DNA of 64,000 nucleotides, from NCBI GenBank assembly GCA_009720755.1, contig WNKV01000003.1, forward strand, positions 124,001-188,000. Reading direction: 5' to 3'. Below, piece after piece: positions 1 to 64,000 of the stretch (positions are counted from its first letter, which is position 1; each line of letters starts with the position of its first letter). A program made the position numbers and the translations under genes. The stretch comes from Rhodoplanes serenus (GTDB lineage Bacteria > Pseudomonadota > Alphaproteobacteria > Rhizobiales > Xanthobacteraceae). Under the pieces are notes generated by a model. The model saw nothing but the letters and a program-made list of their open reading frames with translations, was not told the DNA's origin and made no database searches.

Positions 1-120
1 CGCCGCGCTGAGCGCCGCCCCCGGTGACGCGGCGCCCCCTTGCGGCGCCGCGGCTCTTGCGTCGCGCGCCGCGAGCGTCGATACCTGTTCGGTCGTCGTT
101 CGGGGGGCGTGCACGTCGCC

Positions 121-1083
121 ATGCTGGGGCTCGGGGTCCTGCTGCTCGTCGGGGTCGCGGGGCTCGCCGCGGCCGCCCTCCTGACCTCTTGGCTGGCGCG
201 CCGGATCGAGGCCGAGCACCCGCCGACCGGACGGTTCGTCGACGGCGGGCCGACCCGCGTCCATCTCGTCGATCTCGCGCCGGCTGTTTCGGCCGACGAG
301 AACCTCCCGGCCGTCCTGCTGCTGCATGGCGCCAACGTGCAGCTCGCCGACATGCGGGTCGCCCTCGGCGATCGGCTCGCCCGCCGCCTGCGGGTGATCG
401 TGCCGGACCGGCCGGGCCAGGGCTGGACCGGCGAGGGCGGGCCGGTGGTGTCCGATCCGGGCCATCAGGTGGCGCTGATCCGCGCCGCCGTCGAGGCGGT
501 CGGGGCGCGCCGGCTGATCGTCGTCGGCCACTCGCTGGGCGGCCTGATCGCGCTGCGCTACGCGCTCGACGAGCCACAGGCGGTGGCCGCCCTGGTGCTG
601 ATCAATCCGACCACCCATCCGCGGCCCGGCGGCCTGCCGTGGTACCAGCGCGCCGCCGAGGTGGTGTTCGGGCCGCTGTTGATCCGGACCGTGCTGCTGC
701 CGATGACGCTGCCGATGCTGGACCGGCTGAGCGTTCGCCTGTTTCGCCCGGAGCCGCCCACCGAGGGCTACGCGGCGCGCACCGGGCTGGCGCTCGGCCT
801 GACGCCGCGGCGCTTCCATGCCAGCATGCGAGAGTATGCCGATCTGCGCGATCACCTCACCGCGGTGGCCCCGCGCTATCCCGACATCACAGTGCCGACC
901 CTGATCGTGCTCGCCGAGGCCGATCCGATCGTGCCGCCGGCCCTGCATGGCGAAATCCTGGCCAAGGTGCTGCCGCGCGGCCGCGTGCTGCGCCTGCCGG
1001 ACGCCGGCCATATGGCGCATCACCGCCACGGTGAGGCGATCGCGGCTGCGATCGAGCGGCTCGCCGGCCTGCCGCCGGGCTGA
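121..1083 (+). CDS. alpha/beta-hydrolase fold protein, membrane-anchored
   Basis: Predicted alpha/beta hydrolase of 320 residues. From the ATG at 121 the protein opens with a hydrophobic segment (about residues 2-22) that looks like an uncleaved anchor or signal. The oxyanion-region HGA motif, the nucleophile elbow GHSLGG (Ser138), an acid in AEADPIVP and a late catalytic His in DAGHMAHH give a complete Ser-Asp-His triad. An in-frame GTG lies at 109 and an ATG at 40, but upstream codons are arginine-rich and unlike a conserved N-terminus, so 121 is preferred. The substrate cannot be read from sequence; lipase, esterase or haloperoxidase-like roles are all possible. It lies just upstream of tRNA-Trp on the same strand. 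Confidence 0.85.
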   Translation: MLGLGVLLLVGVAGLAAAALLTSWLARRIEAEHPPTGRFVDGGPTRVHLVDLAPAVSADENLPAVLLLHGANVQLADMRVALGDRLARRLRVIVPDRPGQGWTGEGGPVVSDPGHQVALIRAAVEAVGARRLIVVGHSLGGLIALRYALDEPQAVAALVLINPTTHPRPGGLPWYQRAAEVVFGPLLIRTVLLPMTLPMLDRLSVRLFRPEPPTEGYAARTGLALGLTPRRFHASMREYADLRDHLTAVAPRYPDITVPTLIVLAEADPIVPPALHGEILAKVLPRGRVLRLPDAGHMAHHRHGEAIAAAIERLAGLPPG

Positions 1084-1308
1084 CGCCGGCTTGTCGCCGG
1101 GCTGAGGGCGCCGTGCGGCGGCTCGTCCTCGGGGGTCGTCGAGGCGGCCGCGCAGCCGGGTCGGCGGGGCCTCGGTCGGGGGCTTCCCGGCGATGCCGGG
1201 AGGGTGCCAGGGGACCGCACGGGCGCTGCCGGAACCCTTGAAAGGCGACCGCGATCATGCCATGAGAAGGCCACGTCCGGCCCGTGGCGGAAACGCCCGG
1301 CACCCCGG

Positions 1309-1385
1309 AGGAGTGTAGCTCAATTGGTCAGAGCACCGGTCTCCAAAACCGGGGGTTGGGGGTTCGAGTCCCTCCACTCCTGCCA
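1309..1385 (+). tRNA. trpT: tRNA-Trp (CCA anticodon)
   Basis: A full cloverleaf can be drawn. The acceptor arm AGGAGTG (1309-1315) pairs with CACTCCT (1375-1381), followed by discriminator G1382 and an encoded CCA (1383-1385). The anticodon stem CCGGT/ACCGG encloses the loop CTCCAAA, with anticodon CCA at 1343-1345. The T arm carries GGTTCGAGTCC. In many Alphaproteobacteria this tRNA directly precedes secE-nusG; here about 4 kb separates them. Confidence 0.97.
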
Positions 1386-1627
1386 GCGCTAAGACCCAGC
1401 TCCCGAACCCTGCTTTCGATTCCCGACATTGGCTCAGTCTCGTTGGCGAGCCTTGGCGCGCTCGCCCGATTCGAGCGGACGGGCCGTTCGCCCCGATCGC
1501 CCCCGCCGCCCGCGGCGCTGCGGAATCGAGGGTTGTCTATAGGCGGTACTAAACAACTTGTAGTATTGCGCTCGACTCGAATTGCAGGTGTCCTCGCACC
1601 GTCATCGACAGCGGCTGGGCGAGGCCA

Positions 1628-2998
1628 ATGGGACCTGCAACACAGCGGGCGCAGGACGCGGGTCTCGGCGCCGAGACGACGGCTGGTCCGAGGGTGGCGC
1701 ATGCCGTCGAGACGTCTGCTCGCCCCGACGGCGAGCGTCCCGCCGCAGAGCGTGCGCATCCGCTCGGCGGCCGCGTCGGGCGGCGGCTGTTCGTCCATAT
1801 CGGCGGCTTCGATCCGGAGACGCCGGAGCGGGTCCACGCGCGGCTGGTTCGCGAGCTGGCCCGGTTCCGCCGGACCTGGTCGACCCTGACCTGGACCAGC
1901 GCGCCGCGCTACGACGCCGACGGCGCCGCCTGGACGGTCGAGACGACGGGCCGCGATTGGCACGTCTCGACCCTGGTCCGGTTCGTCCGCTGGGACGACG
2001 TGATGGCCGACTACGCCCGGCGCCCGTTGTGGCTGCGGACCGCGCGCGGGGTCGTGGCTGGCCTCGACTTCGCGGCCGGCGGCGCGCTCAAGGGCTATCT
2101 GCGGACCAACTGGCGCTATGCGCTGTTCTTTCTCTACCCTCTCGTCGTCGTCGCCGCGTTCCTGGCACTGGCGGTCTACGCCGGAGCGGCGGTCGCCGCC
2201 CTGACCGGCTGGACGGCGGTCGGCGCGCTGGCCGCCGTCGTCGGCGTCGGGCTGCTGATCTACGGCCCGGTGCGCTGGCTGCATCTGCCGCTCGCCTCCG
2301 ACGACTGGACCTTCGCGCGCGATTATATCCGTCGCCCGCCGCCGACCCTGACCGACCGGCTCGACCGCCTCGCCGCCGACATTGTCGCGGCGACTCGCAC
2401 CGGCGAGGTCGACGAGATCGTGGTCCTCGGCCACAGTCTCGGGGCGGTGCTGGCCGTGGACGTGGTCGAGCGGGCCTTGCGGCTCGATCCGGAGCTGGGC
2501 CGCGGCGGTTCGCCGGTCGCGCTGGTCACGGTCGGCTCGTCGATTCTGAAGATCGCGCTGCACCGGGGCGCCGTCCGCCTCCGGGCCGCCCTGTCCCGTG
2601 TCGCCGCGGCGCCGGCTCCGTTCTGGGTCGAATATCAGGCGCTCGTCGACATCATGAACTTCTACAAGAGCGATCCGATCGCCGCATCGGGCCTGCCGCC
2701 GAGCGGGCGGCCGCTGGTGCGCATCGTGCGGATCAGCAAGATGCTCGACCCCGACTATTATCGCCGCATCAAAGGCCGCTTCTTCCGGCTGCACTGCCAG
2801 TTCGTCAGCGGCAACGACCGGCGCGCCGCCTACGACTATTTCGTGCTGGCCTGCGGGCCGGTGGCCGTGCGAGAGCTGGCCTGTCTGCCGGACGGGCCCG
2901 CATCGGCCTTCGCGGCGGACGGCTCGCTGATCGACCGCAGTGCGCCGAGCGCCGCGACTTGCGCCACCGGCGCCGGCTCCACCATGATGTCCGCCTGA
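1628..2998 (+). CDS. membrane protein with alpha/beta-hydrolase (lipase-like) domain
   Basis: 456-residue protein of unassigned function. Residues 52-150 form a soluble N-terminal region that begins RLFVHIGGFDPETPE. Two hydrophobic stretches follow (about 164-187 and 196-215), consistent with a membrane hairpin. The C-terminal half has a serine-hydrolase elbow GHSLGA (Ser270) flanked by hydrophobic strands, as in lipase or esterase folds. The first 50 residues are low-complexity and may not be translated, so the start is uncertain; an AT-richer stretch at about 1520-1570 may hold its promoter. Its stop codon overlaps the ATG of the next gene, which indicates co-translation with the methyltransferase-like membrane protein. 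Confidence 0.75.
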   Translation: MGPATQRAQDAGLGAETTAGPRVAHAVETSARPDGERPAAERAHPLGGRVGRRLFVHIGGFDPETPERVHARLVRELARFRRTWSTLTWTSAPRYDADGAAWTVETTGRDWHVSTLVRFVRWDDVMADYARRPLWLRTARGVVAGLDFAAGGALKGYLRTNWRYALFFLYPLVVVAAFLALAVYAGAAVAALTGWTAVGALAAVVGVGLLIYGPVRWLHLPLASDDWTFARDYIRRPPPTLTDRLDRLAADIVAATRTGEVDEIVVLGHSLGAVLAVDVVERALRLDPELGRGGSPVALVTVGSSILKIALHRGAVRLRAALSRVAAAPAPFWVEYQALVDIMNFYKSDPIAASGLPPSGRPLVRIVRISKMLDPDYYRRIKGRFFRLHCQFVSGNDRRAAYDYFVLACGPVAVRELACLPDGPASAFAADGSLIDRSAPSAATCATGAGSTMMSA

Positions 2999-3582
2999 TG
3001 ACTCCGTTCCTGGCCAAGGCCGCCTGGCTGCTGCTCGCGGGCGGCTGGATCGTGATCCGCTACCCCTATGCGCGCCGCGCTCGCCGCACCCCGGTGGCCA
3101 GCAGCCGGCGCGGCCTGCGCGAGCGCCTCCTGATGGCGGTGTCGTTCACCGGCCTCGGGCTGCTGCCGGTCGTCTATCTCGTCACCGGCGCGCCGCGCTT
3201 CGCCGACTACCCGTTCCAGCCGGTGCAGGCCGCGCTCGGCGTCCTGGTGGTGGCCGCGGCCCTGGTGATGTTCCGGCTCTCCCACAAGGCGCTGGGCCGC
3301 AACTGGTCGATCAGCCTCGACGTCCGCGATCGCCACAGCCTGGTGACGGCCGGGATCTACCAGCATCTCCGCCACCCGATGTACACGGCGTTCTGGCTGT
3401 GGGCGGTGGCGCAGGCGCTCCTGTTGCCCAACTGGGTCGCGGGGCCCGCCGGGCTGGTCGGGTTCGGTGTGCTGTTCTTCGGCCGAGTGGGCGACGAAGA
3501 GCGGATGATGCTGGACACCTTCGGCGACCAGTACCGCGTCTACATGGCGCGGACCCGGCGAATCATCCCGCTCCTCTACTGA
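2998..3582 (+). CDS. isoprenylcysteine/phospholipid methyltransferase-like membrane protein
   Basis: 194-residue integral membrane protein. The C-terminal signature GIYQHLRHPMYTAFWL followed by a distal EERMM...YRVYM..TRRIIP is that of the ICMT/PEMT methyltransferase superfamily, which binds S-adenosylmethionine between membrane helices. Several hydrophobic helices are evident from residue 5 onward. The ATG at 2998 overlaps the preceding TGA by one base (TGATG), so the pair is translationally coupled. Prenyl groups on proteins are not expected in this organism, so the substrate is probably a small lipid, a phospholipid or an unknown thiol or hydroxyl acceptor. Confidence 0.8.
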   Translation: MTPFLAKAAWLLLAGGWIVIRYPYARRARRTPVASSRRGLRERLLMAVSFTGLGLLPVVYLVTGAPRFADYPFQPVQAALGVLVVAAALVMFRLSHKALGRNWSISLDVRDRHSLVTAGIYQHLRHPMYTAFWLWAVAQALLLPNWVAGPAGLVGFGVLFFGRVGDEERMMLDTFGDQYRVYMARTRRIIPLLY

Positions 3583-3988
3583 GAGAATCCGCCCTCGACG
3601 GGCGCGGGGCGCGAGCGCCGGCGGGCACTGCCGGTCGGCGCGAGCCGACTCTCGTGTCGGCGGTGCCACCCCCCCGGGCAAGCCGGGTGACGCGACCGCG
3701 GGCCGTCGGGCCGCTCGCGCGCGTCGGCGATTTCGCGTGATTTGCCGGCAGGTTCGGCCAGTCGCCGGAACTCCTCCGACAGGGTTATCACCCACAAGCA
3801 TTACGCGCGCGAACTGTCGGGTAGTCGCACGCAAAGCGTGCTAAATAAGCAACAGTGTACCTCGAAACGGCGGCGCCAAGGCGTTTCAGCACTAATGAAA
3901 GGTTGCGGAGACGGGGGCGATGCCCGACCCTTCGGCCACCTGCACGTTCTGTCGTGGGGACCAAGGGGACTATTCTACGGGGGCTCTC
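3583..3988. other. intergenic region with a short palindrome
   Basis: No convincing coding sequence in 406 bases. The second half is markedly AT-richer. It contains a perfect 6-bp inverted repeat GCACGC-aaa-GCGTGC (3827-3841) directly followed by a TAAATAAG stretch that could serve as a -10 region for the small exported protein at 3989. I infer a promoter/operator here, unproven. Confidence 0.4.
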
Positions 3989-4183
3989 ATGTTGAAGATC
4001 GCAATCATCGCGTCCGCCAGTCTCGCGCTCGTCGGTTCCGCCATTGCGGCCGACATGCCGACCCGCCAGCCGCCGCCGCCGGTCGCGGCCGTCGGCAAGG
4101 CGCCGGTCGGCAAGGCGCCGATCGGCAAGGCCCCGATCGGCAAGGCGCCGATCGGCAAGGGGCCGGTCGTCGCCCGCTACTGA
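3989..4183 (+). CDS. small exported protein with GKAP pentapeptide repeats
   Basis: 64-residue protein. Residues 1-20 form a signal peptide ending in an Ala-x-Ala type site (GSAIA/ADMP). The mature part is only about 44 residues: a Pro-rich linker, then five tandem pentapeptides of the form [VI]GKAP, the last one GKGP. The repeats are also near-identical 15-bp DNA repeats, so copy number may vary between strains. It is basic with no cysteines. A purine-rich GGGGG precedes the ATG. I do not recognise a function; similar short, signal-bearing Pro/Lys repeat proteins occur in Hyphomicrobiales. Confidence 0.65.
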   Translation: MLKIAIIASASLALVGSAIAADMPTRQPPPPVAAVGKAPVGKAPIGKAPIGKAPIGKGPVVARY

Positions 4184-4334
4184 GCCGGATCGGGGTCGGC
4201 GGCTTCGTCCGGCCCCCGCGCTCGCCGGCCGATCCAGGATCGGCCAGCCACGGACCATCGGGACCGCCGGCCGACAGTGTCGACCTGCGGTCCCGCTCCG
4301 GATGATCCGGTCCTGTGAACCAAGGGAGGCGGCG

Positions 4335-4982
4335 ATGAACGTCCTTTCCAACAACACGCGCTGCCTGCGCGGCCTGGCCGGGCTGCTTGCGATCACCATC
4401 TGGGCCGGTTTCGGCATCACCTCGGGGCATGCTCAGAGCGTGCAGGTGACGCGGGTGGCGACAGGCTCGCCGGACGCCGCCGCCGAGCTCGCCGCCCAGC
4501 CTGCCAAGCCGGCGCCCAAGGCGGCTGCCCGCTACTATGTCGATTTCCGCGCCCGCACCGCGTCGAGCTACGGCCATGCCTTCATCTGGTACGGTCGGGT
4601 CGGCCAGCGGGCCGTCGAGGTGGCTGGCCTGCATCCTGCCACCGACAGCGTCATCCCGTACATTCTCGGCCACATCATTCCGGTGCCGTCGGAGACCGGG
4701 AAGAGCTATGGCGACCTCGACGAGCAATATCTGACCGCGAGCTATCGGGTGTTCCTGAGCGAGGCCGAGGCCCGCAAGGTGTTCGCCTACATCAAGCACA
4801 AGCAGGCGACGTCGCCGGTGTGGAACGCCGCGACGATCAACTGCGTCGCCTTCATCTCGGACATCGCCCAGTACATGGGGCTCGAGGTGCCGGGCTCGAA
4901 CCTGCTCTATCCGGAAGAGTGGGTGAACCGGCTGCGAACCCTCAATCGCGGCCGCAAGGTCCAGATCGCCGCGGCGCCCTGA
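4335..4982 (+). CDS. exported protein with possible papain-like His/Asn-Cys motifs
   Basis: 215-residue exported protein with an N-terminal signal region (about residues 10-33, ending GHAQS). An Ala/Pro linker leads to a conserved domain starting YYVDFRARTASSYGHAF. It contains a His in a SYGHAFIWYG context and a later NCVAFISDIA motif. This His followed by Asn-Cys order resembles permuted papain-like hydrolases such as the DUF4105 or NlpC/P60-related groups, but that is inference and I would not assign an enzyme activity. A GGGAGG ribosome-binding site lies just upstream of the ATG. A strong hairpin follows at 5020-5045. Confidence 0.75.
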   Translation: MNVLSNNTRCLRGLAGLLAITIWAGFGITSGHAQSVQVTRVATGSPDAAAELAAQPAKPAPKAAARYYVDFRARTASSYGHAFIWYGRVGQRAVEVAGLHPATDSVIPYILGHIIPVPSETGKSYGDLDEQYLTASYRVFLSEAEARKVFAYIKHKQATSPVWNAATINCVAFISDIAQYMGLEVPGSNLLYPEEWVNRLRTLNRGRKVQIAAAP

Positions 4983-5019
4983 GACGGCACCGTCGCGGGC
5001 CTCGACGTCTCCAGGTGGC

Positions 5020-5045
5020 GGGCGCCCGGCGAGAACCGGGCGCCC
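5020..5045 (+). terminator. strong hairpin, terminator-like
   Basis: A perfect 10-bp stem GGGCGCCCGG/CCGGGCGCCC with a 6-nt loop, 38 bases after the stop of the exported protein. There is no U-run after it, so intrinsic termination is uncertain. Confidence 0.5.
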
Positions 5046-5134
5046 TGTGCCATTGCGGCTCACAGGGGCGTCCGCGGCGCTGAATTCTCAGACGAAATCT
5101 GAGCCGGCATCGGCCGTTCGCGGGGTGGGTTCTG

Positions 5135-5162
5135 TTGACGGACCTGCCCGAACGTGTAAAAC
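5135..5162 (+). promoter_or_regulatory. candidate sigma-70 promoter for secE-nusG
   Basis: TTGACG (5135-5140), 16-bp spacer, TAAAAC (5157-5162), about 240 bases upstream of secE. It would let secE-nusG be transcribed separately from tRNA-Trp, which lies 3.9 kb upstream. Based on consensus match only. Confidence 0.5.
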
Positions 5163-5248
5163 GGGCCGACCTGGACGTTTGAAGTCTCGGACTCGTCAGC
5201 AGGGGCTGCCCCCATTTCGACCGCGATCCGAGTCTGCTGGTGTCCGGG

Positions 5249-5261
5249 GTCCCTCCACTCC
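5249..5261 (+). repeat. direct repeat of tRNA-Trp 3' end (att-like)
   Basis: The 13-mer GTCCCTCCACTCC is identical to positions 1368-1380 inside the T-arm/acceptor 3' end of tRNA-Trp. Weaker similarity continues for a further dozen bases. It lies 144 bases before secE, where tRNA-Trp would be expected in related genomes. Direct repeats of a tRNA 3' end are the usual footprint of integrase-mediated insertion, but no integrase is present. Confidence 0.55.
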
Positions 5262-5404
5262 CGCCGGGTCTTAGCGACGACGCGGTCGCGCAGGCCGCCC
5301 CGGGGGCGGCTCTCGCCGCAACAGACCGCGAGGGAGGGGAGCGACGGCGGTCCGCCCGTCGCTCGCGCGGGCTCTTTCACGAAGTCGGACGATCGGAACA
5401 CGCG

Positions 5405-5602
5405 ATGGCGAAGGTAAGCCCGTTCAAGTTCTTGCAGGAGGTCCGCTCGGAGACCGAGAAGGTCACCTGGCCGAGCCGGCGCGAGACCGCGATCACCACC
5501 GTCATGGTGTTCGTGATGTCGGCGACCGCCGCCGTGTTCTTCCTGCTCGCCGATCAGATCATTCGCTTCGGCGTCACCCTCGTGCTCGGAATCGGACGCT
5601 GA
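5405..5602 (+). CDS. secE: preprotein translocase subunit SecE
   Basis: 65 residues, normal for the single-helix alphaproteobacterial SecE. It stabilises SecY in the SecYEG channel of the inner membrane. The conserved amphipathic segment FLQEVRSETEKVTWPSR precedes one transmembrane helix (about residues 32-52). nusG begins 23 bases downstream, the universal secE-nusG pairing. Confidence 0.97.
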   Translation: MAKVSPFKFLQEVRSETEKVTWPSRRETAITTVMVFVMSATAAVFFLLADQIIRFGVTLVLGIGR

Positions 5603-5625
5603 AGGGCGCGGATCGGGTAACGGAC

Positions 5626-6156
5626 ATGAGCAAGCGCTGGTACATCGTTCACGCCTACTCGAACTTCGAGAACAAGGTCGCCGAATCGATCCGCGAGCAG
5701 GCCCGGCAGCGGCACCTCGAGCATCTGTTCGACGAGATCCTGGTCCCGAAGGAGAAGGTCACCGAGGTGCGGCGCGGCCGCAAGGTCGACTCCGAGCGCA
5801 AGTTCTTCCCCGGCTACGTGCTGGTGAAGATGGAGCTGACCGACGAGGCGTACCATCTCATCAAGAACACCCCCAAGGTGACCGGCTTTCTCGGCACCGA
5901 CAACAAGCCGATGCCGATCTCCGAGTCGGAGGCCGGCCGCATCCTGCACCAGGTGCAGGAGGGCATCGACCGGCCGAAGCCGACCGTCTCGTTCGAGATC
6001 GGCGAGCAGGTGCGGGTCTCCGACGGCCCCTTCGCGTCGTTCAACGGCGTGGTCGAGGAGGTCGACGACGCCCGCTCGCGCATCAAGGTGGCGGTGTCGA
6101 TCTTCGGCCGCGCCACCCCGGTGGAGCTGGAGTTCGGCCAGGTCGAGAAGGTGTGA
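5626..6156 (+). CDS. nusG: transcription termination/antitermination protein NusG
   Basis: 176 residues, full length. The N-terminal NGN domain (WYIVHAYSNFENKVAESI...; FFPGYVLVKM) binds RNA polymerase, and the C-terminal KOW domain (about residues 122-176, GEQVRVSDGPFASFNGVVEEV) binds Rho or NusE/S10. It follows secE closely. Normally rplK comes next; here nadA-nadB intervene, after a GC-rich palindrome at 6164-6185. Confidence 0.97.
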   Translation: MSKRWYIVHAYSNFENKVAESIREQARQRHLEHLFDEILVPKEKVTEVRRGRKVDSERKFFPGYVLVKMELTDEAYHLIKNTPKVTGFLGTDNKPMPISESEAGRILHQVQEGIDRPKPTVSFEIGEQVRVSDGPFASFNGVVEEVDDARSRIKVAVSIFGRATPVELEFGQVEKV

Positions 6157-6489
6157 CCGCGCGGCGGGCCGCCCGGGCCGCCCGCTGCCTGATTCTGAAA
6201 CGTATCGAATGACTTTGAGACGGTTTTTCGAGGGCTCGACGAGCCCCGATGGCCGTCCTCGCAGCCCCGGCGACCACTCCGGTCGCCTCGCCTGACGACC
6301 GGGTCGCCCACGGCGGCCGACAGGTCGCTCCCCGCCGCAGGGCTGCACGCAGCGCCGTCCGGATTGCGCGTCGCGCGTCCAGGCGCCGGTCCGGGACGAG
6401 CCCGGCCACATCACGCTTTCACCGCGGAGCCCGGGCGAGCCGCCGCTCGCCGCGGGCGCCGTGCGCAACCCGCGACGTCGGTCGACCCG
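6157..6489. other. intergenic region between nusG and nadA
   Basis: 333 bases without a supported gene. At 6164-6185 lies a near-perfect GC palindrome (GCGGGC...GCCCGC) that could form a hairpin after nusG, without a U-run. A second short hairpin, GGGCTC-gac-GAGCCC, follows at about 6233. The arginine-rich reading frames through the rest look non-coding. Confidence 0.5.
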
Positions 6490-7546
6490 ATGTCGCAGCC
6501 GCGTCACACGAGGGCTTCCGTGCCGACCCTGCTCACCGAATCGCCGCCGCTCGCCTACACGCCCGAGGTCGCCGCCGCGACACGCCCCGCCTGGCATCGC
6601 CTGCGACGGGTGATGCCGGAGGCCGAATGGATCACCCATGCGCCGCTCGTCCACGCCATCCAGCGTCTCAAGCGCGAGCGCCGCGCCGTCGTGCTGGCCC
6701 ACAATTACCAGGCACCAGAGATCTTCCATGGCGTCGCCGACCGGGTCGGCGACAGCCTGGCGCTAGCCCAGCAGGCGCGCGACACCGACGCCGAGGTGAT
6801 CGTCCTGGCCGGGGTCCACTTCATGGCCGAGACCGCCAAGCTGATGAACCCCGACAAGGTGGTGCTCTGCCCCGAGCCGGAGGCCGGCTGCTCGCTGGCC
6901 GCCTCGATCACCGCCGCGGATGTCCGCGCCCTGCGGCAGCGCCATCCCGGCATCCCGGTCGTCGCCTATGTCAACACCTCGGTGGCCGTGAAGGCCGAGG
7001 TCGACATCTGCTGCACCTCCGGCAACGCCGTCGAGGTGGTGGAATCACTCGGCGTGCCGCGGGTGATCTTCCTGCCGGACCGCTACCTCGCCGCGCACGT
7101 CGCCGCGCAGACCGCGGTGGAGATCATCCCGTGGACCGGGAGCTGCGAGGTCCATGTCCGCTTCACGGGCGAGGAGATCGAGGAGTATCGCAGCAACTAC
7201 GAAGACTTGCTGGTGGTTGCTCACCCGGAATGTCCGCCCGATGTGCTGGCCGCCGCCGATATCGTCGGCTCCACCGCCCGCATGGTCGAGCTGATCGAGG
7301 CCAAGAAGCCGCCGCGGGTGCTGCTGATCACCGAGTGCGCCATGGGTGACAACGTCGCCGCCGCGGTGCCGGAGGTCGAGATCGTGCGGCCGTGCAATCT
7401 CTGCCCGCACATGCGGCGGATCACGCTCGCCAACATCGTGGCGGCGCTGGAGACGCTGTCGCCCCGGGTCGAGATCGATCCGGCCGTGGCGGCGCCGGCG
7501 CGCCGGTCGGTCGAGCGGATGCTGGCGGTGCGGCCGGGAGCGCGCC

Positions 7547-7560
<14 letters not shown>
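6490..7560 (+). CDS. nadA: quinolinate synthase
   Basis: Condenses iminoaspartate (from NadB) with dihydroxyacetone phosphate to quinolinate, the first committed intermediate of de novo NAD synthesis; a cytosolic [4Fe-4S] enzyme. 356 residues from the ATG at 6490. Three conserved cysteine contexts are visible: AGCSLAAS, HPECPPD and RPCNLCPHM. Family motifs LAHNYQ, NPDKVVLCPEPEAGC and TGSCEVH are also present. Upstream in-frame codons are arginine-rich and judged untranslated. nadB overlaps its 3' end by 14 bases. nadC, usually the third gene, is absent. Confidence 0.95.
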
Positions 7561-9214
<1,654 letters not shown>

Positions 9215-9347
9215 ATAGCCGGCACGCCGCCGTCGGTCCTCCTTGGGACCGGCGTGCGACGCCGTGGGAGGAGGGGCGGTTCGCCGACCGCCCTTGATCC
9301 GGACCACGAACCCTGCGAGCCGGCGGCGCCGGCGCGAAGGACCCACC

Positions 9348-9776
9348 ATGGCGAAAAAGATCACAGGTTATCTGAAGCTTCAGGTACCGGCGGGCGCGGC
9401 CAATCCGTCCCCGCCGATCGGCCCCGCGCTCGGTCAGCGCGGCCTCAACATCATGGAGTTCTGCAAGGCGTTCAACGCCCAGAGCCAGCAGCTGGAGAAG
9501 GGATCGCCGATCCCGGTCGTCATCACCATCTATGCCGACCGCTCCTTCACGTTCGAGATGCGCACCCCGCCGGTGTCGTACTTCCTCAAGAAGGCGGCCG
9601 GCATCCAGTCGGGCGCCAAGGCGACCGGCCGTGACCATGTGGGCGCCATCACGCGCGATCAGCTGCGCGAGATCGCCGAGAACAAGATGAAGGACTTCAA
9701 CACCGACAACATCGAGTCGGCGATGCGCATGATCGAAGGTTCCGCCCGCTCCATGGGCCTGGACGTGAAGGGTTGA
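9348..9776 (+). CDS. rplK: 50S ribosomal protein L11
   Basis: 142 residues, standard length. Begins [19 protein letters not shown] with the conserved [19 protein letters not shown] segment, part of the GTPase-associated centre that binds 23S rRNA, L10 and release or stringent factors. 133 bases of leader separate it from nadB. rplA starts 5 bases after its stop. Confidence 0.98.
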
Positions 9777-9781
9777 TCGTC

Positions 9782-10498
9782 ATGGCTCAGCATGGAAAGC
9801 GGGTTCGCGCCTCGCGCGAAGGAATCGATCGGGACAAGCTCTACGGGCTCACCGATGCGGTGCAGCTCATCAAGCAGCGCGCCACTGCGAAGTTCGACGA
9901 GACCGTCGAGATCGCCATGAATCTCGGCGTCGATCCCCGTCACGCCGACCAGATGGTGCGCGGCGTCGTCAGCCTGCCGAACGGCACCGGCCGCACCCAG
10001 CGGGTGGCGGTGTTCGCCCGCGGCGCCAAGGCCGACGAGGCACGGGCCGCCGGGGCCGACGTGGTCGGGGCCGAGGACCTGGTCGAGCGGGTGCAGGCCG
10101 GCAACATCGACTTCGACCGCTGCATCGCGACGCCCGACCTGATGCCGCTGGTCGGTCGCCTCGGCAAGGTGCTCGGCCCGCGCGGCATGATGCCGAACCC
10201 GAAGGTCGGCACCGTGACCATGGACGTCACCTCGGCCATCAAGGGCGCCAAGGGTGGCTCGGTCGAGTTCCGCGTCGAGAAGGCCGGTATCGTGCATGCC
10301 GGCGTCGGCAAGGTGTCGTTCGACGCCGACAAGCTGGTCGAGAACATCAAGGCGTTCGCCGACGCGGTCGCCAAGGCCAAGCCGGCGGGTGCCAAGGGCC
10401 AGTACATCAACCGGATCGCCATCTCGTCCACCATGGGACCGGGCGTGAAGGTCGAGCCCTCGACGGTGCTGTCTGCCGCCGCAGCGGCCCAGCACTGA
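9782..10498 (+). CDS. rplA: 50S ribosomal protein L1
   Basis: 238 residues, full length. Carries the L1 signature region ([34 protein letters not shown]). L1 forms the L1 stalk and in many bacteria represses the rplKA mRNA by binding its leader. The ATG at 9782 is preferred to the TTG at 9773 that overlaps the rplK stop. In most bacteria rplJ-rplL-rpoB-rpoC follow; here a strong hairpin and unrelated genes follow instead. Confidence 0.98.
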
Positions 10499-10520
10499 CA
10501 CAATTCGGTGCGATACGTGA

Positions 10521-10547
10521 CGGCCGGAGCGTTCGCTCCGGCCGTTT
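10521..10547 (+). terminator. intrinsic terminator after rplA
   Basis: Perfect 10-bp stem CGGCCGGAGC/GCTCCGGCCG (10521-10530 and 10535-10544) with a GTTC tetraloop, followed by TTT, 22 bases after the rplA stop. It closes the secE-nusG-nadAB-rplKA unit. Confidence 0.8.
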
Positions 10548-10633
10548 CGATTCGCGCCAGCCGGTGTTTTTGCGTGGAGAGCCCCCTTCGGGCCTGGGCG
10601 CACGGTCGAGCGGGTGTTGGCGGACCGTCGGTG

Positions 10634-10658
10634 ACCTGTTTATGTTTGCATAACAGGT
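10634..10658. promoter_or_regulatory. palindromic operator candidate
   Basis: Inverted repeat ACCTGTT...AACAGGT (7-bp arms), with inner ATG/CAT also pairing around one bulged T. It is an AT-rich island in GC-rich DNA, about 72 bases upstream of the gene at 10730. It fits a dimeric-repressor site better than a terminator. Confidence 0.4.
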
Positions 10659-10729
10659 GATGGCGGGACCCGTTGATGGGAACCGAGGCGCGCGCGAAGC
10701 GGCCGTCGGGAGAACACGAGGTGCTCGGG

Positions 10730-11377
10730 ATGACGGCGTGCCGGCTGCTGACCTGCGTGCTCGCTGTCGTGCTGCTGACTCCGGTGGTGCCGACCCGGGC
10801 TCAGGACAACCTGGGCGCCAATCGCCTCGAAACTGATCACCGCGATGCTGCTCGCCTCGAAACCGATCGCCTCGACGCCGCTCGCCTCGACGCGGCTCGC
10901 CGGGACGGCGAGCCACGGATCGGCGAGCGCGGCCCGGTCGGCTGGGTTCTGCGCGTTCCGATGCCGTCCCCGGCCACCCTGGGCGCGGCCGGCGCCCCGA
11001 TGCTGATCGAGCACGGTCTTTCGGTGACGCGGCGCGACGGCCCGCTCGATCGCTCCGGCCGTGCCGGCCTGCTGCTCGCCTGCCGCCGCGGCACCCTGGA
11101 GCTGCTCGCTCTCGATCTCGACTGGCCGCCGGGCGGCAGCCCCGTGGGCGAGGTGGACGTGACGGTGCAGCTCGACGCGACGGCCACTCCGGAACGCTGG
11201 CGGGTGCTCGGCAACGCCTATGCGCCGCCCGATCCGGCTGCCTTGCTGGAGCGGCTGCGGCTCGCCCGCACCTTCGCGCTCCAGGTGGCGACGCCGGCCG
11301 GCGAGCGTGAGCTGAGCTTCGATCTGCACGGCGTCGCCGAGGCGGCCGGTAACCTGCGCTCCGCCTGCCCCTTCTGA
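10730..11377 (+). CDS. exported protein with Leu-Glu-Thr-Asp/Asp-Ala-Ala-Arg repeats
   Basis: 215 residues from the ATG at 10730 (an in-frame GTG lies at 10721). Residues 1-24 are a signal peptide ending PTRAQ. A charged stretch of short imperfect repeats follows (RLETD, RLDAA; about residues 30-55), mirrored in the DNA by tandem units around CGCCTCGAAACCGATCGCCT. The C-terminal domain (about 65-215) carries LLLACRRGTLELLALDLDW, a FALQVATPAG strand and a closing SFDLHGVAEAAGNLRSACPF. This ending is typical of several alphaproteobacterial periplasmic domains (IalB-like and others), but I cannot assign a family. Confidence 0.7.
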   Translation: MTACRLLTCVLAVVLLTPVVPTRAQDNLGANRLETDHRDAARLETDRLDAARLDAARRDGEPRIGERGPVGWVLRVPMPSPATLGAAGAPMLIEHGLSVTRRDGPLDRSGRAGLLLACRRGTLELLALDLDWPPGGSPVGEVDVTVQLDATATPERWRVLGNAYAPPDPAALLERLRLARTFALQVATPAGERELSFDLHGVAEAAGNLRSACPF

Positions 11378-11550
11378 TCCGGGCCGCGGGTCTGGGCTGC
11401 GCGTCTGGGGGCGATGGCGCGTCGGCGGACCCGCGCGCCGCTTCCAGCGGAATCCAATGCAACTGGATCGGATACCGCTCGAGAAGTCCTTGCGTCATCG
11501 CATTTCGACGGCGAACCGGCGTCCACTTCGCCGGAAAATGCTCTAATCGA

Positions 11551-11925
11551 TCACGCCTTCGGCAGGCCGCCGCGCTCGAACACCGGCGTCTCGTCCTCGC
11601 GATCCTCCCGGCCCGGCCCGGTGCCGATGTCCTCGGCGGCGCGGCGTGTCACCTCGCCAGTCTCGTCGAGGCCGTCGGGCGTCTCGACCGCTCCGGTGCC
11701 GGGCTCGTGGGCGCCGGTGACGGCGCTGCGTGGCACCGCTCCCACGTCGTCGCAGCGGGTCTCGTCGTCGGTGATGTCGCGGTCGGCCGGGTCACGGTCG
11801 GCGGAGCGGCCGCCCGGGGTCTCCAGGAGCGGCCGGTCCCAGGACGATATCTCGGGTTCGTCGGCGTAGCCTTTACCGGGGCGGGCCTCGCCGCGGCGCA
11901 GGCGCGTGGTCTCGTCACGATCCAT
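11551..11925 (-). CDS. acidic hydrophilic small protein
   Basis: 124 residues, rich in Asp, Glu, Arg, Gly and Thr, with no hydrophobic core and no cysteine after the middle; probably intrinsically disordered. A good ribosome-binding site (AAGGAG, 7-nt spacing) precedes the ATG, which is the main argument that the gene is real. It follows the CoxM-like gene on the same strand, about 126 bases downstream. I do not recognise a function; comparable acidic disordered proteins in Hyphomicrobiales are often stress-related, which is only analogy. Confidence 0.6.
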   Translation of the reverse strand: MDRDETTRLRRGEARPGKGYADEPEISSWDRPLLETPGGRSADRDPADRDITDDETRCDDVGAVPRSAVTGAHEPGTGAVETPDGLDETGEVTRRAAEDIGTGPGREDREDETPVFERGGLPKA

Positions 11926-12051
11926 CGGGGCGCTCCTTGCGGATGGGCGTCCCGGGTCAACCTGTCAGGCGGACGGCCGTTCCGGCCGCGCGGAAAGCCC
12001 GCGCGGTGGCGAGGCGCCGCCGCCGTCAGGTCCCGCCGTCAGGTCCCGCCG

Positions 12052-12885
12052 TCAGCTCACGAAGGCACTGCGCAGGGCGCGGCCGAGCGCGAAGGCGTAG
12101 TTGTGGAGATTGAGGTCGCGCAGCGCCGGGACGTGCTCGATCATCGCCTTGCAGGCATCCAGCTTGAGCGCATCGGCACCCGGCCGGCGCCGGCGCAGCT
12201 CGTCCGCCAGATCGGTCAGGATCACCGGCGGGCATTTCAGGCCGCCGAGCACCACGCGGCTGACGTCGCGCTCGGGATCGAACACCACGGCCGCGATGGC
12301 GTCGGCCGACTCGCTCACCGTCCGGGTCACCTTGTAGTAGCCCCAGCGCGCCAGCTTCGAGCCGCGCGGCACGGTCAGCGCGGTGGCGATCTCGGCCGGG
12401 CCGAGCGCCGTCACGAAGGCGTCGGGGTAGAAGGCCGTCATCGGGATGGCGCGCCGGCCGTCGGGCGACAGCGCCATCACGGTGGCGTCGAGGGCGATCA
12501 GGGCGGTCGGCCAGTCGGCGCAGGGATCGGCCCAGCAGGCGCTTCCCCCGAGGGTGCCGCGATTGCGCACGCCGCGATGCGCGATGCCGTGCGCCACGTA
12601 GGACAGCATCCCGGTCATCGGGTCCGGGATCAGGCCGTCCTCGATCATCGCATGGGTCACCATGGCGCCGACGACGACGTGATCACGATGCGCCTCGATG
12701 GCGCGCAGGTCGATGGCCTGGCCGAGATCGACGAGAACGTGCGGGATCGACGAGCGCAAGCTCATCTGCGGGATGAGCGATTGTCCGCCGGCCAGCACGG
12801 CGGCCTGCTCGCCGTACTGGGCCAGCACGTTCACCGCCTCTTCGGCGTAGAGCACGCGAACATAATCGAAGAGAGCCGTATCCAT
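12052..12885 (-). CDS. CO dehydrogenase/xanthine dehydrogenase-type FAD-binding subunit
   Basis: 277-residue medium (FAD) subunit of the molybdenum hydroxylase family (CoxM/CutM type). The two FAD-binding signatures are present: VLAGGQSLIPQM near residues 30-41 and RNRGTLGGSACWADPCADWP near the middle. A C-terminal CO_deh_flav_C domain follows. Such subunits normally pass electrons from the [2Fe-2S] small and molybdopterin large subunits to an acceptor, and are encoded next to them. Neither partner is found here: upstream is 485 bases of non-coding DNA and downstream an acidic hypothetical. Either its partners are elsewhere or it is a relic; the reading frame is intact. Confidence 0.85.
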   Translation of the reverse strand: MDTALFDYVRVLYAEEAVNVLAQYGEQAAVLAGGQSLIPQMSLRSSIPHVLVDLGQAIDLRAIEAHRDHVVVGAMVTHAMIEDGLIPDPMTGMLSYVAHGIAHRGVRNRGTLGGSACWADPCADWPTALIALDATVMALSPDGRRAIPMTAFYPDAFVTALGPAEIATALTVPRGSKLARWGYYKVTRTVSESADAIAAVVFDPERDVSRVVLGGLKCPPVILTDLADELRRRRPGADALKLDACKAMIEHVPALRDLNLHNYAFALGRALRSAFVS

Positions 12886-13370
12886 GAGGGAACCAGCGAC
12901 GCGATCGTCATCGAAGGAAGGGGCGGCATCCGGCGCGGACAGCGAATGCGCCGTCGCGGCGGCCTGCCGAACTGCCGCGGCCCGCCGTGACGAGCCGGAC
13001 TGACCGGACGAAGCCGCGGCACCGAAACCCGTATCTGGGTTGCGCCGAACGGATTCGTCGACCGAAGGGTGCGTGGACCACGAGGCCCGCCGGTGCGAGG
13101 TGTAGAACAGTGCAATCCACCACGAACCGAGCCGGCATCAAGGTCGCACGAATCGACACCAGTTTCCGAACAGATCGGTATCGACACGGCAGGTCTCATA
13201 CAGGACGCGCCGTTTGTCAATTTATCATAACAGTCAGGTCGTGACGATGATTGGACATGGTTGCCGGCCCGCGTCACGTGCACGGCATGACGGGGCGAGC
13301 GCGTGCTGCCCAGGCCGGAGGCGCGCCGGGAAAATACTGATCGGGCGGCGTTCGATCAGGCGACGTTCGA
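12886..13370. other. intergenic region with AT-rich promoter-like island and a small tandem repeat
   Basis: 485 bases without a convincing gene. An AT-rich patch at 13212-13232 includes TTGACA on the minus strand (13220-13215), possibly part of the promoter of the CoxM-like gene. At 13336-13380 a roughly 15-bp unit (CGATCAGGCGACGTT) is repeated about 2.5 times and runs into the 3' end of the neighbouring epimerase gene. Confidence 0.4.
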
Positions 13371-14438
<1,068 letters not shown>

Positions 14439-14549
14439 GCGCCCTCTCCCTGCTGGTTGGTCGCCTGCGGCATCACGTCGTCGAAACCCGTCCGGTGACC
14501 GGGTCCCCGAGGTACAAACATCGGCGCCGCAGGCGGTTCCTCATCGGTC

Positions 14550-15665
14550 TCACGCCACGGCTCCGACGCCGGGGCGAACGCCCTCGCGCCGCGCACGCGC
14601 CGCCAGCGCCTCGGCGTGATACGCCTCCAGGGTGCGGGCGCGCTCACGCGCCGTGTGCTCGGCGAGAACGCGCCGGCGCGCCGCCGCCGCGATGTCGCGC
14701 CGCCGCTCCTCCGGCATGTCGCGCAGGATCGCCATCGCCTGCTCGGTGGCATCGGCGATCAGGATCTCGGTGCCGGGCGTGAAGAAGGAGTCGAGCCCCG
14801 CCCAGCGGTCCGACACGATCGGCACGCCGCAGGCCGCCGCCTCGAACAGCCGCACGCTCGGCGACCAGCCGGCCGCGATCATGTCGGCGCGGGTGACGTT
14901 GAGGGTGTAGCGCTGGGCGCAGTAGAAGCAGGCGTGCTCCTGCGGCGGCAGGTGCTCGATGCGCTCCACATTGGCGGGCCACGCGATGTCGGCCGGATAC
15001 TGCGGGCCGGCCACCGCAAAGCGCAGCGAAGGCAGCCGGCGGGCGGGCTCGATCAGCAGCCGGTCGAGGGTGCGCTGACGGTCGGGGCTGTAGGTGCCGA
15101 TGTAGCCGAGCGTCAGATGCGGCACCACGTCGTGCGGCTTGTGGAGATCGGGATCGACCGCGCAATAGAGCGCACGGGCGGCGCGCGCTCCCCAGCTCGT
15201 CTCGATCAGATCGAGCACCGGGCCGCCGGTGAACGACAGGTAGAGATCGAAGCGCGGAATGGTGGCGGGCGCGATGTAGTCGGTGGTGCCGTGCTCCAGC
15301 CGCGCCAGCGTCACCGGGGTGTCGATGTCGTAGAACGCGGTGACGCCACGCGCCTGCGTCGTCACCCATTCGGCGACCGCCGCGCCGTCCGGCACGAACG
15401 AGCCGACGATCACCAGGTCGGCGTCGCGCACCGCGGCGGTGTGGCGGCGCGGCAGATCGGCGAGGGTCTCGTAGAGCTCGACCCGGCACCACGGCGGCTG
15501 CCGCAGGTCGCGGTGGTCGCGATACCACGGCACGTCGCGCTCCAGGAAGGTGACGCGGTGGCCGCGCTCCGCCAGCCCCTTGATCAGCGCCCGCCAGGTG
15601 GTGGCATGGCCGTTGCCCCACGACGACGTGATGGACAGGCCGAGGACGACGATGTCGAGCGTCAT
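14550..15665 (-). CDS. CgeB-like glycosyltransferase (1)
   Basis: 371 residues. Begins with a Rossmann strand and GLSITSSWGNGHATTWRAL, the hallmark of CgeB-type glycosyltransferases (GT-B fold, Glyco_trans_1_2 C-terminal domain). The nucleotide-sugar region reads SVRLFEAAACGVPIVSDRW followed by FFTPGTEILIA. The acceptor is unknown. Its ATG overlaps the stop of the next upstream CgeB-like gene by 4 nt. It closely resembles the paralogue at 29517-30665. Confidence 0.85.
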   Translation of the reverse strand: MTLDIVVLGLSITSSWGNGHATTWRALIKGLAERGHRVTFLERDVPWYRDHRDLRQPPWCRVELYETLADLPRRHTAAVRDADLVIVGSFVPDGAAVAEWVTTQARGVTAFYDIDTPVTLARLEHGTTDYIAPATIPRFDLYLSFTGGPVLDLIETSWGARAARALYCAVDPDLHKPHDVVPHLTLGYIGTYSPDRQRTLDRLLIEPARRLPSLRFAVAGPQYPADIAWPANVERIEHLPPQEHACFYCAQRYTLNVTRADMIAAGWSPSVRLFEAAACGVPIVSDRWAGLDSFFTPGTEILIADATEQAMAILRDMPEERRRDIAAAARRRVLAEHTARERARTLEAYHAEALAARARREGVRPGVGAVA

Positions 15666-16753
15666 GCGGCGACTCCGCAGGTGCGACCGCCGTCGCCGAG
15701 CCGGTCCAGCACCTGGCGGGCCCGGTGCGCATAGGTGTGGGCGGCGAGCACGCGCGCCCGCGCCGCGTCGCCGATCATGCGGGCGCGCGTGTCGTCGAGC
15801 CCGTCGAGCAGCGTCGCGACGGCGGCGCCGTCGTCGGCCAGCAGGATCTCGTGGCCCGGCTCCAGGAACTCGGCGATGCCGTCCCAGCGATCGGTGATCA
15901 GGCAGGCACCGGCACCGGCGGCCTCGAAGATCCGCGTGGGCGGCGAGAAGCCGGTGCGCGCCATGCTGGCGCGATTGATGTTGAGGGTCGCACGCGACGA
16001 GCAGAAGAAGGCGTTGTGGTCGCCGCTGCCGACATGGCCGAGGCGCCGCACATTGCCGGGCATCGGCTTGTCGTCCCAGCCGGCGCCGCCGAGCAGGAAG
16101 TGCCGCTGCGGCAGCCGTGCCGCCGCCCCGAGGAAGAACTCCTCGACGCGCGCCTCGCGGTCGGGCAGCCGGTTGCCGAGGAAGCCGAGATCGCAGCGCC
16201 ACTCCTCGCGTGGCGCGACAGGGTGGTGCGTGTCGGGATCGACGGCGTTGTAGATCGGCACGCAGGCGCGGGCGCCGAGCGCCGTGTAGGCATCCACCAC
16301 CGGAGCGCCGCCGCCATAGGTGAAGACGATGTCGTAGCGCGGCACCGCGGCGCGTAGATGGTGCGCGGGATCGGCCTCGATCGCCTCCAGCGTCGCGGGT
16401 GCGTCGACGTCCCACCAGGCGGTGCAGGTGCCGGGGCGCGCCGCCTGCGGCACCGCGATCTCCAGCGCCTGATCGAACACACCGACGCCGCTCGCCTTGA
16501 CCAGCAGGTCGGCGTCCGCCGCCGCCTCGTCGAGGGCCCGCCGCCAACCGTCCTCCGTGGCCGGGTAGACGACCACTCTCGCCCAGGGCGGATCGTCGAT
16601 GTCGCGATGCTGCTGCCGCTGATAGGCGTCGGGCTCGTAGAAGGTCACGTCGACGCCGTGGGCGGCGAGCGCCTTGAGCAGCCCCCGATAGTAGGTGGCG
16701 GCCCCGTTCCAGTAGGAGGAGACGAGGCTCGATCCAAAGAAGCGCAACTTCAT
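15662..16753 (-). CDS. CgeB-like glycosyltransferase (2)
   Basis: 363 residues, GT-B fold. N-terminal FFGSSLVSSYWNGAATYYRGL aligns with the other CgeB-like proteins here but with WNGAATYYR in place of WGNGHATTWR, so the acceptor site probably differs. C-terminal donor site: TRIFEAAGAGACLITDRWDG and FLEPGHEILLADD. It overlaps its neighbours on both sides by 4 nt (16750/16753 and 15662/15665), so it is translated as part of one coupled series of glycosyltransferases. Confidence 0.85.
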   Translation of the reverse strand: MKLRFFGSSLVSSYWNGAATYYRGLLKALAAHGVDVTFYEPDAYQRQQHRDIDDPPWARVVVYPATEDGWRRALDEAAADADLLVKASGVGVFDQALEIAVPQAARPGTCTAWWDVDAPATLEAIEADPAHHLRAAVPRYDIVFTYGGGAPVVDAYTALGARACVPIYNAVDPDTHHPVAPREEWRCDLGFLGNRLPDREARVEEFFLGAAARLPQRHFLLGGAGWDDKPMPGNVRRLGHVGSGDHNAFFCSSRATLNINRASMARTGFSPPTRIFEAAGAGACLITDRWDGIAEFLEPGHEILLADDGAAVATLLDGLDDTRARMIGDAARARVLAAHTYAHRARQVLDRLGDGGRTCGVAA

Positions 16754-17934
16754 GATGCGGCCGTCCTGATCAGTTCGGTCGAGTGCGGAGCGGGAGACGA
16801 GGCGGTTAATTCGGCGGATGGCGACGCGGTGCGCGAGGGGCTCGGCTGCACGCCTCGCAGATGCGCCACGATGGCGAGCAGCTCGGCGACCCGATGGGCA
16901 CAGGTGTGGCGGGCGCAGATCGCCGCGAGCCCGGTGCGGGCGAGGGCGTCGGCCTGATCACGATCGGCGAGGAGGCCGGCGAGCGCCGCCGTCATGGCGG
17001 CGCCGTCCGGTGCGGTCAGATAGCTGCCGGGCGGGAACAGCCCTTCGGCGTCATCCCACGGCGCACTGACGAGCGGGATGCCACAGGCGAGCGCCTCGAA
17101 CACCCGGATGGTCGGGATGCCGCGCAGCGTCTCGGCATAGGGCCGGCGCGGCACATGCACGGTGACGCGGGCGCGCGCGAACGCCTCTGGGGCGCGGTGG
17201 TTGGGAAGCCAGCCCGCATAGGCGAGGCCATGCGCGGCGAGCGCGGCGCGTGCCGCCTCCGGCCAGCGCACGCCGTGCACGCGCGCCGCGATGCCGAGTG
17301 TGGCCACCGGCTCCATGAGAAACTGCCGCAGCTCGGCGTCGCGCTCGCCGTCCCCATAATTGCCGATGAAGACCAGGTCGGTTTCCGTGTCGCGCACCAA
17401 CGGCCGGAACAGCGCCGTGTCGGCGGCCTCGTGCCAGGTGAAGACGCGGCGGCCCCAGCCGCGCCGCGCATAGACGTCGCGCAGCACCTCGCCGAAGGCG
17501 AGCACCGCGTCGTAACCGTCGAGATCGAAGCGGCCGATCTCGTCGGGCGCCGTGACGGCGCGGTGATGGGTATCGTGGAAGAACAAGAGGAAGCGACCCC
17601 CCTGCGCCCGGCGAGCGCCGAGCGCGGCGATCAGCGCCGGCTCGTTCCACTCGTGCGCCAGCACCAGGTCGGCGCCGTCGAGGGCGCGGTCGAGATCGGG
17701 GCCGTCGGGTCCGTAGCGGTGGACGCGCAGGCTTGGCACCAGCGCCGCCCCCTCGGCGAGCGCGTCGGCGCCGCCGTCGGCGAGCGCGTTGGTGCGGCTC
17801 CAGCCGTTCGCCGGCTCGTGCACGTCGACCGTGTGGCCGGCGGCCAGCAGCTCGCGCGCGACGCCGCGCAGGAAATGGGCGTTGCCGTGATTCCAGCACG
17901 ACGAGATCGAGTGGCAGAAGATCACCACCGTCAT
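16750..17934 (-). CDS. CgeB-like glycosyltransferase (3)
   Basis: 394 residues. Opens TVVIFCHSISSCWNHGNAHFLRG, a CgeB-type N-terminus carrying NHGNAH, and ends its catalytic part with IRVFEALACGIPLVSAPWDD and LFPPGSYLTA. The last 35 residues are Ser/Pro/Thr-rich. 4-nt overlaps with both neighbours. Third of three adjacent CgeB-like enzymes; three consecutive members suggest successive additions to one growing saccharide. Confidence 0.85.
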   Translation of the reverse strand: MTVVIFCHSISSCWNHGNAHFLRGVARELLAAGHTVDVHEPANGWSRTNALADGGADALAEGAALVPSLRVHRYGPDGPDLDRALDGADLVLAHEWNEPALIAALGARRAQGGRFLLFFHDTHHRAVTAPDEIGRFDLDGYDAVLAFGEVLRDVYARRGWGRRVFTWHEAADTALFRPLVRDTETDLVFIGNYGDGERDAELRQFLMEPVATLGIAARVHGVRWPEAARAALAAHGLAYAGWLPNHRAPEAFARARVTVHVPRRPYAETLRGIPTIRVFEALACGIPLVSAPWDDAEGLFPPGSYLTAPDGAAMTAALAGLLADRDQADALARTGLAAICARHTCAHRVAELLAIVAHLRGVQPSPSRTASPSAELTASSPAPHSTELIRTAAS

Positions 17935-19112
17935 GCCGGTGCTCCGCCCGTCGCGATGATGGTGGCGCCGGCGACGGCGCGATCTTTCGTGGGCGCGGAG
18001 CGGCGTGTCGCGAGTGCCGCATGCACGGTCTCGATCCGGTCCACCATGGCGTCGGCACCGTAGCGGGTGGCCCGCCGGCGGGCGGCGGCCTGGAGGGCGC
18101 GGCGGCGCGGCGTGTCGGCGCACAGGGCCGTCAGGGTGGCGGCGAGCGCCGCCGGATCGCCCGGCGGCACGAAGGCGGCGGCGCCGTCCCACAGCTCGCG
18201 CAGGCTGGCGATGTCGGACAGCACCAGCGCGGCGCCGCACGCGGCAGCCTCGGCGATGCCGAGCCCGAATGGCTCGTAGCGGGCGGGAGCGACGAACAGC
18301 TCGGCGGCCCGCATCTCGGCGAGGAGCGCCGCGCGACCGAGCCGGCCGAGCGCCGTGATGCCGTCCGGCAGCGCGATCGGCGCGCCGCCGTCCGGCGATG
18401 CCGTGTCGCCGGCGAGCCGCACCGGCCAGGGCAGCCGCGGCGCCGCCGCCAGCAGCGTGTCGAGCCCCTTGGCCTCGTCCCACAGACGGCCCGCCGCGAG
18501 GATCATGGGGCGGCGCTCCGGCGGCGGATCGTCGGCCGGCGGAATCACGACGCCGTTCGGGATCACCACGCCGGGGCGGGGTGGGGCGTAGAGATCCGCG
18601 ATGGCGTCGCGCAGCGCGCGGGTCGGAGCCGCCCAGGCGTCCGCCGCCGCGAGGCCGGCCGCCACATGGTCGGCATAGACGCGCCAGCGCGGCTCGTCGG
18701 GGGCGCCGCCGCGGCAGGCCCGCCACCAGGTGCCGACGCAGGAGTGCGCCACCACCAGCACGGGGGCGCCGAAATCGGCGGCGGCTTCGCGAAAGCCGCC
18801 GAGATGAACGATGTCGGGCCGGAATGCGCCGGCGATCGCGGCCAGCGTCTCGCGCGCACGGTCGAGGTCGCTGCCGTCGGGGTCCATCCATTCGAGCGCC
18901 AGATCGCTGACGTGCAGGCGCACGCCGCCATTCGAGACCTCAGCGGCCGCGGTGATCTCGCGGTGCTGTGTCGACGACGGGGGCGGCCCGAGCGTCACCA
19001 CCAGCACGGTGTCGCCGTGGCGGGCCAAGGCGCGGGCCAGCGTCACCGTGTAGGTCCACACGCCGCCGACCGCATCGGCGGTGATCAGGATGCGGCGTCG
19101 CGCCGGCCTCAC
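17931..19112 (-). CDS. GT4-family glycosyltransferase
   Basis: 393 residues from a GTG at 19112 that overlaps the radical SAM gene's TGA (GTGA). N-terminal ILITADAVGGVWTYTVTLARAL is the classical GT4 start with the glycine-rich acceptor loop. The donor-binding region contains YEPFGLGIAEAAACGAALVLSD, the E-x7-E motif of GT4 retaining enzymes. The acceptor cannot be told; this subgroup is often found beside B12-binding radical SAM genes in such clusters, from memory of annotated genomes. Confidence 0.88.
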   Translation of the reverse strand: MRPARRRILITADAVGGVWTYTVTLARALARHGDTVLVVTLGPPPSSTQHREITAAAEVSNGGVRLHVSDLALEWMDPDGSDLDRARETLAAIAGAFRPDIVHLGGFREAAADFGAPVLVVAHSCVGTWWRACRGGAPDEPRWRVYADHVAAGLAAADAWAAPTRALRDAIADLYAPPRPGVVIPNGVVIPPADDPPPERRPMILAAGRLWDEAKGLDTLLAAAPRLPWPVRLAGDTASPDGGAPIALPDGITALGRLGRAALLAEMRAAELFVAPARYEPFGLGIAEAAACGAALVLSDIASLRELWDGAAAFVPPGDPAALAATLTALCADTPRRRALQAAARRRATRYGADAMVDRIETVHAALATRRSAPTKDRAVAGATIIATGGAPA

Positions 19113-20413
19113 GGGCAGCACTCCGGCGCCGTGCACGGGGCACGCTCCAGAACGTGGAGAGGCTGCGGGCGCTCCTCCTGGATGTCGCTGAAGCCGGCGA
19201 ACTGGCCGAGATACCAGGCATGCGCCCGCTCCCACGCCTGATCGTCGGGCTCGCCCCACAGGCGGCGATAGTCCGGCGATCCCGGATAGGGATAGAGCGG
19301 CACCGGATCGTTGGCCCAGACCCCGGCATCCCGCATGGTGTCGCGCCAGCGCTGCACCGTCTCGTCGTCGTCCTGTGGCATCTCGATCAGGTTGGCCTGC
19401 ACGAACGGGATATGGCGCTTGGCGATGACCAGGCGTTCGGCCAGCTCGTCGGTGGAGAGACGGCACTTCTTGGCGAGCGCATCGCGTCCTTCCGGGCTCA
19501 GGCTCTCGACGCCGGCCTCCACCGAGACGCAGCCGGCGCGGCCGAGCAGAGCGAGCTGGTCGGGCTTCCACAGGTCGATGCGCGTCTGCACCCCGAAGGC
19601 GAGGCCGCGGCCGACCAGCCCCTCCAGCAGCTCGGCATTGGGCAGGAAAATCTCGTCGATGAAGTAGACGTATTCGACACCCTGGCGCTGGAGCCCGTCG
19701 ATCTCGGCCAGCACCGAGGCGGCGGGCCGGCGGCGGTAGCCGTTGCGGAAGTTCTCCTTGGCGCAGAACGTGCAGTGATAGGGGCAGCCGCGCGACGCCT
19801 CGACCTCGGCCCCGGGGCCGCTCGGCGTCGCGTCGAAGCGATGGTGATGATGGTGGTGGCGGGCGATCCACGCGTCCGGCCAGGCGAGTGGTGCCATGTC
19901 GACGAAGCGGGCCGCCTGCGGGCCGCCCTGGATGCGGATCTCGCCGCCCTCGTGCCGGCACAGGCCCGGCACGCCGTCGCGCTCGCCGGCGGCGAGCCGC
20001 GCCAGCGTCTCCTCGCATTCGCCCATCACGACGATGTCGACGCCGAGCTTGCGCAGGGTGGCGCGCGGCGTCGTCGAGCCGTGCGGGCCGACCGCGACGA
20101 GGAGCGGCGCGAGATCGCGCAACGCCGCCACCGTTTCCTGCGGCACCCGCAGCTCCGGCGGGGCGCAGCGCCAGAACAGGTAGGTCGGCGCCGTCGTGAT
20201 CACGATCATATCGGGACGAAACGCGCCGATCTCGGCGGCGAGATCGGCGAGCGACAGGCCGAGCAGCGGCGCATCCAGCATCCGCACGACATGCTCGTCG
20301 CGTTCGAGCAGCGCCCGCGCACAGCCGAGCTCGATCGGCAGATGCGGGGCGCGGCAGCCGAAATAGATGCTGCCGTCGAAGTGCCAGGGTGGATTGACGA
20401 GGGCGATCTTCAT
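19109..20413 (-). CDS. B12-binding radical SAM protein (oligosaccharide-cluster type)
   Basis: 434 residues. N-terminal cobalamin-binding-like Rossmann domain (1-140; KIALVNPPW start). The radical SAM core has the CX3CX2C triad in RGCPYHCTFC (Cys210, Cys214, Cys217), which binds the [4Fe-4S] cluster. A run of six consecutive histidines (residues 186-191) precedes the core. Cobalamin-dependent radical SAM enzymes methylate unactivated carbon or phosphorus, or rearrange or dehydrate; in a sugar cluster a C-methylation or deoxygenation is plausible. It resembles what I recall as the TIGR04295 family, linked to oligosaccharide cassettes. The stop overlaps the next gene by 4 nt. Confidence 0.88.
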   Translation of the reverse strand: MKIALVNPPWHFDGSIYFGCRAPHLPIELGCARALLERDEHVVRMLDAPLLGLSLADLAAEIGAFRPDMIVITTAPTYLFWRCAPPELRVPQETVAALRDLAPLLVAVGPHGSTTPRATLRKLGVDIVVMGECEETLARLAAGERDGVPGLCRHEGGEIRIQGGPQAARFVDMAPLAWPDAWIARHHHHHHRFDATPSGPGAEVEASRGCPYHCTFCAKENFRNGYRRRPAASVLAEIDGLQRQGVEYVYFIDEIFLPNAELLEGLVGRGLAFGVQTRIDLWKPDQLALLGRAGCVSVEAGVESLSPEGRDALAKKCRLSTDELAERLVIAKRHIPFVQANLIEMPQDDDETVQRWRDTMRDAGVWANDPVPLYPYPGSPDYRRLWGEPDDQAWERAHAWYLGQFAGFSDIQEERPQPLHVLERAPCTAPECCP

Positions 20414-20526
20414 ACGGAATCCAGTCCGGTCGGCGGGGCGCCGCGATCCGGAGGCGACCGCAGCGGCAGGGTTCGGCCGTCGCGGGCGGCCCTCGATCGG
20501 GCGAGCGCGATCGTGGTTGACGACGC

Positions 20527-21642
20527 TCAGGCGACGAGGCCGCGGCGCTCCAGCTCGGCGGTGGCGTGCTCGACCTGATCGATGGCGATCTCGGTCGACA
20601 GCCATTCGGCCAGCTCCACGAGCCCGGCCTCGAAATCGACCGCCGGGGCGAAGCCGAGGCGGCTGCGGCTCTTGGTCAGATCGGCGAAGCAGTGGCGGAT
20701 GTCGCCGGTGCGATACTTGCCGGTGACGTGGGGGGCGAGATCGGCGGCGCCCATCACGCGGGCGAGGTCGTGGGCGACCGACTCGATGGAGCGGCTGGCG
20801 CCGGAGCCGACGTTGAAGGTCTCGCCGGCGCCGGTGTCGGTGGTCAGCGCCAGCCAGCAGGCTTGCGCGACGTCGCGCACATGCACGAAGTCGCGGCGCT
20901 GGCGGCCATCCTCGAAGACGAGCGGCGGGCGCCGGTTGAGCAGACGCGCCGCGAAGATCGCCAGCACGCCGGTGTAGGGGTTGGAGAGCGCCTGATGCGG
21001 CCCGAACACGTTGAAGAACCGCAACGCCACGGTCGGGATGCGATAGGCCCGCCCGGTGATCAGGCTCATCCGCTCCTGCACGTACTTGTTCAGAGCATAG
21101 ATCGAGTTGAGGGCGGGGTGCTTGGTCTCAGGGGTGGGCACCGCCTCCAGCGGCTCGCCGTCGGCGTCCTCGGGCTCCCAGCGGCCGTGGCGAAGCTGAT
21201 CGGCGCTGCGCTCGGCCGGCTCCACCAGCGTTCCGTCGGCGCGCTGCGCCAGGCCCTCGCCATAGATGCTCATCGACGAGGCGACCACCAGCCGCTGCAC
21301 CGGATGGCGCAGCAGCGCCTCCATCAGCACCGCGGTGCCGAGATCGTTGGTGTTGGTGTAGGCGGCGATCTCGTACATGCTCTGGCCGACGCCGACCGCG
21401 GCGGCGAGATGGATCACCGCATCGCAGCCGTTCAGCACGGTCGCCAAGGTCTCGCGGTCGCGCACGTCGCCGACCGTCAAATGCGCCTCGCGCGAGAGGT
21501 AGCGAGGCTTGGTCTCGCCGCCGTGCACCTGCGGGTCGAGATTGTCCAGCACCCGGACCTCGCAGCCGTGCTCGAGCAGCAGATCGGTGACGTGAGACCC
21601 GATGAATCCCGCCCCGCCGGTTACCAACACGCGCCGCGCCAT
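20527..21642 (-). CDS. NAD-dependent sugar epimerase (dTDP-rhamnose 4-epimerase-like)
   Basis: 371-residue extended SDR. TGGAGFIGSH at residues 8-17, SSMSIYGEG at 122-130 and YALNK (Tyr182, Lys186). The long insert between Ser and Tyr (about 50 residues, with a PETKHPALNSIYALNK context) is typical of the WbiB/dTDP-L-rhamnose 4-epimerase subgroup, which interconverts nucleotide-bound sugars. A GGGAGG ribosome-binding site precedes the ATG. The exact nucleotide sugar is inferred, not shown. Confidence 0.85.
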   Translation of the reverse strand: MARRVLVTGGAGFIGSHVTDLLLEHGCEVRVLDNLDPQVHGGETKPRYLSREAHLTVGDVRDRETLATVLNGCDAVIHLAAAVGVGQSMYEIAAYTNTNDLGTAVLMEALLRHPVQRLVVASSMSIYGEGLAQRADGTLVEPAERSADQLRHGRWEPEDADGEPLEAVPTPETKHPALNSIYALNKYVQERMSLITGRAYRIPTVALRFFNVFGPHQALSNPYTGVLAIFAARLLNRRPPLVFEDGRQRRDFVHVRDVAQACWLALTTDTGAGETFNVGSGASRSIESVAHDLARVMGAADLAPHVTGKYRTGDIRHCFADLTKSRSRLGFAPAVDFEAGLVELAEWLSTEIAIDQVEHATAELERRGLVA

Positions 21643-21745
21643 CGTGCCTCCCTTTCGCTGTCGCTGTCCTGGTGCGAACGCGACGCGAAAAGGATTGTTC
21701 CTGCCGATGGTGCGGCCACACCGAACTGATCAGATCGGGCGCCGC

Positions 21746-22975
21746 TCACGCGGCGGCGGTCGGTGTCGCCGCAGGCATTCCGGTGAGGGCGAGGTGTCGC
21801 GCCACCAGCGCGGCCATCGCCGCGAAGGAGGGCAGGCGGCCGAGCGGTGCCGCCATGCCGCCGCCGCGGATCAGCACCGGCACCTGCTCGCGCGTGTGGT
21901 CGGTGCCGGGCCAGGTCGGATCGCAGCCGTGATCGGCGGTGACGACGAGGAGATCGTCCGGACGGAGCAGGGCGGTCAGCTCCGGCAGGCGGCGGTCGAA
22001 GGCTTCGAGCGCGGCCGCGTAGCCGGCGACATCGCGGCGGTGGCCGTGGAGCTGATCGAAGTCGATGAAGTTGGCGAACAGGAGGCCATTGTCGGCAAGC
22101 GCACCGATGCCCTCGCGGGTGCGGTCGAACAGGGCGTCGTTGCCGCTCGCCGGCCACTCTCGGCCGGTGCCCCGGTGGGCGAAGATGTCGCCGATCTTGC
22201 CGATCGTGATCACGTCACGCCCGGCTGCCGTCGCGGCATCCAGAATGGTGGCGTCGGGCGGCGGCACCGCGAAGTCCTTGCGATGGGCGGTGCGCACGAA
22301 GCCGCCGTGGACGGTGCCGTCGAACGGACGCGCGATGACGCGGCCGATGCGCAACGGATCGATCAGACGTCGCGCCACCCGACACACCGCGTACAAGCGG
22401 TCGAGCCCGAAACTCTCCTCGTGCGCCGCGATCTGGAACACGCTGTCGGCCGAGGTGTAGCAGATCGGCTTTCCGGTGCGGATATGCTCGGCGCCGAGCG
22501 CCGTCACGATCTCGGTGCCCGACGCATGGCAGTCGCCGAGGATGCCGGGAATGTCGGCCTCCCGACACAGGGCGGCGACGAGATCGGGGGGAAAGCACGG
22601 CGTGGTGCGGGGGAAATAGCCCCAGTCGAAGCGCACCGGGCAGCCGGCGATCTCCCAATGGCCGGAGGGCGTGTCCTTGCCGCGCGAGATCTCGGCGGCG
22701 CAGCCATAGACGGCCGCCGAGGCGTCGCCATCCGGGCGGGCGAGGCCCGGCGGCACCCGCCCGGTGGCGAGCCGGCAGGCGTCGCCGAGACCGAGCCGGA
22801 CGAGGTTCGGCAGTGTGAGCGGTCCCGCCCGCAGGCCGGCGCGGTCGGCGAGGCCGCGGGCGCAGGCCTCGGCGATGTGGCCGATCGTGTCGGCGCCCGC
22901 ATCGCCGTAACTCGCCGCGTCCGGCGCGCCGCCGATGCCGACCGAGTCGAGGACGAGCAGAAAGGCGCGGGCCAT
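21746..22975 (-). CDS. deoB: phosphopentomutase
   Basis: 409 residues, normal for DeoB, which interconverts ribose-1-phosphate (or deoxyribose-1-phosphate) and ribose-5-phosphate. N-terminal [17 protein letters not shown] with the metal-binding Asp, the phosphorylated threonine in [10 protein letters not shown] (Thr102), and C-terminal metal ligands in [11 protein letters not shown] and [18 protein letters not shown] are all present. Usually part of nucleoside salvage (deoCABD). Here it sits among sugar-modifying genes, so it may make an activated pentose for the cluster or just be a housekeeping neighbour. Arginine-rich codons upstream of 22975 are not part of it. Confidence 0.9.
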
Positions 22976-23085
22976 GCGGGTCGGCTCCGGTGGCGACACA
23001 GGGTGCGACGGCGGTCGGCACAGTCCGACCGTCGTGACGAGAACGCGCCGGGCGCGGTTCGGTGCGTCGACGTCGTGCGCGATCT

Positions 23086-24027
23086 CTACACGAACGCGCC
23101 GGCCCGGTGCAGCAGGAAGGCGGCGCCGTCCCAGCCGCGGAACGGGTGGCTGCCGTTCACCCGCACCGCCAGCCCGCTGCGTTCGGCGAGTGACGCGACC
23201 GCGGCGCGGTCGGTGGCGATGTCGCCCCCGTAGGACCAGTTCAGCGCGACGAGGCTGCCGCCCGGCCGCAGCACCCGAAACGCCTCGACGACGTGGCGCT
23301 CGGCGACGCCGGCCGCCACCAGATACGGCATGGTATCGACGGCGAGCACCAGATCGAAGGTCTCGTCCCGGAACGGGGCGAGGTCGCGCCCGCCGGTGCG
23401 CAGCACGGCGACGTTGCGATGATCGCGGCTGCGGGCGCGGGCGGTGCGCGCCATCACGGCCGACACCTCGGTGCCGACGATCAGCGCCACCCGCGGTGCC
23501 AGCGCCACCAGGAAGCGGCCGATGCCGCAGCCGAGATCGAGCACCCGGCGTTCGGCGCCGAGGAGGCCCTGGGCGGCCAGCCAGGCGACGATCTCGTCGG
23601 TGACGGCGTCGAGCAGGGCCGGGCGGCCGAGCGAATAGAGCGCGACACTCGCCTCCGGGGAGCGGGCGCCGGCGCGGTCGAACACGGCGGCCCAGTGGGC
23701 GACGGCGTCGTCGCCCGAGACGGGGGCAGAGGGCGGCGCCTCGTGGGCGTCGAGCACGGCCGCGACCGCGTCGAGCGCCTCCGGCGCCTCGGCGAGCAGC
23801 CGCGCTGCGCCGCGCAGCCGCTCCGTCTCGGCCCGGGCCCCGGTAGCGGCGAGCCGGGCCGACGCGGTGGCGATCGCCTCGGCGGCCTCGTCGGCCGCGA
23901 GCCCCGCCATGACGAGCCAGGTCAGCGCCACGGCGGGCGGCAGGGTGCCGTCGGCACAGCGGGCGATCGCCGCGCGGGCGCGCGGCGGCAGCCCACCGGG
24001 CAGTCCGGTCCGGCGGTCGGCGCTCAC
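23086..24027 (-). CDS. class I SAM-dependent methyltransferase with N-terminal extension
   Basis: 313 residues. The first 110 are an alanine-rich helical extension without a recognised domain. The Rossmann methyltransferase follows with motif [12 protein letters not shown] and [13 protein letters not shown] as motif II/post-II. The acceptor is unknown. Its ATG overlaps the stop of the acetyltransferase-like gene by 4 nt. Confidence 0.85.
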
Positions 24028-25055
24028 GCCTGCGTCTCCGTGCGGCGGAACAGGCGGCGTCGGCTGTGGGTGACCACGGCGCCCCAGCCGCGCTTGTAGG
24101 GCTCGTCGCCGCGCAGGAAATGGAACTCGCGGACACCCGCCCGGGCGGCATCCTCCAGGGCGGCGGCGAACAGGAGCGTTCCCGGGCTCTCATACGCGAA
24201 GGCGGCGTCGAAGCCGGCCAGATAGGCGTAACGGCGGTGGCAATCGACGAGCTGAACCATCACCGCCGCCACGGCGCCCGCGATGATGACGGCGTCGAGA
24301 CGGACGAGGCCGGCGGCGAGGAGGCCGGGCAGCGCCCGCTCGTGAAAGTCCCGCACCCGCGCATCGGCGAACACGCCGGGCTCGCCGCGGGCCGTCCACC
24401 GCGCCTGATGCAGCGTGATCAACGCGGAGAGTAGGCGCCCGGCCTCGTCACGGTCGTGGGCCGTGACGATCTCGACCGCACCGCGGCGGCTCGCCCGGTT
24501 GCGGTCCATGCGGATGGCGCGGCGCTTGCGGGGCGGCAGCGCCGCGGCGATGTCGTCGGCGCCGGCCGGCAGCGCCAGCACCGGGCAGGGCGCTGCCTCG
24601 TCTACCGTTTCGGTGCAGCCGGGCGGCACGGGCAAGGTGATGGCGGCCGCGCCGGGAGCGAGGTCGGTCAGCTCCCATTCGTCCCAGTCGCGATCGGCCG
24701 CGGCGGCGCCGACCAGCCGCGCGGCGGCGTCCGGCGTGTCGGGATCGATCAGCACGTCGAGATAGTCGGTGGTGCCGAGCCCGATCGGCAGCAGGCGCCG
24801 CGGGGCGTGGCCCTCCGGCCGCGCCTCGGCCGGCGTTTCGCGATAGAGCGGCGCCAGCGCCACCAGCCGGTCGCCGCGGTGGACCGTGACGACGCGCAGC
24901 CTGCCGGGCGCGAAGCTGTCCCACCACGGCAGCAGCCAGGCGGGAGACTGGAACGGCGTTGCGGAGGGTGAGCGCCGCCACAAGTCCGCCCAGGCGGGCG
25001 CGAGGGCCGCGACGGCGTCTCGCTCGCGCAGCACCGTGGTGGCGAGGGTGCTCAT
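24024..25055 (-). CDS. GNAT-superfamily (BioF2/CelD-like) acyltransferase
   Basis: 343 residues with two GNAT-like halves, as in the Acetyltransf_6 (BioF2/CelD/FemAB-like) family. Markers are [16 protein letters not shown] at the start, [14 protein letters not shown] in the middle, and the C-terminal [35 protein letters not shown] segment (here split: [14 protein letters not shown], then [13 protein letters not shown]) typical of this family. Members acylate amino groups of sugars or lipids using acyl-CoA or aminoacyl donors. Placed one gene from the PIG-L deacetylase, it could re-acylate an amine freed by that enzyme. 4-nt overlaps at both ends. Confidence 0.85.
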
Positions 25056-26116
25056 GCGGCGGCTCCGGGCCGCGCTTCGATACCCGCCAGGCAGCGGTAG
25101 AGCGACAGATAGGCGTCGGTCATCGTCGCGAGGGCGAAGCGCCGCTCCGCCACCGCCCGGCAGGCGTCGCGGTCGAGGGCGTCGCAGTGGGGAATGGCGT
25201 CGGCCATCGCGGCGTCGTCGTCGACCAGGAAGCCGGTGATGCCCTCGTCGATCGCCTCGGCGAGTGCCCCGGTGGCGAAGCCCACCACCGGCGTGCCGGC
25301 GGCGAGCGCCTCGCGGGCGACCAGCGAGCTGGTCTCGGGGGCGAGCGACGGCACCAGCAGGCAGCGCGCCGCGGCGAGCAGGCGGCGCTTGCGGGGGAAG
25401 CCCACCGGACCGAGGAAGCGCCGGCGGGCGTCGAGCCGTGGCCGCACCTCCTCGTCGAAATAGCGGCGGTGCGCCGTGTACGGAAACGTCTCGCCGGCGA
25501 TCAGCAGCGGCACGTCGGCGCGCCGCGCCGCATCGAGGGCGAGATGCACGCCTTTCTCGGGGCAGATGCGGGCGAGCATCAGGGCGTAGCCGCAGCGTCG
25601 CCGCCCCGGCGCGAAGCGGTCGACCGCGACGCCGTTCTCGATCACCGCGAGACGCCCGGCGAGGTCGGGCCGGGTGGCGCGCTGGCTCGCCGAGACGCAG
25701 ACGAGATGCGTGCCGGGCCGCGGCATGAGCGCCGCCTCGGCGTACCACGCCAGCGGCAGATGCAGGGTCGCCACCACGGGAGGACTGTTCGGCGGGCCGG
25801 CCGGCCGATAGTGGTCGAAGTCGACGCCGTGCAGGTGGAGGAGATCGATCCGCCGCGAGCGCAGCACCGCCGTGATCCGATCCGCCGCGGCCCGTCGTCC
25901 GCGCGCCACAGCGTCGTCGTCGAGGAGATCGCCGATCGGCGGCAGCGCCATCAGCTCGCCTGCGACCTGCGAGCCCGCGGCCGCGATGACGATCGAGCGA
26001 TGGCCGGCGGCGATCAGGGCGGCGTCGAGGGCATGCAGCACCTGCTCGGCGCCGCCGACCGCGTCGGGACCGACCGGGGCGAAGGGATAGGCGACCGAGA
26101 GCACCGTGAGCGGCAT
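25052..26116 (-). CDS. GT4-family glycosyltransferase
   Basis: 354 residues from the ATG at 26116. Starts LTVLSVAYPFAPVGPDAVGGAEQ, with the GGAE acceptor loop of GT4. The catalytic half has LARICPEKGVHLALDA and VPSLAPETSSLVAREALAAG, the E-x7-E donor motif. Located between the PIG-L deacetylase and the acyltransferase. In mycothiol synthesis the analogous GT4 enzyme MshA glycosylates inositol phosphate; sequence alone does not establish that role here. Confidence 0.88.
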   Translation of the reverse strand: MPLTVLSVAYPFAPVGPDAVGGAEQVLHALDAALIAAGHRSIVIAAAGSQVAGELMALPPIGDLLDDDAVARGRRAAADRITAVLRSRRIDLLHLHGVDFDHYRPAGPPNSPPVVATLHLPLAWYAEAALMPRPGTHLVCVSASQRATRPDLAGRLAVIENGVAVDRFAPGRRRCGYALMLARICPEKGVHLALDAARRADVPLLIAGETFPYTAHRRYFDEEVRPRLDARRRFLGPVGFPRKRRLLAAARCLLVPSLAPETSSLVAREALAAGTPVVGFATGALAEAIDEGITGFLVDDDAAMADAIPHCDALDRDACRAVAERRFALATMTDAYLSLYRCLAGIEARPGAAA

Positions 26117-26127
26117 GGTGCTCCGCC

Positions 26128-26991
26128 TCACAACACCGGACCGACACCGAGGAACCGGCAGGCGAGCCGGGCGAGCCCCTGCCAGCGGGGGCCGGTCATG
26201 CCCCAATCGTGCTGCTCGTAGATCAGCCGGCCACTGTTCGGCAGCGCGGTCAGATCGGCCGGCACCGCCTTGCGGAATCGCTCGGCGATCAATGGGAAGG
26301 AGGCGAGGGTGCGCTGCTGCGTGGCGTGGGCGGCCAGCATGCGGCGCTTGCGGGCGATGTCGTCGTCGTCGAGCCGCAGCTCGACCACCCGGCTCTGCGG
26401 GTCGGGCGCGAAGGACTGGTGCAGCCAGCCCGACAGGCCGAGCCGGTACAGCGGCATCTCGATCACCGCAACACCGTCGTCGCCGCCGAGCGCGGCCGCG
26501 GCCCGCACCGCGAACGCGACGGCGTCGTGATCCGGATGGCCACCCTCGAACGCATGGGTGAGCACCACGCGGGTGCCGGCCTCGGTGAACAGGGCGGCGA
26601 GCCGGCGGGCGAGCGCCGGCATCTGCAACGCGACCTCCTGATCGAACAGGCCGAGCCGTGTCACCTGCGCCTCGGCGACCCCGGCCAGCGCGAGCGCTTC
26701 GACCAGCTCGCGGCGGCGTGCTTCCGCATAGGCGGCCGGGCTCTCGAAACCGTGCTCGGCGGCAGCCTCGGCGCGCCGCGGCGCACCGTCGGTCGCCATC
26801 ACGACGCGAGTGCCGGAGAGGCGCGGAAGCAGCGCCCCGCAGGTGAGCGTCTCGTCGTCGGGATGCGCCACCACCAGGGCGACGTGGCTCGCGTCGATGG
26901 ACGCGCGGTCCGCCTCGGCGAGCGCCGCCAGCAGCGCGTCGGCGATCGTGGTGCCGTGGTCCGGCGTGCTGGTCGGAGCGGCGGCGCTCAT
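26128..26991 (-). CDS. PIG-L/LmbE-family deacetylase
   Basis: 287 residues. Zinc site AHPDDE (His43, Asp46) and GGHPDHD (His152, His155), as in MshB, BshB and GlcNAc-PI deacetylase. These enzymes remove an acetyl group from N-acetylglucosamine linked to inositol, malate or a lipid. About 30 extra residues precede the fold. Its ATG overlaps the stop of the glycoside-hydrolase-like gene (26988/26991). With inositol phosphate synthase in the same cluster, a GlcNAc-inositol-like substrate is a reasonable guess, not evidence. Confidence 0.92.
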   Translation of the reverse strand: MSAAAPTSTPDHGTTIADALLAALAEADRASIDASHVALVVAHPDDETLTCGALLPRLSGTRVVMATDGAPRRAEAAAEHGFESPAAYAEARRRELVEALALAGVAEAQVTRLGLFDQEVALQMPALARRLAALFTEAGTRVVLTHAFEGGHPDHDAVAFAVRAAAALGGDDGVAVIEMPLYRLGLSGWLHQSFAPDPQSRVVELRLDDDDIARKRRMLAAHATQQRTLASFPLIAERFRKAVPADLTALPNSGRLIYEQHDWGMTGPRWQGLARLACRFLGVGPVL

Positions 26992-27911
26992 TCGGCCGGA
27001 CAAGCGACGGGCGGCGCGGCGCGGTGATGGGCGTAGCGGTCCACCATGGCGGCGCAGAAATCCGCGAAGATGCGCGGGTCGCGCGGCGGGCTGGTGTGAT
27101 GCGGCGCGATGCCGAGATGCTCCGGCGTGAAGCAGAACGTCACCGTCACGTCGAACTCGGCGAGGGCGTCCATCTGGCGGTCGAACCAGGCGAGCGCGTT
27201 CGGGCGAAAGCTGTCGGCCCACGACAGTCCGGTGCGCAGATAGGTGACACCGAGCCGCTTCATCCAGCGCACCGCCTCGTCCAGCCGATGATCCTCGAAG
27301 TGGAACCACTGGCACAGGCCGAGTGTCGGCGTGTGGCGGGCAAACGTCTCCAGCGCCAGCTTCGGTGTGCCATCCTCGCGCAAGAGTCCCATGTCGAAGT
27401 GGCGGTAGTAGGACGAGCCCTCGGCCTCCTTGTGGCGGGTGGTCGCGGGCCAGGCGCGCGGCAGGTCGTAGAGGCTGTACCAGTGGATGCGCGGGGCGCG
27501 GCCGGCGAGCAGCGCCGCGGTGCGCTCGACGCCGAACACCTGCACCTCCTCGGCCCCGAAGCTCGACACGCCGACCTCGGACACCCACAGGGGCCGATCC
27601 GTGACGGCGCGGATCTCGTCGAGCTTCTGCGGCCAGTCGTGGATGCGCCACAGGTTCCAGTCGAGCGGGAAGCCGTGCACCGCGACGACATCGACATGGT
27701 CGAGCACGCCGCGTCCCGCCATGTTGACGATGAACGACGGGTCGATGGGCGAGATGCCGCCGAGCACCCGCGGAAGCGACGGGTCGACCGCCGCGATCGC
27801 CTTGCCGGCCAGGATCGCCATCTCGGCGAACCGGCTCCAATCGGGATCGATCTCCGGGTCCCAGTGCGACTTGTTGTTGGGCTCGTTCCAGAGCATCACG
27901 GCTTCGATCAT
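26988..27911 (-). CDS. glycoside-hydrolase (beta-xylosidase-like) TIM barrel, apparently circularly permuted
   Basis: 307 residues with clan GH-A motifs: acid/base Glu10 in MLWNEPN and nucleophile Glu112 in LWVSEVG. The order is odd. The protein begins at the strand-4 NEP motif with only nine residues before it. The sequence that normally forms the first three strands (MKRLGVTYLRTGLSWAD; FDVTVTFCFTPEHLG; DPRIFADFCAAMVDRYA) lies at the C-terminus, after the strand-8 segment HWYSLYDLP...GTPKLALE. I infer a circular permutation joining helix 3 and strand 4. 4-nt overlaps on both sides confirm the start and show the gene is not a fragment. It may trim or transfer a glycosyl unit of the cluster's product. 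Confidence 0.8.
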   Translation of the reverse strand: MIEAVMLWNEPNNKSHWDPEIDPDWSRFAEMAILAGKAIAAVDPSLPRVLGGISPIDPSFIVNMAGRGVLDHVDVVAVHGFPLDWNLWRIHDWPQKLDEIRAVTDRPLWVSEVGVSSFGAEEVQVFGVERTAALLAGRAPRIHWYSLYDLPRAWPATTRHKEAEGSSYYRHFDMGLLREDGTPKLALETFARHTPTLGLCQWFHFEDHRLDEAVRWMKRLGVTYLRTGLSWADSFRPNALAWFDRQMDALAEFDVTVTFCFTPEHLGIAPHHTSPPRDPRIFADFCAAMVDRYAHHRAAPPVACPAE

Positions 27912-28723
27912 GGCTGCTCCGGCATGGTGACAGTGGGGCGCTCGGCGGCGACGGCGGGATCGGGCTCGGTGCAGCGGCACACATAGACCTCGGGCTCCGG
28001 ATGCGCCGCGATGGCGAAGCCGGCGCTGCGCAGCATCGCCTCGACGCAGGCGCGGTTCGGGACCCACCAGTTGGTCGGGTCGCCGGCGTAACGCTTCTCG
28101 ACGAAATGCAGGCGCGGGAAGTCGGGCCGGTCGAACGGCTCCGTCTGCCAGAAGTCGTAGTCCTCGGCGGTCTCGGCGACGTCCGCGCTGCCGCGCTGCA
28201 TCGACTGGAACACGAGGAGATCGCGCGCCACATGGGCACGGATCAGGTCGAGGGCGAGCAGCGGATGGCGGAGGTGATAGAGCACGCCCATGAACAGCAC
28301 GACATCGAAGGTCTCGCCGACGCGGCCGACCTCGTAGACCGAAAGACGGCGGAACTCGATGTCGGCGCCCACCACCTCGGCGGCGAAGCGGGCCTGCGCC
28401 AGGTAGTCCGGATCGGCATCGATGCCGAGCACGCGGGCGGCGCCGCGGCGCTTCATCTCGATGGCGTAGAAGCCGCCGTTGCAGCCGATGTCGAGCACGC
28501 TCTTGCCGGTCAGGTCCGCCGGCACCGCGTCGCGGAAGCCGCGCCACTTCACCGCCGGATAGTCACCGAGGAAATGATCGGGCGCGGTCTGGACGCCGGC
28601 GAGATCGAGATTGTGGAACCACGGGCCGAGCGCCGCGACGCGGGCGCGGATCTCCTCGCGCGAGAGCGCGGCGGGGGGGTGCTGATCGCGGCGCGCGGCC
28701 GCGTTGGTCGCAGGCGGTGTCAC
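27908..28723 (-). CDS. TIGR04290-type SAM-dependent methyltransferase
   Basis: 271 residues from a GTG at 28723 (GTGA overlap with the upstream gene). Strong signature: GPWFHNLDLAGVQTAPDHFL, DYPAVKWRGF, then motif I VLDIGCNGGFYAIEMKRRGA and LFMGVLYHLRHPLLALDLI. It resembles the Rta_06860 family (TIGR04290 as I recall), related to tRNA-uridine carboxymethyltransferase CmoB-like folds. Family members lie next to nucleotidyltransferase and glycosidase genes as here. The substrate is not known to me; presumably an O-methylation of the sugar product. Confidence 0.88.
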   Translation of the reverse strand: MTPPATNAAARRDQHPPAALSREEIRARVAALGPWFHNLDLAGVQTAPDHFLGDYPAVKWRGFRDAVPADLTGKSVLDIGCNGGFYAIEMKRRGAARVLGIDADPDYLAQARFAAEVVGADIEFRRLSVYEVGRVGETFDVVLFMGVLYHLRHPLLALDLIRAHVARDLLVFQSMQRGSADVAETAEDYDFWQTEPFDRPDFPRLHFVEKRYAGDPTNWWVPNRACVEAMLRSAGFAIAAHPEPEVYVCRCTEPDPAVAAERPTVTMPEQP

Positions 28724-29514
28724 GGCAGTCTCACCTCGCGGCTGTGCGGCACGCCGGCGACGCCGGGCGGCAGCGTGGTGTCATGGGGCGCGACGCCCTC
28801 GCCGAGCAGGCCGATGGCGGCGCGGTAGCCATGCACGGTGCCGACGTCCACGTAGCTGGAGCCGGCCTTGACGCCGACGGCGCTGCCGCCCTCGGCCAGC
28901 CAGGCATTCACCAGCGTGCCGATGTACTCGTCGCGGCGCTCGGGTCGTCGCCACAGTGCCGCGAGCGCGTGGAACACATGCCCCGGCATCTTGAAGGCGC
29001 CCCAGATCCAGCGCGAGCGCCCCTCGGGCTGCTTCACACGGATGGCGGTGACGCGGTCGCCGCCGTCGAGCTCGACGGCGTCGAACAGCTCCGGCCGCTC
29101 GACCGGGAACAGCAGGAAGGAGAGGCGGTCGTCGGGCAGGCTGGCGAGCGCGTCGGCCGGAAACCACACGGTGTCGGGCAAGCCGACCACCACGGTCTCG
29201 TCGGGCGCGATCAGCGGAGCCGGGCGGAACACTGCGTCGCACAGGCCGACCGGACGCGGCTGCACCATGTAGGCGATGTCGGCTGGTCCATAGGCGGCGC
29301 CGTAGTACTCCATGATGTCGGACTTGCCGGGCGAGATGACGAAGCAGATCTTGTCGGCGCCGCCGAGGATCATCCGCTCGACCAGATACTCGCTGACGGC
29401 GCACGGGCGCTCGCCGGTCTCGTGCGGGCGGCTGCCGACCGGCAGCAGCTCCTTGGAGAAGGCGAGCGGCTGGATGCGGCTGCCGCGACCGGCGGCGGGC
29501 ACGATACCCCACAT
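28720..29514 (-). CDS. sugar-phosphate nucleotidyltransferase
   Basis: 264 residues. The N-terminal nucleotide-binding signature IVPAAGRGSRIQPLAFSKEL and a GLPDTVWFP segment (Asp for the metal) match the NTP_transferase family that makes NDP-sugars from sugar-1-phosphates. GTVHGYRAAI near the end is typical of glucose-1-phosphate nucleotidyltransferases of the RmlA/GalU type. It would provide the activated sugar for the seven glycosyltransferases. Only 2 bases separate its start from the stop of the CgeB-like gene. Confidence 0.88.
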   Translation of the reverse strand: MWGIVPAAGRGSRIQPLAFSKELLPVGSRPHETGERPCAVSEYLVERMILGGADKICFVISPGKSDIMEYYGAAYGPADIAYMVQPRPVGLCDAVFRPAPLIAPDETVVVGLPDTVWFPADALASLPDDRLSFLLFPVERPELFDAVELDGGDRVTAIRVKQPEGRSRWIWGAFKMPGHVFHALAALWRRPERRDEYIGTLVNAWLAEGGSAVGVKAGSSYVDVGTVHGYRAAIGLLGEGVAPHDTTLPPGVAGVPHSREVRLP

Positions 29515-29516
29515 GT

Positions 29517-30665
29517 TCAGGCTCCCAGGGCTCGGACGGGATCGATGTCGAGGGTGGGGCGCGCGCCGCCGCCGACGTCGGCGCCGGCGTGGCGCTGCGG
29601 CGCTCCGAGGTCGGCGATCAGGCGTTCCAGCTCCGCAGCGCGGTGCGCCGAGGTGTGGCTCGCGAGCACGCGGGCGCGGGCGGCGGCACCCAGGCGGATC
29701 AGGGCGGCGTCGTCGCGGTCGAGTGCCGCTTCGACGTCGCTCTCGTCGCGTGCGATCAGGATCTCCTCGCCGGGCGTGAAGAAGGCATCGAGCCCATCCC
29801 AGGCATCGGTGACGATGGCGGCCCCGCAGGCGGCGGCCTCGAACAGACGGCCGGAGGGGCACCACCCCATCTCGGCCATGGCGCGGCGGGTGATGTTGAG
29901 GGTGAGGCGCGACGACGAGAAGAAGGCCGGGTGCTCGGCCGGCGGCAGATGACGGACGAACCAGATGTTGTCACCCCACGGGAAGCCGTGCGGATATTGG
30001 GCGCCGCCGATCAGGAACCGCTGCTCGGGTCGACGCGCCGCCGGCCGCACCAGCAGGGCTTCGAGCGCGGGCTGGCGGTCGGCCGCCCAGGTGCCCAGAT
30101 AGGAGAGATCGGCGCGATAGTGCGGCACCGGCTCGACCGGGCGATGCACGCGCGGATCGACATGGCCATAGAGCGGCGCGGTGCGTCGTGCGCCGAGCCG
30201 CCGGCGCAGCTCGTCGAGGGCGTGGCCGCCCGTGTAGCTCAGCACCAGATCGAAGCCCGAGAGGCCGTCGGCCGGCAGATACGGTACGGCGCTGCCGTCG
30301 CGCAGGCTCGCCAGCGTCACCGGCGTGTCGAGATCGTAGTACAGCTTGACGGGACGGCCGGCGTCGAGGACGAGATCGGTCGCCTCCGGCCCGTCCGGAC
30401 AATACGAGGTGACGATCGCCACGTCGGCATCGGCGAGATCGCGCCGCGCCCGCATCCGCACCGCTGCGAAATCGTCATACAGCACCAGCTCGCCGTTGGG
30501 CAGCGAGTCGATATCGCGATTCATCGCGTAGTACGGCACGTCCCGCTCATAGAAGACGACGGTGTGGCCGCGCTGCGCCAACGCGCCGATCAGCCCGCGC
30601 CACAGGGTGGCATGGCCATTGCCCCACGAGGACGATACGGTGAGGCCGAAGATCACCAGCTTCAT
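29517..30665 (-). CDS. CgeB-like glycosyltransferase (4)
   Basis: 382 residues. Near-paralogue of the enzyme at 14550-15665: GLTVSSSWGNGHATLWRGL at the N-terminus, YYDLDTPVTLASL, SGRLFEAAACGAAIVTDAWDG and FFTPGEEILIARDE at the C-terminal donor site. The two copies lie at opposite ends of the cluster, so they probably recognise different acceptors. The start overlaps the phosphatase stop by 4 nt. Confidence 0.87.
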   Translation of the reverse strand: MKLVIFGLTVSSSWGNGHATLWRGLIGALAQRGHTVVFYERDVPYYAMNRDIDSLPNGELVLYDDFAAVRMRARRDLADADVAIVTSYCPDGPEATDLVLDAGRPVKLYYDLDTPVTLASLRDGSAVPYLPADGLSGFDLVLSYTGGHALDELRRRLGARRTAPLYGHVDPRVHRPVEPVPHYRADLSYLGTWAADRQPALEALLVRPAARRPEQRFLIGGAQYPHGFPWGDNIWFVRHLPPAEHPAFFSSSRLTLNITRRAMAEMGWCPSGRLFEAAACGAAIVTDAWDGLDAFFTPGEEILIARDESDVEAALDRDDAALIRLGAAARARVLASHTSAHRAAELERLIADLGAPQRHAGADVGGGARPTLDIDPVRALGA

Positions 30666-31315
30666 GCCGTCACCCGCTCGGCGGGCGCGACGGTCTCGTC
30701 CAGCGCGGTGGTCTCGTCGAGCGCGAGGGTCTCGTTGAGAGACAGGACCTTGGCGCCCCACGATCCGACCACCAGGATGCTGACGCCGGCCGGGCCGATC
30801 TCGAAGCGATCGTAGGAATCGAGCGGCAGGCCGAGATAGTGCAGTAGCGCCGCGCGGATGACGTCGCCATGGCTGACCACGGCGATGCGGCCCCCGGGAT
30901 GGAGGCGCGCGAGCCCATCGAGCAGGCGGACGACGCGCGCCTGGACGCTCCGCATGCTTTCTCCGCCTGGCGGCTGCGCCTCGGCACGCCGCTCGTTCCA
31001 GGCCCGCCAGGCGGGATCGCCGGCCAGCTCGTCGAAGCTGCGCCCGGTCCACGCGCCGAAATCGATCTCGTCGAGATCGAGCGACAGCACGACGGGCGCA
31101 CCGCTCGCGGCGGCGATCGGGCCGGCGGTCTCGCGGGCGCGCTCGCGCGGGCTGACGTGAACGGCGGTCAGACGCTCGCCGGCCAGCCGCAGCGCCACCC
31201 GCTCGGCCTGACGACGGCCCTGGGCCGACAGGCCGACGCCCGGCGTGCGCCCGACCAGCACCCGGTCGAGGAGGCCGTGAGCGGCATGGCGCACCAGGAA
31301 GAACGTCGTGGTCAT
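30662..31315 (-). CDS. histidine phosphatase family protein
   Basis: 217 residues. The phosphoglycerate-mutase-like catalytic motif LVRHAAHG has the usual RHG changed to RHA; His10 is the nucleophile. ETAGPIAAASG, the acidic PPGGESMRSV and the second catalytic histidine in VVSHGDVIRAAL complete the active site. VGRTPGVGLSAQGRRQA recalls an actinobacterial phosphatase subgroup (MSMEG_4193-like). The last 30 residues contain repeats of the form LDETxA. Directly after inositol-3-phosphate synthase, a role in dephosphorylating inositol phosphate or a glycosyl-inositol phosphate is plausible. Confidence 0.88.
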   Translation of the reverse strand: MTTTFFLVRHAAHGLLDRVLVGRTPGVGLSAQGRRQAERVALRLAGERLTAVHVSPRERARETAGPIAAASGAPVVLSLDLDEIDFGAWTGRSFDELAGDPAWRAWNERRAEAQPPGGESMRSVQARVVRLLDGLARLHPGGRIAVVSHGDVIRAALLHYLGLPLDSYDRFEIGPAGVSILVVGSWGAKVLSLNETLALDETTALDETVAPAERVTA

Positions 31316-31329
31316 GAGCGAGCGGATGA

Positions 31330-32421
31330 TCAATCCTCGCCGGCGATGAAGCGGTCGAGACGATTGCGGGCCTCGTGGTCGGTGAACTGGACGGGCGGCG
31401 ATTTCATGAAGTAGCTGGACGGCGCCTCCAGGGCGCCACCGATCCCGCGGTCGAGAGCGAGCTTGGCGCAGCGCACCGCGTCGATCACGACGCCGGCCGA
31501 GTTGGGTGAATCCCACACCTCCAGCTTCAGCTCGACATTGAGCGCCGTGCCGCCGAAGCCGACCCCCTCCATGCGGATGTGAGCGAACTTGCGGTCTTCC
31601 AGCCACGCGACATGGTCGCTCGGCCCGATATGGATGTCCTCGGGGGCCATCGGCACGTCGAGCTGGCTCGTCACGGCGCGCGTCTTGGAGATCTTCTTGG
31701 AGTCGAGGCGCTCGCGCTCCAGCATGTTCTTGAAGTCGGCATTGCCGCCAAAGTTGAGCTGATAGGTGCGGGCGAGCCGCACGCCCCGCTCGCCGAACAG
31801 GTTGGCGAGCACGCGGTGCACGATGGTGGCGCCCACCTGGCTCTTGACGTCGTCGCCGATCAGCGGCACGCCACGCGCCGCGAAGCGACGCCGCCAGTTG
31901 TCGTTGGAGGCGATGAACACCGGGATGCAGTTGACGAAGGCGCAGCCGGCATCGAGCGCCTGCGCGGCGTAGAACTCGGTCGCCTGCTGGGAGCCGACCG
32001 GCAGGTAGGAGACCAGCACGTCGGTGCGGCTCTGCTTCAGCACGGCGCCGATATCGGCTTCCGGCTCGGGCGAGTCCGGCACGTCGTCCGTCAGCCAACG
32101 GCCGATGCCGTCGAGGGTGCGGCCGCGCATCACGGTGACGCCGAGCGGCGCCACTTCGGCGAACCGGCAGGTATTGTTCGGGCGCATATGGATCGCCTCG
32201 GCGACGTCGCGACCGACTTTGCCGGCATGGATATCGAAGGCGGCCGACACCTCGACGTCACCGATCCGGTAGCCGCCGAGCTCGGGATGCATGAGGCCGG
32301 CGATCGGCTCGTTGCCGGAGGCGTCGCGGTAATGGGAGAGGCCCTGCACGAAGGCGGATGCACAGTTGCCGACACCGACGAGGCCGACGCGAACTTTGCG
32401 GGAGGACGCGGGACAAGTCAT
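31330..32421 (-). CDS. ino1: inositol-3-phosphate synthase
   Basis: Converts glucose-6-phosphate to 1L-myo-inositol-3-phosphate, NAD-dependent, cytosolic. 363 residues from the ATG at 32421. Motifs: [15 protein letters not shown] (NAD), [66 protein letters not shown] and [14 protein letters not shown]. These are those of the compact actinobacterial/archaeal type. It defines the cluster as inositol-linked. 14 bases separate it from the histidine phosphatase, so the two are probably co-transcribed. This enzyme is scattered and often clustered with secondary pathways in Alphaproteobacteria. Confidence 0.95.
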
Positions 32422-32589
32422 CGGATGGTCCGGGGTCGGGAGGTCCGGGGCATGGTGTCGTCCGCTGGATGGCTGCGATACGGCGCGAAGCCTGTGTACG
32501 GTTCGCCAACGCCGGCCTGGATTGTTGGTTCCCGGAGTCGTGAGACCCACCATGGCCGCGAAGATGATGAAACATCTTCATCTTCTTCT

Positions 32590-33555
32590 TCATTGCTGCG
32601 AAGTCGGCGAGGTGCCGACGGGTCGCATCAGCATGGCTTCGAGTGTCGCCAATGCGTCGGTCCAGCCGCCGCCGGGCGGCACCCGCACCAGCCGCATGGT
32701 CGGATACCAGGGTGTGTCGGTGCGGTGTCGCATCCAGCGCCAATCGCTGTCCTGGGACAGCAGTGTGATGCAGGGTCGCCCGAGCGCGCCGGCGAGATGC
32801 GCCGCCATGGTGTCGACCGACACCACGAGATCGAGGCCGGCCATGCGGGCGGCCGTCTCGGTCACGTCGTCACTGCCGATGTCGTCCGCCACGAGAGTGC
32901 GGCGCTCGTCGTCGGGCAGGCCGCGCTGGAGCACGAGGGGCGTGATGCCGGCGCGGGCGAGACGCACGAACAGCCGCGCCATCAGCGGCGTCGGCACCGA
33001 GCGGTCCGGGTTCCAGCCGCCGGCCCGCCAGACGAAGCCGACGCGCCGCGTCGCGTCGTCATGCGGCCCGCCATGGGGCAGTGAGGCAGGCCGTGGCGCC
33101 GCCAGGTACGGCACCGGACCGAGCCGCTCGGGCGTCACTCGCAGCGCATGGGCGAGTTCCATGATCTCGATGTCGACGTCGTAATCCACCTCCGGCGTGC
33201 CGTCGTGCAGCGGCAGCACGGCATCGACCCCCTCGGCACCGGCGACGAGCGGCGCCAGAGCGGGCTGCACCCAGACCGTGACATGGGCCGCGATGCGACG
33301 CAGCGGCGCCGCGAAGCGGATGAACTGCAAGGTGTCGCCGAGGCCGTGGTAGCAGCGGACCAGCACGCGGCGTCCGGCCAGCGGTTCACCCGTCCACACG
33401 TATTGAAGATGGCGCGGCCAGTGCCAGCACGGCTCGCGGCGAGCGCGATGCTCCGCCACCACCGCGTCGCTGATCGCCCAGGCGGCGGCGAAGTCGCCAC
33501 GCCGCATGGCCGCCATCCAGGGGTCGCGATCGTCATGACAGGACAGCGCCTCCAT
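32590..33555 (-). CDS. GT9/heptosyltransferase-like glycosyltransferase
   Basis: 321 residues from the ATG at 33555 with a good GAGGAG ribosome-binding site (5-nt spacing); a further ATG lies at 33585. GHWPRHLQY-like N-terminal segment, RVLVRCYHGLGDTLQFIRF (first GT9 motif) and DLVVSVDTMAAHLAGALGRPCITLL (second motif, with Asp and His of the donor site) match the glycosyltransferase-9 tail found in many TPR-GT9 proteins; no TPR repeats are seen here. Probably the first gene of the sugar cluster, 168 bases upstream of ino1. Confidence 0.8.
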   Translation of the reverse strand: MEALSCHDDRDPWMAAMRRGDFAAAWAISDAVVAEHRARREPCWHWPRHLQYVWTGEPLAGRRVLVRCYHGLGDTLQFIRFAAPLRRIAAHVTVWVQPALAPLVAGAEGVDAVLPLHDGTPEVDYDVDIEIMELAHALRVTPERLGPVPYLAAPRPASLPHGGPHDDATRRVGFVWRAGGWNPDRSVPTPLMARLFVRLARAGITPLVLQRGLPDDERRTLVADDIGSDDVTETAARMAGLDLVVSVDTMAAHLAGALGRPCITLLSQDSDWRWMRHRTDTPWYPTMRLVRVPPGGGWTDALATLEAMLMRPVGTSPTSQQ

Positions 33556-33669
33556 GGCGGCTCCTCGCTCGTCGCAGCATTGCATCGTCGGGCGTGGAAC
33601 ACACGAGCGCGGCCGACGGTTTCGCAAGCGACGGCGCGGATGCGCCGAACTCGTTTCAGGAGTACTCCG

Positions 33670-33951
33670 ATGTCTCAGGGCAAGGTGACGACCGACCATA
33701 CGGCGATCCGCCGCTGGGCGGAGCAGCGCGGCGGGCATCCCGCAACCGTGAAGGGGACTGAAAGCGGCGGCGAGCATGCCGGCATCCTGCGGCTCGACTT
33801 CGAGCCCAAGGAGGACAAGCTCGATCCGCTGAGCTGGGAGGAGTTCTTCGACAAGTTCGAGGAGGCGGAGCTCGCCTTCCTGCATCAGGACAAGACGGCC
33901 GACGGCAAGGTCTCGCGCTTCCACAAGTTCGTCAGCCGGTCCGGCACATGA
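33670..33951 (+). CDS. conserved small protein (often mislabelled branching enzyme)
   Basis: 93 residues: VTTDHTAIRRWAEQRGGHPATV, ILRLDFEP, LSWEEFFDKFEEAELAFLHQ. This is a widespread small bacterial family that databases often mislabel as 1,4-alpha-glucan branching enzyme, although it has no GH13 features. An AGGAG ribosome-binding site lies upstream. The ATG of the next gene overlaps its stop (ATGA), so the two are coupled. Function unknown. Confidence 0.8.
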   Translation: MSQGKVTTDHTAIRRWAEQRGGHPATVKGTESGGEHAGILRLDFEPKEDKLDPLSWEEFFDKFEEAELAFLHQDKTADGKVSRFHKFVSRSGT

Positions 33952-34277
33952 ACGAGGCGGCGCTGCACGACCGGCTGGCGGCCGCCTACAACCTGATCGG
34001 AGCGGCACTGCGAGGCGGCCGGCCGGATTTCATCCGACTGACGGACGAACTGGCGGTGCTGTTCGATCCCAAGGGTCCGTTCAACACCCCGACCGGCAAC
34101 CTCGCGCTGCCGCCCGAGATCGGCCGTGCCGTCGTCGACATCCGCCAGGTGATGGAGCGGTTCCGCGATGCGAGCGCCGAGTCCGGGGAGGACGCGGTGC
34201 GCGAGATCTGGGCGGTGCTGAGCCGGCCCGCCGTGGTGGCGGCGCTGAAGGATCGCGAGGCGTTCAAGCCGGGCTGA
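33948..34277 (+). CDS. hypothetical protein coupled to upstream gene
   Basis: 109 residues, largely helical, no membrane segments and no cysteines. Notable segments are NLIGAALRGGRPDFIRLTDE and GNLALPPEIGRAVVDIRQVMERF. I do not recognise the family. The 4-nt overlap with the upstream gene suggests the two act together. Confidence 0.65.
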   Translation: MNEAALHDRLAAAYNLIGAALRGGRPDFIRLTDELAVLFDPKGPFNTPTGNLALPPEIGRAVVDIRQVMERFRDASAESGEDAVREIWAVLSRPAVVAALKDREAFKPG

Positions 34278-34390
34278 CCGGCAGCGGGTCGCCGCCCGGG
34301 CTGGCGCCGCCGGTCGCCGAGCAGCGGCGGTGCCCGTTCGCTTCGATCGGGCCGCCGCGCGCCGTCATACAAATGCAGGCCGCCTCACAT

Positions 34391-37300
34391 TCAGTCCGCC
34401 GTGTGGCCGCGCAGGTCGAGCCGGCGCAGCGCGCGGTCGATCCACAGCTTGGTCAGCTTCTCCTGGGTGCCGTTCTGCGACAGCCGGCCGCGCAGGTTGG
34501 CGAAGTCGACGTGATCGAGCTCCTGGTCCTGGTTGGCGCAGGAGAACACGATGGTCTCGGTGCCGGTCGCCGGGTCCTTGTGGACCTGGAGGCACTGGGC
34601 GCAGATCTCCTTCATCATGCACTGCATCGGCGAGTTGATGGAGCCGATCGCCTTGTGGCCGGGCTTGAGATGCGCCGCCAGCATGCCGTGGCGGGCGCGG
34701 GCGACCGCCGCCATCATGCCGTCGGAGCCGATGGCGACGACACGGTCGACGTCGCCGAGATCGATCGGCCGATCGCCGAGCGCGCCGGTCGCGTAGGCTT
34801 CGAGCGCCGCCACCATATTGCCGACGAACGCCTTGTCCTGCGGCCGCTCGGGCGTGAAGCCGGGCGCCTCGTCGCAGCACCACACGATGGCGTCGGAGGC
34901 GCGCTCGATCTCGGCCACCTTGTAGCGGTCGCGCATCTGCTTGTAGCCGGCGAAGTAGAGCACCTTGCCGCCGCGGGCCCGCGCGGCCTCGCCGATCGAG
35001 AACAGCACCGCGTTGCCGAGGCCGCCGCCGATCAGCAGCACGGTCTCGCCCGGCTCGATCTCGGTCGGGGCGCCGGTCGGCCCCATCAGGATGACGGGCT
35101 CGCCGGGACGCAGCGTGGCGCACAGGTCGGACGAGCCGCCCATCTCCAGCACGATGGTGGCGAGCAGGCCGGCGTCGCGGTCGACCCAGGCGCCGGTCAG
35201 CGCTAGGCCCTCCATGGCGAGGCTGGTGTCGTCGACCCGCGTCGCAAAGCTCTCGTAGTTCTGGAGCCGGTAGAACTGGCCGGGCTGGAACGCGCGGGCC
35301 GCCGCCGGTGCCTTCACCACCACTTCGACGATGGTCGGGGTGAGACGGTTGACCTGATGGATCACGGCACGCAGATCGTGATCGAGCCCGCCGAACAAGG
35401 CGTCGCGCGGCACCGGCGGGGTGTCGAGCCGGTCGAGCAGGCGGGCCACCACCGGGAAGCCCTGCTTGGCGCTCGCCATCGCCTTCACGACATTGCCGGC
35501 GAAGGACGGATGCAGGTCGCCGAAGAAGCTGACGGCGCGACCGTCGGCCCGCATCTCGGTCAGCACATGGGCGACCGTCGGCTTGGCGATGCGCTCCGGC
35601 GTCACCGTCTCGCCGTCCTCGCTGCGCGCGCGGAAGTACTTGCCGTCCAGCACCATGCTGTCGGGCTCCTCGCGCGCCAGCGTGACGTTGGGCTGGGTGC
35701 CGGCGGCCACCACGATGGTGCGGGCCGGCAGCACAACCTCGCGCTCGCCCTCGACGTCGCCCTGCCGGTCGAGCTTCAGCGCGGCGGCGTGGCCGGCGGC
35801 ATCCAGCACCACCTCGGTGGGGGCGAGACGCTCCGCGAAGCGGATGCCTTCCTCCATCGCCTTGGCGATCTCCTCGTGGTTCAGCGTGTAGCTCGGTGCG
35901 TCGACCATGCGGCGACGATATGCCACCGTGACGCCGCCCCACGACTGCACGAGGGCGGCGAGCCGCGGCGGCCGGTTCTCGCGCGCCGCGGTCTCGCGCT
36001 CGGTGCGGATGGCACGGGCGTGGGCGATGAACTCGTCGGCGATCGCCGCCTCGGCGGGCGTCCAGCCGGCGCGCACCTGGGCCTCGCTGCGCTCGGCCGC
36101 CAGCGCCTCGTAGCGAGCCAGGAACTTCTCCACCTGGAGCGGATAGTAGGCCAGCGCCTCGGTCGCCGTGTCGATCGCCGTCAGGCCGCCGCCGATCACC
36201 ACCACCGGCAGGCGGATCTGGAGATTGGCGATGGAGTCCGGCTTGGCGGCGCCGGTGAGCTGCAACGCCATCAGGAAGTCGGACGCCTGCCGGACTCCGG
36301 GCGCGAGGCCGTTCTTCATCGCCACCACGGTCGGCTTGCCGGCGCCGGTGCACAGGGCGACGTGATCGAAGCCGAGCCCGAACGCCTGTTCGATTCCGAG
36401 GGTGCCGCCGAAGCGGATGCCGCCATACATGCGGAACGCCGCCCGGCGCTCCAGCAGAAGCCGGATCAGCTTGAGGTAGTTCTTGTTCCAGCGCACCGTG
36501 ATGCCGTACTCGGCGACGCCGCCGAAACCGGCCATCACCCGCGTGCCGAGGTTCTCCTCCAGCTCGGCGACATCGCGGATCGGGCGGAACGGCACCCGCG
36601 TGCCCCTGGCGTCGATGCCGGAGAGGTCGGGCGCCAGCGGCTCGATCTTGAGGCCGTCGATGGCGGCGACGCCGTGGCCGTCGTTCATCAGATGATGCGC
36701 GAGGGTGAAGCCCGCCGGCCCGAGGCCGACCACCAGCACGGTGCGGCCGGAGTCGGGCTTCGGCAGCGGCCGGCGCAGGTTCAGCGGGTTCCAACGGGTG
36801 AGCAGCGAATAGATCTCGAAGCCGAAGGGCAGCGCCAGCACGTCCTTGAGGGTGCGTGTCTCGATCTGCGGGATGTCGACCGGCTCCTGCTTCTGATAGA
36901 TGCACGCCTTCATGCAGTCGTTACAGATGCGGTGGCCGGTCGCCGCGCACATCGGGTTGTCGATAGCGACGATCGCCAGGGCGCCGACCGAGTGGCCGCC
37001 GGCCTTGACGAGGTTCATTTCGGAGATGCGCTCTTCCAGCGGGCAGCCGGCGAGCGGCACGCCGAAGTCGTTGCGGCGGAAGCTGCCGGTCTTCTCCTTA
37101 AGGCCGCGGGCGCAGCTGTCCTTGCCCTGGTTGTGGCACCAGATGCAGTAGTTGGCCTGGTCGAGCGCGCCGGAGAGATCCATGCCGGCGTCGGTGAGGG
37201 CGAAGCCCTCGCGGAAGCGCCGGTGATGGTCCGGCAGCTTGAACATGGTGACGCCATCGACGACTTCGGTCTCGACCGGCACGAGCCGCATCGGATCGGT

Positions 37301-37930
37301 CTTGCCGGGCGCCTTGAACAGCACGCTGCCGTGGTGGCGGTGCTGGCCCGCCGCGGTGTGGGATGCCCACGCGGCATAGCGGGCCGCGAGGTCGAGGGCA
37401 TCGGCGTTCTCCGCCTCTTGGTCGAGGCGGGCGGCGACGAACGTGGCAAAGCGCAGATCGTCCCACGGGGCGCCCAGCATCTCCTCGACGGCGCCGAGCA
37501 GGGCGTCGCCGTCGAACGCCGCGGCGGCGGCCGGGCCGTACTTCTTGGCGGCACGGCGCTGCACGAACAGGCGCTTCACGGTGTAGAGCGGGGCCAGGCG
37601 ATCGTGGCGTGCCTGGAGGGCACGCACCTCGGCCCCGATCCCGAACAGCTCGGCGACGAAATCCTCCAGATGCGGGGCGAGGGCCACCAGGAGATCGGAT
37701 TCGTCCTTGGGGGTGAGCGCGTCGGGGGTGGCGCGGGCCGTCATCAGACGATCGTGCAGGGCGATATCGGCCTCGGCGAGCCAGGCCACGAAGGCGGCAT
37801 CGAGCCGGCCGAGCCCCTCGCGCCGGTAGAGGTCCTCGAAGGCGAGGCCGTGGGCCAGGCGGAGCGGGGCGTCGGCTGCGGTGGGCGGGGGGGTGAGCGG
37901 GGTCGCGGCGGTGTCGATCGTTGCACTCAT
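34391..37930 (-). CDS. NfnAB-like fusion: GltD-type FAD oxidoreductase plus PyrK/NfnA-type FAD/2Fe-2S reductase
   Basis: 1,179 residues. Residues 1-250: N-terminal helical domain of unknown role. Residues 255-345 hold many cysteines (262, 265, 273, 296, 328, 336, 339, 343; CIWCHNQGKDSC and CNDCMKAC), probably two Fe-S clusters as in GltD/NfnB. From residue 398 an FAD site (VVGLGPAGF) and a GGGLTAID NAD(P) site make the glutamate-synthase-beta-type reductase. The C-terminal 300 residues are a PyrK/NfnA-type ferredoxin reductase: QPGQFYRLQNY, IGGGLGNA and a [2Fe-2S] site CMMKEICAQC...C (1104, 1110, 1113, 1131). Such paired modules transfer or bifurcate electrons between NAD(P)H and ferredoxin. 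Divergent from the GntR gene. Confidence 0.85.
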   Translation of the reverse strand: MSATIDTAATPLTPPPTAADAPLRLAHGLAFEDLYRREGLGRLDAAFVAWLAEADIALHDRLMTARATPDALTPKDESDLLVALAPHLEDFVAELFGIGAEVRALQARHDRLAPLYTVKRLFVQRRAAKKYGPAAAAAFDGDALLGAVEEMLGAPWDDLRFATFVAARLDQEAENADALDLAARYAAWASHTAAGQHRHHGSVLFKAPGKTDPMRLVPVETEVVDGVTMFKLPDHHRRFREGFALTDAGMDLSGALDQANYCIWCHNQGKDSCARGLKEKTGSFRRNDFGVPLAGCPLEERISEMNLVKAGGHSVGALAIVAIDNPMCAATGHRICNDCMKACIYQKQEPVDIPQIETRTLKDVLALPFGFEIYSLLTRWNPLNLRRPLPKPDSGRTVLVVGLGPAGFTLAHHLMNDGHGVAAIDGLKIEPLAPDLSGIDARGTRVPFRPIRDVAELEENLGTRVMAGFGGVAEYGITVRWNKNYLKLIRLLLERRAAFRMYGGIRFGGTLGIEQAFGLGFDHVALCTGAGKPTVVAMKNGLAPGVRQASDFLMALQLTGAAKPDSIANLQIRLPVVVIGGGLTAIDTATEALAYYPLQVEKFLARYEALAAERSEAQVRAGWTPAEAAIADEFIAHARAIRTERETAARENRPPRLAALVQSWGGVTVAYRRRMVDAPSYTLNHEEIAKAMEEGIRFAERLAPTEVVLDAAGHAAALKLDRQGDVEGEREVVLPARTIVVAAGTQPNVTLAREEPDSMVLDGKYFRARSEDGETVTPERIAKPTVAHVLTEMRADGRAVSFFGDLHPSFAGNVVKAMASAKQGFPVVARLLDRLDTPPVPRDALFGGLDHDLRAVIHQVNRLTPTIVEVVVKAPAAARAFQPGQFYRLQNYESFATRVDDTSLAMEGLALTGAWVDRDAGLLATIVLEMGGSSDLCATLRPGEPVILMGPTGAPTEIEPGETVLLIGGGLGNAVLFSIGEAARARGGKVLYFAGYKQMRDRYKVAEIERASDAIVWCCDEAPGFTPERPQDKAFVGNMVAALEAYATGALGDRPIDLGDVDRVVAIGSDGMMAAVARARHGMLAAHLKPGHKAIGSINSPMQCMMKEICAQCLQVHKDPATGTETIVFSCANQDQELDHVDFANLRGRLSQNGTQEKLTKLWIDRALRRLDLRGHTAD

Positions 37931-37978
37931 GTGGCCGTATCGTCCTGGGCGGGCCGCGCTCCGCGGCCATCGGCAGTG

Positions 37979-38001
37979 TATAGGGAGAGGCCGCGCCTAT
38001 A
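37979..38001. promoter_or_regulatory. inverted repeat upstream of Nfn-like fusion
   Basis: TATAGG-N11-CCTATA, 49 bases upstream of the fusion gene's start on the minus strand. The arms are AT-rich in a GC-rich setting and could combine a -10 element with a regulator site. Confidence 0.35.
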
Positions 38002-38255
38002 GCACACTTTCGCCGGCGGGAGCGTCCGAACCGCATCACCCGCCCGCGGTGGTAATCCTGGATGGTTGGGTCTCTCCCCCCGTGATAGGACTAATAGCGC
38101 GGAAGGAGAATTAGGTGTCTATATGCTCGGCCGAGCAGACGTCCGCGGGCGTTTGCAGCTGGTCTCGGACGCGGGACCCGCCGCCGTTTCGGCGCCACCG
38201 AGCGCGCGTCCGGGCGATATATGCGATGAGGACCGCGCGGTCGAAACGTGCAGAA

Positions 38256-38269
38256 CGTGATCACTCACG
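38256..38269. promoter_or_regulatory. candidate GntR/FadR-family operator
   Basis: Perfect inverted repeat CGTGA-TCAC-TCACG, 47 bases upstream of the preferred GntR start. Palindromes of this size directly upstream of FCD-type regulators are commonly autoregulatory. Consensus comparison was by eye only. Confidence 0.45.
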
Positions 38270-38316
38270 TCGGCACGACTGATTTAGTTCGGCCGCGGGC
38301 CATGCTGGGTCGCCCC

Positions 38317-39078
38317 ATGAACGATACCGAATCCGAACTTTCCTTCGACGTTCCGCCGCTGGTTTCGCTCTCCCGACAGATCGAGGTGCATCTCGAACGC
38401 CTGATCCTGCAAGGCACGCTCAAGAGCGGTCAGCGGCTGTCCGAGCCCGACATCGCCAAGCGGTTCCGCACCAGCCGGTCGCCGGTTCGCGAGGCGCTGC
38501 GGCGGTTGGAGCAGGTCGGCCTGGTGGTCATCGAGCCGCGGCGCGGTGCCTCCGTGAAGGCGCCGAGCGAGCGTGACATCGCCGACATGCTGGCGATCCG
38601 GGAGGCGCTCGAAGGAATGGCGGCGCGGCTCGCGGCCGAGCGCGCCGACGCGGCCGACATCGCCCGTCTCCAGGCGTGCGTGGAGGAGGTGGTGGCGGAC
38701 GGCGAGGACCCCGGCGATCTGCTGGTCCGCTTTCACGAGGTGCTGGTGGACGCGGCCTGCAATGCTCCGCTGCGGACCATGCTGCGTGGCTCGCTCAACC
38801 TGTTCCGCATGGTGCGGGCCACCTCGGCCGACCATCGCGCCCGCCTCGCATTGGCCGCCAACGAGCACTTCACCATCCTGGATGCCATCGTGGCGCGCGA
38901 CCCGGACGCTGCCGAGAAGGCCGCCCGGCAGCACATCCGCACCCTGCGGCAGCATATCCTCGGGGCGGGGACGATGCCGCCGGCCGACGACGGGGCAGAG
39001 GGGACGGGTGGGGCGTGGAGCAACGGCGAGCGGCGCACGGGGCGTTCGTCCGGGATCGAGGCGTCACCGTCCGAGTAA
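38317..39078 (+). CDS. GntR-family transcriptional regulator (FCD domain)
   Basis: 253 residues from the ATG at 38317 (an in-frame ATG also lies at 38302). The winged-helix domain spans about residues 20-85 and contains GQRLSEPDIAKRF, TSRSPVREALRRLEQVGLV and EPRRGASV. The FCD ligand-binding domain follows, with metal-type positions in ADMLAIREALEG, FHEVLVDAA and ANEHFTILDAI. The last 35 residues are disordered. Divergent from the Nfn-like fusion, which is the obvious candidate target along with itself. Confidence 0.9.
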   Translation: MNDTESELSFDVPPLVSLSRQIEVHLERLILQGTLKSGQRLSEPDIAKRFRTSRSPVREALRRLEQVGLVVIEPRRGASVKAPSERDIADMLAIREALEGMAARLAAERADAADIARLQACVEEVVADGEDPGDLLVRFHEVLVDAACNAPLRTMLRGSLNLFRMVRATSADHRARLALAANEHFTILDAIVARDPDAAEKAARQHIRTLRQHILGAGTMPPADDGAEGTGGAWSNGERRTGRSSGIEASPSE

Positions 39079-39356
39079 GACGGCCGCCGGCGGCGGGCGT
39101 CGCGGTCGGGGGCGCGGTGGGGCATGCGCCCCGTCCTCGGCCGGTACCGGGGGCTCGTAGCCGGGAGGCCCGTATCCCTGATTGCGTGGCCGTCGCCCGG
39201 ATCAAGCGAAGCCGATCCGGAGGAGTCCTCGCCATGTGGGCTGGGTAGATTCCAGGGTTCGCTCTGCTCACCTCGGCTGGCAGGCTCCCGTCAGCGGGAC
39301 GACAGATCACCTGCGCCGGCGCGCCGCACAGGCTCGACCGGCCATGCCGGCGTTCC

Positions 39357-39743
39357 TCAGCGGCTGCGGCGCTGGGGCTTGCAGAACGAGCGGTGCAGCG
39401 CCGCGATGATCTCGCGCACCTCCGGCCGGGCCAGCGAGTAATAGACGTTCTTGCCGTCGCGGCGGGTCTCGACCAGATCGTCGGCGCGCAGCCGCGCGAG
39501 CTGCTGGGACACCGCGGGCTGGCGGAGCTTGACGGTCTGCTCGATCTCACTGACCGACTTCTCGCCCTCGGTCAGCATGCAAAGAATGATCAGTCGCGCC
39601 TCGTGCGACAGCGCCTTGAGGAATTCGCTCGCCTCGCGCGCGTTGGCCCGCATGGTGTTGAAGTCGACGGCGGGGCCGGGAGCGGGGGCTCGCGTCTTGC
39701 GACCGGCCGGAGCTTGGCGACCGATGGGGGTCTGAATGTTCAT
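39357..39743 (-). CDS. BigR/SqrR-type ArsR-family sulfide-responsive repressor
   Basis: 128 residues from the ATG at 39743. ArsR winged helix (about 31-118): ALSHEARLIILCMLTEGEKS, LRQPAVSQQLARLRAD, then the wing ETRRDGKNVYYSL. The only two cysteines are Cys55 (in LIILCML) and Cys121 (in RSFCKP), exactly 66 residues apart. That spacing matches what I recall for the persulfide-sensing pairs of SqrR (41/107) and BigR (42/108), where a tetrasulfide link relieves repression. The N-terminal 28 residues are a Pro/Arg tail. No obvious sulfide-detoxification target gene is next to it. Confidence 0.88.
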   Translation of the reverse strand: MNIQTPIGRQAPAGRKTRAPAPGPAVDFNTMRANAREASEFLKALSHEARLIILCMLTEGEKSVSEIEQTVKLRQPAVSQQLARLRADDLVETRRDGKNVYYSLARPEVREIIAALHRSFCKPQRRSR

Positions 39744-39858
39744 CGAGCGGTCCTGTCTCGCTGTCCAGGCGGGCCGACGGCTGAGGTCGTCCTCCCGGAC
39801 CGCGGGGGCGCCGACGACTTCAGCGGCCGCTGATGATCCTACGGCGCAACCATCTCTC

Positions 39859-39887
39859 CAAATAACACGGCGAGGCCGGCTTGTCAG
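39859..39887 (-). promoter_or_regulatory. candidate promoter of the BigR/SqrR-like gene
   Basis: On the minus strand CTGACA (39887-39882), 17-bp spacer, TATTTG (39864-39859), about 115 bases upstream of the start codon. Good spacing but only a partial -10 match. Confidence 0.4.
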
Positions 39888-39987
39888 CGCATCCCGCGCC
39901 GGCGGCATGGAGGCATGCCGGCGACGCAGGGGATGCCCGTCCGAGTTTCCAAACGATCTCCGAGTCGCGTTCTCGCGCGGTCCCGCT

Positions 39988-40170
39988 TCAGTCGTTGGTC
40001 CCGCCCGCCGGTCGGCGCCCGGTCGGCGCCACTTTGTCCTGACGCTGCGTCTGCTGGGACCGCTGCCCGGGCTCCTTCCACGGCTCGCGGGTGCCCTGCT
40101 GGCCGCTGCGGTCGCGGTTCTTGGGGTCGGGGTGGGGCGGAGGGCTCTTGGGGTCCTGGTTCTCGCTCAC
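39988..40170 (-). CDS. small hydrophilic Pro/Gln-rich protein
   Basis: 60 residues from a GTG at 40170 with GAGGA upstream. Composition is Pro, Asp, Gln, Arg and Lys (SENQDPKSPPPHPDPKNRD near the start), with no hydrophobic or Cys residues; surely disordered. Short proteins of this kind occur across Hyphomicrobiales and are often stress-linked, which is analogy only. It lies just downstream of the HPF-cold-shock gene on the same strand. A longer reading frame extends to 40245 but has no better start. Confidence 0.5.
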   Translation of the reverse strand: MSENQDPKSPPPHPDPKNRDRSGQQGTREPWKEPGQRSQQTQRQDKVAPTGRRPAGGTND

Positions 40171-40247
40171 GGCAGCGTCCTCGGTTCGAGCGTCACGTCT
40201 CGGACCGTCCCGGCGCCGGAGGGCGCCGGGCGCTGTCGCGGCCAAGC

Positions 40248-40826
40248 TCAGTCGGGGGTCTTCACCCGCACCTTGGTGGCGATCGGTCCCGAGTCACCAA
40301 CGCCCTCGACATAGTAGAGTTCGTCGCCGCGCCCGAGTGCGTCGAAGTCGCCCGCCAGAACGCTGTTGCGGTGGAAGTAGAGCAGGCTGCCCTCCGACGT
40401 GACGAGATAGCCGAAGTCCTGGTCCGGCTGCACCTCCGCCACCTGCCCGAGGCGCTGGTTCTGGATGTCGCTGTAGGGCGCGTTGGTGCGGCCCTGGCGC
40501 TGCTCCTTGAGGCCGACGAGCTGACGCTCGGCGATCCGGAACGCCTCGGTGATGGCCTTCTGGAGATCGGGGCGCTGATACTTGCGCTGGAGGTGCTCGG
40601 GCTCGTGGCTGACGACGAGGTCGGCGCGCCCCGGAATCCCGATCTCGATGCGCACCACCGGCGGGATCGACGTCCCGTTCGACTTGGCGCGTTGGTCGAC
40701 CCGCACCCGACAGGAGGTGATGCGATCGAACAACCGCTCGAGGTCCGAGACCCGGTTGCGGATCATCGTCTCCGCCCAGTCAGAGGAATCGATGTTGTGG
40801 AAGGCGATCTCGACGGGAACTTGCAT
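40248..40826 (-). CDS. HPF/RaiA ribosome-associated domain fused to cold-shock-like domain
   Basis: 192 residues. Residues 1-110 match the HPF/RaiA ribosome-hibernation fold: VEIAFHNIDSSDWAETMIR, then ERLFDRITSCRVRVD and DLQKAITEAFRIAERQL. Residues 125-192 form an OB-fold/cold-shock-like domain: GQVAEVQPDQDFGYLVTSEG, LLYFHRNSVL and ATKVRV. The aromatic FGYL and YFHRNS segments correspond to RNP1 and RNP2 of CspA. It probably binds ribosomes or rRNA in stationary or stress conditions. A short AGGTG lies upstream of the ATG. Confidence 0.85.
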   Translation of the reverse strand: MQVPVEIAFHNIDSSDWAETMIRNRVSDLERLFDRITSCRVRVDQRAKSNGTSIPPVVRIEIGIPGRADLVVSHEPEHLQRKYQRPDLQKAITEAFRIAERQLVGLKEQRQGRTNAPYSDIQNQRLGQVAEVQPDQDFGYLVTSEGSLLYFHRNSVLAGDFDALGRGDELYYVEGVGDSGPIATKVRVKTPD

Positions 40827-41021
40827 TGGTCACCTGACCGTCGGTGAGATTGAAAAAAACGGCGAGTCACAATGCTCCAATGTAGGTGGTCCGGAGCCGT
40901 ATTGCCAGGACGGCAGGGCGTGCGCTGCACGCTCGCCCGGTCGGCCGGGTGTGATCCGCCCGGAACCAGGATGACGCGATCGGCATTGATTTTCCACTAA
41001 GAACAACAATCGGGTGGCGTG

Positions 41022-42107
41022 ATGCCCAGCTCTTCCGTGGAAGCCCTCGCGTCGGCCGCCGACGGCGACGTCACCGTGTCGCGTGGTCGCGGCGAACGCC
41101 TGCTGGGCCGGCTCGGGCTCGAGCGGGTCGGCGCCGAGGATCTGACGATCCGCCGGGTGCGCTGCGGTCGCGGCTATATCTACCGCACCGCCGACGGCCG
41201 GCGCGTGCGCGACCCGGAGGCGCTCGCCCGCTTCGCCGCCCTGGCGGTGCCGCCGGCCTATCGCGACGTGCGCTTCGCCGACAATCCGCGGGCCCATCTC
41301 CAGGCGATCGGGCGCGACGACGCCGGGCGGCTCCAGTATCGCTACCATCCCGATTGGGCGACGGTGCGCGAGCGCCGCAAGGCGCAGCGCCTGCTCCGCC
41401 TGGTGCAGCGCCTTCCGGTGGTGCGCCGCGCCGTCACCCGCCATCTCGCGGCGGCTCAGCCCTCGCGGGCCTTCGCGCTCGCCAGCGCGGTCGAGCTGAT
41501 CGCCTGCACGGCGATCCGAGCCGGCGACGAATCCTATGCGCGCCAGCGCGGCACCCGCGGCGCCGCCACGCTGCTGAAGTCCAATGTCCGGGTCGAGGGC
41601 GACACCGTCGTGCTCACCTTCCGGGCCAAGGGGGGCAAGCCGGTGCACAAGGAGGTGGTGGCGCCGCGCCTCGCCGCCGCGGTCCGCCGCCTGCTCGGGC
41701 TCCCCGGCCGCCGCCTGTTCCAGTACCGGGACGAGAGCGGTGCCGTGCGGATCGTGCGGCGCGAGGACATCAACGCATTCCTGCGCGAGATCGCCGGCGT
41801 GCGCATCTCGCTGAAGGACTTCCGCACCCTGTGCGCCTCCGCCATGGTGCTGGAGACGCTCGCCCGGACGGTGCCGGCGACGAGCGCGCGCGGCCGCCGC
41901 CGGCAGGTGCTGGACGCGGTGCGCAGCGCCGCCGATGCGCTCGCCAACACGCCGGCGATCTGCCGCAAGAGCTACGTTCACGAGACGGTGGTGACCGCCT
42001 TCGAGGCCGGCGTGCTGGAGGGCTTCGCGGCGACCGTGAAGGGCTGCCGCACGGCGGCGCGGCGCGAGCAACTCGTGGCCCAGGTGCTGGCCGGGGCGGC
42101 GGGCTGA
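41022..42107 (+). CDS. type IB DNA topoisomerase
   Basis: 361 residues from the ATG at 41022 (GTG at 41019 is adjacent). Poxvirus-like bacterial topoisomerase IB: N-terminal domain with YIYRTADGRRVRD and IPPAWxDV-like VPPAYRDVRFADNP; catalytic domain with AIRAGDESYARQ (Arg of the pentad), VVLTFRAKGGK, and the tyrosine nucleophile Tyr318 in CRKSYVHETV. It relaxes supercoils through a 3'-phosphotyrosyl link. Divergent from the HPF fusion. In Alphaproteobacteria this enzyme is an accessory topoisomerase. Confidence 0.93.
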   Translation: MPSSSVEALASAADGDVTVSRGRGERLLGRLGLERVGAEDLTIRRVRCGRGYIYRTADGRRVRDPEALARFAALAVPPAYRDVRFADNPRAHLQAIGRDDAGRLQYRYHPDWATVRERRKAQRLLRLVQRLPVVRRAVTRHLAAAQPSRAFALASAVELIACTAIRAGDESYARQRGTRGAATLLKSNVRVEGDTVVLTFRAKGGKPVHKEVVAPRLAAAVRRLLGLPGRRLFQYRDESGAVRIVRREDINAFLREIAGVRISLKDFRTLCASAMVLETLARTVPATSARGRRRQVLDAVRSAADALANTPAICRKSYVHETVVTAFEAGVLEGFAATVKGCRTAARREQLVAQVLAGAAG

Positions 42108-42467
42108 TCAGGGCAGGCTGATGATCGAAGTCTGATACGAAAGGCCGCTGATGTTGACTCGTCATGCTCGGCCGTGTGCCGGGCTTCCACGACTTTGCCG
42201 AGCAGCAACAAAGACGTGGGTGGCCAGGACAAGCCCGGCCATGACGGAGGTTGCAGTCCGAGACTGCTGCCCTTGGTATGAGTACGGGGTTTGGGGTCGG
42301 GGGCACCGGTGCATCACGACGCGCGGCAGGATGCGATGTGCGTCGAATGCGACGTGCGTCGGGATGCCAAGCTGGCCCGGCCCGTGACGGGCCGACGAAT
42401 CGAGCGCAACCTCAGATCGAGCGCGAGCTGAAATCGACGCGACCGCGGATCGAGGCCGCAGGGGGCG
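42108..42467. other. intergenic region with REP-like palindrome
   Basis: 360 bases without a supported gene. It contains the long imperfect palindrome at 42161-42245. The rest (42250-42467) contains short direct echoes such as GATGTGCGTCG/GACGTGCGTCG and nothing else I can name. Confidence 0.5.
42161..42245. repeat. REP-like long palindrome
   Basis: Imperfect inverted repeat of about 37-bp arms. The left arm runs GTCATG...CGGGCTTCCACGACTTTG and the right arm CAAAGACGTGG...AAGCCCGGCCATGAC, around an 11-nt centre. Elements with GGCCGGGCTT/CATGAC arms and a central CACGACTTTG are common intergenic repeats in Bradyrhizobium and relatives, from memory. It lies just after the topoisomerase gene. 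Confidence 0.7.
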
Positions 42468-42758
42468 TCAGGCTTGCCCTTGGTCGGCGATGATGTTGAT
42501 GCGCTCGGCCGGAATGAGACCGAACAGCTTGCGCGCGATCGCGCCGCGTACCCGGTGCACCGGGAGGGTGCCGTCGGGGCGCCACACGGTGACCTTGGGG
42601 GTCAGCCGGCCGTCGCGGCCGTTCCAGCTGACCAGATACTCCGAGATCAAGCCACGCCGCTTGATCGCCTCGAGAAAGCGTACGATCTCGTCGTGTCCGT
42701 GAAGCTGATGCTCGCGTACGAACATGGCAGTCTCGCTCGCAATCGCGTTGTGATCCAT
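42468..42758 (-). CDS. hypothetical protein
   Basis: 96 residues from the ATG at 42758. Segments: MFVREHQLHGHDEIVRFLEA, RGLISEYLVSWNGRDGRLTP and KVTVWRPDGTLPVHRVRGAI. It looks like a compact soluble alpha/beta protein. No ribosome-binding site stands out. I do not recognise the family; the convincing point is normal codon use and internal structure compared with the other frames. Confidence 0.6.
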   Translation of the reverse strand: MDHNAIASETAMFVREHQLHGHDEIVRFLEAIKRRGLISEYLVSWNGRDGRLTPKVTVWRPDGTLPVHRVRGAIARKLFGLIPAERINIIADQGQA

Positions 42759-43019
42759 TACCACACCACAGTTTCGCAGGCGCGCAAAGTCATTTTCGCA
42801 GATGCGAAGATTTTCCAAAGGGTGCCAGAGACGTAGCGATGTCCCCGATGGCGGGAGGGGTAGAATGGCCCGGTGGAATGGGCCGTCGGTGGCTGCCACG
42901 GTCAACGCCGAAGCCACGCCGAGGTTCGAGACGCGACGCACAAAGACGGGCCGCCGGGTGTGTCCCGGCGACCCGTCTCGCAACACGCGAGGAGGCGGAG
43001 GACCGCTCTTCGTGGGCCG

Positions 43020-43466
43020 TCAGACGATGGCCCGGTCGGGTTGCGTGGCCGGGGCGGAGGTCTCGCCGGCCGCCTGGGCGTGGTGATGCTCCTCGCCGGT
43101 CGTCGCGCCGGCCGGGAGCTGGAGCACCGTGGCCACCTGGCCCTCGCACAGGCGGGTCAGCAGCACCACCTGGCCGCTCGGGAACTCGAGCGCGTCATGA
43201 TGCTCGTAAGGGTTGTCCATGTTGATCTGGCGGAAGCGGGCGACCCGCTCGCGCAGCTTGCGGCTGGGGAAGAAGCCGAGAGCGTGATCGCATTCGACGT
43301 CGTGCTCGAAAGCGAGCTCGGTTCCCGGCAGGATGCAGACGGCCACGTTTGGCACTCCCACCTCGGAGAAGCCCCGGGTGATCGAGTTGTTGAACTTGGT
43401 CGTCACCAGCTGGTCGCCGACCTTGGCGGCCCGTGTCGCGACATGTTGCAGGCTGTAGTCGCACAT
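43020..43466 (-). CDS. conserved hypothetical protein (MCDYSLQHV family)
   Basis: 148 residues with an AAGGAG ribosome-binding site 11 nt before the ATG. The N-terminus CDYSLQHVATRAAKVGDQL, then TKFNNSITRGFSEVG and NVAVCILPGTELAFEHDVE, is a pattern I recall from unnamed Alphaproteobacterial proteins. Later comes a segment with NMDNPYEHHDALEFPSGQ. The C-terminal 25 residues are Ala/His-rich. Conserved cysteines at the N-terminus and in AVCIL, plus histidine clusters, hint at metal binding. Function unknown. Confidence 0.8.
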   Translation of the reverse strand: MCDYSLQHVATRAAKVGDQLVTTKFNNSITRGFSEVGVPNVAVCILPGTELAFEHDVECDHALGFFPSRKLRERVARFRQINMDNPYEHHDALEFPSGQVVLLTRLCEGQVATVLQLPAGATTGEEHHHAQAAGETSAPATQPDRAIV

Positions 43467-44066
43467 CGATGGACACTCCTTTCGAGAGCGGTCGAGGGCG
43501 GCTCGTGGGCACGGCCCTCGCGTGAACCGGATCGACGGATCGCGATGCGGCAAAGACACCGTCGCGCGACGCCTCTCCGGTGCGGTCGGCTGGCTGCCGG
43601 TCGTCCCGGCGAGCCTCCTGCAATCGAAAGTACGGCCCGGCGGGTGCCGTTCCGGGCGCAAAAAAATATCACGGCGTTGTCGTGGGTTAATGAATGTTCT
43701 TTTTACGATGGATACCAATGATTTCGATGTCGGACTCGCGATTTCGTGATGTGCGGTTGCGGACGTCTCTTCAAGTCGCGCGTTGCGGACCTGGTTCCGT
43801 TGGTCCGAGACTTTGTCGCCGCCGCGACCGACCGATCTCGTCTTGGATGTTGTTATCGCGATGCAGCAACGTCTGCCGGCATTGCTCGTCGAGCGCTTCG
43901 CGACAGGGCCGGCCGGCACCGCCGCCCCCAGCCGCCTGGCCCGGCGCTCCGGCATCGCCTCGGAACCAGCGGACGGCCGTGCGGTTCCCCATCGATCGGG
44001 GCGGGAGCCCCGCGCCGTCCATCCGCGCCCGCCGGCCTCCCCGGCAGCCGCGCCCGAAGGATCGCC
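43467..44066. other. divergent intergenic region before the Crp/Fnr gene
   Basis: 600 bases between divergent genes. A clear AT-rich island at 43659-43745, with a run of seven A and TTAATGAATGTTCTTTTTAC, is the likely promoter area for one or both genes. The arginine/proline-rich frame from 43746 to 44066, in frame with the Crp/Fnr gene, looks untranslated. No FNR-type TTGAT-N4-ATCAA box was seen. Confidence 0.5.
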
Positions 44067-44843
44067 ATGGCCGCTGCCGCCGGCAAGCCGCAGATGGGCG
44101 ACCGCAGGCCGCACGAGATCCTGTGGCTGCGCCTGTCGAGCTTCGCGCCGCTGTCCGCCGAGGAGCGGTCGATCATCCGACAGAGCTGCGCAGCCGCCGC
44201 CTTCGTGCCGGCCGGAACCGCGCTGCACCGCGAGGGAGAGCCGCTGCACAAGCCGAGTGCGCTGCTTGCGGGTTGGGCCTGCCGGCTGCGCCTCCTCGCC
44301 GACGGCCGCCGCCAGATCTTCGACTTCCTGCTGCCCGGCGACCTGGTCGGTCACCCCGGTTTGCTCGATGGCCCGTCGCTCGCCGGCGCCTGCGCGGCGA
44401 GCTCGGCCGTCACCCTGACGGCGGTGTCGCTCGCCGGAACCGGCTGCCTGTTCGAGATGGTGCGCGAGCCCGAGCGCTTTCCCGGCCTGGCGCGGGCCTG
44501 GGCCGCCGCGCAGGCGCGGCAGGAAGCGTATCTGCTCAACCATGTGGTGCGTCTCGGCCGGCAGAGCGCCTATGAGCGCCTCGCCCACCTGCTGGTGGAG
44601 CTGGGCCACCGGCTCGACGAGATCGGTTATCCGCTCGGCACCTTCGTGCCGATGCCGCTCACCCAGGAGACGCTCGCCGATGCGCTCGGCCTGAGCGTGG
44701 TGCATGTCAACCGCACGCTGCAACAGCTTCGACGCGAGCGGCTGATCGAGCTGAAGGCCGCCTCCCTGCGGCTGATCGACCCGCCGGCGCTGGCCGCCAT
44801 CGCGGATTTCCGTCTTCCCCGCACGGTGTCGTCACCCGGGTGA
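44067..44843 (+). CDS. Crp/Fnr-family transcriptional regulator
   Basis: 258 residues from the ATG at 44067 with GAAGGA upstream. Cyclic-nucleotide-like beta barrel (about 20-140: FVPAGTALHREGEP, QIFDFLLPGDLVGHPGLL), dimerisation helix, then a C-terminal HTH_Crp: PMPLTQETLADALGLSVVHV and NRTLQQLRRERLIEL. The four N-terminal cysteines of oxygen-sensing FNR are lacking, so it is more like the FnrN-independent NnrR/CooA-like or general Crp-like regulators of Hyphomicrobiales. Ligand and targets unknown. Confidence 0.9.
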   Translation: MAAAAGKPQMGDRRPHEILWLRLSSFAPLSAEERSIIRQSCAAAAFVPAGTALHREGEPLHKPSALLAGWACRLRLLADGRRQIFDFLLPGDLVGHPGLLDGPSLAGACAASSAVTLTAVSLAGTGCLFEMVREPERFPGLARAWAAAQARQEAYLLNHVVRLGRQSAYERLAHLLVELGHRLDEIGYPLGTFVPMPLTQETLADALGLSVVHVNRTLQQLRRERLIELKAASLRLIDPPALAAIADFRLPRTVSSPG

Positions 44844-44974
44844 CCCGAGCTGCCGTCGCCTTCGGTCTCGCGGCCCCGCCGCGCCACCGAAGAGGCGCTT
44901 GCCCGCCCCCGGCCCGCCCCCTACGATCCGCGCCGAATTCGCAAGAGACGGTCGTTTTCAGGAGGATGGTTCGC

Positions 44975-46216
44975 ATGCGTTTGGAGACCCGGGTCCGGCC
45001 CAGCCGGCGGCAAGTGTTGGGCGGCGCCGTGGCCGCCGGGGCGATGCTGGCGGCGCCGGCCGTGGTGCGAGCCCAGGCCAAGGCCCTCAAGGTGGCGGTG
45101 CTGCTGCCGCGGTCCGGGCTGCTCGCCGCCGCCGGCCAGGCCTGCCATCGGGGCGCCGTGGTGTCGCCCAAGGTGCTGGCCGATTTCGGCTATGCGGTCG
45201 AGCTGATCAATGTCGACTTCGAATCCAATGTCGACGTGGCGCGGACCCAGACCGAGCGGGCCATTGCCGAGGGGGCCAACTGCGTGGTCGGTGCCTTCGA
45301 GTCCGGCGCCACCCTGGCGATCGCCCAGGTGTGCGAGCAGCGCCAGGTGCCGCTGGTGATCAACATCGGCTCGGTGCCGCAGCTCACCGAGCAGGGCTAT
45401 AAGTATCTGGTCCGCAATTTCCAAACCAACCCGCAGCTCGTCAGCGGCGGCCTGCGGCTGGTGAAGGACCTGATGGCGGCCACCAGCGTGCCGTTCAAGA
45501 ACGCCGTGTTCGTGCACGCCAACGACACCTTCGGCACCGCCCAGCGGGCCGCCATGGACCGGCTGTTCCCGGCCGCCCAGATGCCGTTCCCGCTGCTCGA
45601 GTCGATCGCCTACGATCCCAAGGCGCAGGATCTCGCCGTCGAGGTCACCAAGATCCGCGCGCTCGCGCCCGAGCTGGTGCTGGTCACCACCCGCTCGTCC
45701 GACGCCATCAAGCTGGTGCGCGACATGGTGCGCCAGCGCTTCGAGCCCAAGGCGATCGTGTCGCCCGGCTCGCCCGGCCTCTACGACGAGGAGTTCTATC
45801 AGGCCCTCGGCCCGCTCGCCGATTTCCACCTCTACAATCTGCCGTGGGCGAACCCGAAGGCACAGATGACCCAGGCGCTCGCCGCCGCCTTCAAGACGGC
45901 GCATCCGACCAACCGTTTCGAGGTCGACTGCTTCAACGCCGGCTTCACCTTCGAGGGCATCATGGTGGCGGCCGACGCCTTCAAGCGGGCCGGCAGCACC
46001 GACGGCAAGGCCCTGATGGAGGCCGTGAAGGCCACCAACATCGCCGAGCATGTGATGACCGGCGGGCCGATCCAGTTCGACGAGAAGGGGCAGAACAACA
46101 ACATCCAGGCCGCCGTGGTGCAGAACCGCAACCGCACCCCGACCGTCGTGCTGCCGCCCGAGATCGCCGTCTCGGCGCCGGTGCTGCCGATGCCGTCCTG
46201 GCAGGGACGGTCCTGA
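44975..46216 (+). CDS. Liv-type ABC transporter substrate-binding protein
   Basis: 413 residues from the ATG at 44975, nine bases after a GGAGG site (the ATG at 44966 is too close to it). Twin-arginine-like signal SRRQVLGGAVAAGAML ending VVRAQA, then the periplasmic Peripla_BP_6 domain: KVAVLLPRSGLLAAAGQ, YLVRNFQTNPQLVSGGLRL and FNAGFTFEGIMVAADAFKRAG. Ligands of this family range from branched-chain amino acids to aromatic acids and amides. It is followed by two permeases and two ATPases, all on the same strand. Confidence 0.93.
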   Translation: MRLETRVRPSRRQVLGGAVAAGAMLAAPAVVRAQAKALKVAVLLPRSGLLAAAGQACHRGAVVSPKVLADFGYAVELINVDFESNVDVARTQTERAIAEGANCVVGAFESGATLAIAQVCEQRQVPLVINIGSVPQLTEQGYKYLVRNFQTNPQLVSGGLRLVKDLMAATSVPFKNAVFVHANDTFGTAQRAAMDRLFPAAQMPFPLLESIAYDPKAQDLAVEVTKIRALAPELVLVTTRSSDAIKLVRDMVRQRFEPKAIVSPGSPGLYDEEFYQALGPLADFHLYNLPWANPKAQMTQALAAAFKTAHPTNRFEVDCFNAGFTFEGIMVAADAFKRAGSTDGKALMEAVKATNIAEHVMTGGPIQFDEKGQNNNIQAAVVQNRNRTPTVVLPPEIAVSAPVLPMPSWQGRS

Positions 46217-46456
46217 TCGGGCCGGGCGCCGCCGGCCCGTGACCGGCGGCGGCGTCCGATCGGTTGCGTGGCGTCGGCAGGGCAGGGTGCTCTCCCGGCC
46301 GCATTGTCGCTGGCCGCGAACGGAGGTTGCGCGCCGTCACCGACCTGAGGTAACTCGTCGCGATCCGGCACCTGTCTGTGGCGGCGGCCTCCGGCCGCCC
46401 GCCCGGGGAGGTGTACGCGCGTCTTCACTCCGATCCGGTGATCCCGTCCACCCCCG

Positions 46457-47326
46457 ATGCTGTCGATCTGGCTCAACGTCGTCGTCCAGGGCGTCCTGAC
46501 CGGCCTTCTCTACGGCCTCATGGCGCTCGGCCTGTCGGCCATCTTCGGCGTGGTGCGGCTGGTCAACTTCGCCCATGGCGAGTTCGCCGTGGTGGCCATG
46601 TACGCCGCCTTCGTGCTGTTCCGGGCGTGGGGCGTCGATCCGCTGTGGTCGATGCTGCCGATCGCGGCGGTGTTCTTCGTCGTCGGCTTCGCGCTCCAGC
46701 GCACGTTGATCAACGCCTTCGTGGGGCGGCCCGACTATCAGCAGTTCATCCTGCTGGTCGGCGTCGCCATCGTGCTGGTCAACGGGCTGCTGATCGTGTT
46801 CGGGCCCGACGCGCAGCCCGCCAACCTGCCGTATGCGTTCGACAGCTACCTGGTCGGGCCGCTGATCATCGACAAGGTGCGCGTCTACGCCGCCGTGGCG
46901 GCGCTCGCCGTGTGCGCGGCGCTGTTCGGCTTCTTCCGCTTCACCCGCACCGGCACGGCGATCCGCGCCTGCGCCGACAATCTGGTCGGCGCCGCCGTGG
47001 TGGGGCTCGACGTGCGGCGCCTCTATGCGGTGACGTTCGGCATCGGCCTCGCCTGCGTCGGGGCGGCCGGCGCCCTGATGGTGACCATCGCGGACCCGGT
47101 GCCGGGTCTCGGGCCCGCCTACACGCTGCTCGCCTTCACCATCGTGATCATCGGCGGTCTCGGCTCGATGGCGGGTGCGCTCGTCGCCGGCCTGCTGATC
47201 GGCGTCTCCGAGGCGGTCGCCGGCTTCCTGATCGCCCCCTCGATGAAGAGCATGTTCTCGTTCGCGCTGCTGATCGCCGTGCTGGTGCTCCGCCCGCAGG
47301 GCCTGCTCGGGAAGAAGCCGGCATGA
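46457..47326 (+). CDS. Liv-type ABC transporter permease (LivH family)
   Basis: 289 residues, about eight transmembrane helices. Motifs SIWLNVVVQGVLTGLLYGLM and GLSAIFGVVRLVNFAHGEF are the LivH hallmark, and the EAA-like loop contains ADNLVGAAVVGLDVRRL. Separated from the binding protein by 240 bases; its stop overlaps livM's ATG by 4 nt. Confidence 0.93.
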   Translation: MLSIWLNVVVQGVLTGLLYGLMALGLSAIFGVVRLVNFAHGEFAVVAMYAAFVLFRAWGVDPLWSMLPIAAVFFVVGFALQRTLINAFVGRPDYQQFILLVGVAIVLVNGLLIVFGPDAQPANLPYAFDSYLVGPLIIDKVRVYAAVAALAVCAALFGFFRFTRTGTAIRACADNLVGAAVVGLDVRRLYAVTFGIGLACVGAAGALMVTIADPVPGLGPAYTLLAFTIVIIGGLGSMAGALVAGLLIGVSEAVAGFLIAPSMKSMFSFALLIAVLVLRPQGLLGKKPA

Positions 47327-48324
47327 TCTCGCTCTGGCGCGACATGAACCGCCGCGGCCAGGTGGTGCTGGTGGTCGCCGTCCTGGCGATGCTACTCGCT
47401 CCCGTGGTGGCCACGCGCTACCTGCTCTCGGTGCTCACGCTCATCCTCTACTTCGTCTATGTCGGTCAGGCGTGGAACCTGATGATGGGCTATGCCGGCC
47501 AGCTCTCGCTCGGCCACGCCCTCTATGTCGGGCTCGGCGGCTACGTGGCGGCCGGCCTCTGGGTGCATTTCGGCATCGGCCCGTGGCTCGGCGTGATCCC
47601 GGCGGTGGCCATCGCGGCCGCCTTCGGGGCGTTCATCGGCTGGCTCGCCTTCCGGTTCGGCATCGAGGGCGTGTACTTCTCGCTGCTGACCATCGCGTTC
47701 GCCGAGTTCACCCGCATCGGCTTCGATCATATCGGCCCGCTCGGCGGGGCCGGCGGACTGTTCATCCCGTATCAGGAGAGCCGGCTCGGCGAGTGGTGGA
47801 ATCTGCGCGGCGGCCAGCTCTTCTTCTACTATCTCGCCTTCGTTCTGGCGGGCGCCGCGGTGCTGCTCACCGCTTGGCTGGCGCGCTCGCGCCTGGGCCA
47901 CCAGTGGATGGCGATCCGCGAGGACGAGACGGCGGCGCGCGCGCTCGGCATCGACGTGTTCCGCGCCAAGATGAAGGCGGTGCTGATCTCGTCCGCCATG
48001 ACGGCCGTCGGCGGCGTGTTCTACGCCTTCTATTACAACAACCTGTTCCCGGCGCAGGTGTTCGAGATGAGCCGGTCGATCGAGCTGATCCTCGGCCCCA
48101 TCGTGGGCGGGCTCGGCACCGTGTTCGGCCCGGTGATCGGCGCCTTCGTGCTCACCCCGCTCGGCGAGCTCCTGATCGCCGTCACCGACAAGGCGGGCCT
48201 CAATGCGCCCGGCGCCAAGGCGATCTTCTTCGGCCTCGTGCTGATGATCATCATCTACCTGGTGCCCGGCGGCGTGTGGCCTTGGCTGTCGCGCCGGCTC
48301 GGCCTGGTGAGGCGCCGCTCGTGA
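47323..48324 (+). CDS. Liv-type ABC transporter permease (LivM family)
   Basis: 333 residues, about nine transmembrane helices. Family motifs: AWNLMMGYAGQLSLGHALYV, then a G-rich loop and the cytoplasmic coupling segment with AIREDETAARALGIDVFRAK. It forms the channel with the LivH-type subunit. 4-nt overlaps on both sides. Confidence 0.93.
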   Translation: MISLWRDMNRRGQVVLVVAVLAMLLAPVVATRYLLSVLTLILYFVYVGQAWNLMMGYAGQLSLGHALYVGLGGYVAAGLWVHFGIGPWLGVIPAVAIAAAFGAFIGWLAFRFGIEGVYFSLLTIAFAEFTRIGFDHIGPLGGAGGLFIPYQESRLGEWWNLRGGQLFFYYLAFVLAGAAVLLTAWLARSRLGHQWMAIREDETAARALGIDVFRAKMKAVLISSAMTAVGGVFYAFYYNNLFPAQVFEMSRSIELILGPIVGGLGTVFGPVIGAFVLTPLGELLIAVTDKAGLNAPGAKAIFFGLVLMIIIYLVPGGVWPWLSRRLGLVRRRS

Positions 48325-49048
48325 CCGCGCTCCTCCAGGTCTCCGGCGTCGGCAAGCGCTTCCGCGGCCTGGTGGCGGTGGACCGGGTGTCGTTCACGGT
48401 GGCGGCCGGCGAGATCTTCGCCGTCATCGGCCCCAACGGGGCCGGCAAGACGACGCTGTTCAACATGATCGCCGGTGTGCTGAAGCCCAATCAGGGCTCC
48501 ATCGCGTTTCGTGGCGAGCGCATCGACGGGCTGACCCCGGATGCGGTCTGCCGCCGCGGCGTCGCCCGCACGTTCCAGATCGTGCGGCCGTTCCCGGCCC
48601 TGACGGTCGAGGACAATGTGGTGATCGGCGCGTTGCTGCATCGCACCGACATGGAGGCGGCCCGCCGCCACGCCCGCGACGTGCTGGCGACCCTCGATCT
48701 CCACGACAAGCGCGACATCGTCGCCTCGTCGCTGACGCTGCCGGACCGCAAGCGGCTGGAGCTCGCCCGTGCGCTCGCCACCGATCCGAAGCTGCTGCTG
48801 CTCGACGAGGTGATGGCCGGGCTGCGGCCCACCGAGACCGACCGCATGGTCGACATCCTGCGTCGCATCAACCGCGAGATGGGCACCACCATCCTGCTGA
48901 TCGAGCACGTCATGCGCGCCGTGATGGCGCTCGCCGGCCACATGCTGGTGCTGCACCACGGCGCCCCGATCGCGCAGGGCAAGCCCGAGGAGGTGGTGCG
49001 CGACGCCAAGGTGATCTCCTCCTATCTCGGCGCGGAGGCCGCTCCCTG

Positions 49049-49049
<1 letters not shown>
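48321..49049 (+). CDS. Liv-type ABC transporter ATPase (LivG family)
   Basis: 242 residues from a GTG overlapping the livM stop. Walker A GPNGAGKTT and Walker B LLLLDEVMAG are intact. The ABC signature is the LivG variant, here LTLPDRKRLELARAL instead of LSGGQ; this degenerate form is normal for part of the family. C-terminal BCA_ABC_TP_C-like end. It shares one base (TGATG) with the next ATPase gene. Confidence 0.93.
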
Positions 49050-49753
<704 letters not shown>

Positions 49754-49758
49754 GCGGC

Positions 49759-49791
49759 GGCTTCCCGTCTCCCCGGCGGGAGAGGGAAGCC
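49759..49791. terminator. bidirectional hairpin between convergent genes
   Basis: GGCTTCCC/GGGAAGCC (8 bp) continued by CTCCC/GGGAG (5 bp) around a CGGC loop, with small internal mismatches. It lies between the ends of the LivF-type and FAH-type genes. No U-run. Confidence 0.5.
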
Positions 49792-49798
49792 GGGGGCG

Positions 49799-50506
49799 TC
49801 ACCTCAGCGGCTGGCCGATCGTCACGCCGAGCGTGCCGACACCCTCGATCGCGCAGTCCAGCCGGTCGCCCGGCACGGTGGCGGCGACGCCGGCCGGGGT
49901 GCCGGTCAGGATGATGTCGCCCGGTGCGAGTGCCACCATCTCGGACAGCTTGGCGATCACCTCGGGGACGTTCCAGATCATCTGCGAAAGGTCGCCATCC
50001 TGGCGCAGCGTGCCGTTGCACGACAGGGTGATGCGGCCCTTGCTCGGATGCCCGATCGCGGTCGCGGGCTTCAGCGCGCCGCACGGCGCCGAGGCGTCGA
50101 ACGCCTTGCCGATCTCCCACGGCCGCTGAATCTTCCGCGCCGCCATCTGGAGGTCGCGGCGGGTGAGATCGATGCCGACCGCGTAGCCGAAGACGAGATC
50201 GAGCGCCTTGTCGGCGGGGATGTTGCGGCCGCCACCCTTGAGCGCCACCACCAGCTCGACCTCGTGATGCAGGTCGGCGGTCAGCGGCGGGTAGGGGATG
50301 GTGGTGCCGTCCGGCGCCACCGCATCGGCCGGCTTGGCGAAGAAGAAGGGCGGCTCGCGCTCGTCGTTCCCCAGCTCGCGGATGTGCTCGAGATAGTTGC
50401 GGCCGACGCACCACACCCGGCGAACCGGAAACAGCGCGTCCGAGCCGGCGATGGCCAGCGCTGTCTGGGGCGGAGGATCGATGACGTAGCTGGCCTGGGC
50501 GCTCAT
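49799..50506 (-). CDS. fumarylacetoacetate hydrolase family protein (fumarylpyruvate/maleylpyruvate hydrolase-like)
   Basis: 235 residues from the ATG at 50506. CVGRNYLEHIRELGND, REPPFFFAKPADAV, YPPLTADLHHEVELVVAL (acidic metal ligands), GYAVGIDLTRRDLQ, WEIGKAFDASAP and ILTGTPAGV place it with fumarylpyruvate/maleylpyruvate hydrolases, which cleave gentisate-derived diketoacids; Mg2+-dependent, cytosolic. No gentisate dioxygenase or isomerase is in the window, so the physiological substrate is open; it could also be an oxaloacetate decarboxylase-like FAHD1 homologue. It converges with the Liv operon. Confidence 0.85.
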   Translation of the reverse strand: MSAQASYVIDPPPQTALAIAGSDALFPVRRVWCVGRNYLEHIRELGNDEREPPFFFAKPADAVAPDGTTIPYPPLTADLHHEVELVVALKGGGRNIPADKALDLVFGYAVGIDLTRRDLQMAARKIQRPWEIGKAFDASAPCGALKPATAIGHPSKGRITLSCNGTLRQDGDLSQMIWNVPEVIAKLSEMVALAPGDIILTGTPAGVAATVPGDRLDCAIEGVGTLGVTIGQPLR

Positions 50507-50597
50507 GTGGGATCTCTGCGAGGAGGAGGGTGGGAAGGCCGACTCGACCACGACGGCACGGGCCGAAGATCCGGCCATACCACAGGCGCATCACCCG

Positions 50598-51053
50598 TCA
50601 ATGTCGGGTCCCGGGGGCCGCGGCGGGGCCGTCCGGCTCGCCGTGGCGGGTCACCTGGCGCAGCCGCCAGGCCAGGAACTCGCCGTAGAGGGCGGCGCGC
50701 TCGTCGGCCGTGAGCGGCCGTCCGGCCGGGCTCGGCACCGCGTGCCTTGTCGGAAGGGGGGGCGCCACCGGAACGACCGGGTCGGCCGCCGCCGTGCCGG
50801 TGGCCGGCAGCGCCCCGGTGGTGTCGGTGGAGCGCGCCGCGGGCTCGCGGTCGCGCAGATACCAGCATTTGCGATTGGTGGCGCGGTCGAGCCGGTAGAA
50901 CCAGTGGCGCCCGGCGGTCGCGGTGCCGTCGGGGGCGGTGAGGCATTCGGGCGCTGCGGCCGCAGAACGGACCGGCGAGCCGGCGAGCGGCAGCACCGCG
51001 GCCGCGAACAGGAGAAGGCCGGCGAGGCCGGCCGACCGGACGGGTCGGACCAT
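50598..51053 (-). CDS. small exported protein with CWYLR motif
   Basis: 151 residues from the ATG at 51053. Signal peptide to about residue 33 (LLLFAAAVLPLAGSPVRSAA). The conserved segment GRHWFYRLDRATNRKCWYLR recurs in short exported proteins of Hyphomicrobiales, from memory; two cysteines (in APECL and KCWYL) could form a disulfide. The rest is Pro/Ala/Thr-rich and disordered, ending in a short helix. Function unknown. Confidence 0.75.
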   Translation of the reverse strand: MVRPVRSAGLAGLLLFAAAVLPLAGSPVRSAAAAPECLTAPDGTATAGRHWFYRLDRATNRKCWYLRDREPAARSTDTTGALPATGTAAADPVVPVAPPLPTRHAVPSPAGRPLTADERAALYGEFLAWRLRQVTRHGEPDGPAAAPGTRH

Positions 51054-51228
51054 CACGAAACTCCGCACACCCGCCCGACCGCAGCGCGACCGCAGCCGGA
51101 TCGGCGCAGCCGCGGCACCCCGGCGGTGGCCGGACCCTGGCACCGATCGGGGACGGATCTGCGGCCCAATTGGGCAATCATCTCGGCAAAGGTGGCGCCG
51201 CTGCCTCAATCGGCGGCAGCACTGCCCG

Positions 51229-51696
51229 TCAATCCTCGTCGGGCTCGTCGTCCGGCACCAGCTGGTCGAACTGGCGCAACAGCCGGCGCAGGCCCGTCTC
51301 CTCGACGGCCCGGGCCGCCTCCGGCAGGGGAAACCAGCGGATTTCCCGCTGCCCCTTTTCGCGCCAGCGCTTGCGCTGGCCGGTGACGGCGAGCGGAAAC
51401 ACCTCGACCAGGCAGCGCGCCGTGGTGCCGTTCTTGAGCCGCTTGTCGTAGCGGTAGGAGCCGATCGGTTCCGGCCCGGTCTCGCCGACGACGCCCGCCT
51501 CCTCCAGCGCCTCGCGGGCGGCCGAGAGGTGCGGCTTGGCGCCCCGAATCGGCCAGCCCTTGGGGACGATCCAGCGCCGCGTCTCGCGGGACGTCACCAG
51601 CATCACCTCGGTCTCGCCGTCCTCGTTGCGGCGATACGGCACCGCCGCATATTGCAGCGAGCGCTTGGGGGCCGGGGAGGAGCGTCGAGTGGGCAA
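51229..51696 (-). CDS. Nudix hydrolase, DIPP-like
   Basis: 155 residues from a TTG at 51696, preceded by AAGG and 10 bases after the Pit stop. No ATG or GTG is available before the conserved domain. Nudix box: GAKPHLSAAREALEEAGVVG, with the first Glu of the consensus replaced by Ser but the catalytic REALEEAG intact. The preceding IVPKGWP is typical of diphosphoinositol-polyphosphate/diadenosine-polyphosphate hydrolases, some of which also cleave polyphosphate. Its position in a phosphate-uptake operon fits polyphosphate or pyrophosphoryl metabolism. Confidence 0.85.
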   Translation of the reverse strand: MPTRRSSPAPKRSLQYAAVPYRRNEDGETEVMLVTSRETRRWIVPKGWPIRGAKPHLSAAREALEEAGVVGETGPEPIGSYRYDKRLKNGTTARCLVEVFPLAVTGQRKRWREKGQREIRWFPLPEAARAVEETGLRRLLRQFDQLVPDDEPDED

Positions 51697-51706
51697 TTCG
51701 GGTACC

Positions 51707-52711
51707 TTACAGAAACAGGCCGCAGAGGAGATAAAAGGCGGCGCCGATCAGGCCGGCCGCCGGCATGGTGACCACCCATGCAATAACGATGCTGCCGGCA
51801 ATATGCCACCGCACCGACGACACGCGGCGGGCGGCGCCGACGCCGACGATGGCGCCCGTGATGGTGTGGGTGGTGGAGACCGGGATGCCGAGCCCGGTCG
51901 CCATGAACAGCGTGATGGCGCCCCCGGTCTCGGCGCAGAATCCTTGCAGCGGCGTCAGCCGAGTGATGCGCGACCCCATGGTGTGGACGATCCGCCAGCC
52001 GCCGAACAGGGTGCCGAGCCCCATGGCGGCCTGACAGGTGATCACCACCCAGAACGGAACGTGAAAGCCGCCCTCCATGTAGCCTTGCGAGTAGAGCAGC
52101 ACCGCGATGATGCCCATGGTCTTCTGGGCGTCGTTGCCGCCGTGCCCGAGCGAGTACAGCGAGGCGGAGACGAATTGCAGGCTGCGGAAGGCGTTGTCGA
52201 CCGAGAACGGGGTCTGGCGCATGAGCAGCCAGGACACGATCAGCATCAGCAGCAGCGCCAGCGAGAAGCCGACCAGCGGCGACAGCACGATGGCGGCGGC
52301 GGTCTTGCCGAAGCCGCTCCACACCACGACGCCGGCTCCGGCCTTGGTGATGGCGGCGCCGAGCAGGCCGCCGATGAGTGCGTGCGAGCTCGACGACGGG
52401 ATGCCGAACAGCCAGGTGATGACGTTCCAGGCGATGGCACCCATCAGCGCCCCGAACACCACGCGCGGATCGATCACGCCGGCGTCGACGATGCCGGTGC
52501 CGATGGTCTGGGCGACGTGCAGGCCGAAGAACAGGAAGGCGATGAAGTTGAAGAAGGCCGCCCAGGCGACGGCGTATTGGGGCCGCAGCACCCGGGTCGA
52601 CACGATGGTGGCGATCGAGTTCGCCGCGTCGTGCAGGCCGTTCAGGAAATCGAACAGCAGCGCCACGCCGATCAGGCCGATCAGCAGCGGCAGCGCGAGG
52701 GTCGCGTCCAT
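51707..52711 (-). CDS. pit: PiT-family inorganic phosphate transporter
   Basis: 334 residues, about ten transmembrane helices. Both family repeats are seen: FDFLNGLHDAANSIATIVST near the N-terminus and GHGGNDAQKTMGII in the second half, plus GIPSSSSHALIGG and PVSTTHTITG. Low-affinity phosphate or metal-phosphate symport across the inner membrane. 10 bases separate it from the DUF47 gene upstream and from the Nudix gene downstream, making a three-gene operon. Confidence 0.95.
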   Translation of the reverse strand: MDATLALPLLIGLIGVALLFDFLNGLHDAANSIATIVSTRVLRPQYAVAWAAFFNFIAFLFFGLHVAQTIGTGIVDAGVIDPRVVFGALMGAIAWNVITWLFGIPSSSSHALIGGLLGAAITKAGAGVVVWSGFGKTAAAIVLSPLVGFSLALLLMLIVSWLLMRQTPFSVDNAFRSLQFVSASLYSLGHGGNDAQKTMGIIAVLLYSQGYMEGGFHVPFWVVITCQAAMGLGTLFGGWRIVHTMGSRITRLTPLQGFCAETGGAITLFMATGLGIPVSTTHTITGAIVGVGAARRVSSVRWHIAGSIVIAWVVTMPAAGLIGAAFYLLCGLFL

Positions 52712-52721
52712 CCCGGCGGCC

Positions 52722-53369
52722 TCACACCTGCTCGACGACGATGTCGCTGATCTTGTTGGCGACGTCCTCGAAGCGGTCGACCACCTTCTCGAGATGGCTG
52801 TAGACCTCGATGCCGACGATGAAGGCCATCGGGTCGGATTGCCGGTGGGCCTGGAACAGCGCCTTGCGGCCATGGTCGTGCAGCTGGTCGGCCCGCTCCT
52901 CGATGCGGGTGATCTCCTCGGTGAGCGTGTTGATGGCCGCGACGTTCTTGTCGATGGTGCGCAGCAGCGGCACCACCCGCCGGGTCAGCTCCGCGGCTTG
53001 CAGGATGATGGTCCCCATCTCGACCATGGCGGGCTCGAAGCGGTCGACCTCGTAGAGGGTGATCACCTTGGCGGTCTGGTGCATCTGGTCGATGGCGTCG
53101 TCCATGGACGAGATCAGGCCCTGGATGTCGCCGCGGTCGAACGGGGTGATGAAGCTGCGCCGCACCGCCAGCAGCACCCCGCGGGTGATGTCGTCGGCCT
53201 CGGTCTCGCGCTCGACGATCAGCCGGACGTAGTGGGGGATGCGGTCGCCGCCCTCGGTGAGTAGGCCGCGCAGCGCCTCGGCGCCGGCCACCACGGTCTC
53301 GGCGTGTCGGACGAACAGATCGAAGAAGCGCTCTTCCTTGGGCATGAGCGCCTGAAACCAGCCGAGCAT
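52722..53369 (-). CDS. DUF47/PhoU-like Pit accessory protein
   Basis: 215 residues, all-helical. Opens LGWFQALMPKEERFFDLF, with the later acidic GVLLAVRRSFITPFDRGDI and EITRIEERADQLHDHG segments; characteristic of the TIGR00153/DUF47 family, which partners Pit. It probably gates phosphate uptake, analogous to PhoU on Pst. First gene of DUF47-pit-nudix; a candidate Pho box lies 136 bases upstream. Confidence 0.93.
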   Translation of the reverse strand: MLGWFQALMPKEERFFDLFVRHAETVVAGAEALRGLLTEGGDRIPHYVRLIVERETEADDITRGVLLAVRRSFITPFDRGDIQGLISSMDDAIDQMHQTAKVITLYEVDRFEPAMVEMGTIILQAAELTRRVVPLLRTIDKNVAAINTLTEEITRIEERADQLHDHGRKALFQAHRQSDPMAFIVGIEVYSHLEKVVDRFEDVANKISDIVVEQV

Positions 53370-53504
53370 TCGGAGCCTCGTAGATGGGCGGCCCGGGCGG
53401 CCGGCGGGAGCGGTCGGTCCGGAGCGCGCGTCGTCGGGCCGACCCACGACGGTCGGCCTCGCGGGTGAGCTATGGACGCGAACGGCGTGGGAGTCAGCCC
53501 AAAT

Positions 53505-53522
53505 ATGACAAGGCTGTGACGG
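53505..53522 (-). promoter_or_regulatory. candidate Pho box
   Basis: On the minus strand CCGTCAC-AGCC-TTGTCAT: two 7-bp repeats with 4-bp spacing, one mismatch each to the CTGTCAY consensus bound by PhoB. It lies upstream of the DUF47-pit-nudix operon in the right orientation. Confidence 0.6.
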
Positions 53523-53635
53523 CCCGGGAGGCAGAGCGGCGCCGGGCGCGGGGCTCTGTGATGGCTGGGCATCCAATCGCAATCTCTGGTTGCGCGGCCG
53601 CGCCTGCTAGAGGGGCGGCGAGGCCGCGCCTTGGC

Positions 53636-54178
53636 TCAAAAGTCGAGCCGGTCGCGAACCGCCTCGATGCCGGCCTTGGCGCAGGCGTCGTCGGCTTCGC
53701 CGCTCGGCGCCCCGGAGATGCCGACCGCCCCCACCATGCTGCCGCCGCCCTCGATCGGTACGCCGCCGCCCAGGATGATGACGCCCGGGACACTGCGCAC
53801 GCCGGCCTGCGGCGATCCGGGTGGGGTCGCCGCCACGAGGTCGCTGGTGCTGGTGCGGAACGAGACCGCGGTCCACGCCTTGCCGGTGGCTGTCGCCGGG
53901 GTGTGCGGCCCGGCGAGCCGGTCGCGCAGCACCACCTGGGCGACGCCTGCGCGGTCGACCACCGCGACGGCGACCTGGTAGCCGCGCTGACGGCACTCGG
54001 CGAGCGCCGCGCGGGCGAGGTCGAGCGCCGTCTCCGGGCTCATCGTGCGGACGGTGACGAGCGCCTCCTGATCGCCCGACGTCTGGGCGGCGGCCAGGTC
54101 GGTCGCGGGCGGAGCGGCAATCAGCAGGGCAGCGAGCGGCAGGGCAGTGTGCAGCGAGCGGGCGAGCAGGCGAATCAT
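53636..54178 (-). CDS. GlcG/HbpS-like exported protein
   Basis: 180 residues from the ATG at 54178. Signal peptide (about 1-32, ending DLAAAQ). The GlcG/HbpS (PF03928) domain follows: MSPETALDLARAALAECRQRGY, VAVAVVDRAGVAQVVLRD, GKAWTAVSFRTS, VPGVIILGGGVPIE and VGAVGISGAPSGEADDACA. Members bind haem, cobalamin-like or small organic ligands in the periplasm or cytoplasm. The nearest neighbours give no clue to the ligand. Confidence 0.85.
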   Translation of the reverse strand: MIRLLARSLHTALPLAALLIAAPPATDLAAAQTSGDQEALVTVRTMSPETALDLARAALAECRQRGYQVAVAVVDRAGVAQVVLRDRLAGPHTPATATGKAWTAVSFRTSTSDLVAATPPGSPQAGVRSVPGVIILGGGVPIEGGGSMVGAVGISGAPSGEADDACAKAGIEAVRDRLDF

Positions 54179-54308
54179 GATGGCGTTCCCGGCGTGTTCT
54201 TGGTTGCAGGACCTCCATCCTAGGTGCCGCGATCGCCGCTGGCCACCCGGTCGATCAGCTCTGGAGGGGCGGCCCGGCGGCGGCCCGGTGCCGCTCCGCC
54301 GAGGTCCG

Positions 54309-55295
54309 TCAGCCGCCGCGGGCCGAGAGCTTGCGCTGCCAGGCGAGCGCATGGGCGACGATCTCGTCGAGATCGTCGTGGCGCGGCTGCCAGCCGAGCC
54401 GAGCGCGGATGCGATCCGACGCGGCGACGATCTCGGCCGGGTCGCCCTGGCGGCGCGGTGCCGTGTCGACGCGGAAGTCGACGCCTGCGACCCGCTTCAC
54501 CGTCTCGATCACCTCCAGGACCGAGAAGCCGCGCCCATAGCCGCAGTTGAACGTCGCCGAGGCGCCGCCGCCGCGCAGGTGCCGCAGCGCGTCGGCATGC
54601 GCCGCGACCAGGTCGGTGACGTGGATGTAGTCGCGCACGCAGGTGCCGTCGCGGGTCGGGTAGTCGGTGCCGTACACGTCCATTTTGGGCCGCAGGCCGA
54701 GCGCCGTCTCGACCGCGACCTTGATCAGATGGGTGGCGTCGCGCGTCGATTGGCCGATGCGCAGCGCCGGATCGGCGCCGGCGACATTGAAGTAGCGCAG
54801 GATGACGTGGCCGAGCCCGTGCGCCGCCGAGGCGTCGCGCAGCATGATCTCGGTCATCAGCTTGGACGCGCCATAGGGCGACATCGGCGCCGGCGCATCG
54901 TCCTCGCCGACCGGGACGCGGGCCGGGTTGCCGTAGACGGCGGCCGTGGAGGAGAAGATGAAGTGCTTGACGCCGCCCTCGACGGCGCATTCGATCATGC
55001 TGCGCGAGTTGGCGGTGTTGTTCTTGTAATAGGCGAGCGGCCGGCTGACCGATTCCGGCACCACCAGCGAGGCGGCGAAGTGGATGATCGCCTCGACGCC
55101 GTGCTCGGCGATCAGCCGCGACACCAGCGCCTGATCGCCGGTGTCGCCGGCCACGAAGGGCACGTCCTCGGGCACGGCCCAGCGGAAGCCGGTCGACAGA
55201 TTGTCGAGCACCACCACGCGCTCGCCGGCGTCGCGCAGCGTCAGCACCATGTGGCTGCCGATATAGCCGGCGCCGCCCGTCACGAGAACACTCAT
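54309..55295 (-). CDS. galE: UDP-glucose 4-epimerase
   Basis: 328 residues, standard GalE. NAD site TGGAGYIGSH (residues 6-15), FSSTAAVYG (Ser116) and YGASK (Tyr141, Lys145), RYFNVAGAD and DYIHVTDL. Interconverts UDP-glucose and UDP-galactose for surface polysaccharides. Divergent from the heptosyltransferase gene, 155 bases apart, in keeping with an envelope role. Confidence 0.94.
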   Translation of the reverse strand: MSVLVTGGAGYIGSHMVLTLRDAGERVVVLDNLSTGFRWAVPEDVPFVAGDTGDQALVSRLIAEHGVEAIIHFAASLVVPESVSRPLAYYKNNTANSRSMIECAVEGGVKHFIFSSTAAVYGNPARVPVGEDDAPAPMSPYGASKLMTEIMLRDASAAHGLGHVILRYFNVAGADPALRIGQSTRDATHLIKVAVETALGLRPKMDVYGTDYPTRDGTCVRDYIHVTDLVAAHADALRHLRGGGASATFNCGYGRGFSVLEVIETVKRVAGVDFRVDTAPRRQGDPAEIVAASDRIRARLGWQPRHDDLDEIVAHALAWQRKLSARGG

Positions 55296-55450
55296 TCGCC
55301 CCTCCTGGCCGGGACGGACCTGTCCGCCTTCGGACTCGTCCAGCCCCACACCGGCCGGCCACCCGCTTCCTATGCCGGTCTCGCGCGCGGGTGACAACGG
55401 TCCCCCCCTGTACTAGAAAACCGCGCCCCGCCGCAGCGATTTCACACCGC

Positions 55451-56416
55451 ATGGTCGACATCCTGTTCATCAAGACCTCCTCGCTCGGCGACGTGGTGCA
55501 CAACATGCCGGCCGTCACCGACGCCCGCCGTCACCGCCCGGCGGCCCGCCTCGCGTGGGTGGTCGAGGAGGCGTTCGCGCCGCTCGCCCGCCTGCATCCG
55601 GGGGTCGACGAGGTGATCCCGGTGGCCTGGCGGCGCTGGCGGCGGCAGCTCGGGCGGGCCGCCACCTGGCGCGAGATCGGCCGCTTCGTGGCACGGCTGC
55701 GGGCGCGCCCCTATGACACCGTGATCGACACCCAGGGCCTGGTGCGTACCGCGGTGATCACCCGGCTCGTCCGCGGCCCCCGCCACGGCTACGATCGGCG
55801 CAGCGTGCGCGAGGCGCTGGCGAGCGCGAGCTACGACGTCCGCCACGCGGTGGGGCGCGAGCTGCATGCGGTCGACCGCAACCGTCTGCTGACCGGCCGG
55901 GCGCTCGGCTATGCGCCGGAGGGGCCGATCGATTACGGGCTCGACCGCGCCGCGCTGGCGCCGGCCGACGGGGCAGGGGCGCCTTATGCGGTGCTGCTGC
56001 ATGCCACCGCCCGCCCCGAGAAGGAATGGCCCGAGGACCACTGGGTGGCACTGGGGCGGTCGCTGGCGGCGCGCGGGCTCGAGCTGGTGCTGCCCTGGGG
56101 CACCGAGGCCGAGGCGGCGCGGGCGCGCCGGCTCGCCGCCGCATTGCCGGGCGCCCGGGTGCCCGACCGCCGGCCGCTCGACGAGGTGGCGCGGCTGATC
56201 GCTGGCGCCACCGTGGTGGTCGGCGTCGATACCGGGCTCCTGCATCTCGCCGCGGCGCTCGGCGTGCCATTGGTGTCGATCTTCGTCGGCAGCGAGCCGA
56301 CGCTGACCGGGCCGACCGGAACCGGGCCGATCGCGACGCTCGGCCGCGACGGCGGCCGCTGCGCGGTCGCCGAGGTCGAGGCCGCCGTGGCGCGGGTGCT
56401 GCCGGCGGGCCGCTGA
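55451..56416 (+). CDS. waaC: lipopolysaccharide heptosyltransferase I
   Basis: 321 residues, GT9 family. ILFIKTSSLGDVVHNMPAV at the N-terminus, DTQGLVRTAVITRLVRG in the acceptor domain, and HATARPEKEWPEDHW with GVDTGLLHLAAALGVPLVSI at the donor site. Adds the first heptose to the lipid A-Kdo core at the inner membrane. It is followed by a short tandem repeat before the convergent pobA. Confidence 0.92.
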   Translation: MVDILFIKTSSLGDVVHNMPAVTDARRHRPAARLAWVVEEAFAPLARLHPGVDEVIPVAWRRWRRQLGRAATWREIGRFVARLRARPYDTVIDTQGLVRTAVITRLVRGPRHGYDRRSVREALASASYDVRHAVGRELHAVDRNRLLTGRALGYAPEGPIDYGLDRAALAPADGAGAPYAVLLHATARPEKEWPEDHWVALGRSLAARGLELVLPWGTEAEAARARRLAAALPGARVPDRRPLDEVARLIAGATVVVGVDTGLLHLAAALGVPLVSIFVGSEPTLTGPTGTGPIATLGRDGGRCAVAEVEAAVARVLPAGR

Positions 56417-56419
56417 GGC

Positions 56420-56462
56420 GGCGTGCCGCCGCAATGGCGTGCCGCCGCAATGGCGTGCCGCC
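56420..56462. repeat. 16-bp tandem repeat
   Basis: Unit GCGTGCCGCCGCAATG present about 2.7 times between the convergent ends of waaC and pobA. Possibly slippage-prone; no function evident. Confidence 0.7.
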
Positions 56463-56467
56463 GTCGC

Positions 56468-57721
56468 TCAGGTTTCCAGAGGCAGCCCGATATACTGCTC
56501 GGCCAGGGCCGCCTGGGCGGTCGGCGAGGCACACAGGTGATCGAACTCGTTCTGATTCACCCGGGTGTCGAAGCCGTCCTGCTCGGGGAAGACATGCAGG
56601 AGCCGCGTCAGCCACCAGGACAGCCGCTCCGCCCCCCAGACCCGCCGCAACGTAGTCTCCGAGTAGGAGTCGAGCCAGCGATCATCGCCGGCCTTGAAGT
56701 GGGCGACGAGGGCGCGCTGGAGATAGAACACGTCCGAGACGGCGAGATTGAGCCCCTTGGCCCCGGTCGGCGGCACGATGTGGGCGGCATCGCCGGCCAG
56801 GAACAGCCGTCCATAGCGCATCGGCTCGGCCACGAAGCTGCGCAGCGGCGCGATCGACTTCTCGATCGACGGCCCGGTGGCGATGCGGTCGGCGAGCGGC
56901 TTGGGAAACCGGGCCTTCAGCTCGGCCCAGAATCGGTCGTCCGGCCAGTCGGCCAGATCGGTGCCGATCGGGCACTGGACGTAGTAGCGCGACAGCATCG
57001 GCGAGCGCTGGGAGGCGAGCGCGAAGCCGCGCTCGTGCTGGGCATAGATGATGTCGTCGAGCGGCGGCGTCTCCGACATGATGCCGAGCCAGCCGAACGG
57101 ATAGGCGCGCTCGAAGGTGCGCAGGACGTCGGCCGGGATGCTCTGCCGCGAGACGCCGTGGAAGCCGTCGCAGCCCGCCACGACGTCGCAGTCGATGCGG
57201 TGAGCGATGCCGTCCCGGGTGAAGGTGACGAAGGGCGAGTCGCTGGTGACGTCGTGCAGGCGGACATCGGCGGCGCCCTCGACGAGCTCGCCGCCGCGTT
57301 TCTCGCAAGCCGCATAGAGGTCCTGGGTGATGGCGGTCTGGCCGTACGCCATCATCTTGCGGCCGGTGTGCTTGTGGGTGTCGATGAGGAACGGCGCCCG
57401 ATCCTGCCAGGCGATCACGGTGCCGTCGTGCGGCTTGCCCTCGCGGTCCATGCGGTCGCCGAGCCCGACGTCCCGCAGGAGCCGAACGGTGCCCTCCTCC
57501 AGCACGCCGGCGCGGATGCGCGACAGGACGTGCGCCTTGGTCTGGCGCTCCACCACGATGCTGTCGACGCCGCCGAGATGCAGCATGTGCGAGAGGAGAA
57601 GGCCGGCGGGGCCGCCGCCGATCACGGCGACCCGGGTGCGGTGGCGAACCGCTGCTCCCGTGTGGCGGCGCGATGGTCGCGGGGCGGCCGGGGAGGCGGG
57701 GGAGCTGCCGTTCTGCGCCAT
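56468..57721 (-). CDS. pobA: 4-hydroxybenzoate 3-monooxygenase
   Basis: FAD/NADPH enzyme that converts 4-hydroxybenzoate to protocatechuate. 417 residues; about 27 N-terminal residues (Ser/Ala/Pro-rich) precede the usual start, and no better start is available. VAVIGGGPAGLLLS (FAD), VLSRIRAGVLEEG, YGQTAITQDL, GCDGFHGVSRQSIPA, YPFGWLGIM, SRYYVQCPI (active-site Tyr201 equivalent), KSIAPLRSF, GDAAHIVPPTGAKGLNLA and AEQYIGLP (Tyr385 equivalent) are all present. 10 bases after ligB, so one pobA-ligAB operon read in the order ligA-ligB-pobA. Confidence 0.96.
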   Translation of the reverse strand: MAQNGSSPASPAAPRPSRRHTGAAVRHRTRVAVIGGGPAGLLLSHMLHLGGVDSIVVERQTKAHVLSRIRAGVLEEGTVRLLRDVGLGDRMDREGKPHDGTVIAWQDRAPFLIDTHKHTGRKMMAYGQTAITQDLYAACEKRGGELVEGAADVRLHDVTSDSPFVTFTRDGIAHRIDCDVVAGCDGFHGVSRQSIPADVLRTFERAYPFGWLGIMSETPPLDDIIYAQHERGFALASQRSPMLSRYYVQCPIGTDLADWPDDRFWAELKARFPKPLADRIATGPSIEKSIAPLRSFVAEPMRYGRLFLAGDAAHIVPPTGAKGLNLAVSDVFYLQRALVAHFKAGDDRWLDSYSETTLRRVWGAERLSWWLTRLLHVFPEQDGFDTRVNQNEFDHLCASPTAQAALAEQYIGLPLET

Positions 57722-57731
57722 GGCTGGATCG

Positions 57732-58574
57732 CTAGGCGGCCGCGAGCGAGATGAGGCCCATGCCGGTCGTCATCGGGGCGTAGTAGTTGAGGTGCTTGCG
57801 CTCGACCGCACCGCCCGCCAGGGCGCCGCGCATGACCAGCCACATGATCAGCTCGACCGATTCGGCGCCGGCCGCCGCCATGATCTCTTCGTGCGTCATC
57901 CGGCACAGCTCCTCCGGATCACGCGCGATCAGGTCGAGCCAGCGGCGATCGAACGTCTCGCTGAGATGGCCGAAGCGCTCGCCATGGAGCTGATGCGACA
58001 TGCCGCCGGTGCCGACGACGACCACCTTGAGGTCCTCCGGATAGGAGGCGACGGCGCGGCCGATGGCCTGTCCGAGCCGGAAGCAGCGGCGCGCCGTCGG
58101 CAGCGGATGCTGGATGACGTTGACGACGATCGGCACCACCCGAACGGCCCAGTCGGGATCGTGCGAGAACAGCAGCGGCAGCGGCGCCATCATGCCGTGG
58201 TCGACCTTCATCTCCTGACAGACGGTCAGATCGAATTCGTCGTAGATCACCGCCTTGGCGATGTGCCAGGACAGGTCGGCGTCACCTTTCACGGGCGGCA
58301 GCGGCCGGGTGCCGAAGCCTTCGTCGGCCTGCTCGTAGATGTCGCGGACGCCGATCGCGAAGGTCGGCACGCGATCGAGGCTGAAGTCGGAGCCGTGATC
58401 GTTGTAGACCACGACGGCGACGTCCGGCCTCACCGTGTCGCGCAGCCATTCCCTCACGGGCACGTAGCCGTCGAAGAGCGGCTTCCAATCCGGGTCCTCG
58501 AACTTGCGGCCGTCGTAGGCGGGGCCGAAGCTCGGCACGTGGCTGCTGCCGATTCCGGCGACGATCTTGGCCAT
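57732..58574 (-). CDS. ligB: protocatechuate 4,5-dioxygenase beta (catalytic) subunit
   Basis: 280 residues. Extradiol class III dioxygenase. The Fe(II) ligands correspond to His12 (GSSHVPSF), His60 (YNDHGSDF) and Glu241 (AESVELIM), with catalytic His194 (GMSHQLHG), matching LigB's His12/His61/Glu242/His195. Opens protocatechuate to 4-carboxy-2-hydroxymuconate-6-semialdehyde. 31 bases after ligA. ligC and the hydratase/aldolase genes needed afterwards are not in the window. Confidence 0.95.
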   Translation of the reverse strand: MAKIVAGIGSSHVPSFGPAYDGRKFEDPDWKPLFDGYVPVREWLRDTVRPDVAVVVYNDHGSDFSLDRVPTFAIGVRDIYEQADEGFGTRPLPPVKGDADLSWHIAKAVIYDEFDLTVCQEMKVDHGMMAPLPLLFSHDPDWAVRVVPIVVNVIQHPLPTARRCFRLGQAIGRAVASYPEDLKVVVVGTGGMSHQLHGERFGHLSETFDRRWLDLIARDPEELCRMTHEEIMAAAGAESVELIMWLVMRGALAGGAVERKHLNYYAPMTTGMGLISLAAA

Positions 58575-58605
58575 GCCTCATCTCTCCCTGTTGTTCGCCG
58601 GCCGG

Positions 58606-58986
58606 TCAGCGCGCGCCCTTGGCGCCGCGCGTCTCGAGGAACTGCTCGTAGGTCTCGCCGCGCATCTGCGCGCCCATGTGGTACAGGCCGGAGCCGGTGG
58701 CGGCGCCGAGCTTGTAGATGTAGTAGATGTTGCCGCCGTGGTGCTTGGTGAGCGCCAGCCAGTCGCGTCGGCGGATCGCGTCCTTCTGGGCCTCCGTCAG
58801 GCCGTATCGCGCCATGTAGGCTTCTTCATCCTTCTTGAAGGCTTCCCGGTTCTGCGGGTCCGTCAGCGAGTAGGCGAGCTTGTTCAGCTCGAAGCCGACG
58901 CGCGACCGTGTGTGGTCGAAGATGTAGGTGCCGGGAATGCCCCAGTCGCTGAGGCCAGCTTGTGGTCCGTCCTTCTTCTCGTCCAT
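58606..58986 (-). CDS. ligA: protocatechuate 4,5-dioxygenase alpha subunit
   Basis: 126 residues. Helical LigA subunit that closes over the LigB active site: GTYIFDHTRSRVGFELNKLA, then NREAFKKDEEAYMARYGL and KDAIRRRDWLALTKHHGGNI. The normal length for the family is about 140. First gene of the ligA-ligB-pobA operon, divergent from the LysR gene 98 bases away. Confidence 0.95.
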   Translation of the reverse strand: MDEKKDGPQAGLSDWGIPGTYIFDHTRSRVGFELNKLAYSLTDPQNREAFKKDEEAYMARYGLTEAQKDAIRRRDWLALTKHHGGNIYYIYKLGAATGSGLYHMGAQMRGETYEQFLETRGAKGAR

Positions 58987-59064
58987 CTGCGGTCCTCCGT
59001 GAGACGCTGCCCGCGCTTGACAGAAGCCTAACGGCGGTCCCTACACTGAGCCATTCCCGCAACG

Positions 59065-59079
59065 GAATTCGTCGAATTC
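59065..59079. promoter_or_regulatory. paired GAATTC motif between ligA and lysR
   Basis: GAATTC-gtc-GAATTC, a 15-bp palindrome in the 98-base divergent region, just upstream of the LysR start. Candidate regulator site, perhaps part of a longer LysR-type T-N11-A box (TTC-N9-GAA type). By eye only. Confidence 0.35.
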
Positions 59080-59084
59080 TCCTC

Positions 59085-60026
59085 ATGAATGATGGCGACA
59101 TCAGCCTGCGCCACCTCAAGCTGCTCGCGCTTCTGTTGGAGGTGCGCAGCCTCACCAAGGCGGCCGTCATCCTGGAGACCACGCAGCCGACGGTGAGCAA
59201 GATGCTGGCGCGGCTGCGTGCACATTTCGGTGATCCGCTGCTGGTGCGCGTCGGGCTGGGGATGGAGCCGACGCCGCGCGCCGCCGAGCTCGCCGAGCCG
59301 CTGCGGGGGCTGCTCGCGGTATCTGATCACCTCAAGTCGGCGACTGCTGCCTTCGACCCGGCGACGTCCACCCGTGAATTCCGCGTGCTGGTCAGCGAGG
59401 TCGGCATGGTGCATCTCGTGCCGCAGATCATGACCGCGCTCGAGCGCGCCGGTGGTGGCCTGCGGTTACGCGCGGTTCCGCTCGATGCGCGCCATGTCTC
59501 CGCCAAGCTGGAGAGCGGCGAGGCGGACGTGGCGCTCGGCACCTTCCCGGGCGAGATCGGCGGTCTCCAGCGCCAGAAGCTCTATGTCGACCCCTATGTC
59601 AGTGTCGTGCGCCGCGATCATCCGCGCCGCGATCTGCTGTCGCGGCTCGATGCCTTCCTGGCGGAGCGCCACATCCTGGTCACCGGCTCCAGCACCGGAC
59701 ACGCGGCGCACCAGCAGCTCGAGCGCGAGATGACCGCACGGCTCGCGCCCGAGAGCATCCGGCTCCGCGTGCCGAACTTCGTGAGCTGTGCATTCGTGGC
59801 GAGCCGGACCGAGGCGATCGGCACCATGCCGGCACGGCTCGCCTCCTATCTGATCGGAGATTTGCCGCTCGCCGTCATCGAGCCGCCGTTCCCGCTGCCG
59901 CGCATCGAGATCTCGCAGGTGTGGCACGAGCGCGTCCATCACGACGCGGGGCATCGCTGGCTGCGTGGCCGCATCTTCCAACTGTTCCGGTCGCGCCGCC
60001 GCGGCGAGGCCGACTGCGAACCCTGA
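59085..60026 (+). CDS. LysR-family transcriptional regulator
   Basis: 313 residues. N-terminal HTH (LTKAAVILETTQPTVSKMLA, RLRAHFGDPLLVR) and a substrate-binding domain with EFRVLVSEVGMVHLVPQ and ESGEADVALG. Lies between the divergent ligA-ligB-pobA operon and the dehalogenase gene, so it probably responds to a 4-hydroxybenzoate or halo-hydroxybenzoate, or to a cleavage intermediate, and activates either or both. Confidence 0.92.
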   Translation: MNDGDISLRHLKLLALLLEVRSLTKAAVILETTQPTVSKMLARLRAHFGDPLLVRVGLGMEPTPRAAELAEPLRGLLAVSDHLKSATAAFDPATSTREFRVLVSEVGMVHLVPQIMTALERAGGGLRLRAVPLDARHVSAKLESGEADVALGTFPGEIGGLQRQKLYVDPYVSVVRRDHPRRDLLSRLDAFLAERHILVTGSSTGHAAHQQLEREMTARLAPESIRLRVPNFVSCAFVASRTEAIGTMPARLASYLIGDLPLAVIEPPFPLPRIEISQVWHERVHHDAGHRWLRGRIFQLFRSRRRGEADCEP

Positions 60027-60186
60027 CAATTCCATCCGCGCATTCGATCCATTCCAAACGGCGTCTCGGCAAGTTCGCGGCGCTCGGAAATCATCGTTCC
60101 CGCAGTGGACGCGGGCATTGTCTCCGCCCGGTCGCCAGCGCGGTGGCGGCTCGCGTCCCGGACCGCGAAGGTCGGGACCAGGATCG

Positions 60187-63100
60187 ATGCAGCTCTTCTC
60201 GCATGCGAAGCGTCCGGTGCATCTCGGGCCGTATCCGTCCGAACGGCTCGGCCGCACCACCGACATGCCGGATCTCGGGCGGGTCGCCGGCGACGGCACG
60301 TTGAGCCCGACGGACGGGGCGGGCGGACTTGCCGACGCGATGAGCGAGTTTCTCTGCGCGCTCGATGCCGTGCGGCAGGGCGACCGCAATGCGGCCGCGG
60401 CCGAGATTCCGGACGATCCCGACGAGCGGGCGCGGCACCTCAAGGCGGCCGGCTACTTCCTCGACAGCGCGCTGGTCGGGATTTGCCGCCTGGACGCGGT
60501 CCACCGGCTCCCCCGCCGCATCGAGCATCCGGACTTGCGCACCGTTTCCTACCAGGCCTCCGAGGAGAAGCTCCGGCTGCGCTTCAATCCGAGCGCGGTG
60601 ATCCGGCAGATGCAGCGGTCCTTGGTCCTGACCGATGCCGGCATCACGCATCACACCCACGCGATCGTGTTCATGGTCGAGCATCCGCGCGATCCGGCGG
60701 TCGACGAGCCGGGCGCGGAGTGGATCGTCGGCTTGCAGGGCTGGCGCGCCGCCCTGCGCAGCGCCGAGACCGCGACGGTGCTGGCCAACTACCTGCGCAT
60801 CCTCGGCTACGATGCGTGCAGCCATTCGGCGACGACGACCGATGTCGATCTGCACCGGCTCGCGGTGTCGGCCGGGCTCGGGCGCGTGACGAGCCGGGGC
60901 ACCGTGGTCAATCCGTTCATCGGCAGCCGCTTCGGCCTCGCCGCCGTGACCACCACGATGGCGCTGGCGCCGGATGCGCCATTGCGTCGCCAGAGCCTCG
61001 GCGATCGCCTGCGGGCCCAGGGGCCGGGCTGGTGGATCGGCTGGGCGAGCCCGAAGACGGCGCGCAACCGCCTGGAGTTCGCCCGGCGCGCCTTCAAGGA
61101 CAGCCGCTTCCCGGTGGAGACACTGAAGCGGGTCGATCGTCCGACCACGTTCATCGACGAGGAGCGCATCCCGCGCAGCCCGAAGAGCAGCGAGTTCTTC
61201 CTGCGCGCCGCCTTCGGGGATCTGGGCAAGGCGGCGCAGGACGCCTCCAAGGACGGCTTCTCGGTCGCCAAGGCGCCGCTCGCCGCCGCACTGCGGCTCG
61301 CCCTCAACGTCTATTCGCTGCTCCAGCGCGGCGAGCCGGCGGGCGCGCCGGCGGCAGGCCACGACGATCCCGTCCGCAATGCCGACACCGTCAAGGCCAC
61401 CATGCACTGGCTCGGCGCCGACCTCGCCGGCGTGTCGCGGGCGCCCGCCTGGGTCTGGTACTCGCACCGCCAAGACGGGACCGAGATGCCGGTCGCGCAT
61501 CCGCTCGCGGTCTCGGTGATGATCGACCAGGGCCACGAGACCATGGAGGGGGCCTCCGGCGACGACTGGATCTCCAGCGCCCAGTCGATGCGCACCTACA
61601 TGCGGGCCGGCCTCGTCTGCGGCGTCGTCGGCCGGCATCTGCGCCGCCTCGGCTTCTCGGCGACGGCCCATTCGGCCGCCGACAGCGACGTGATCCAGAC
61701 GCCGCTGGTGCTGCTCGCCGGTCTCGGCGAGGTCAGTCGCATCGGCGACATCATCCTCAACCCATTCCTCGGGCCGCGGCAGAAGACCGGCATTCTGACC
61801 ACCGACTTTCCGATGCGTCCCGACCAGCCGATCGACTTCGGCTTGCAGACGTTCTGCGGCTCCTGCAACAAGTGCGCGCGCGAATGCCCCTCGGGCGCGA
61901 TCTCGTCCGGCCCCAAGGTGATGTTCAACGGCTACGAGATCTGGAAGGCCGACGTCGAGAAGTGCACGCGCTATCGCATGACCAACATGGGCGGCTCGAT
62001 GTGCGGCCGCTGCATGAAGACCTGCCCGTGGAATCTCGCCGGGCTGGTCCGCGAGGCGCCGTTCCGCTGGGCCGCCATGAATCTGCCGTGGGCGGCGCGG
62101 TGGATCGCCCGCCTGGACGACGCGCTCGGTCGCGGGCGCATCAACCCGGCCAAGAAATGGTGGTGGGACGTCACCAACGACGGCACCGGCAAGATCGTGC
62201 AGGCGGCGGAGATCAACCGGCGTGGACTGAACACGCATATCGATCTGAAGTACGAGGACCAGACGCTCGCGGCCTATCCGGCGCCATTGGTGCCGCCGCC
62301 GCTGCCGGCGCCGTTCCCGATCGATCGCGAGGCCGGCATCGCCGCCTACCGGCAGCTCCTCAGCCCGCAGGAGCACCAGGATCGGATCGCCCGCGGCGAG
62401 ACCGAAGGGCTGGTGCCCGGCCCGCGCCCGCTCGACGGGGCGCCGCCCGTCATCGTCGCCGAGGTCGGCCGTCGCTGGACCAGCTCCGCCGACGGCAAGA
62501 TCGATCTGTTCGAGATCGTGTCGCGCGACGGCGCGCCGCTGCCGCCGTTCGAGGCCGGCGCCCATATCGACGTGACGGTGACGCCCCAGTACATCCGCCA
62601 GTTCAGCCTGGCCGGTGATCCGGCCGACACCAGCCGGTATCTGGTCGGCGTGCTGCGCGAGGATCTGGGGCGGGGCGGCTCGATCAAGATCCATCAGATG
62701 CTCAAGCCCGGCACCCCGGTGGTGATCTCGCGCCCGCGCAATCATTTCCCGTTGGTCCGTGATGCGCGCCGTCATCTTCTGCTCGCCGGCGGCATCGGCG
62801 TCACCCCGTTGGTCGCCATGGGCCACGCGCTGCATCGCGCGGGCGCCGACTTCACTTTATATTATAAGGCGCGGACCCGCGCCCAGGCGGCGTTCGTTGC
62901 CGAGCTGGAAGCGGTGCCGTGGGCCCGGCGGGTGCACTTTCGGTTCAGCGACGAGTGCCGGCTGAACGTCGCCGACGTGCTCACCGGCTATCGGCCGGGC
63001 GATCATCTCTACACCTGCGGACCGGCGGCGTTCATGGATGCGGTGTTCGGGGCGGCGCTGGCCCTCGGCTGGCACGAGGACGCCCTGCATCGCGAGTACT

Positions 63101-63399
63101 TCTCGGTCCCCGAGGCCAAGGCGTACGACAACCACCCGTTCACGCTGGAGCTGAAGCGGACCGGGCGGTCCATCGTGGTGCCGGCCGACAAGGCGGCGAC
63201 CGCGGCGCTGCGCGAGGCCGGCGTCACGGTGGACGTCAAGTGCAGCGACGGGCTGTGCGGCGTCTGCAAGGTGCCGTGTCTGGAGGGCGAGATCGAGCAT
63301 CGCGATTACGTGCTCAGCAAGAGCCAGCGAGCCACCCACATGATCCTGTGCTGCTCGCGGGCGAAGCAGCCGGACGGAACCATCGTGGTGGATCTGTAG
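60187..63399 (+). CDS. rdhA: self-sufficient catabolic reductive dehalogenase (RdhA-reductase fusion, BhbA/NpRdhA-like)
   Basis: 1,070 residues, no Tat signal, so cytoplasmic. Residues 1-640: cobalamin- and 2x[4Fe-4S]-containing RdhA. Cluster motifs: CGSCNKCARECPSGAI (Cys557, 560, 563, 567), then Cys593 and CGRCMKTCPW (606, 609, 613). The residues Tyr471, Lys533 and Arg597 keep the 62- and 64-residue spacings of the NpRdhA active-site Tyr426/Lys488/Arg552 (numbers from memory). Residues 750-1070: phthalate-dioxygenase-reductase-like module: FMN RQFSLAGDP (804 on), NAD LLLAGGIGVTP (865 on), plant-type [2Fe-2S] Cys1019, 1024, 1027, 1055. Together these allow NAD(P)H-driven removal of halogen from aromatics. 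It lies with lysR, ligAB and pobA. Confidence 0.95.
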   Translation: MQLFSHAKRPVHLGPYPSERLGRTTDMPDLGRVAGDGTLSPTDGAGGLADAMSEFLCALDAVRQGDRNAAAAEIPDDPDERARHLKAAGYFLDSALVGICRLDAVHRLPRRIEHPDLRTVSYQASEEKLRLRFNPSAVIRQMQRSLVLTDAGITHHTHAIVFMVEHPRDPAVDEPGAEWIVGLQGWRAALRSAETATVLANYLRILGYDACSHSATTTDVDLHRLAVSAGLGRVTSRGTVVNPFIGSRFGLAAVTTTMALAPDAPLRRQSLGDRLRAQGPGWWIGWASPKTARNRLEFARRAFKDSRFPVETLKRVDRPTTFIDEERIPRSPKSSEFFLRAAFGDLGKAAQDASKDGFSVAKAPLAAALRLALNVYSLLQRGEPAGAPAAGHDDPVRNADTVKATMHWLGADLAGVSRAPAWVWYSHRQDGTEMPVAHPLAVSVMIDQGHETMEGASGDDWISSAQSMRTYMRAGLVCGVVGRHLRRLGFSATAHSAADSDVIQTPLVLLAGLGEVSRIGDIILNPFLGPRQKTGILTTDFPMRPDQPIDFGLQTFCGSCNKCARECPSGAISSGPKVMFNGYEIWKADVEKCTRYRMTNMGGSMCGRCMKTCPWNLAGLVREAPFRWAAMNLPWAARWIARLDDALGRGRINPAKKWWWDVTNDGTGKIVQAAEINRRGLNTHIDLKYEDQTLAAYPAPLVPPPLPAPFPIDREAGIAAYRQLLSPQEHQDRIARGETEGLVPGPRPLDGAPPVIVAEVGRRWTSSADGKIDLFEIVSRDGAPLPPFEAGAHIDVTVTPQYIRQFSLAGDPADTSRYLVGVLREDLGRGGSIKIHQMLKPGTPVVISRPRNHFPLVRDARRHLLLAGGIGVTPLVAMGHALHRAGADFTLYYKARTRAQAAFVAELEAVPWARRVHFRFSDECRLNVADVLTGYRPGDHLYTCGPAAFMDAVFGAALALGWHEDALHREYFSVPEAKAYDNHPFTLELKRTGRSIVVPADKAATAALREAGVTVDVKCSDGLCGVCKVPCLEGEIEHRDYVLSKSQRATHMILCCSRAKQPDGTIVVDL

Positions 63400-63418
63400 C
63401 GGGCGACGGAGGTGAGCG

Positions 63419-63438
63419 GGCGGCGCCTTGGCGCCGCC
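63419..63438 (+). terminator. hairpin after rdhA
   Basis: GGCGGCGCC-TT-GGCGCCGCC, a 9-bp GC stem 20 bases after the dehalogenase stop. No U-run; may only attenuate readthrough into the transporter gene. Confidence 0.4.
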
Positions 63439-63582
63439 GAGACATGTCCGGGTCGGTGATCCGGGCGCCCAGACGAGCCGGCGGCGCACGACGCTCCTCT
63501 GGGGCGCCGGGCGGGCGCCGTCGTACGGGCGTCGTCGTGACGATCATCGAAAATCAAACAACACTGAAAGGGAGGACTCACG

Positions 63583-64000
63583 ATGACAGCAACGCGGATC
63601 TCGAGGCGCCGGTTCATCGCCGCGGGGGCAGGGCTGATGGCGCTCTCCGCCGCGCCGGCAAGGGCTTCGCCGCTCGCCGGCAAGACCATCCGGATCGTCT
63701 ACCCGTTCGCGGCCGGCAACACCGGCGACGCGGTGGCCCGCATCCTGGCGGACCAGCTCCAGCGCAGCCTGGGTGCGGTGGTGTTCGTCGAAAATCGTGC
63801 CGGCGCCGCCGGCCGCACCGGCACCCAGTCGGTGATTCGGTCGGAGCCCGACGGGACCACGCTGCTGCTGGCGCCGCTGCCGGTCATCTCCATCTATCCG
63901 CACTCCTACGACAAGCTCGGCTACGATCCGTTCACCGAGCTACAGCCGATCTCCCAGGTCGTGCTGTTCGACATCGCCTTCGTGTCGGGGCCGAAGCCGG
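63583..64000 (+). CDS. tripartite tricarboxylate transporter (Bug-family) substrate-binding protein, partial
   Basis: Runs off the window; 139 residues seen of a usual 320 or so. GGGAGGA lies upstream of the ATG. Tat-like signal ISRRRFIAAGAGLMAL ending APARA, then the Bug/TctC fold: KTIRIVYPFAAGNTGDAVAR, QLQRSLGAVVFVENRAGAAG, TGTQSVIRSEPDGTTLLL, PHSYDKLGYDPFTEL and QPISQVVLFDIAFVSG. Bug proteins bind small carboxylates in the periplasm. Directly after rdhA, it is a good candidate for capturing the halogenated aromatic acid. Confidence 0.93.
   Translation, partial: MTATRISRRRFIAAGAGLMALSAAPARASPLAGKTIRIVYPFAAGNTGDAVARILADQLQRSLGAVVFVENRAGAAGRTGTQSVIRSEPDGTTLLLAPLPVISIYPHSYDKLGYDPFTELQPISQVVLFDIAFVSGPKP

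Follow-up and report, generated by a model that had tools for sequence, protein, structure and literature searches.

A BhbA-type reductive dehalogenase with its own reductase module in a candidate haloarene cassette of Rhodoplanes serenus

The 64,000-nucleotide stretch of Rhodoplanes serenus DNA analysed here (the window) carries near its end a long reading frame, which raises the question of whether it encodes a reductive dehalogenase (RdhA) with a built-in reductase, what such an enzyme would act on, and how the gene came to lie there. The frame runs for 1,070 residues to a stop and begins at Met 60187, where the alignments with NpRdhA and BhbA also begin; the mechanical ORF reaches farther upstream, to a GTG at 59965. 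Because an antisense ORF of 914 aa overlaps rdhA in this GC-rich DNA, ORF length alone is weak evidence, and we regard the coding status as settled by homology. The product scores 206.7 bits against the NCBIfam RDH profile TIGR02486 (cut-off 160.35), as expected of an RDH core, matches NpRdhA at E 5e-168, and is 72.0% identical over its full length to BhbA (Comamonas sp. 7D-2, plasmid pBHB, WP_015585978), which bears out the enzyme class given in the original prediction. Pfam at E 0.001 detects small pieces only (Fer2, two Fer4 models, and DmmA-like). The predicted fusion with a reductase in one frame is likewise confirmed by a match to 2pia (E 1.1e-60, residues 774 to 1063) together with Fer2. 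The supposition that known proteins of this class are few does not hold, as 235 stretches across GTDB species genomes encode relatives of the window RdhA and JtRdhA, of Jhaorihella thermophila, has been obtained in pure form and characterised (PMC10463259). The window RdhA is best regarded as another member of an established enzyme kind, not as a new kind.

Table 1. Features of the rdhA cassette (positions in the window)
Feature	Coordinates	Strand	Extent	Evidence
Cassette block lacking in three same-genus genomes	56407..64000 (to 64775, window-scale)			genome comparison
PobA, 4-hydroxybenzoate 3-monooxygenase	56468..57721	-	417 aa	TIGR02360 588.1 bits, cut-off 538.7
LigB, class III extradiol dioxygenase	57732..58574	-	280 aa	Pfam LigB 239 bits; NF009902 427.8, cut-off 299
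LigA-like, protocatechuate 4,5-dioxygenase alpha subunit	58606..58986	-	126 aa	TIGR02792 83.6 bits, below cut-off 108.6
LysR-type regulator	59085..60026	+	313 aa from chosen ATG	HTH_1, LysR_substrate
rdhA, BhbA-type self-sufficient catabolic reductive dehalogenase	60187..63399	+	1,070 aa	homology, profile, model
Insertion relative to NpRdhA	60505..60648	+	residues about 107-154	alignments
Cobalamin-binding core with Tyr471 and Lys533	61369..61851	+	residues about 395-555 (limits approximate)	alignment, model
Eight Cys of two [4Fe-4S] clusters and Arg597	61855..62025	+	residues 557-613	alignment; Pfam Fer4_7/Fer4_16
Phthalate-dioxygenase-reductase module	62440..63396	+	residues about 752-1070	2pia match, Fer2, conserved Cys
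TctC-type periplasmic receptor	63583..64000, past window end	+	328 aa in contig	TctC 176.5 bits (L086:5583-6569)

The residues expected for catalysis are in place. Positions 471, 533, and 597 are Tyr, Lys, and Arg with the predicted spacings of 62 and 64; they align with Tyr426, Lys488, and Arg552 of NpRdhA and are kept in all 84 fused proteins compared. The alignment also retains S422, M423, and F291 of NpRdhA, and PMC7565698 places all six of these residues at the substrate. Equally, all 12 predicted Fe-S cysteines are present, and each of the 84 fused proteins compared has them too: eight for two [4Fe-4S] clusters (557, 560, 563, 567, 593, 606, 609, and 613) and four for a C-terminal [2Fe-2S] cluster (1019, 1024, 1027, and 1055). 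The adjacent Cys1056, considered as fourth [2Fe-2S] ligand, was rejected in favor of Cys1055, being kept in only 48/84. On the strength of characterised relatives, FMN, NAD(P)H, and [2Fe-2S] sites are assigned provisionally to the C-terminal module. The insertion relative to NpRdhA probably corresponds to the insert over the active site described for JtRdhA and related fusions (PMC10463259). Foldseek with the predicted structure (pLDDT 84.5, pTM 0.86) returns NpRdhA as the best solved match, with a TM of about 0.90 by target length. The NpRdhA structure has an N-terminal duplicated vestigial cobalamin domain (PMC10463259), and the window RdhA was judged to share it from the alignment of its N-terminal half with NpRdhA and the superposition of its RdhA part.

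Two other kinds of B12 enzyme were considered. Weak QueG matches (TIGR00276, 39.6 bits; 5d6s, E 0.00027) speak for an epoxyqueuosine reductase, or for some other B12 enzyme of class III, in place of a dehalogenase, a reading to which we give almost no credence: the TIGR00276 score falls far short of its cut-off of 200, while the RDH profile passes its own, and the best 50 of 335 Foldseek matches (E 0.001 or better) are to NpRdhA, PceA, and reductases, with no QueG in those 50. QueG was rejected as the true family on profile, sequence, and structure-match scores, in agreement with the original prediction of an RdhA. Similarly, a respiratory reductive dehalogenase is not supported. The N-terminus, MQLFSHAKRPVHLGP, read by eye, contains no Tat signal, as had been claimed and as fits a cytoplasmic enzyme, and there is no RdhB-like Pfam match among the neighboring ORFs submitted.

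To place the enzyme within its family, trees were built. In a tree of 33 of the 84 fused proteins, a five-row BhbA group is supported at 100/100, and within it BhbA, the window RdhA, and that of locus L006 group at 100/96; a quick tree of 89 rows supports the BhbA groupings at 100 and 97. By these groupings the window RdhA is assigned to the BhbA-type subgroup. BhbA itself nests among alphaproteobacterial rows, a label that follows the original prediction and the titles of the closest RdhA records; a 16S search gave no match in the assembly. The five clade proteins have a twelve-position pocket signature in common that is found in 0/79 of the other fused RdhAs compared, with S, S, S, and A at NpRdhA positions 307, 310, 419, and 452.

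BhbA has the same fusion architecture as the window RdhA and is identical to it at all 12 pocket positions. The same fusion and pocket recur in the RdhA encoded by plasmid pOM-1 of Nitratireductor sp. OM-1 (WP_113156447; 74.9% identity). JtRdhA, compared through its published description, combines the fusion with the same Y/K/R residues (PMC10463259). NpRdhA (Nitratireductor pacificus; 4ras, 6zxu) has the RdhA fold and catalytic residues in common with the window RdhA, at 43% identity over 669 aligned positions, but differs at 5/12 pocket positions. It had been named as an example of the self-sufficient class, which does not stand: unlike the window RdhA, its solved chain of 704 residues has no fused reductase, and PMC10463259 terms it naturally truncated. 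An NpRdhA type was rejected for the window fusion because NpRdhA has no reductase. The close relative of NpRdhA in this genome is a second RdhA, also lacking a reductase, with 77.7% identity to it.

The genes beside rdhA point to a use for the enzyme. A LysR regulator and the TctC-type receptor flank it, and PobA, LigB, and a LigA-like protein are encoded divergently. The window PobA is 73 to 74% identical to PobA of loci L006 and L089, whereas the LigA-like protein is divergent (43 to 46% to matches in loci L008, L088, and L089). Its score below the TIGR02792 cut-off was counted against the pathway proposed below. The mechanical ORF of the LysR gene begins at a GTG at 58962; its product is 70% identical to the LysR adjoining rdhA in L006 and 46% identical to that adjoining the second RdhA gene. 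No sigma-70 promoters were found in 58900 to 60250. Near bhbA, pBHB likewise carries ligA, ligB, a pobA piece, and a TctC-type receptor, but in a different order, and its pobA match begins at residue 141, whereas the window PobA is full length. On pOM-1, PobA and LigAB also lie near rdhA, again in a different order.

We consider it likely that the window RdhA is an NAD(P)H-driven, cytoplasmic, BhbA-like enzyme for ortho-dehalogenation of a halo-4-hydroxybenzoate, followed by conversion to protocatechuate and 4,5-cleavage. The analysis itself shows the sequence, its architecture and residues, the order of the genes, and the cassette-free sites in the genus; from characterised relatives we infer the cofactors and the path of the electrons, as well as activity, substrate, transport, and regulation. 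NAD(P)H would reduce FMN in the C-terminal module, and single electrons would pass via the [2Fe-2S] cluster and then both [4Fe-4S] clusters to cob(II)alamin in its base-off form. The reduced cobalt would take the ortho halogen off a 4-hydroxybenzoate substrate bound through Ser467, Lys533, and Arg597, and Tyr471 would be the proton donor. The 4-hydroxybenzoate produced would be turned by PobA into protocatechuate, and this by LigAB through 4,5-ring cleavage, while LysR probably has a regulatory role and the TctC-type receptor may capture substrate on its way into the cell. A cobN match above the family cut-off is consistent with B12 synthesis by this genome.

Relatives and gene context together suggest 3,5-dibromo-4-hydroxybenzoate as a substrate; purified JtRdhA, an oxygen-tolerant self-sufficient fusion driven by NADPH, debrominates this compound in air (PMC10463259). 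JtRdhA does not dechlorinate (PMC10463259), which was counted against the reading above, and the window RdhA may or may not act on chlorinated substrates. JtRdhA also accepts many bromo- and iodophenols, including 3-bromo-4-hydroxyphenylacetate, on which it reaches 99% of its top rate (PMC10463259), and most relatives have no pobA or ligAB match nearby (PobA in 4 and LigB in 3 among 82 other RdhA loci, in the locus DNA examined). The natural substrate might accordingly be a bromophenol or a brominated phenylacetate dehalogenated by the same chemistry, with PobA and LigAB serving 4-hydroxybenzoate from elsewhere. We judge this rather unlikely in view of the pocket, identical to that of BhbA at 12/12 positions and with a signature absent from the 79 fused proteins compared outside the clade, and of PobA, which adjoins rdhA in 3/4 BhbA-clade loci (window excluded, one copy partial) versus 1/78 others. 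Counted against the proposed pathway itself were the clade locus L007, where neither PobA nor LigAB is matched in the locus DNA examined, and LigC, for the step after ring cleavage, since the LigC of Nitratireductor OM-1 has no convincing counterpart in the genome (best 31% identity). LigI-like matches reach 46% identity and below, and with the weak LigC result the presence of the whole protocatechuate 4,5-pathway in the genome is unsupported.

Comparison with related genomes bears on how the cassette arose. The cassette is missing from all three genomes of the genus whose sequence is unbroken across the site, with 127 bp (G001), 961 bp (G002), and 2,765 bp (G004) of other DNA in place of the 8,369 bp here, whose limits (56407 to 64775) are the ends of local alignments. 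At E 1e-60, no RdhA match is found in 5/5 same-genus genomes (one only 58% complete) or in 41/42 other same-family genomes, the single exception having no reductase, and the GC content of the cassette is 0.692 versus 0.735 and 0.719 in its flanks. The cassette was probably acquired by the Rhodoplanes serenus lineage. These same observations speak against its being ancestral in the genus and lost in sister species, which we think distinctly improbable and which would be compatible with other readings of the enzyme; on its side, cassette-free sites alone cannot distinguish insertion from deletion, site content itself differs between sister genomes, no terminal repeats were recognised at the borders among the repeats listed, and no integrase is present among the neighboring ORFs submitted. 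Short GC-rich tandem repeats at one cassette end are all that was recognised there among the repeats listed.

New here are the cassette, the cassette-free same-genus sites, the clade pocket signature with the nesting of BhbA, and the second RdhA. The literature listings and abstract openings contain nothing on the cassette, and none of the papers listed for strain OM-1 or its plasmid names the strain. Dehalogenases that tolerate oxygen and run on NAD(P)H are sought for the breakdown of brominated pollutants, and PMC10463259 leaves undecided whether a restriction to bromo-compounds applies to the fused enzymes; on this question a BhbA relative with a clade-specific pocket and an NpRdhA relative in one genome offer a direct comparison. 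Among the same-genus genomes compared, dehalogenation, hydroxylation, and ring cleavage come or go together as a single block, and a source for the herbicide-degrading BhbA is suggested by the tree.

A wider reading, possible though somewhat doubtful, is that the cassette represents a module for mineralising haloarenes, natural in origin and transferable. The bromoxynil operon of pBHB might then have been assembled from modules of this kind, and BhbA might have arisen among alphaproteobacterial enzymes for natural halo-4-hydroxybenzoates before moving to its betaproteobacterial conjugative plasmid (the window rdhA lies on a 394-kb contig), where the pobA beside bhbA would now be only partial. 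In the same reading, the BhbA-type enzyme and the NpRdhA-type enzyme, with its NpRdhA pocket, would divide the work, perhaps between bromo- and chloro-substrates, each archetype adjoining a related LysR regulator, and the four clade-specific pocket letters would set the clade's substrate range.

As to the receptor, the TctC-type proteins of pBHB and the cassette are only 30% identical; orthology is unsupported, and the cassette protein may carry something else. The part of it in the window matches TctC at 59 bits, and by eye it has an RRRF leader that we take to be Tat-like.

Translation of the window gives a single rdhA frame of 1,070 residues plus stop (table below), as the original prediction had it. 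A longer mechanical open reading frame begins at 59965; the alignments of BhbA (Comamonas sp. 7D-2) and of NpRdhA, the solved reductase-less enzyme of Nitratireductor pacificus, both begin at the Met at 60187. As the DNA is ~70% GC and an antisense frame of 914 aa overlaps rdhA, a long frame is little proof, and the claim is therefore carried by homology. The protein scores 206.7 bits against the NCBIfam reductive dehalogenase model TIGR02486 (cut-off 160.35), and its best solved structure is NpRdhA (E 5e-168, aligned stretches 1-106 and 155-733). For residues 774-1063 it is phthalate dioxygenase reductase (E 1.1e-60), which bears out the proposed joining of RdhA to such a module. The epoxyqueuosine reductase QueG is very unlikely as the family, with 39.6 bits for TIGR00276 against a cut-off of 200, and it is absent from the 50 listed among the 335 Foldseek matches that reach E 0.001. 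The protein was correctly named, and the observation is confirmed.

An AlphaFold2 model from an alignment of 29 sequences (mean pLDDT 84.5, pTM 0.86) has NpRdhA chains at the top Foldseek rank (TM ~0.90 by target length, 41-42% identity), followed by self-sufficient P450s that carry this kind of reductase module, by 2pia, and by PceA. The candidate active-site residues Tyr471, Lys533, and Arg597 align on NpRdhA Tyr426, Lys488, and Arg552 in the structure alignment, in agreement with the script positions, and NpRdhA Ser422, Met423, and Phe291 are likewise retained. All six are identical throughout the 84 fused proteins examined. This set comprises the window protein, the best 80 of 235 genome relatives, two plasmid proteins, and the protein of RdhA locus L090; outside it are NpRdhA, four reductase-less proteins (L087, L092, L093, and L094), a partial fusion of 626 residues (L091, also excluded from the 89-row tree), and six full-length plasmid matches (H3-H8). 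The predicted conservation of all 12 Fe-S cysteines is seen too: the eight of two [4Fe-4S] clusters and [2Fe-2S] Cys 1019, 1024, 1027, and 1055 are retained in 84/84, with Cys1056 present in 48/84. That the catalytic residues probably sit at the face of the cobalamin follows from alignment with the solved NpRdhA complexes described in PMC7565698, the model being of the protein chain.

In the RdhA mechanism outlined in PMC10463259 and PMC7565698, NADPH hydride reduces FMN, single electrons pass via [2Fe-2S] and [4Fe-4S] to cobalt, the halogen contacts cobalt, and a Tyr gives the proton. Because the relevant positions are identical, we infer the same for the window protein: NADPH would deliver hydride to FMN, single electrons would run from FMN through [2Fe-2S] and [4Fe-4S] to cobalt, the halogen would touch cobalt, and Tyr would supply the proton. 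PMC10463259 describes the self-sufficient subgroup, BhbA, and JtRdhA, the purified fusion enzyme of Jhaorihella thermophila, with NADPH-driven debromination in air and no dechlorination. A further catabolic RDase, from a marine Roseobacter, debrominates 2,6-dibromophenol (PMC13101508).

In the plasmid search, the window protein shares 74.9% identity with a Nitratireductor sp. OM-1 protein and 72.0% with BhbA, both alignments covering 100% of the query. Of 1,157 matching records, 8 span 80% or more of the protein; in the remaining 22 among those listed, the match is to the reductase part. Scanning genomes yielded 278 pattern matches; a relative is encoded at 235 of them, and the best 80 were retained. 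From these identities and relatives, the protein is, by sequence, a near relative of an already described enzyme. In a tree of 33 hand-picked members of the 84, it pairs with L006, from a Rhodospirillales MAG (support 100/99); BhbA is sister to this pair (100/96), followed by OM-1 (95/90) and then L007, and the five form a BhbA clade at 100/100. A quick 89-row tree concurs on the same nodes (99, 97, 91, and 100). The other nine rows, betaproteobacterial by record title, group apart at 100/100, so BhbA falls outside them: this label requires 2 changes on the tree, and 0% of 200 bootstrap trees manage with one. The placement of BhbA among alphaproteobacterial rows is noteworthy.

The five clade members share the letters FFSSVSSMYAKR at the 12 positions that PMC7565698 lists as lining the NpRdhA pocket, a combination found in 0 of the 79 other fused proteins compared. 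L008 and L009 each have one mismatch to it, at position 419. Together with BhbA and the adjoining PobA and LigAB, the pocket suggests a halo-4-hydroxybenzoate as preferred substrate. A cobN match in the genome (1089.3 bits with neighbours, cut-off 822.05) fits a B12 supply.

Genes of the cassette around rdhA (window coordinates)
Feature	Position	Strand	Remark
PobA	56468-57721	-	above curated cut-off
LigB	57732-58574	-	above curated cut-off
LigA-like	58606-58986	-	83.6 bits, under cut-off 108.6
LysR	59085-60026	+	upstream of RdhA
RdhA	60187-63399	+	between LysR and TctC-type receptor
TctC-type receptor	from 63583	+	downstream of RdhA

On pBHB, the bhbA plasmid of Comamonas sp. 7D-2 (L088), ligA, ligB, and a TctC receptor lie directly before bhbA, and the pobA match beside it (L088:11824-12669) begins at residue 141 of the window PobA; this copy looks N-terminally incomplete in the record. 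Among 82 other RdhA loci searched by tblastn (E 1e-10; absences are tentative, as the flanks differ in length), PobA matches occur at L006, L039, L088, and the OM-1 plasmid L089, and LigB matches at L008, L088, and L089. In L008 (Pseudomaricurvus alkylphenolicus), LigA and LigB (14410-15626) come after a fused RdhA of 58% identity that does not belong to the BhbA clade. In L039 (Rhizobiaceae-group MAG), a PobA-like match of 52% (13205-14389) starts 4 bases past the end of the fused-RdhA match; this locus belongs to a remote branch of the family.

The cassette is bounded and missing from sister species, which is noteworthy. Its flanks, a glycosyltransferase gene before and a ribose-5-phosphate isomerase gene after, were tracked in same-genus genomes. 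The G001 alignment stops at window-scale 56406 and resumes at 64776, with 127 bp in place of 8,369 bp; the same borders enclose 961 bp in G002 (L119 2621-3581) and 2,765 bp in G004 (L118 1822-4586), both without a cassette match at E 1e-5. In G003 the flanks are on different contigs and the site is uninformative; in G005 the left flanking gene was not found. The cassette is thus absent from 3/3 contiguous same-genus genomes, and as the content of the spot differs among them, it may be a variable site in the genus. GC is 0.692 in the cassette and 0.735 and 0.719 in the flanks. Short GC-rich tandem repeats with 16-bp spacing occupy the left border (56404-56463; L117:2404-2463), possibly a scar.

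Among 80 genomes, the window's own included, 14 contain a match to the query at E 1e-60, in eight cases to the reductase part only. At this threshold, which a weaker RdhA would escape, the RdhA part is matched in 0/5 same-genus genomes, one of them 58% complete, in 1/42 other same-family genomes, without reductase, and in 4/32 order-level genomes, including a full fusion (G076) and an incomplete one where its contig begins (G071).

Two archetypes of catabolic RdhA within one genome are likewise noteworthy. The second (L087:9755-11887; own-genome contig C22, about 203755-205887) has 710 residues and no fused reductase, and neither a ferredoxin nor a same-type reductase is among the 19 ORFs examined around it. 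With NpRdhA it shares 77.7% identity across 682 aligned positions and the letters at 12/12 pocket positions. It adjoins a second, apparent aromatic catabolic cluster, its neighbors being an FAA hydrolase, a DctP receptor, FAD-binding hydroxylase-like and glyoxalase-superfamily proteins, a class II aldolase, and a LysR 46% identical to that of the window.
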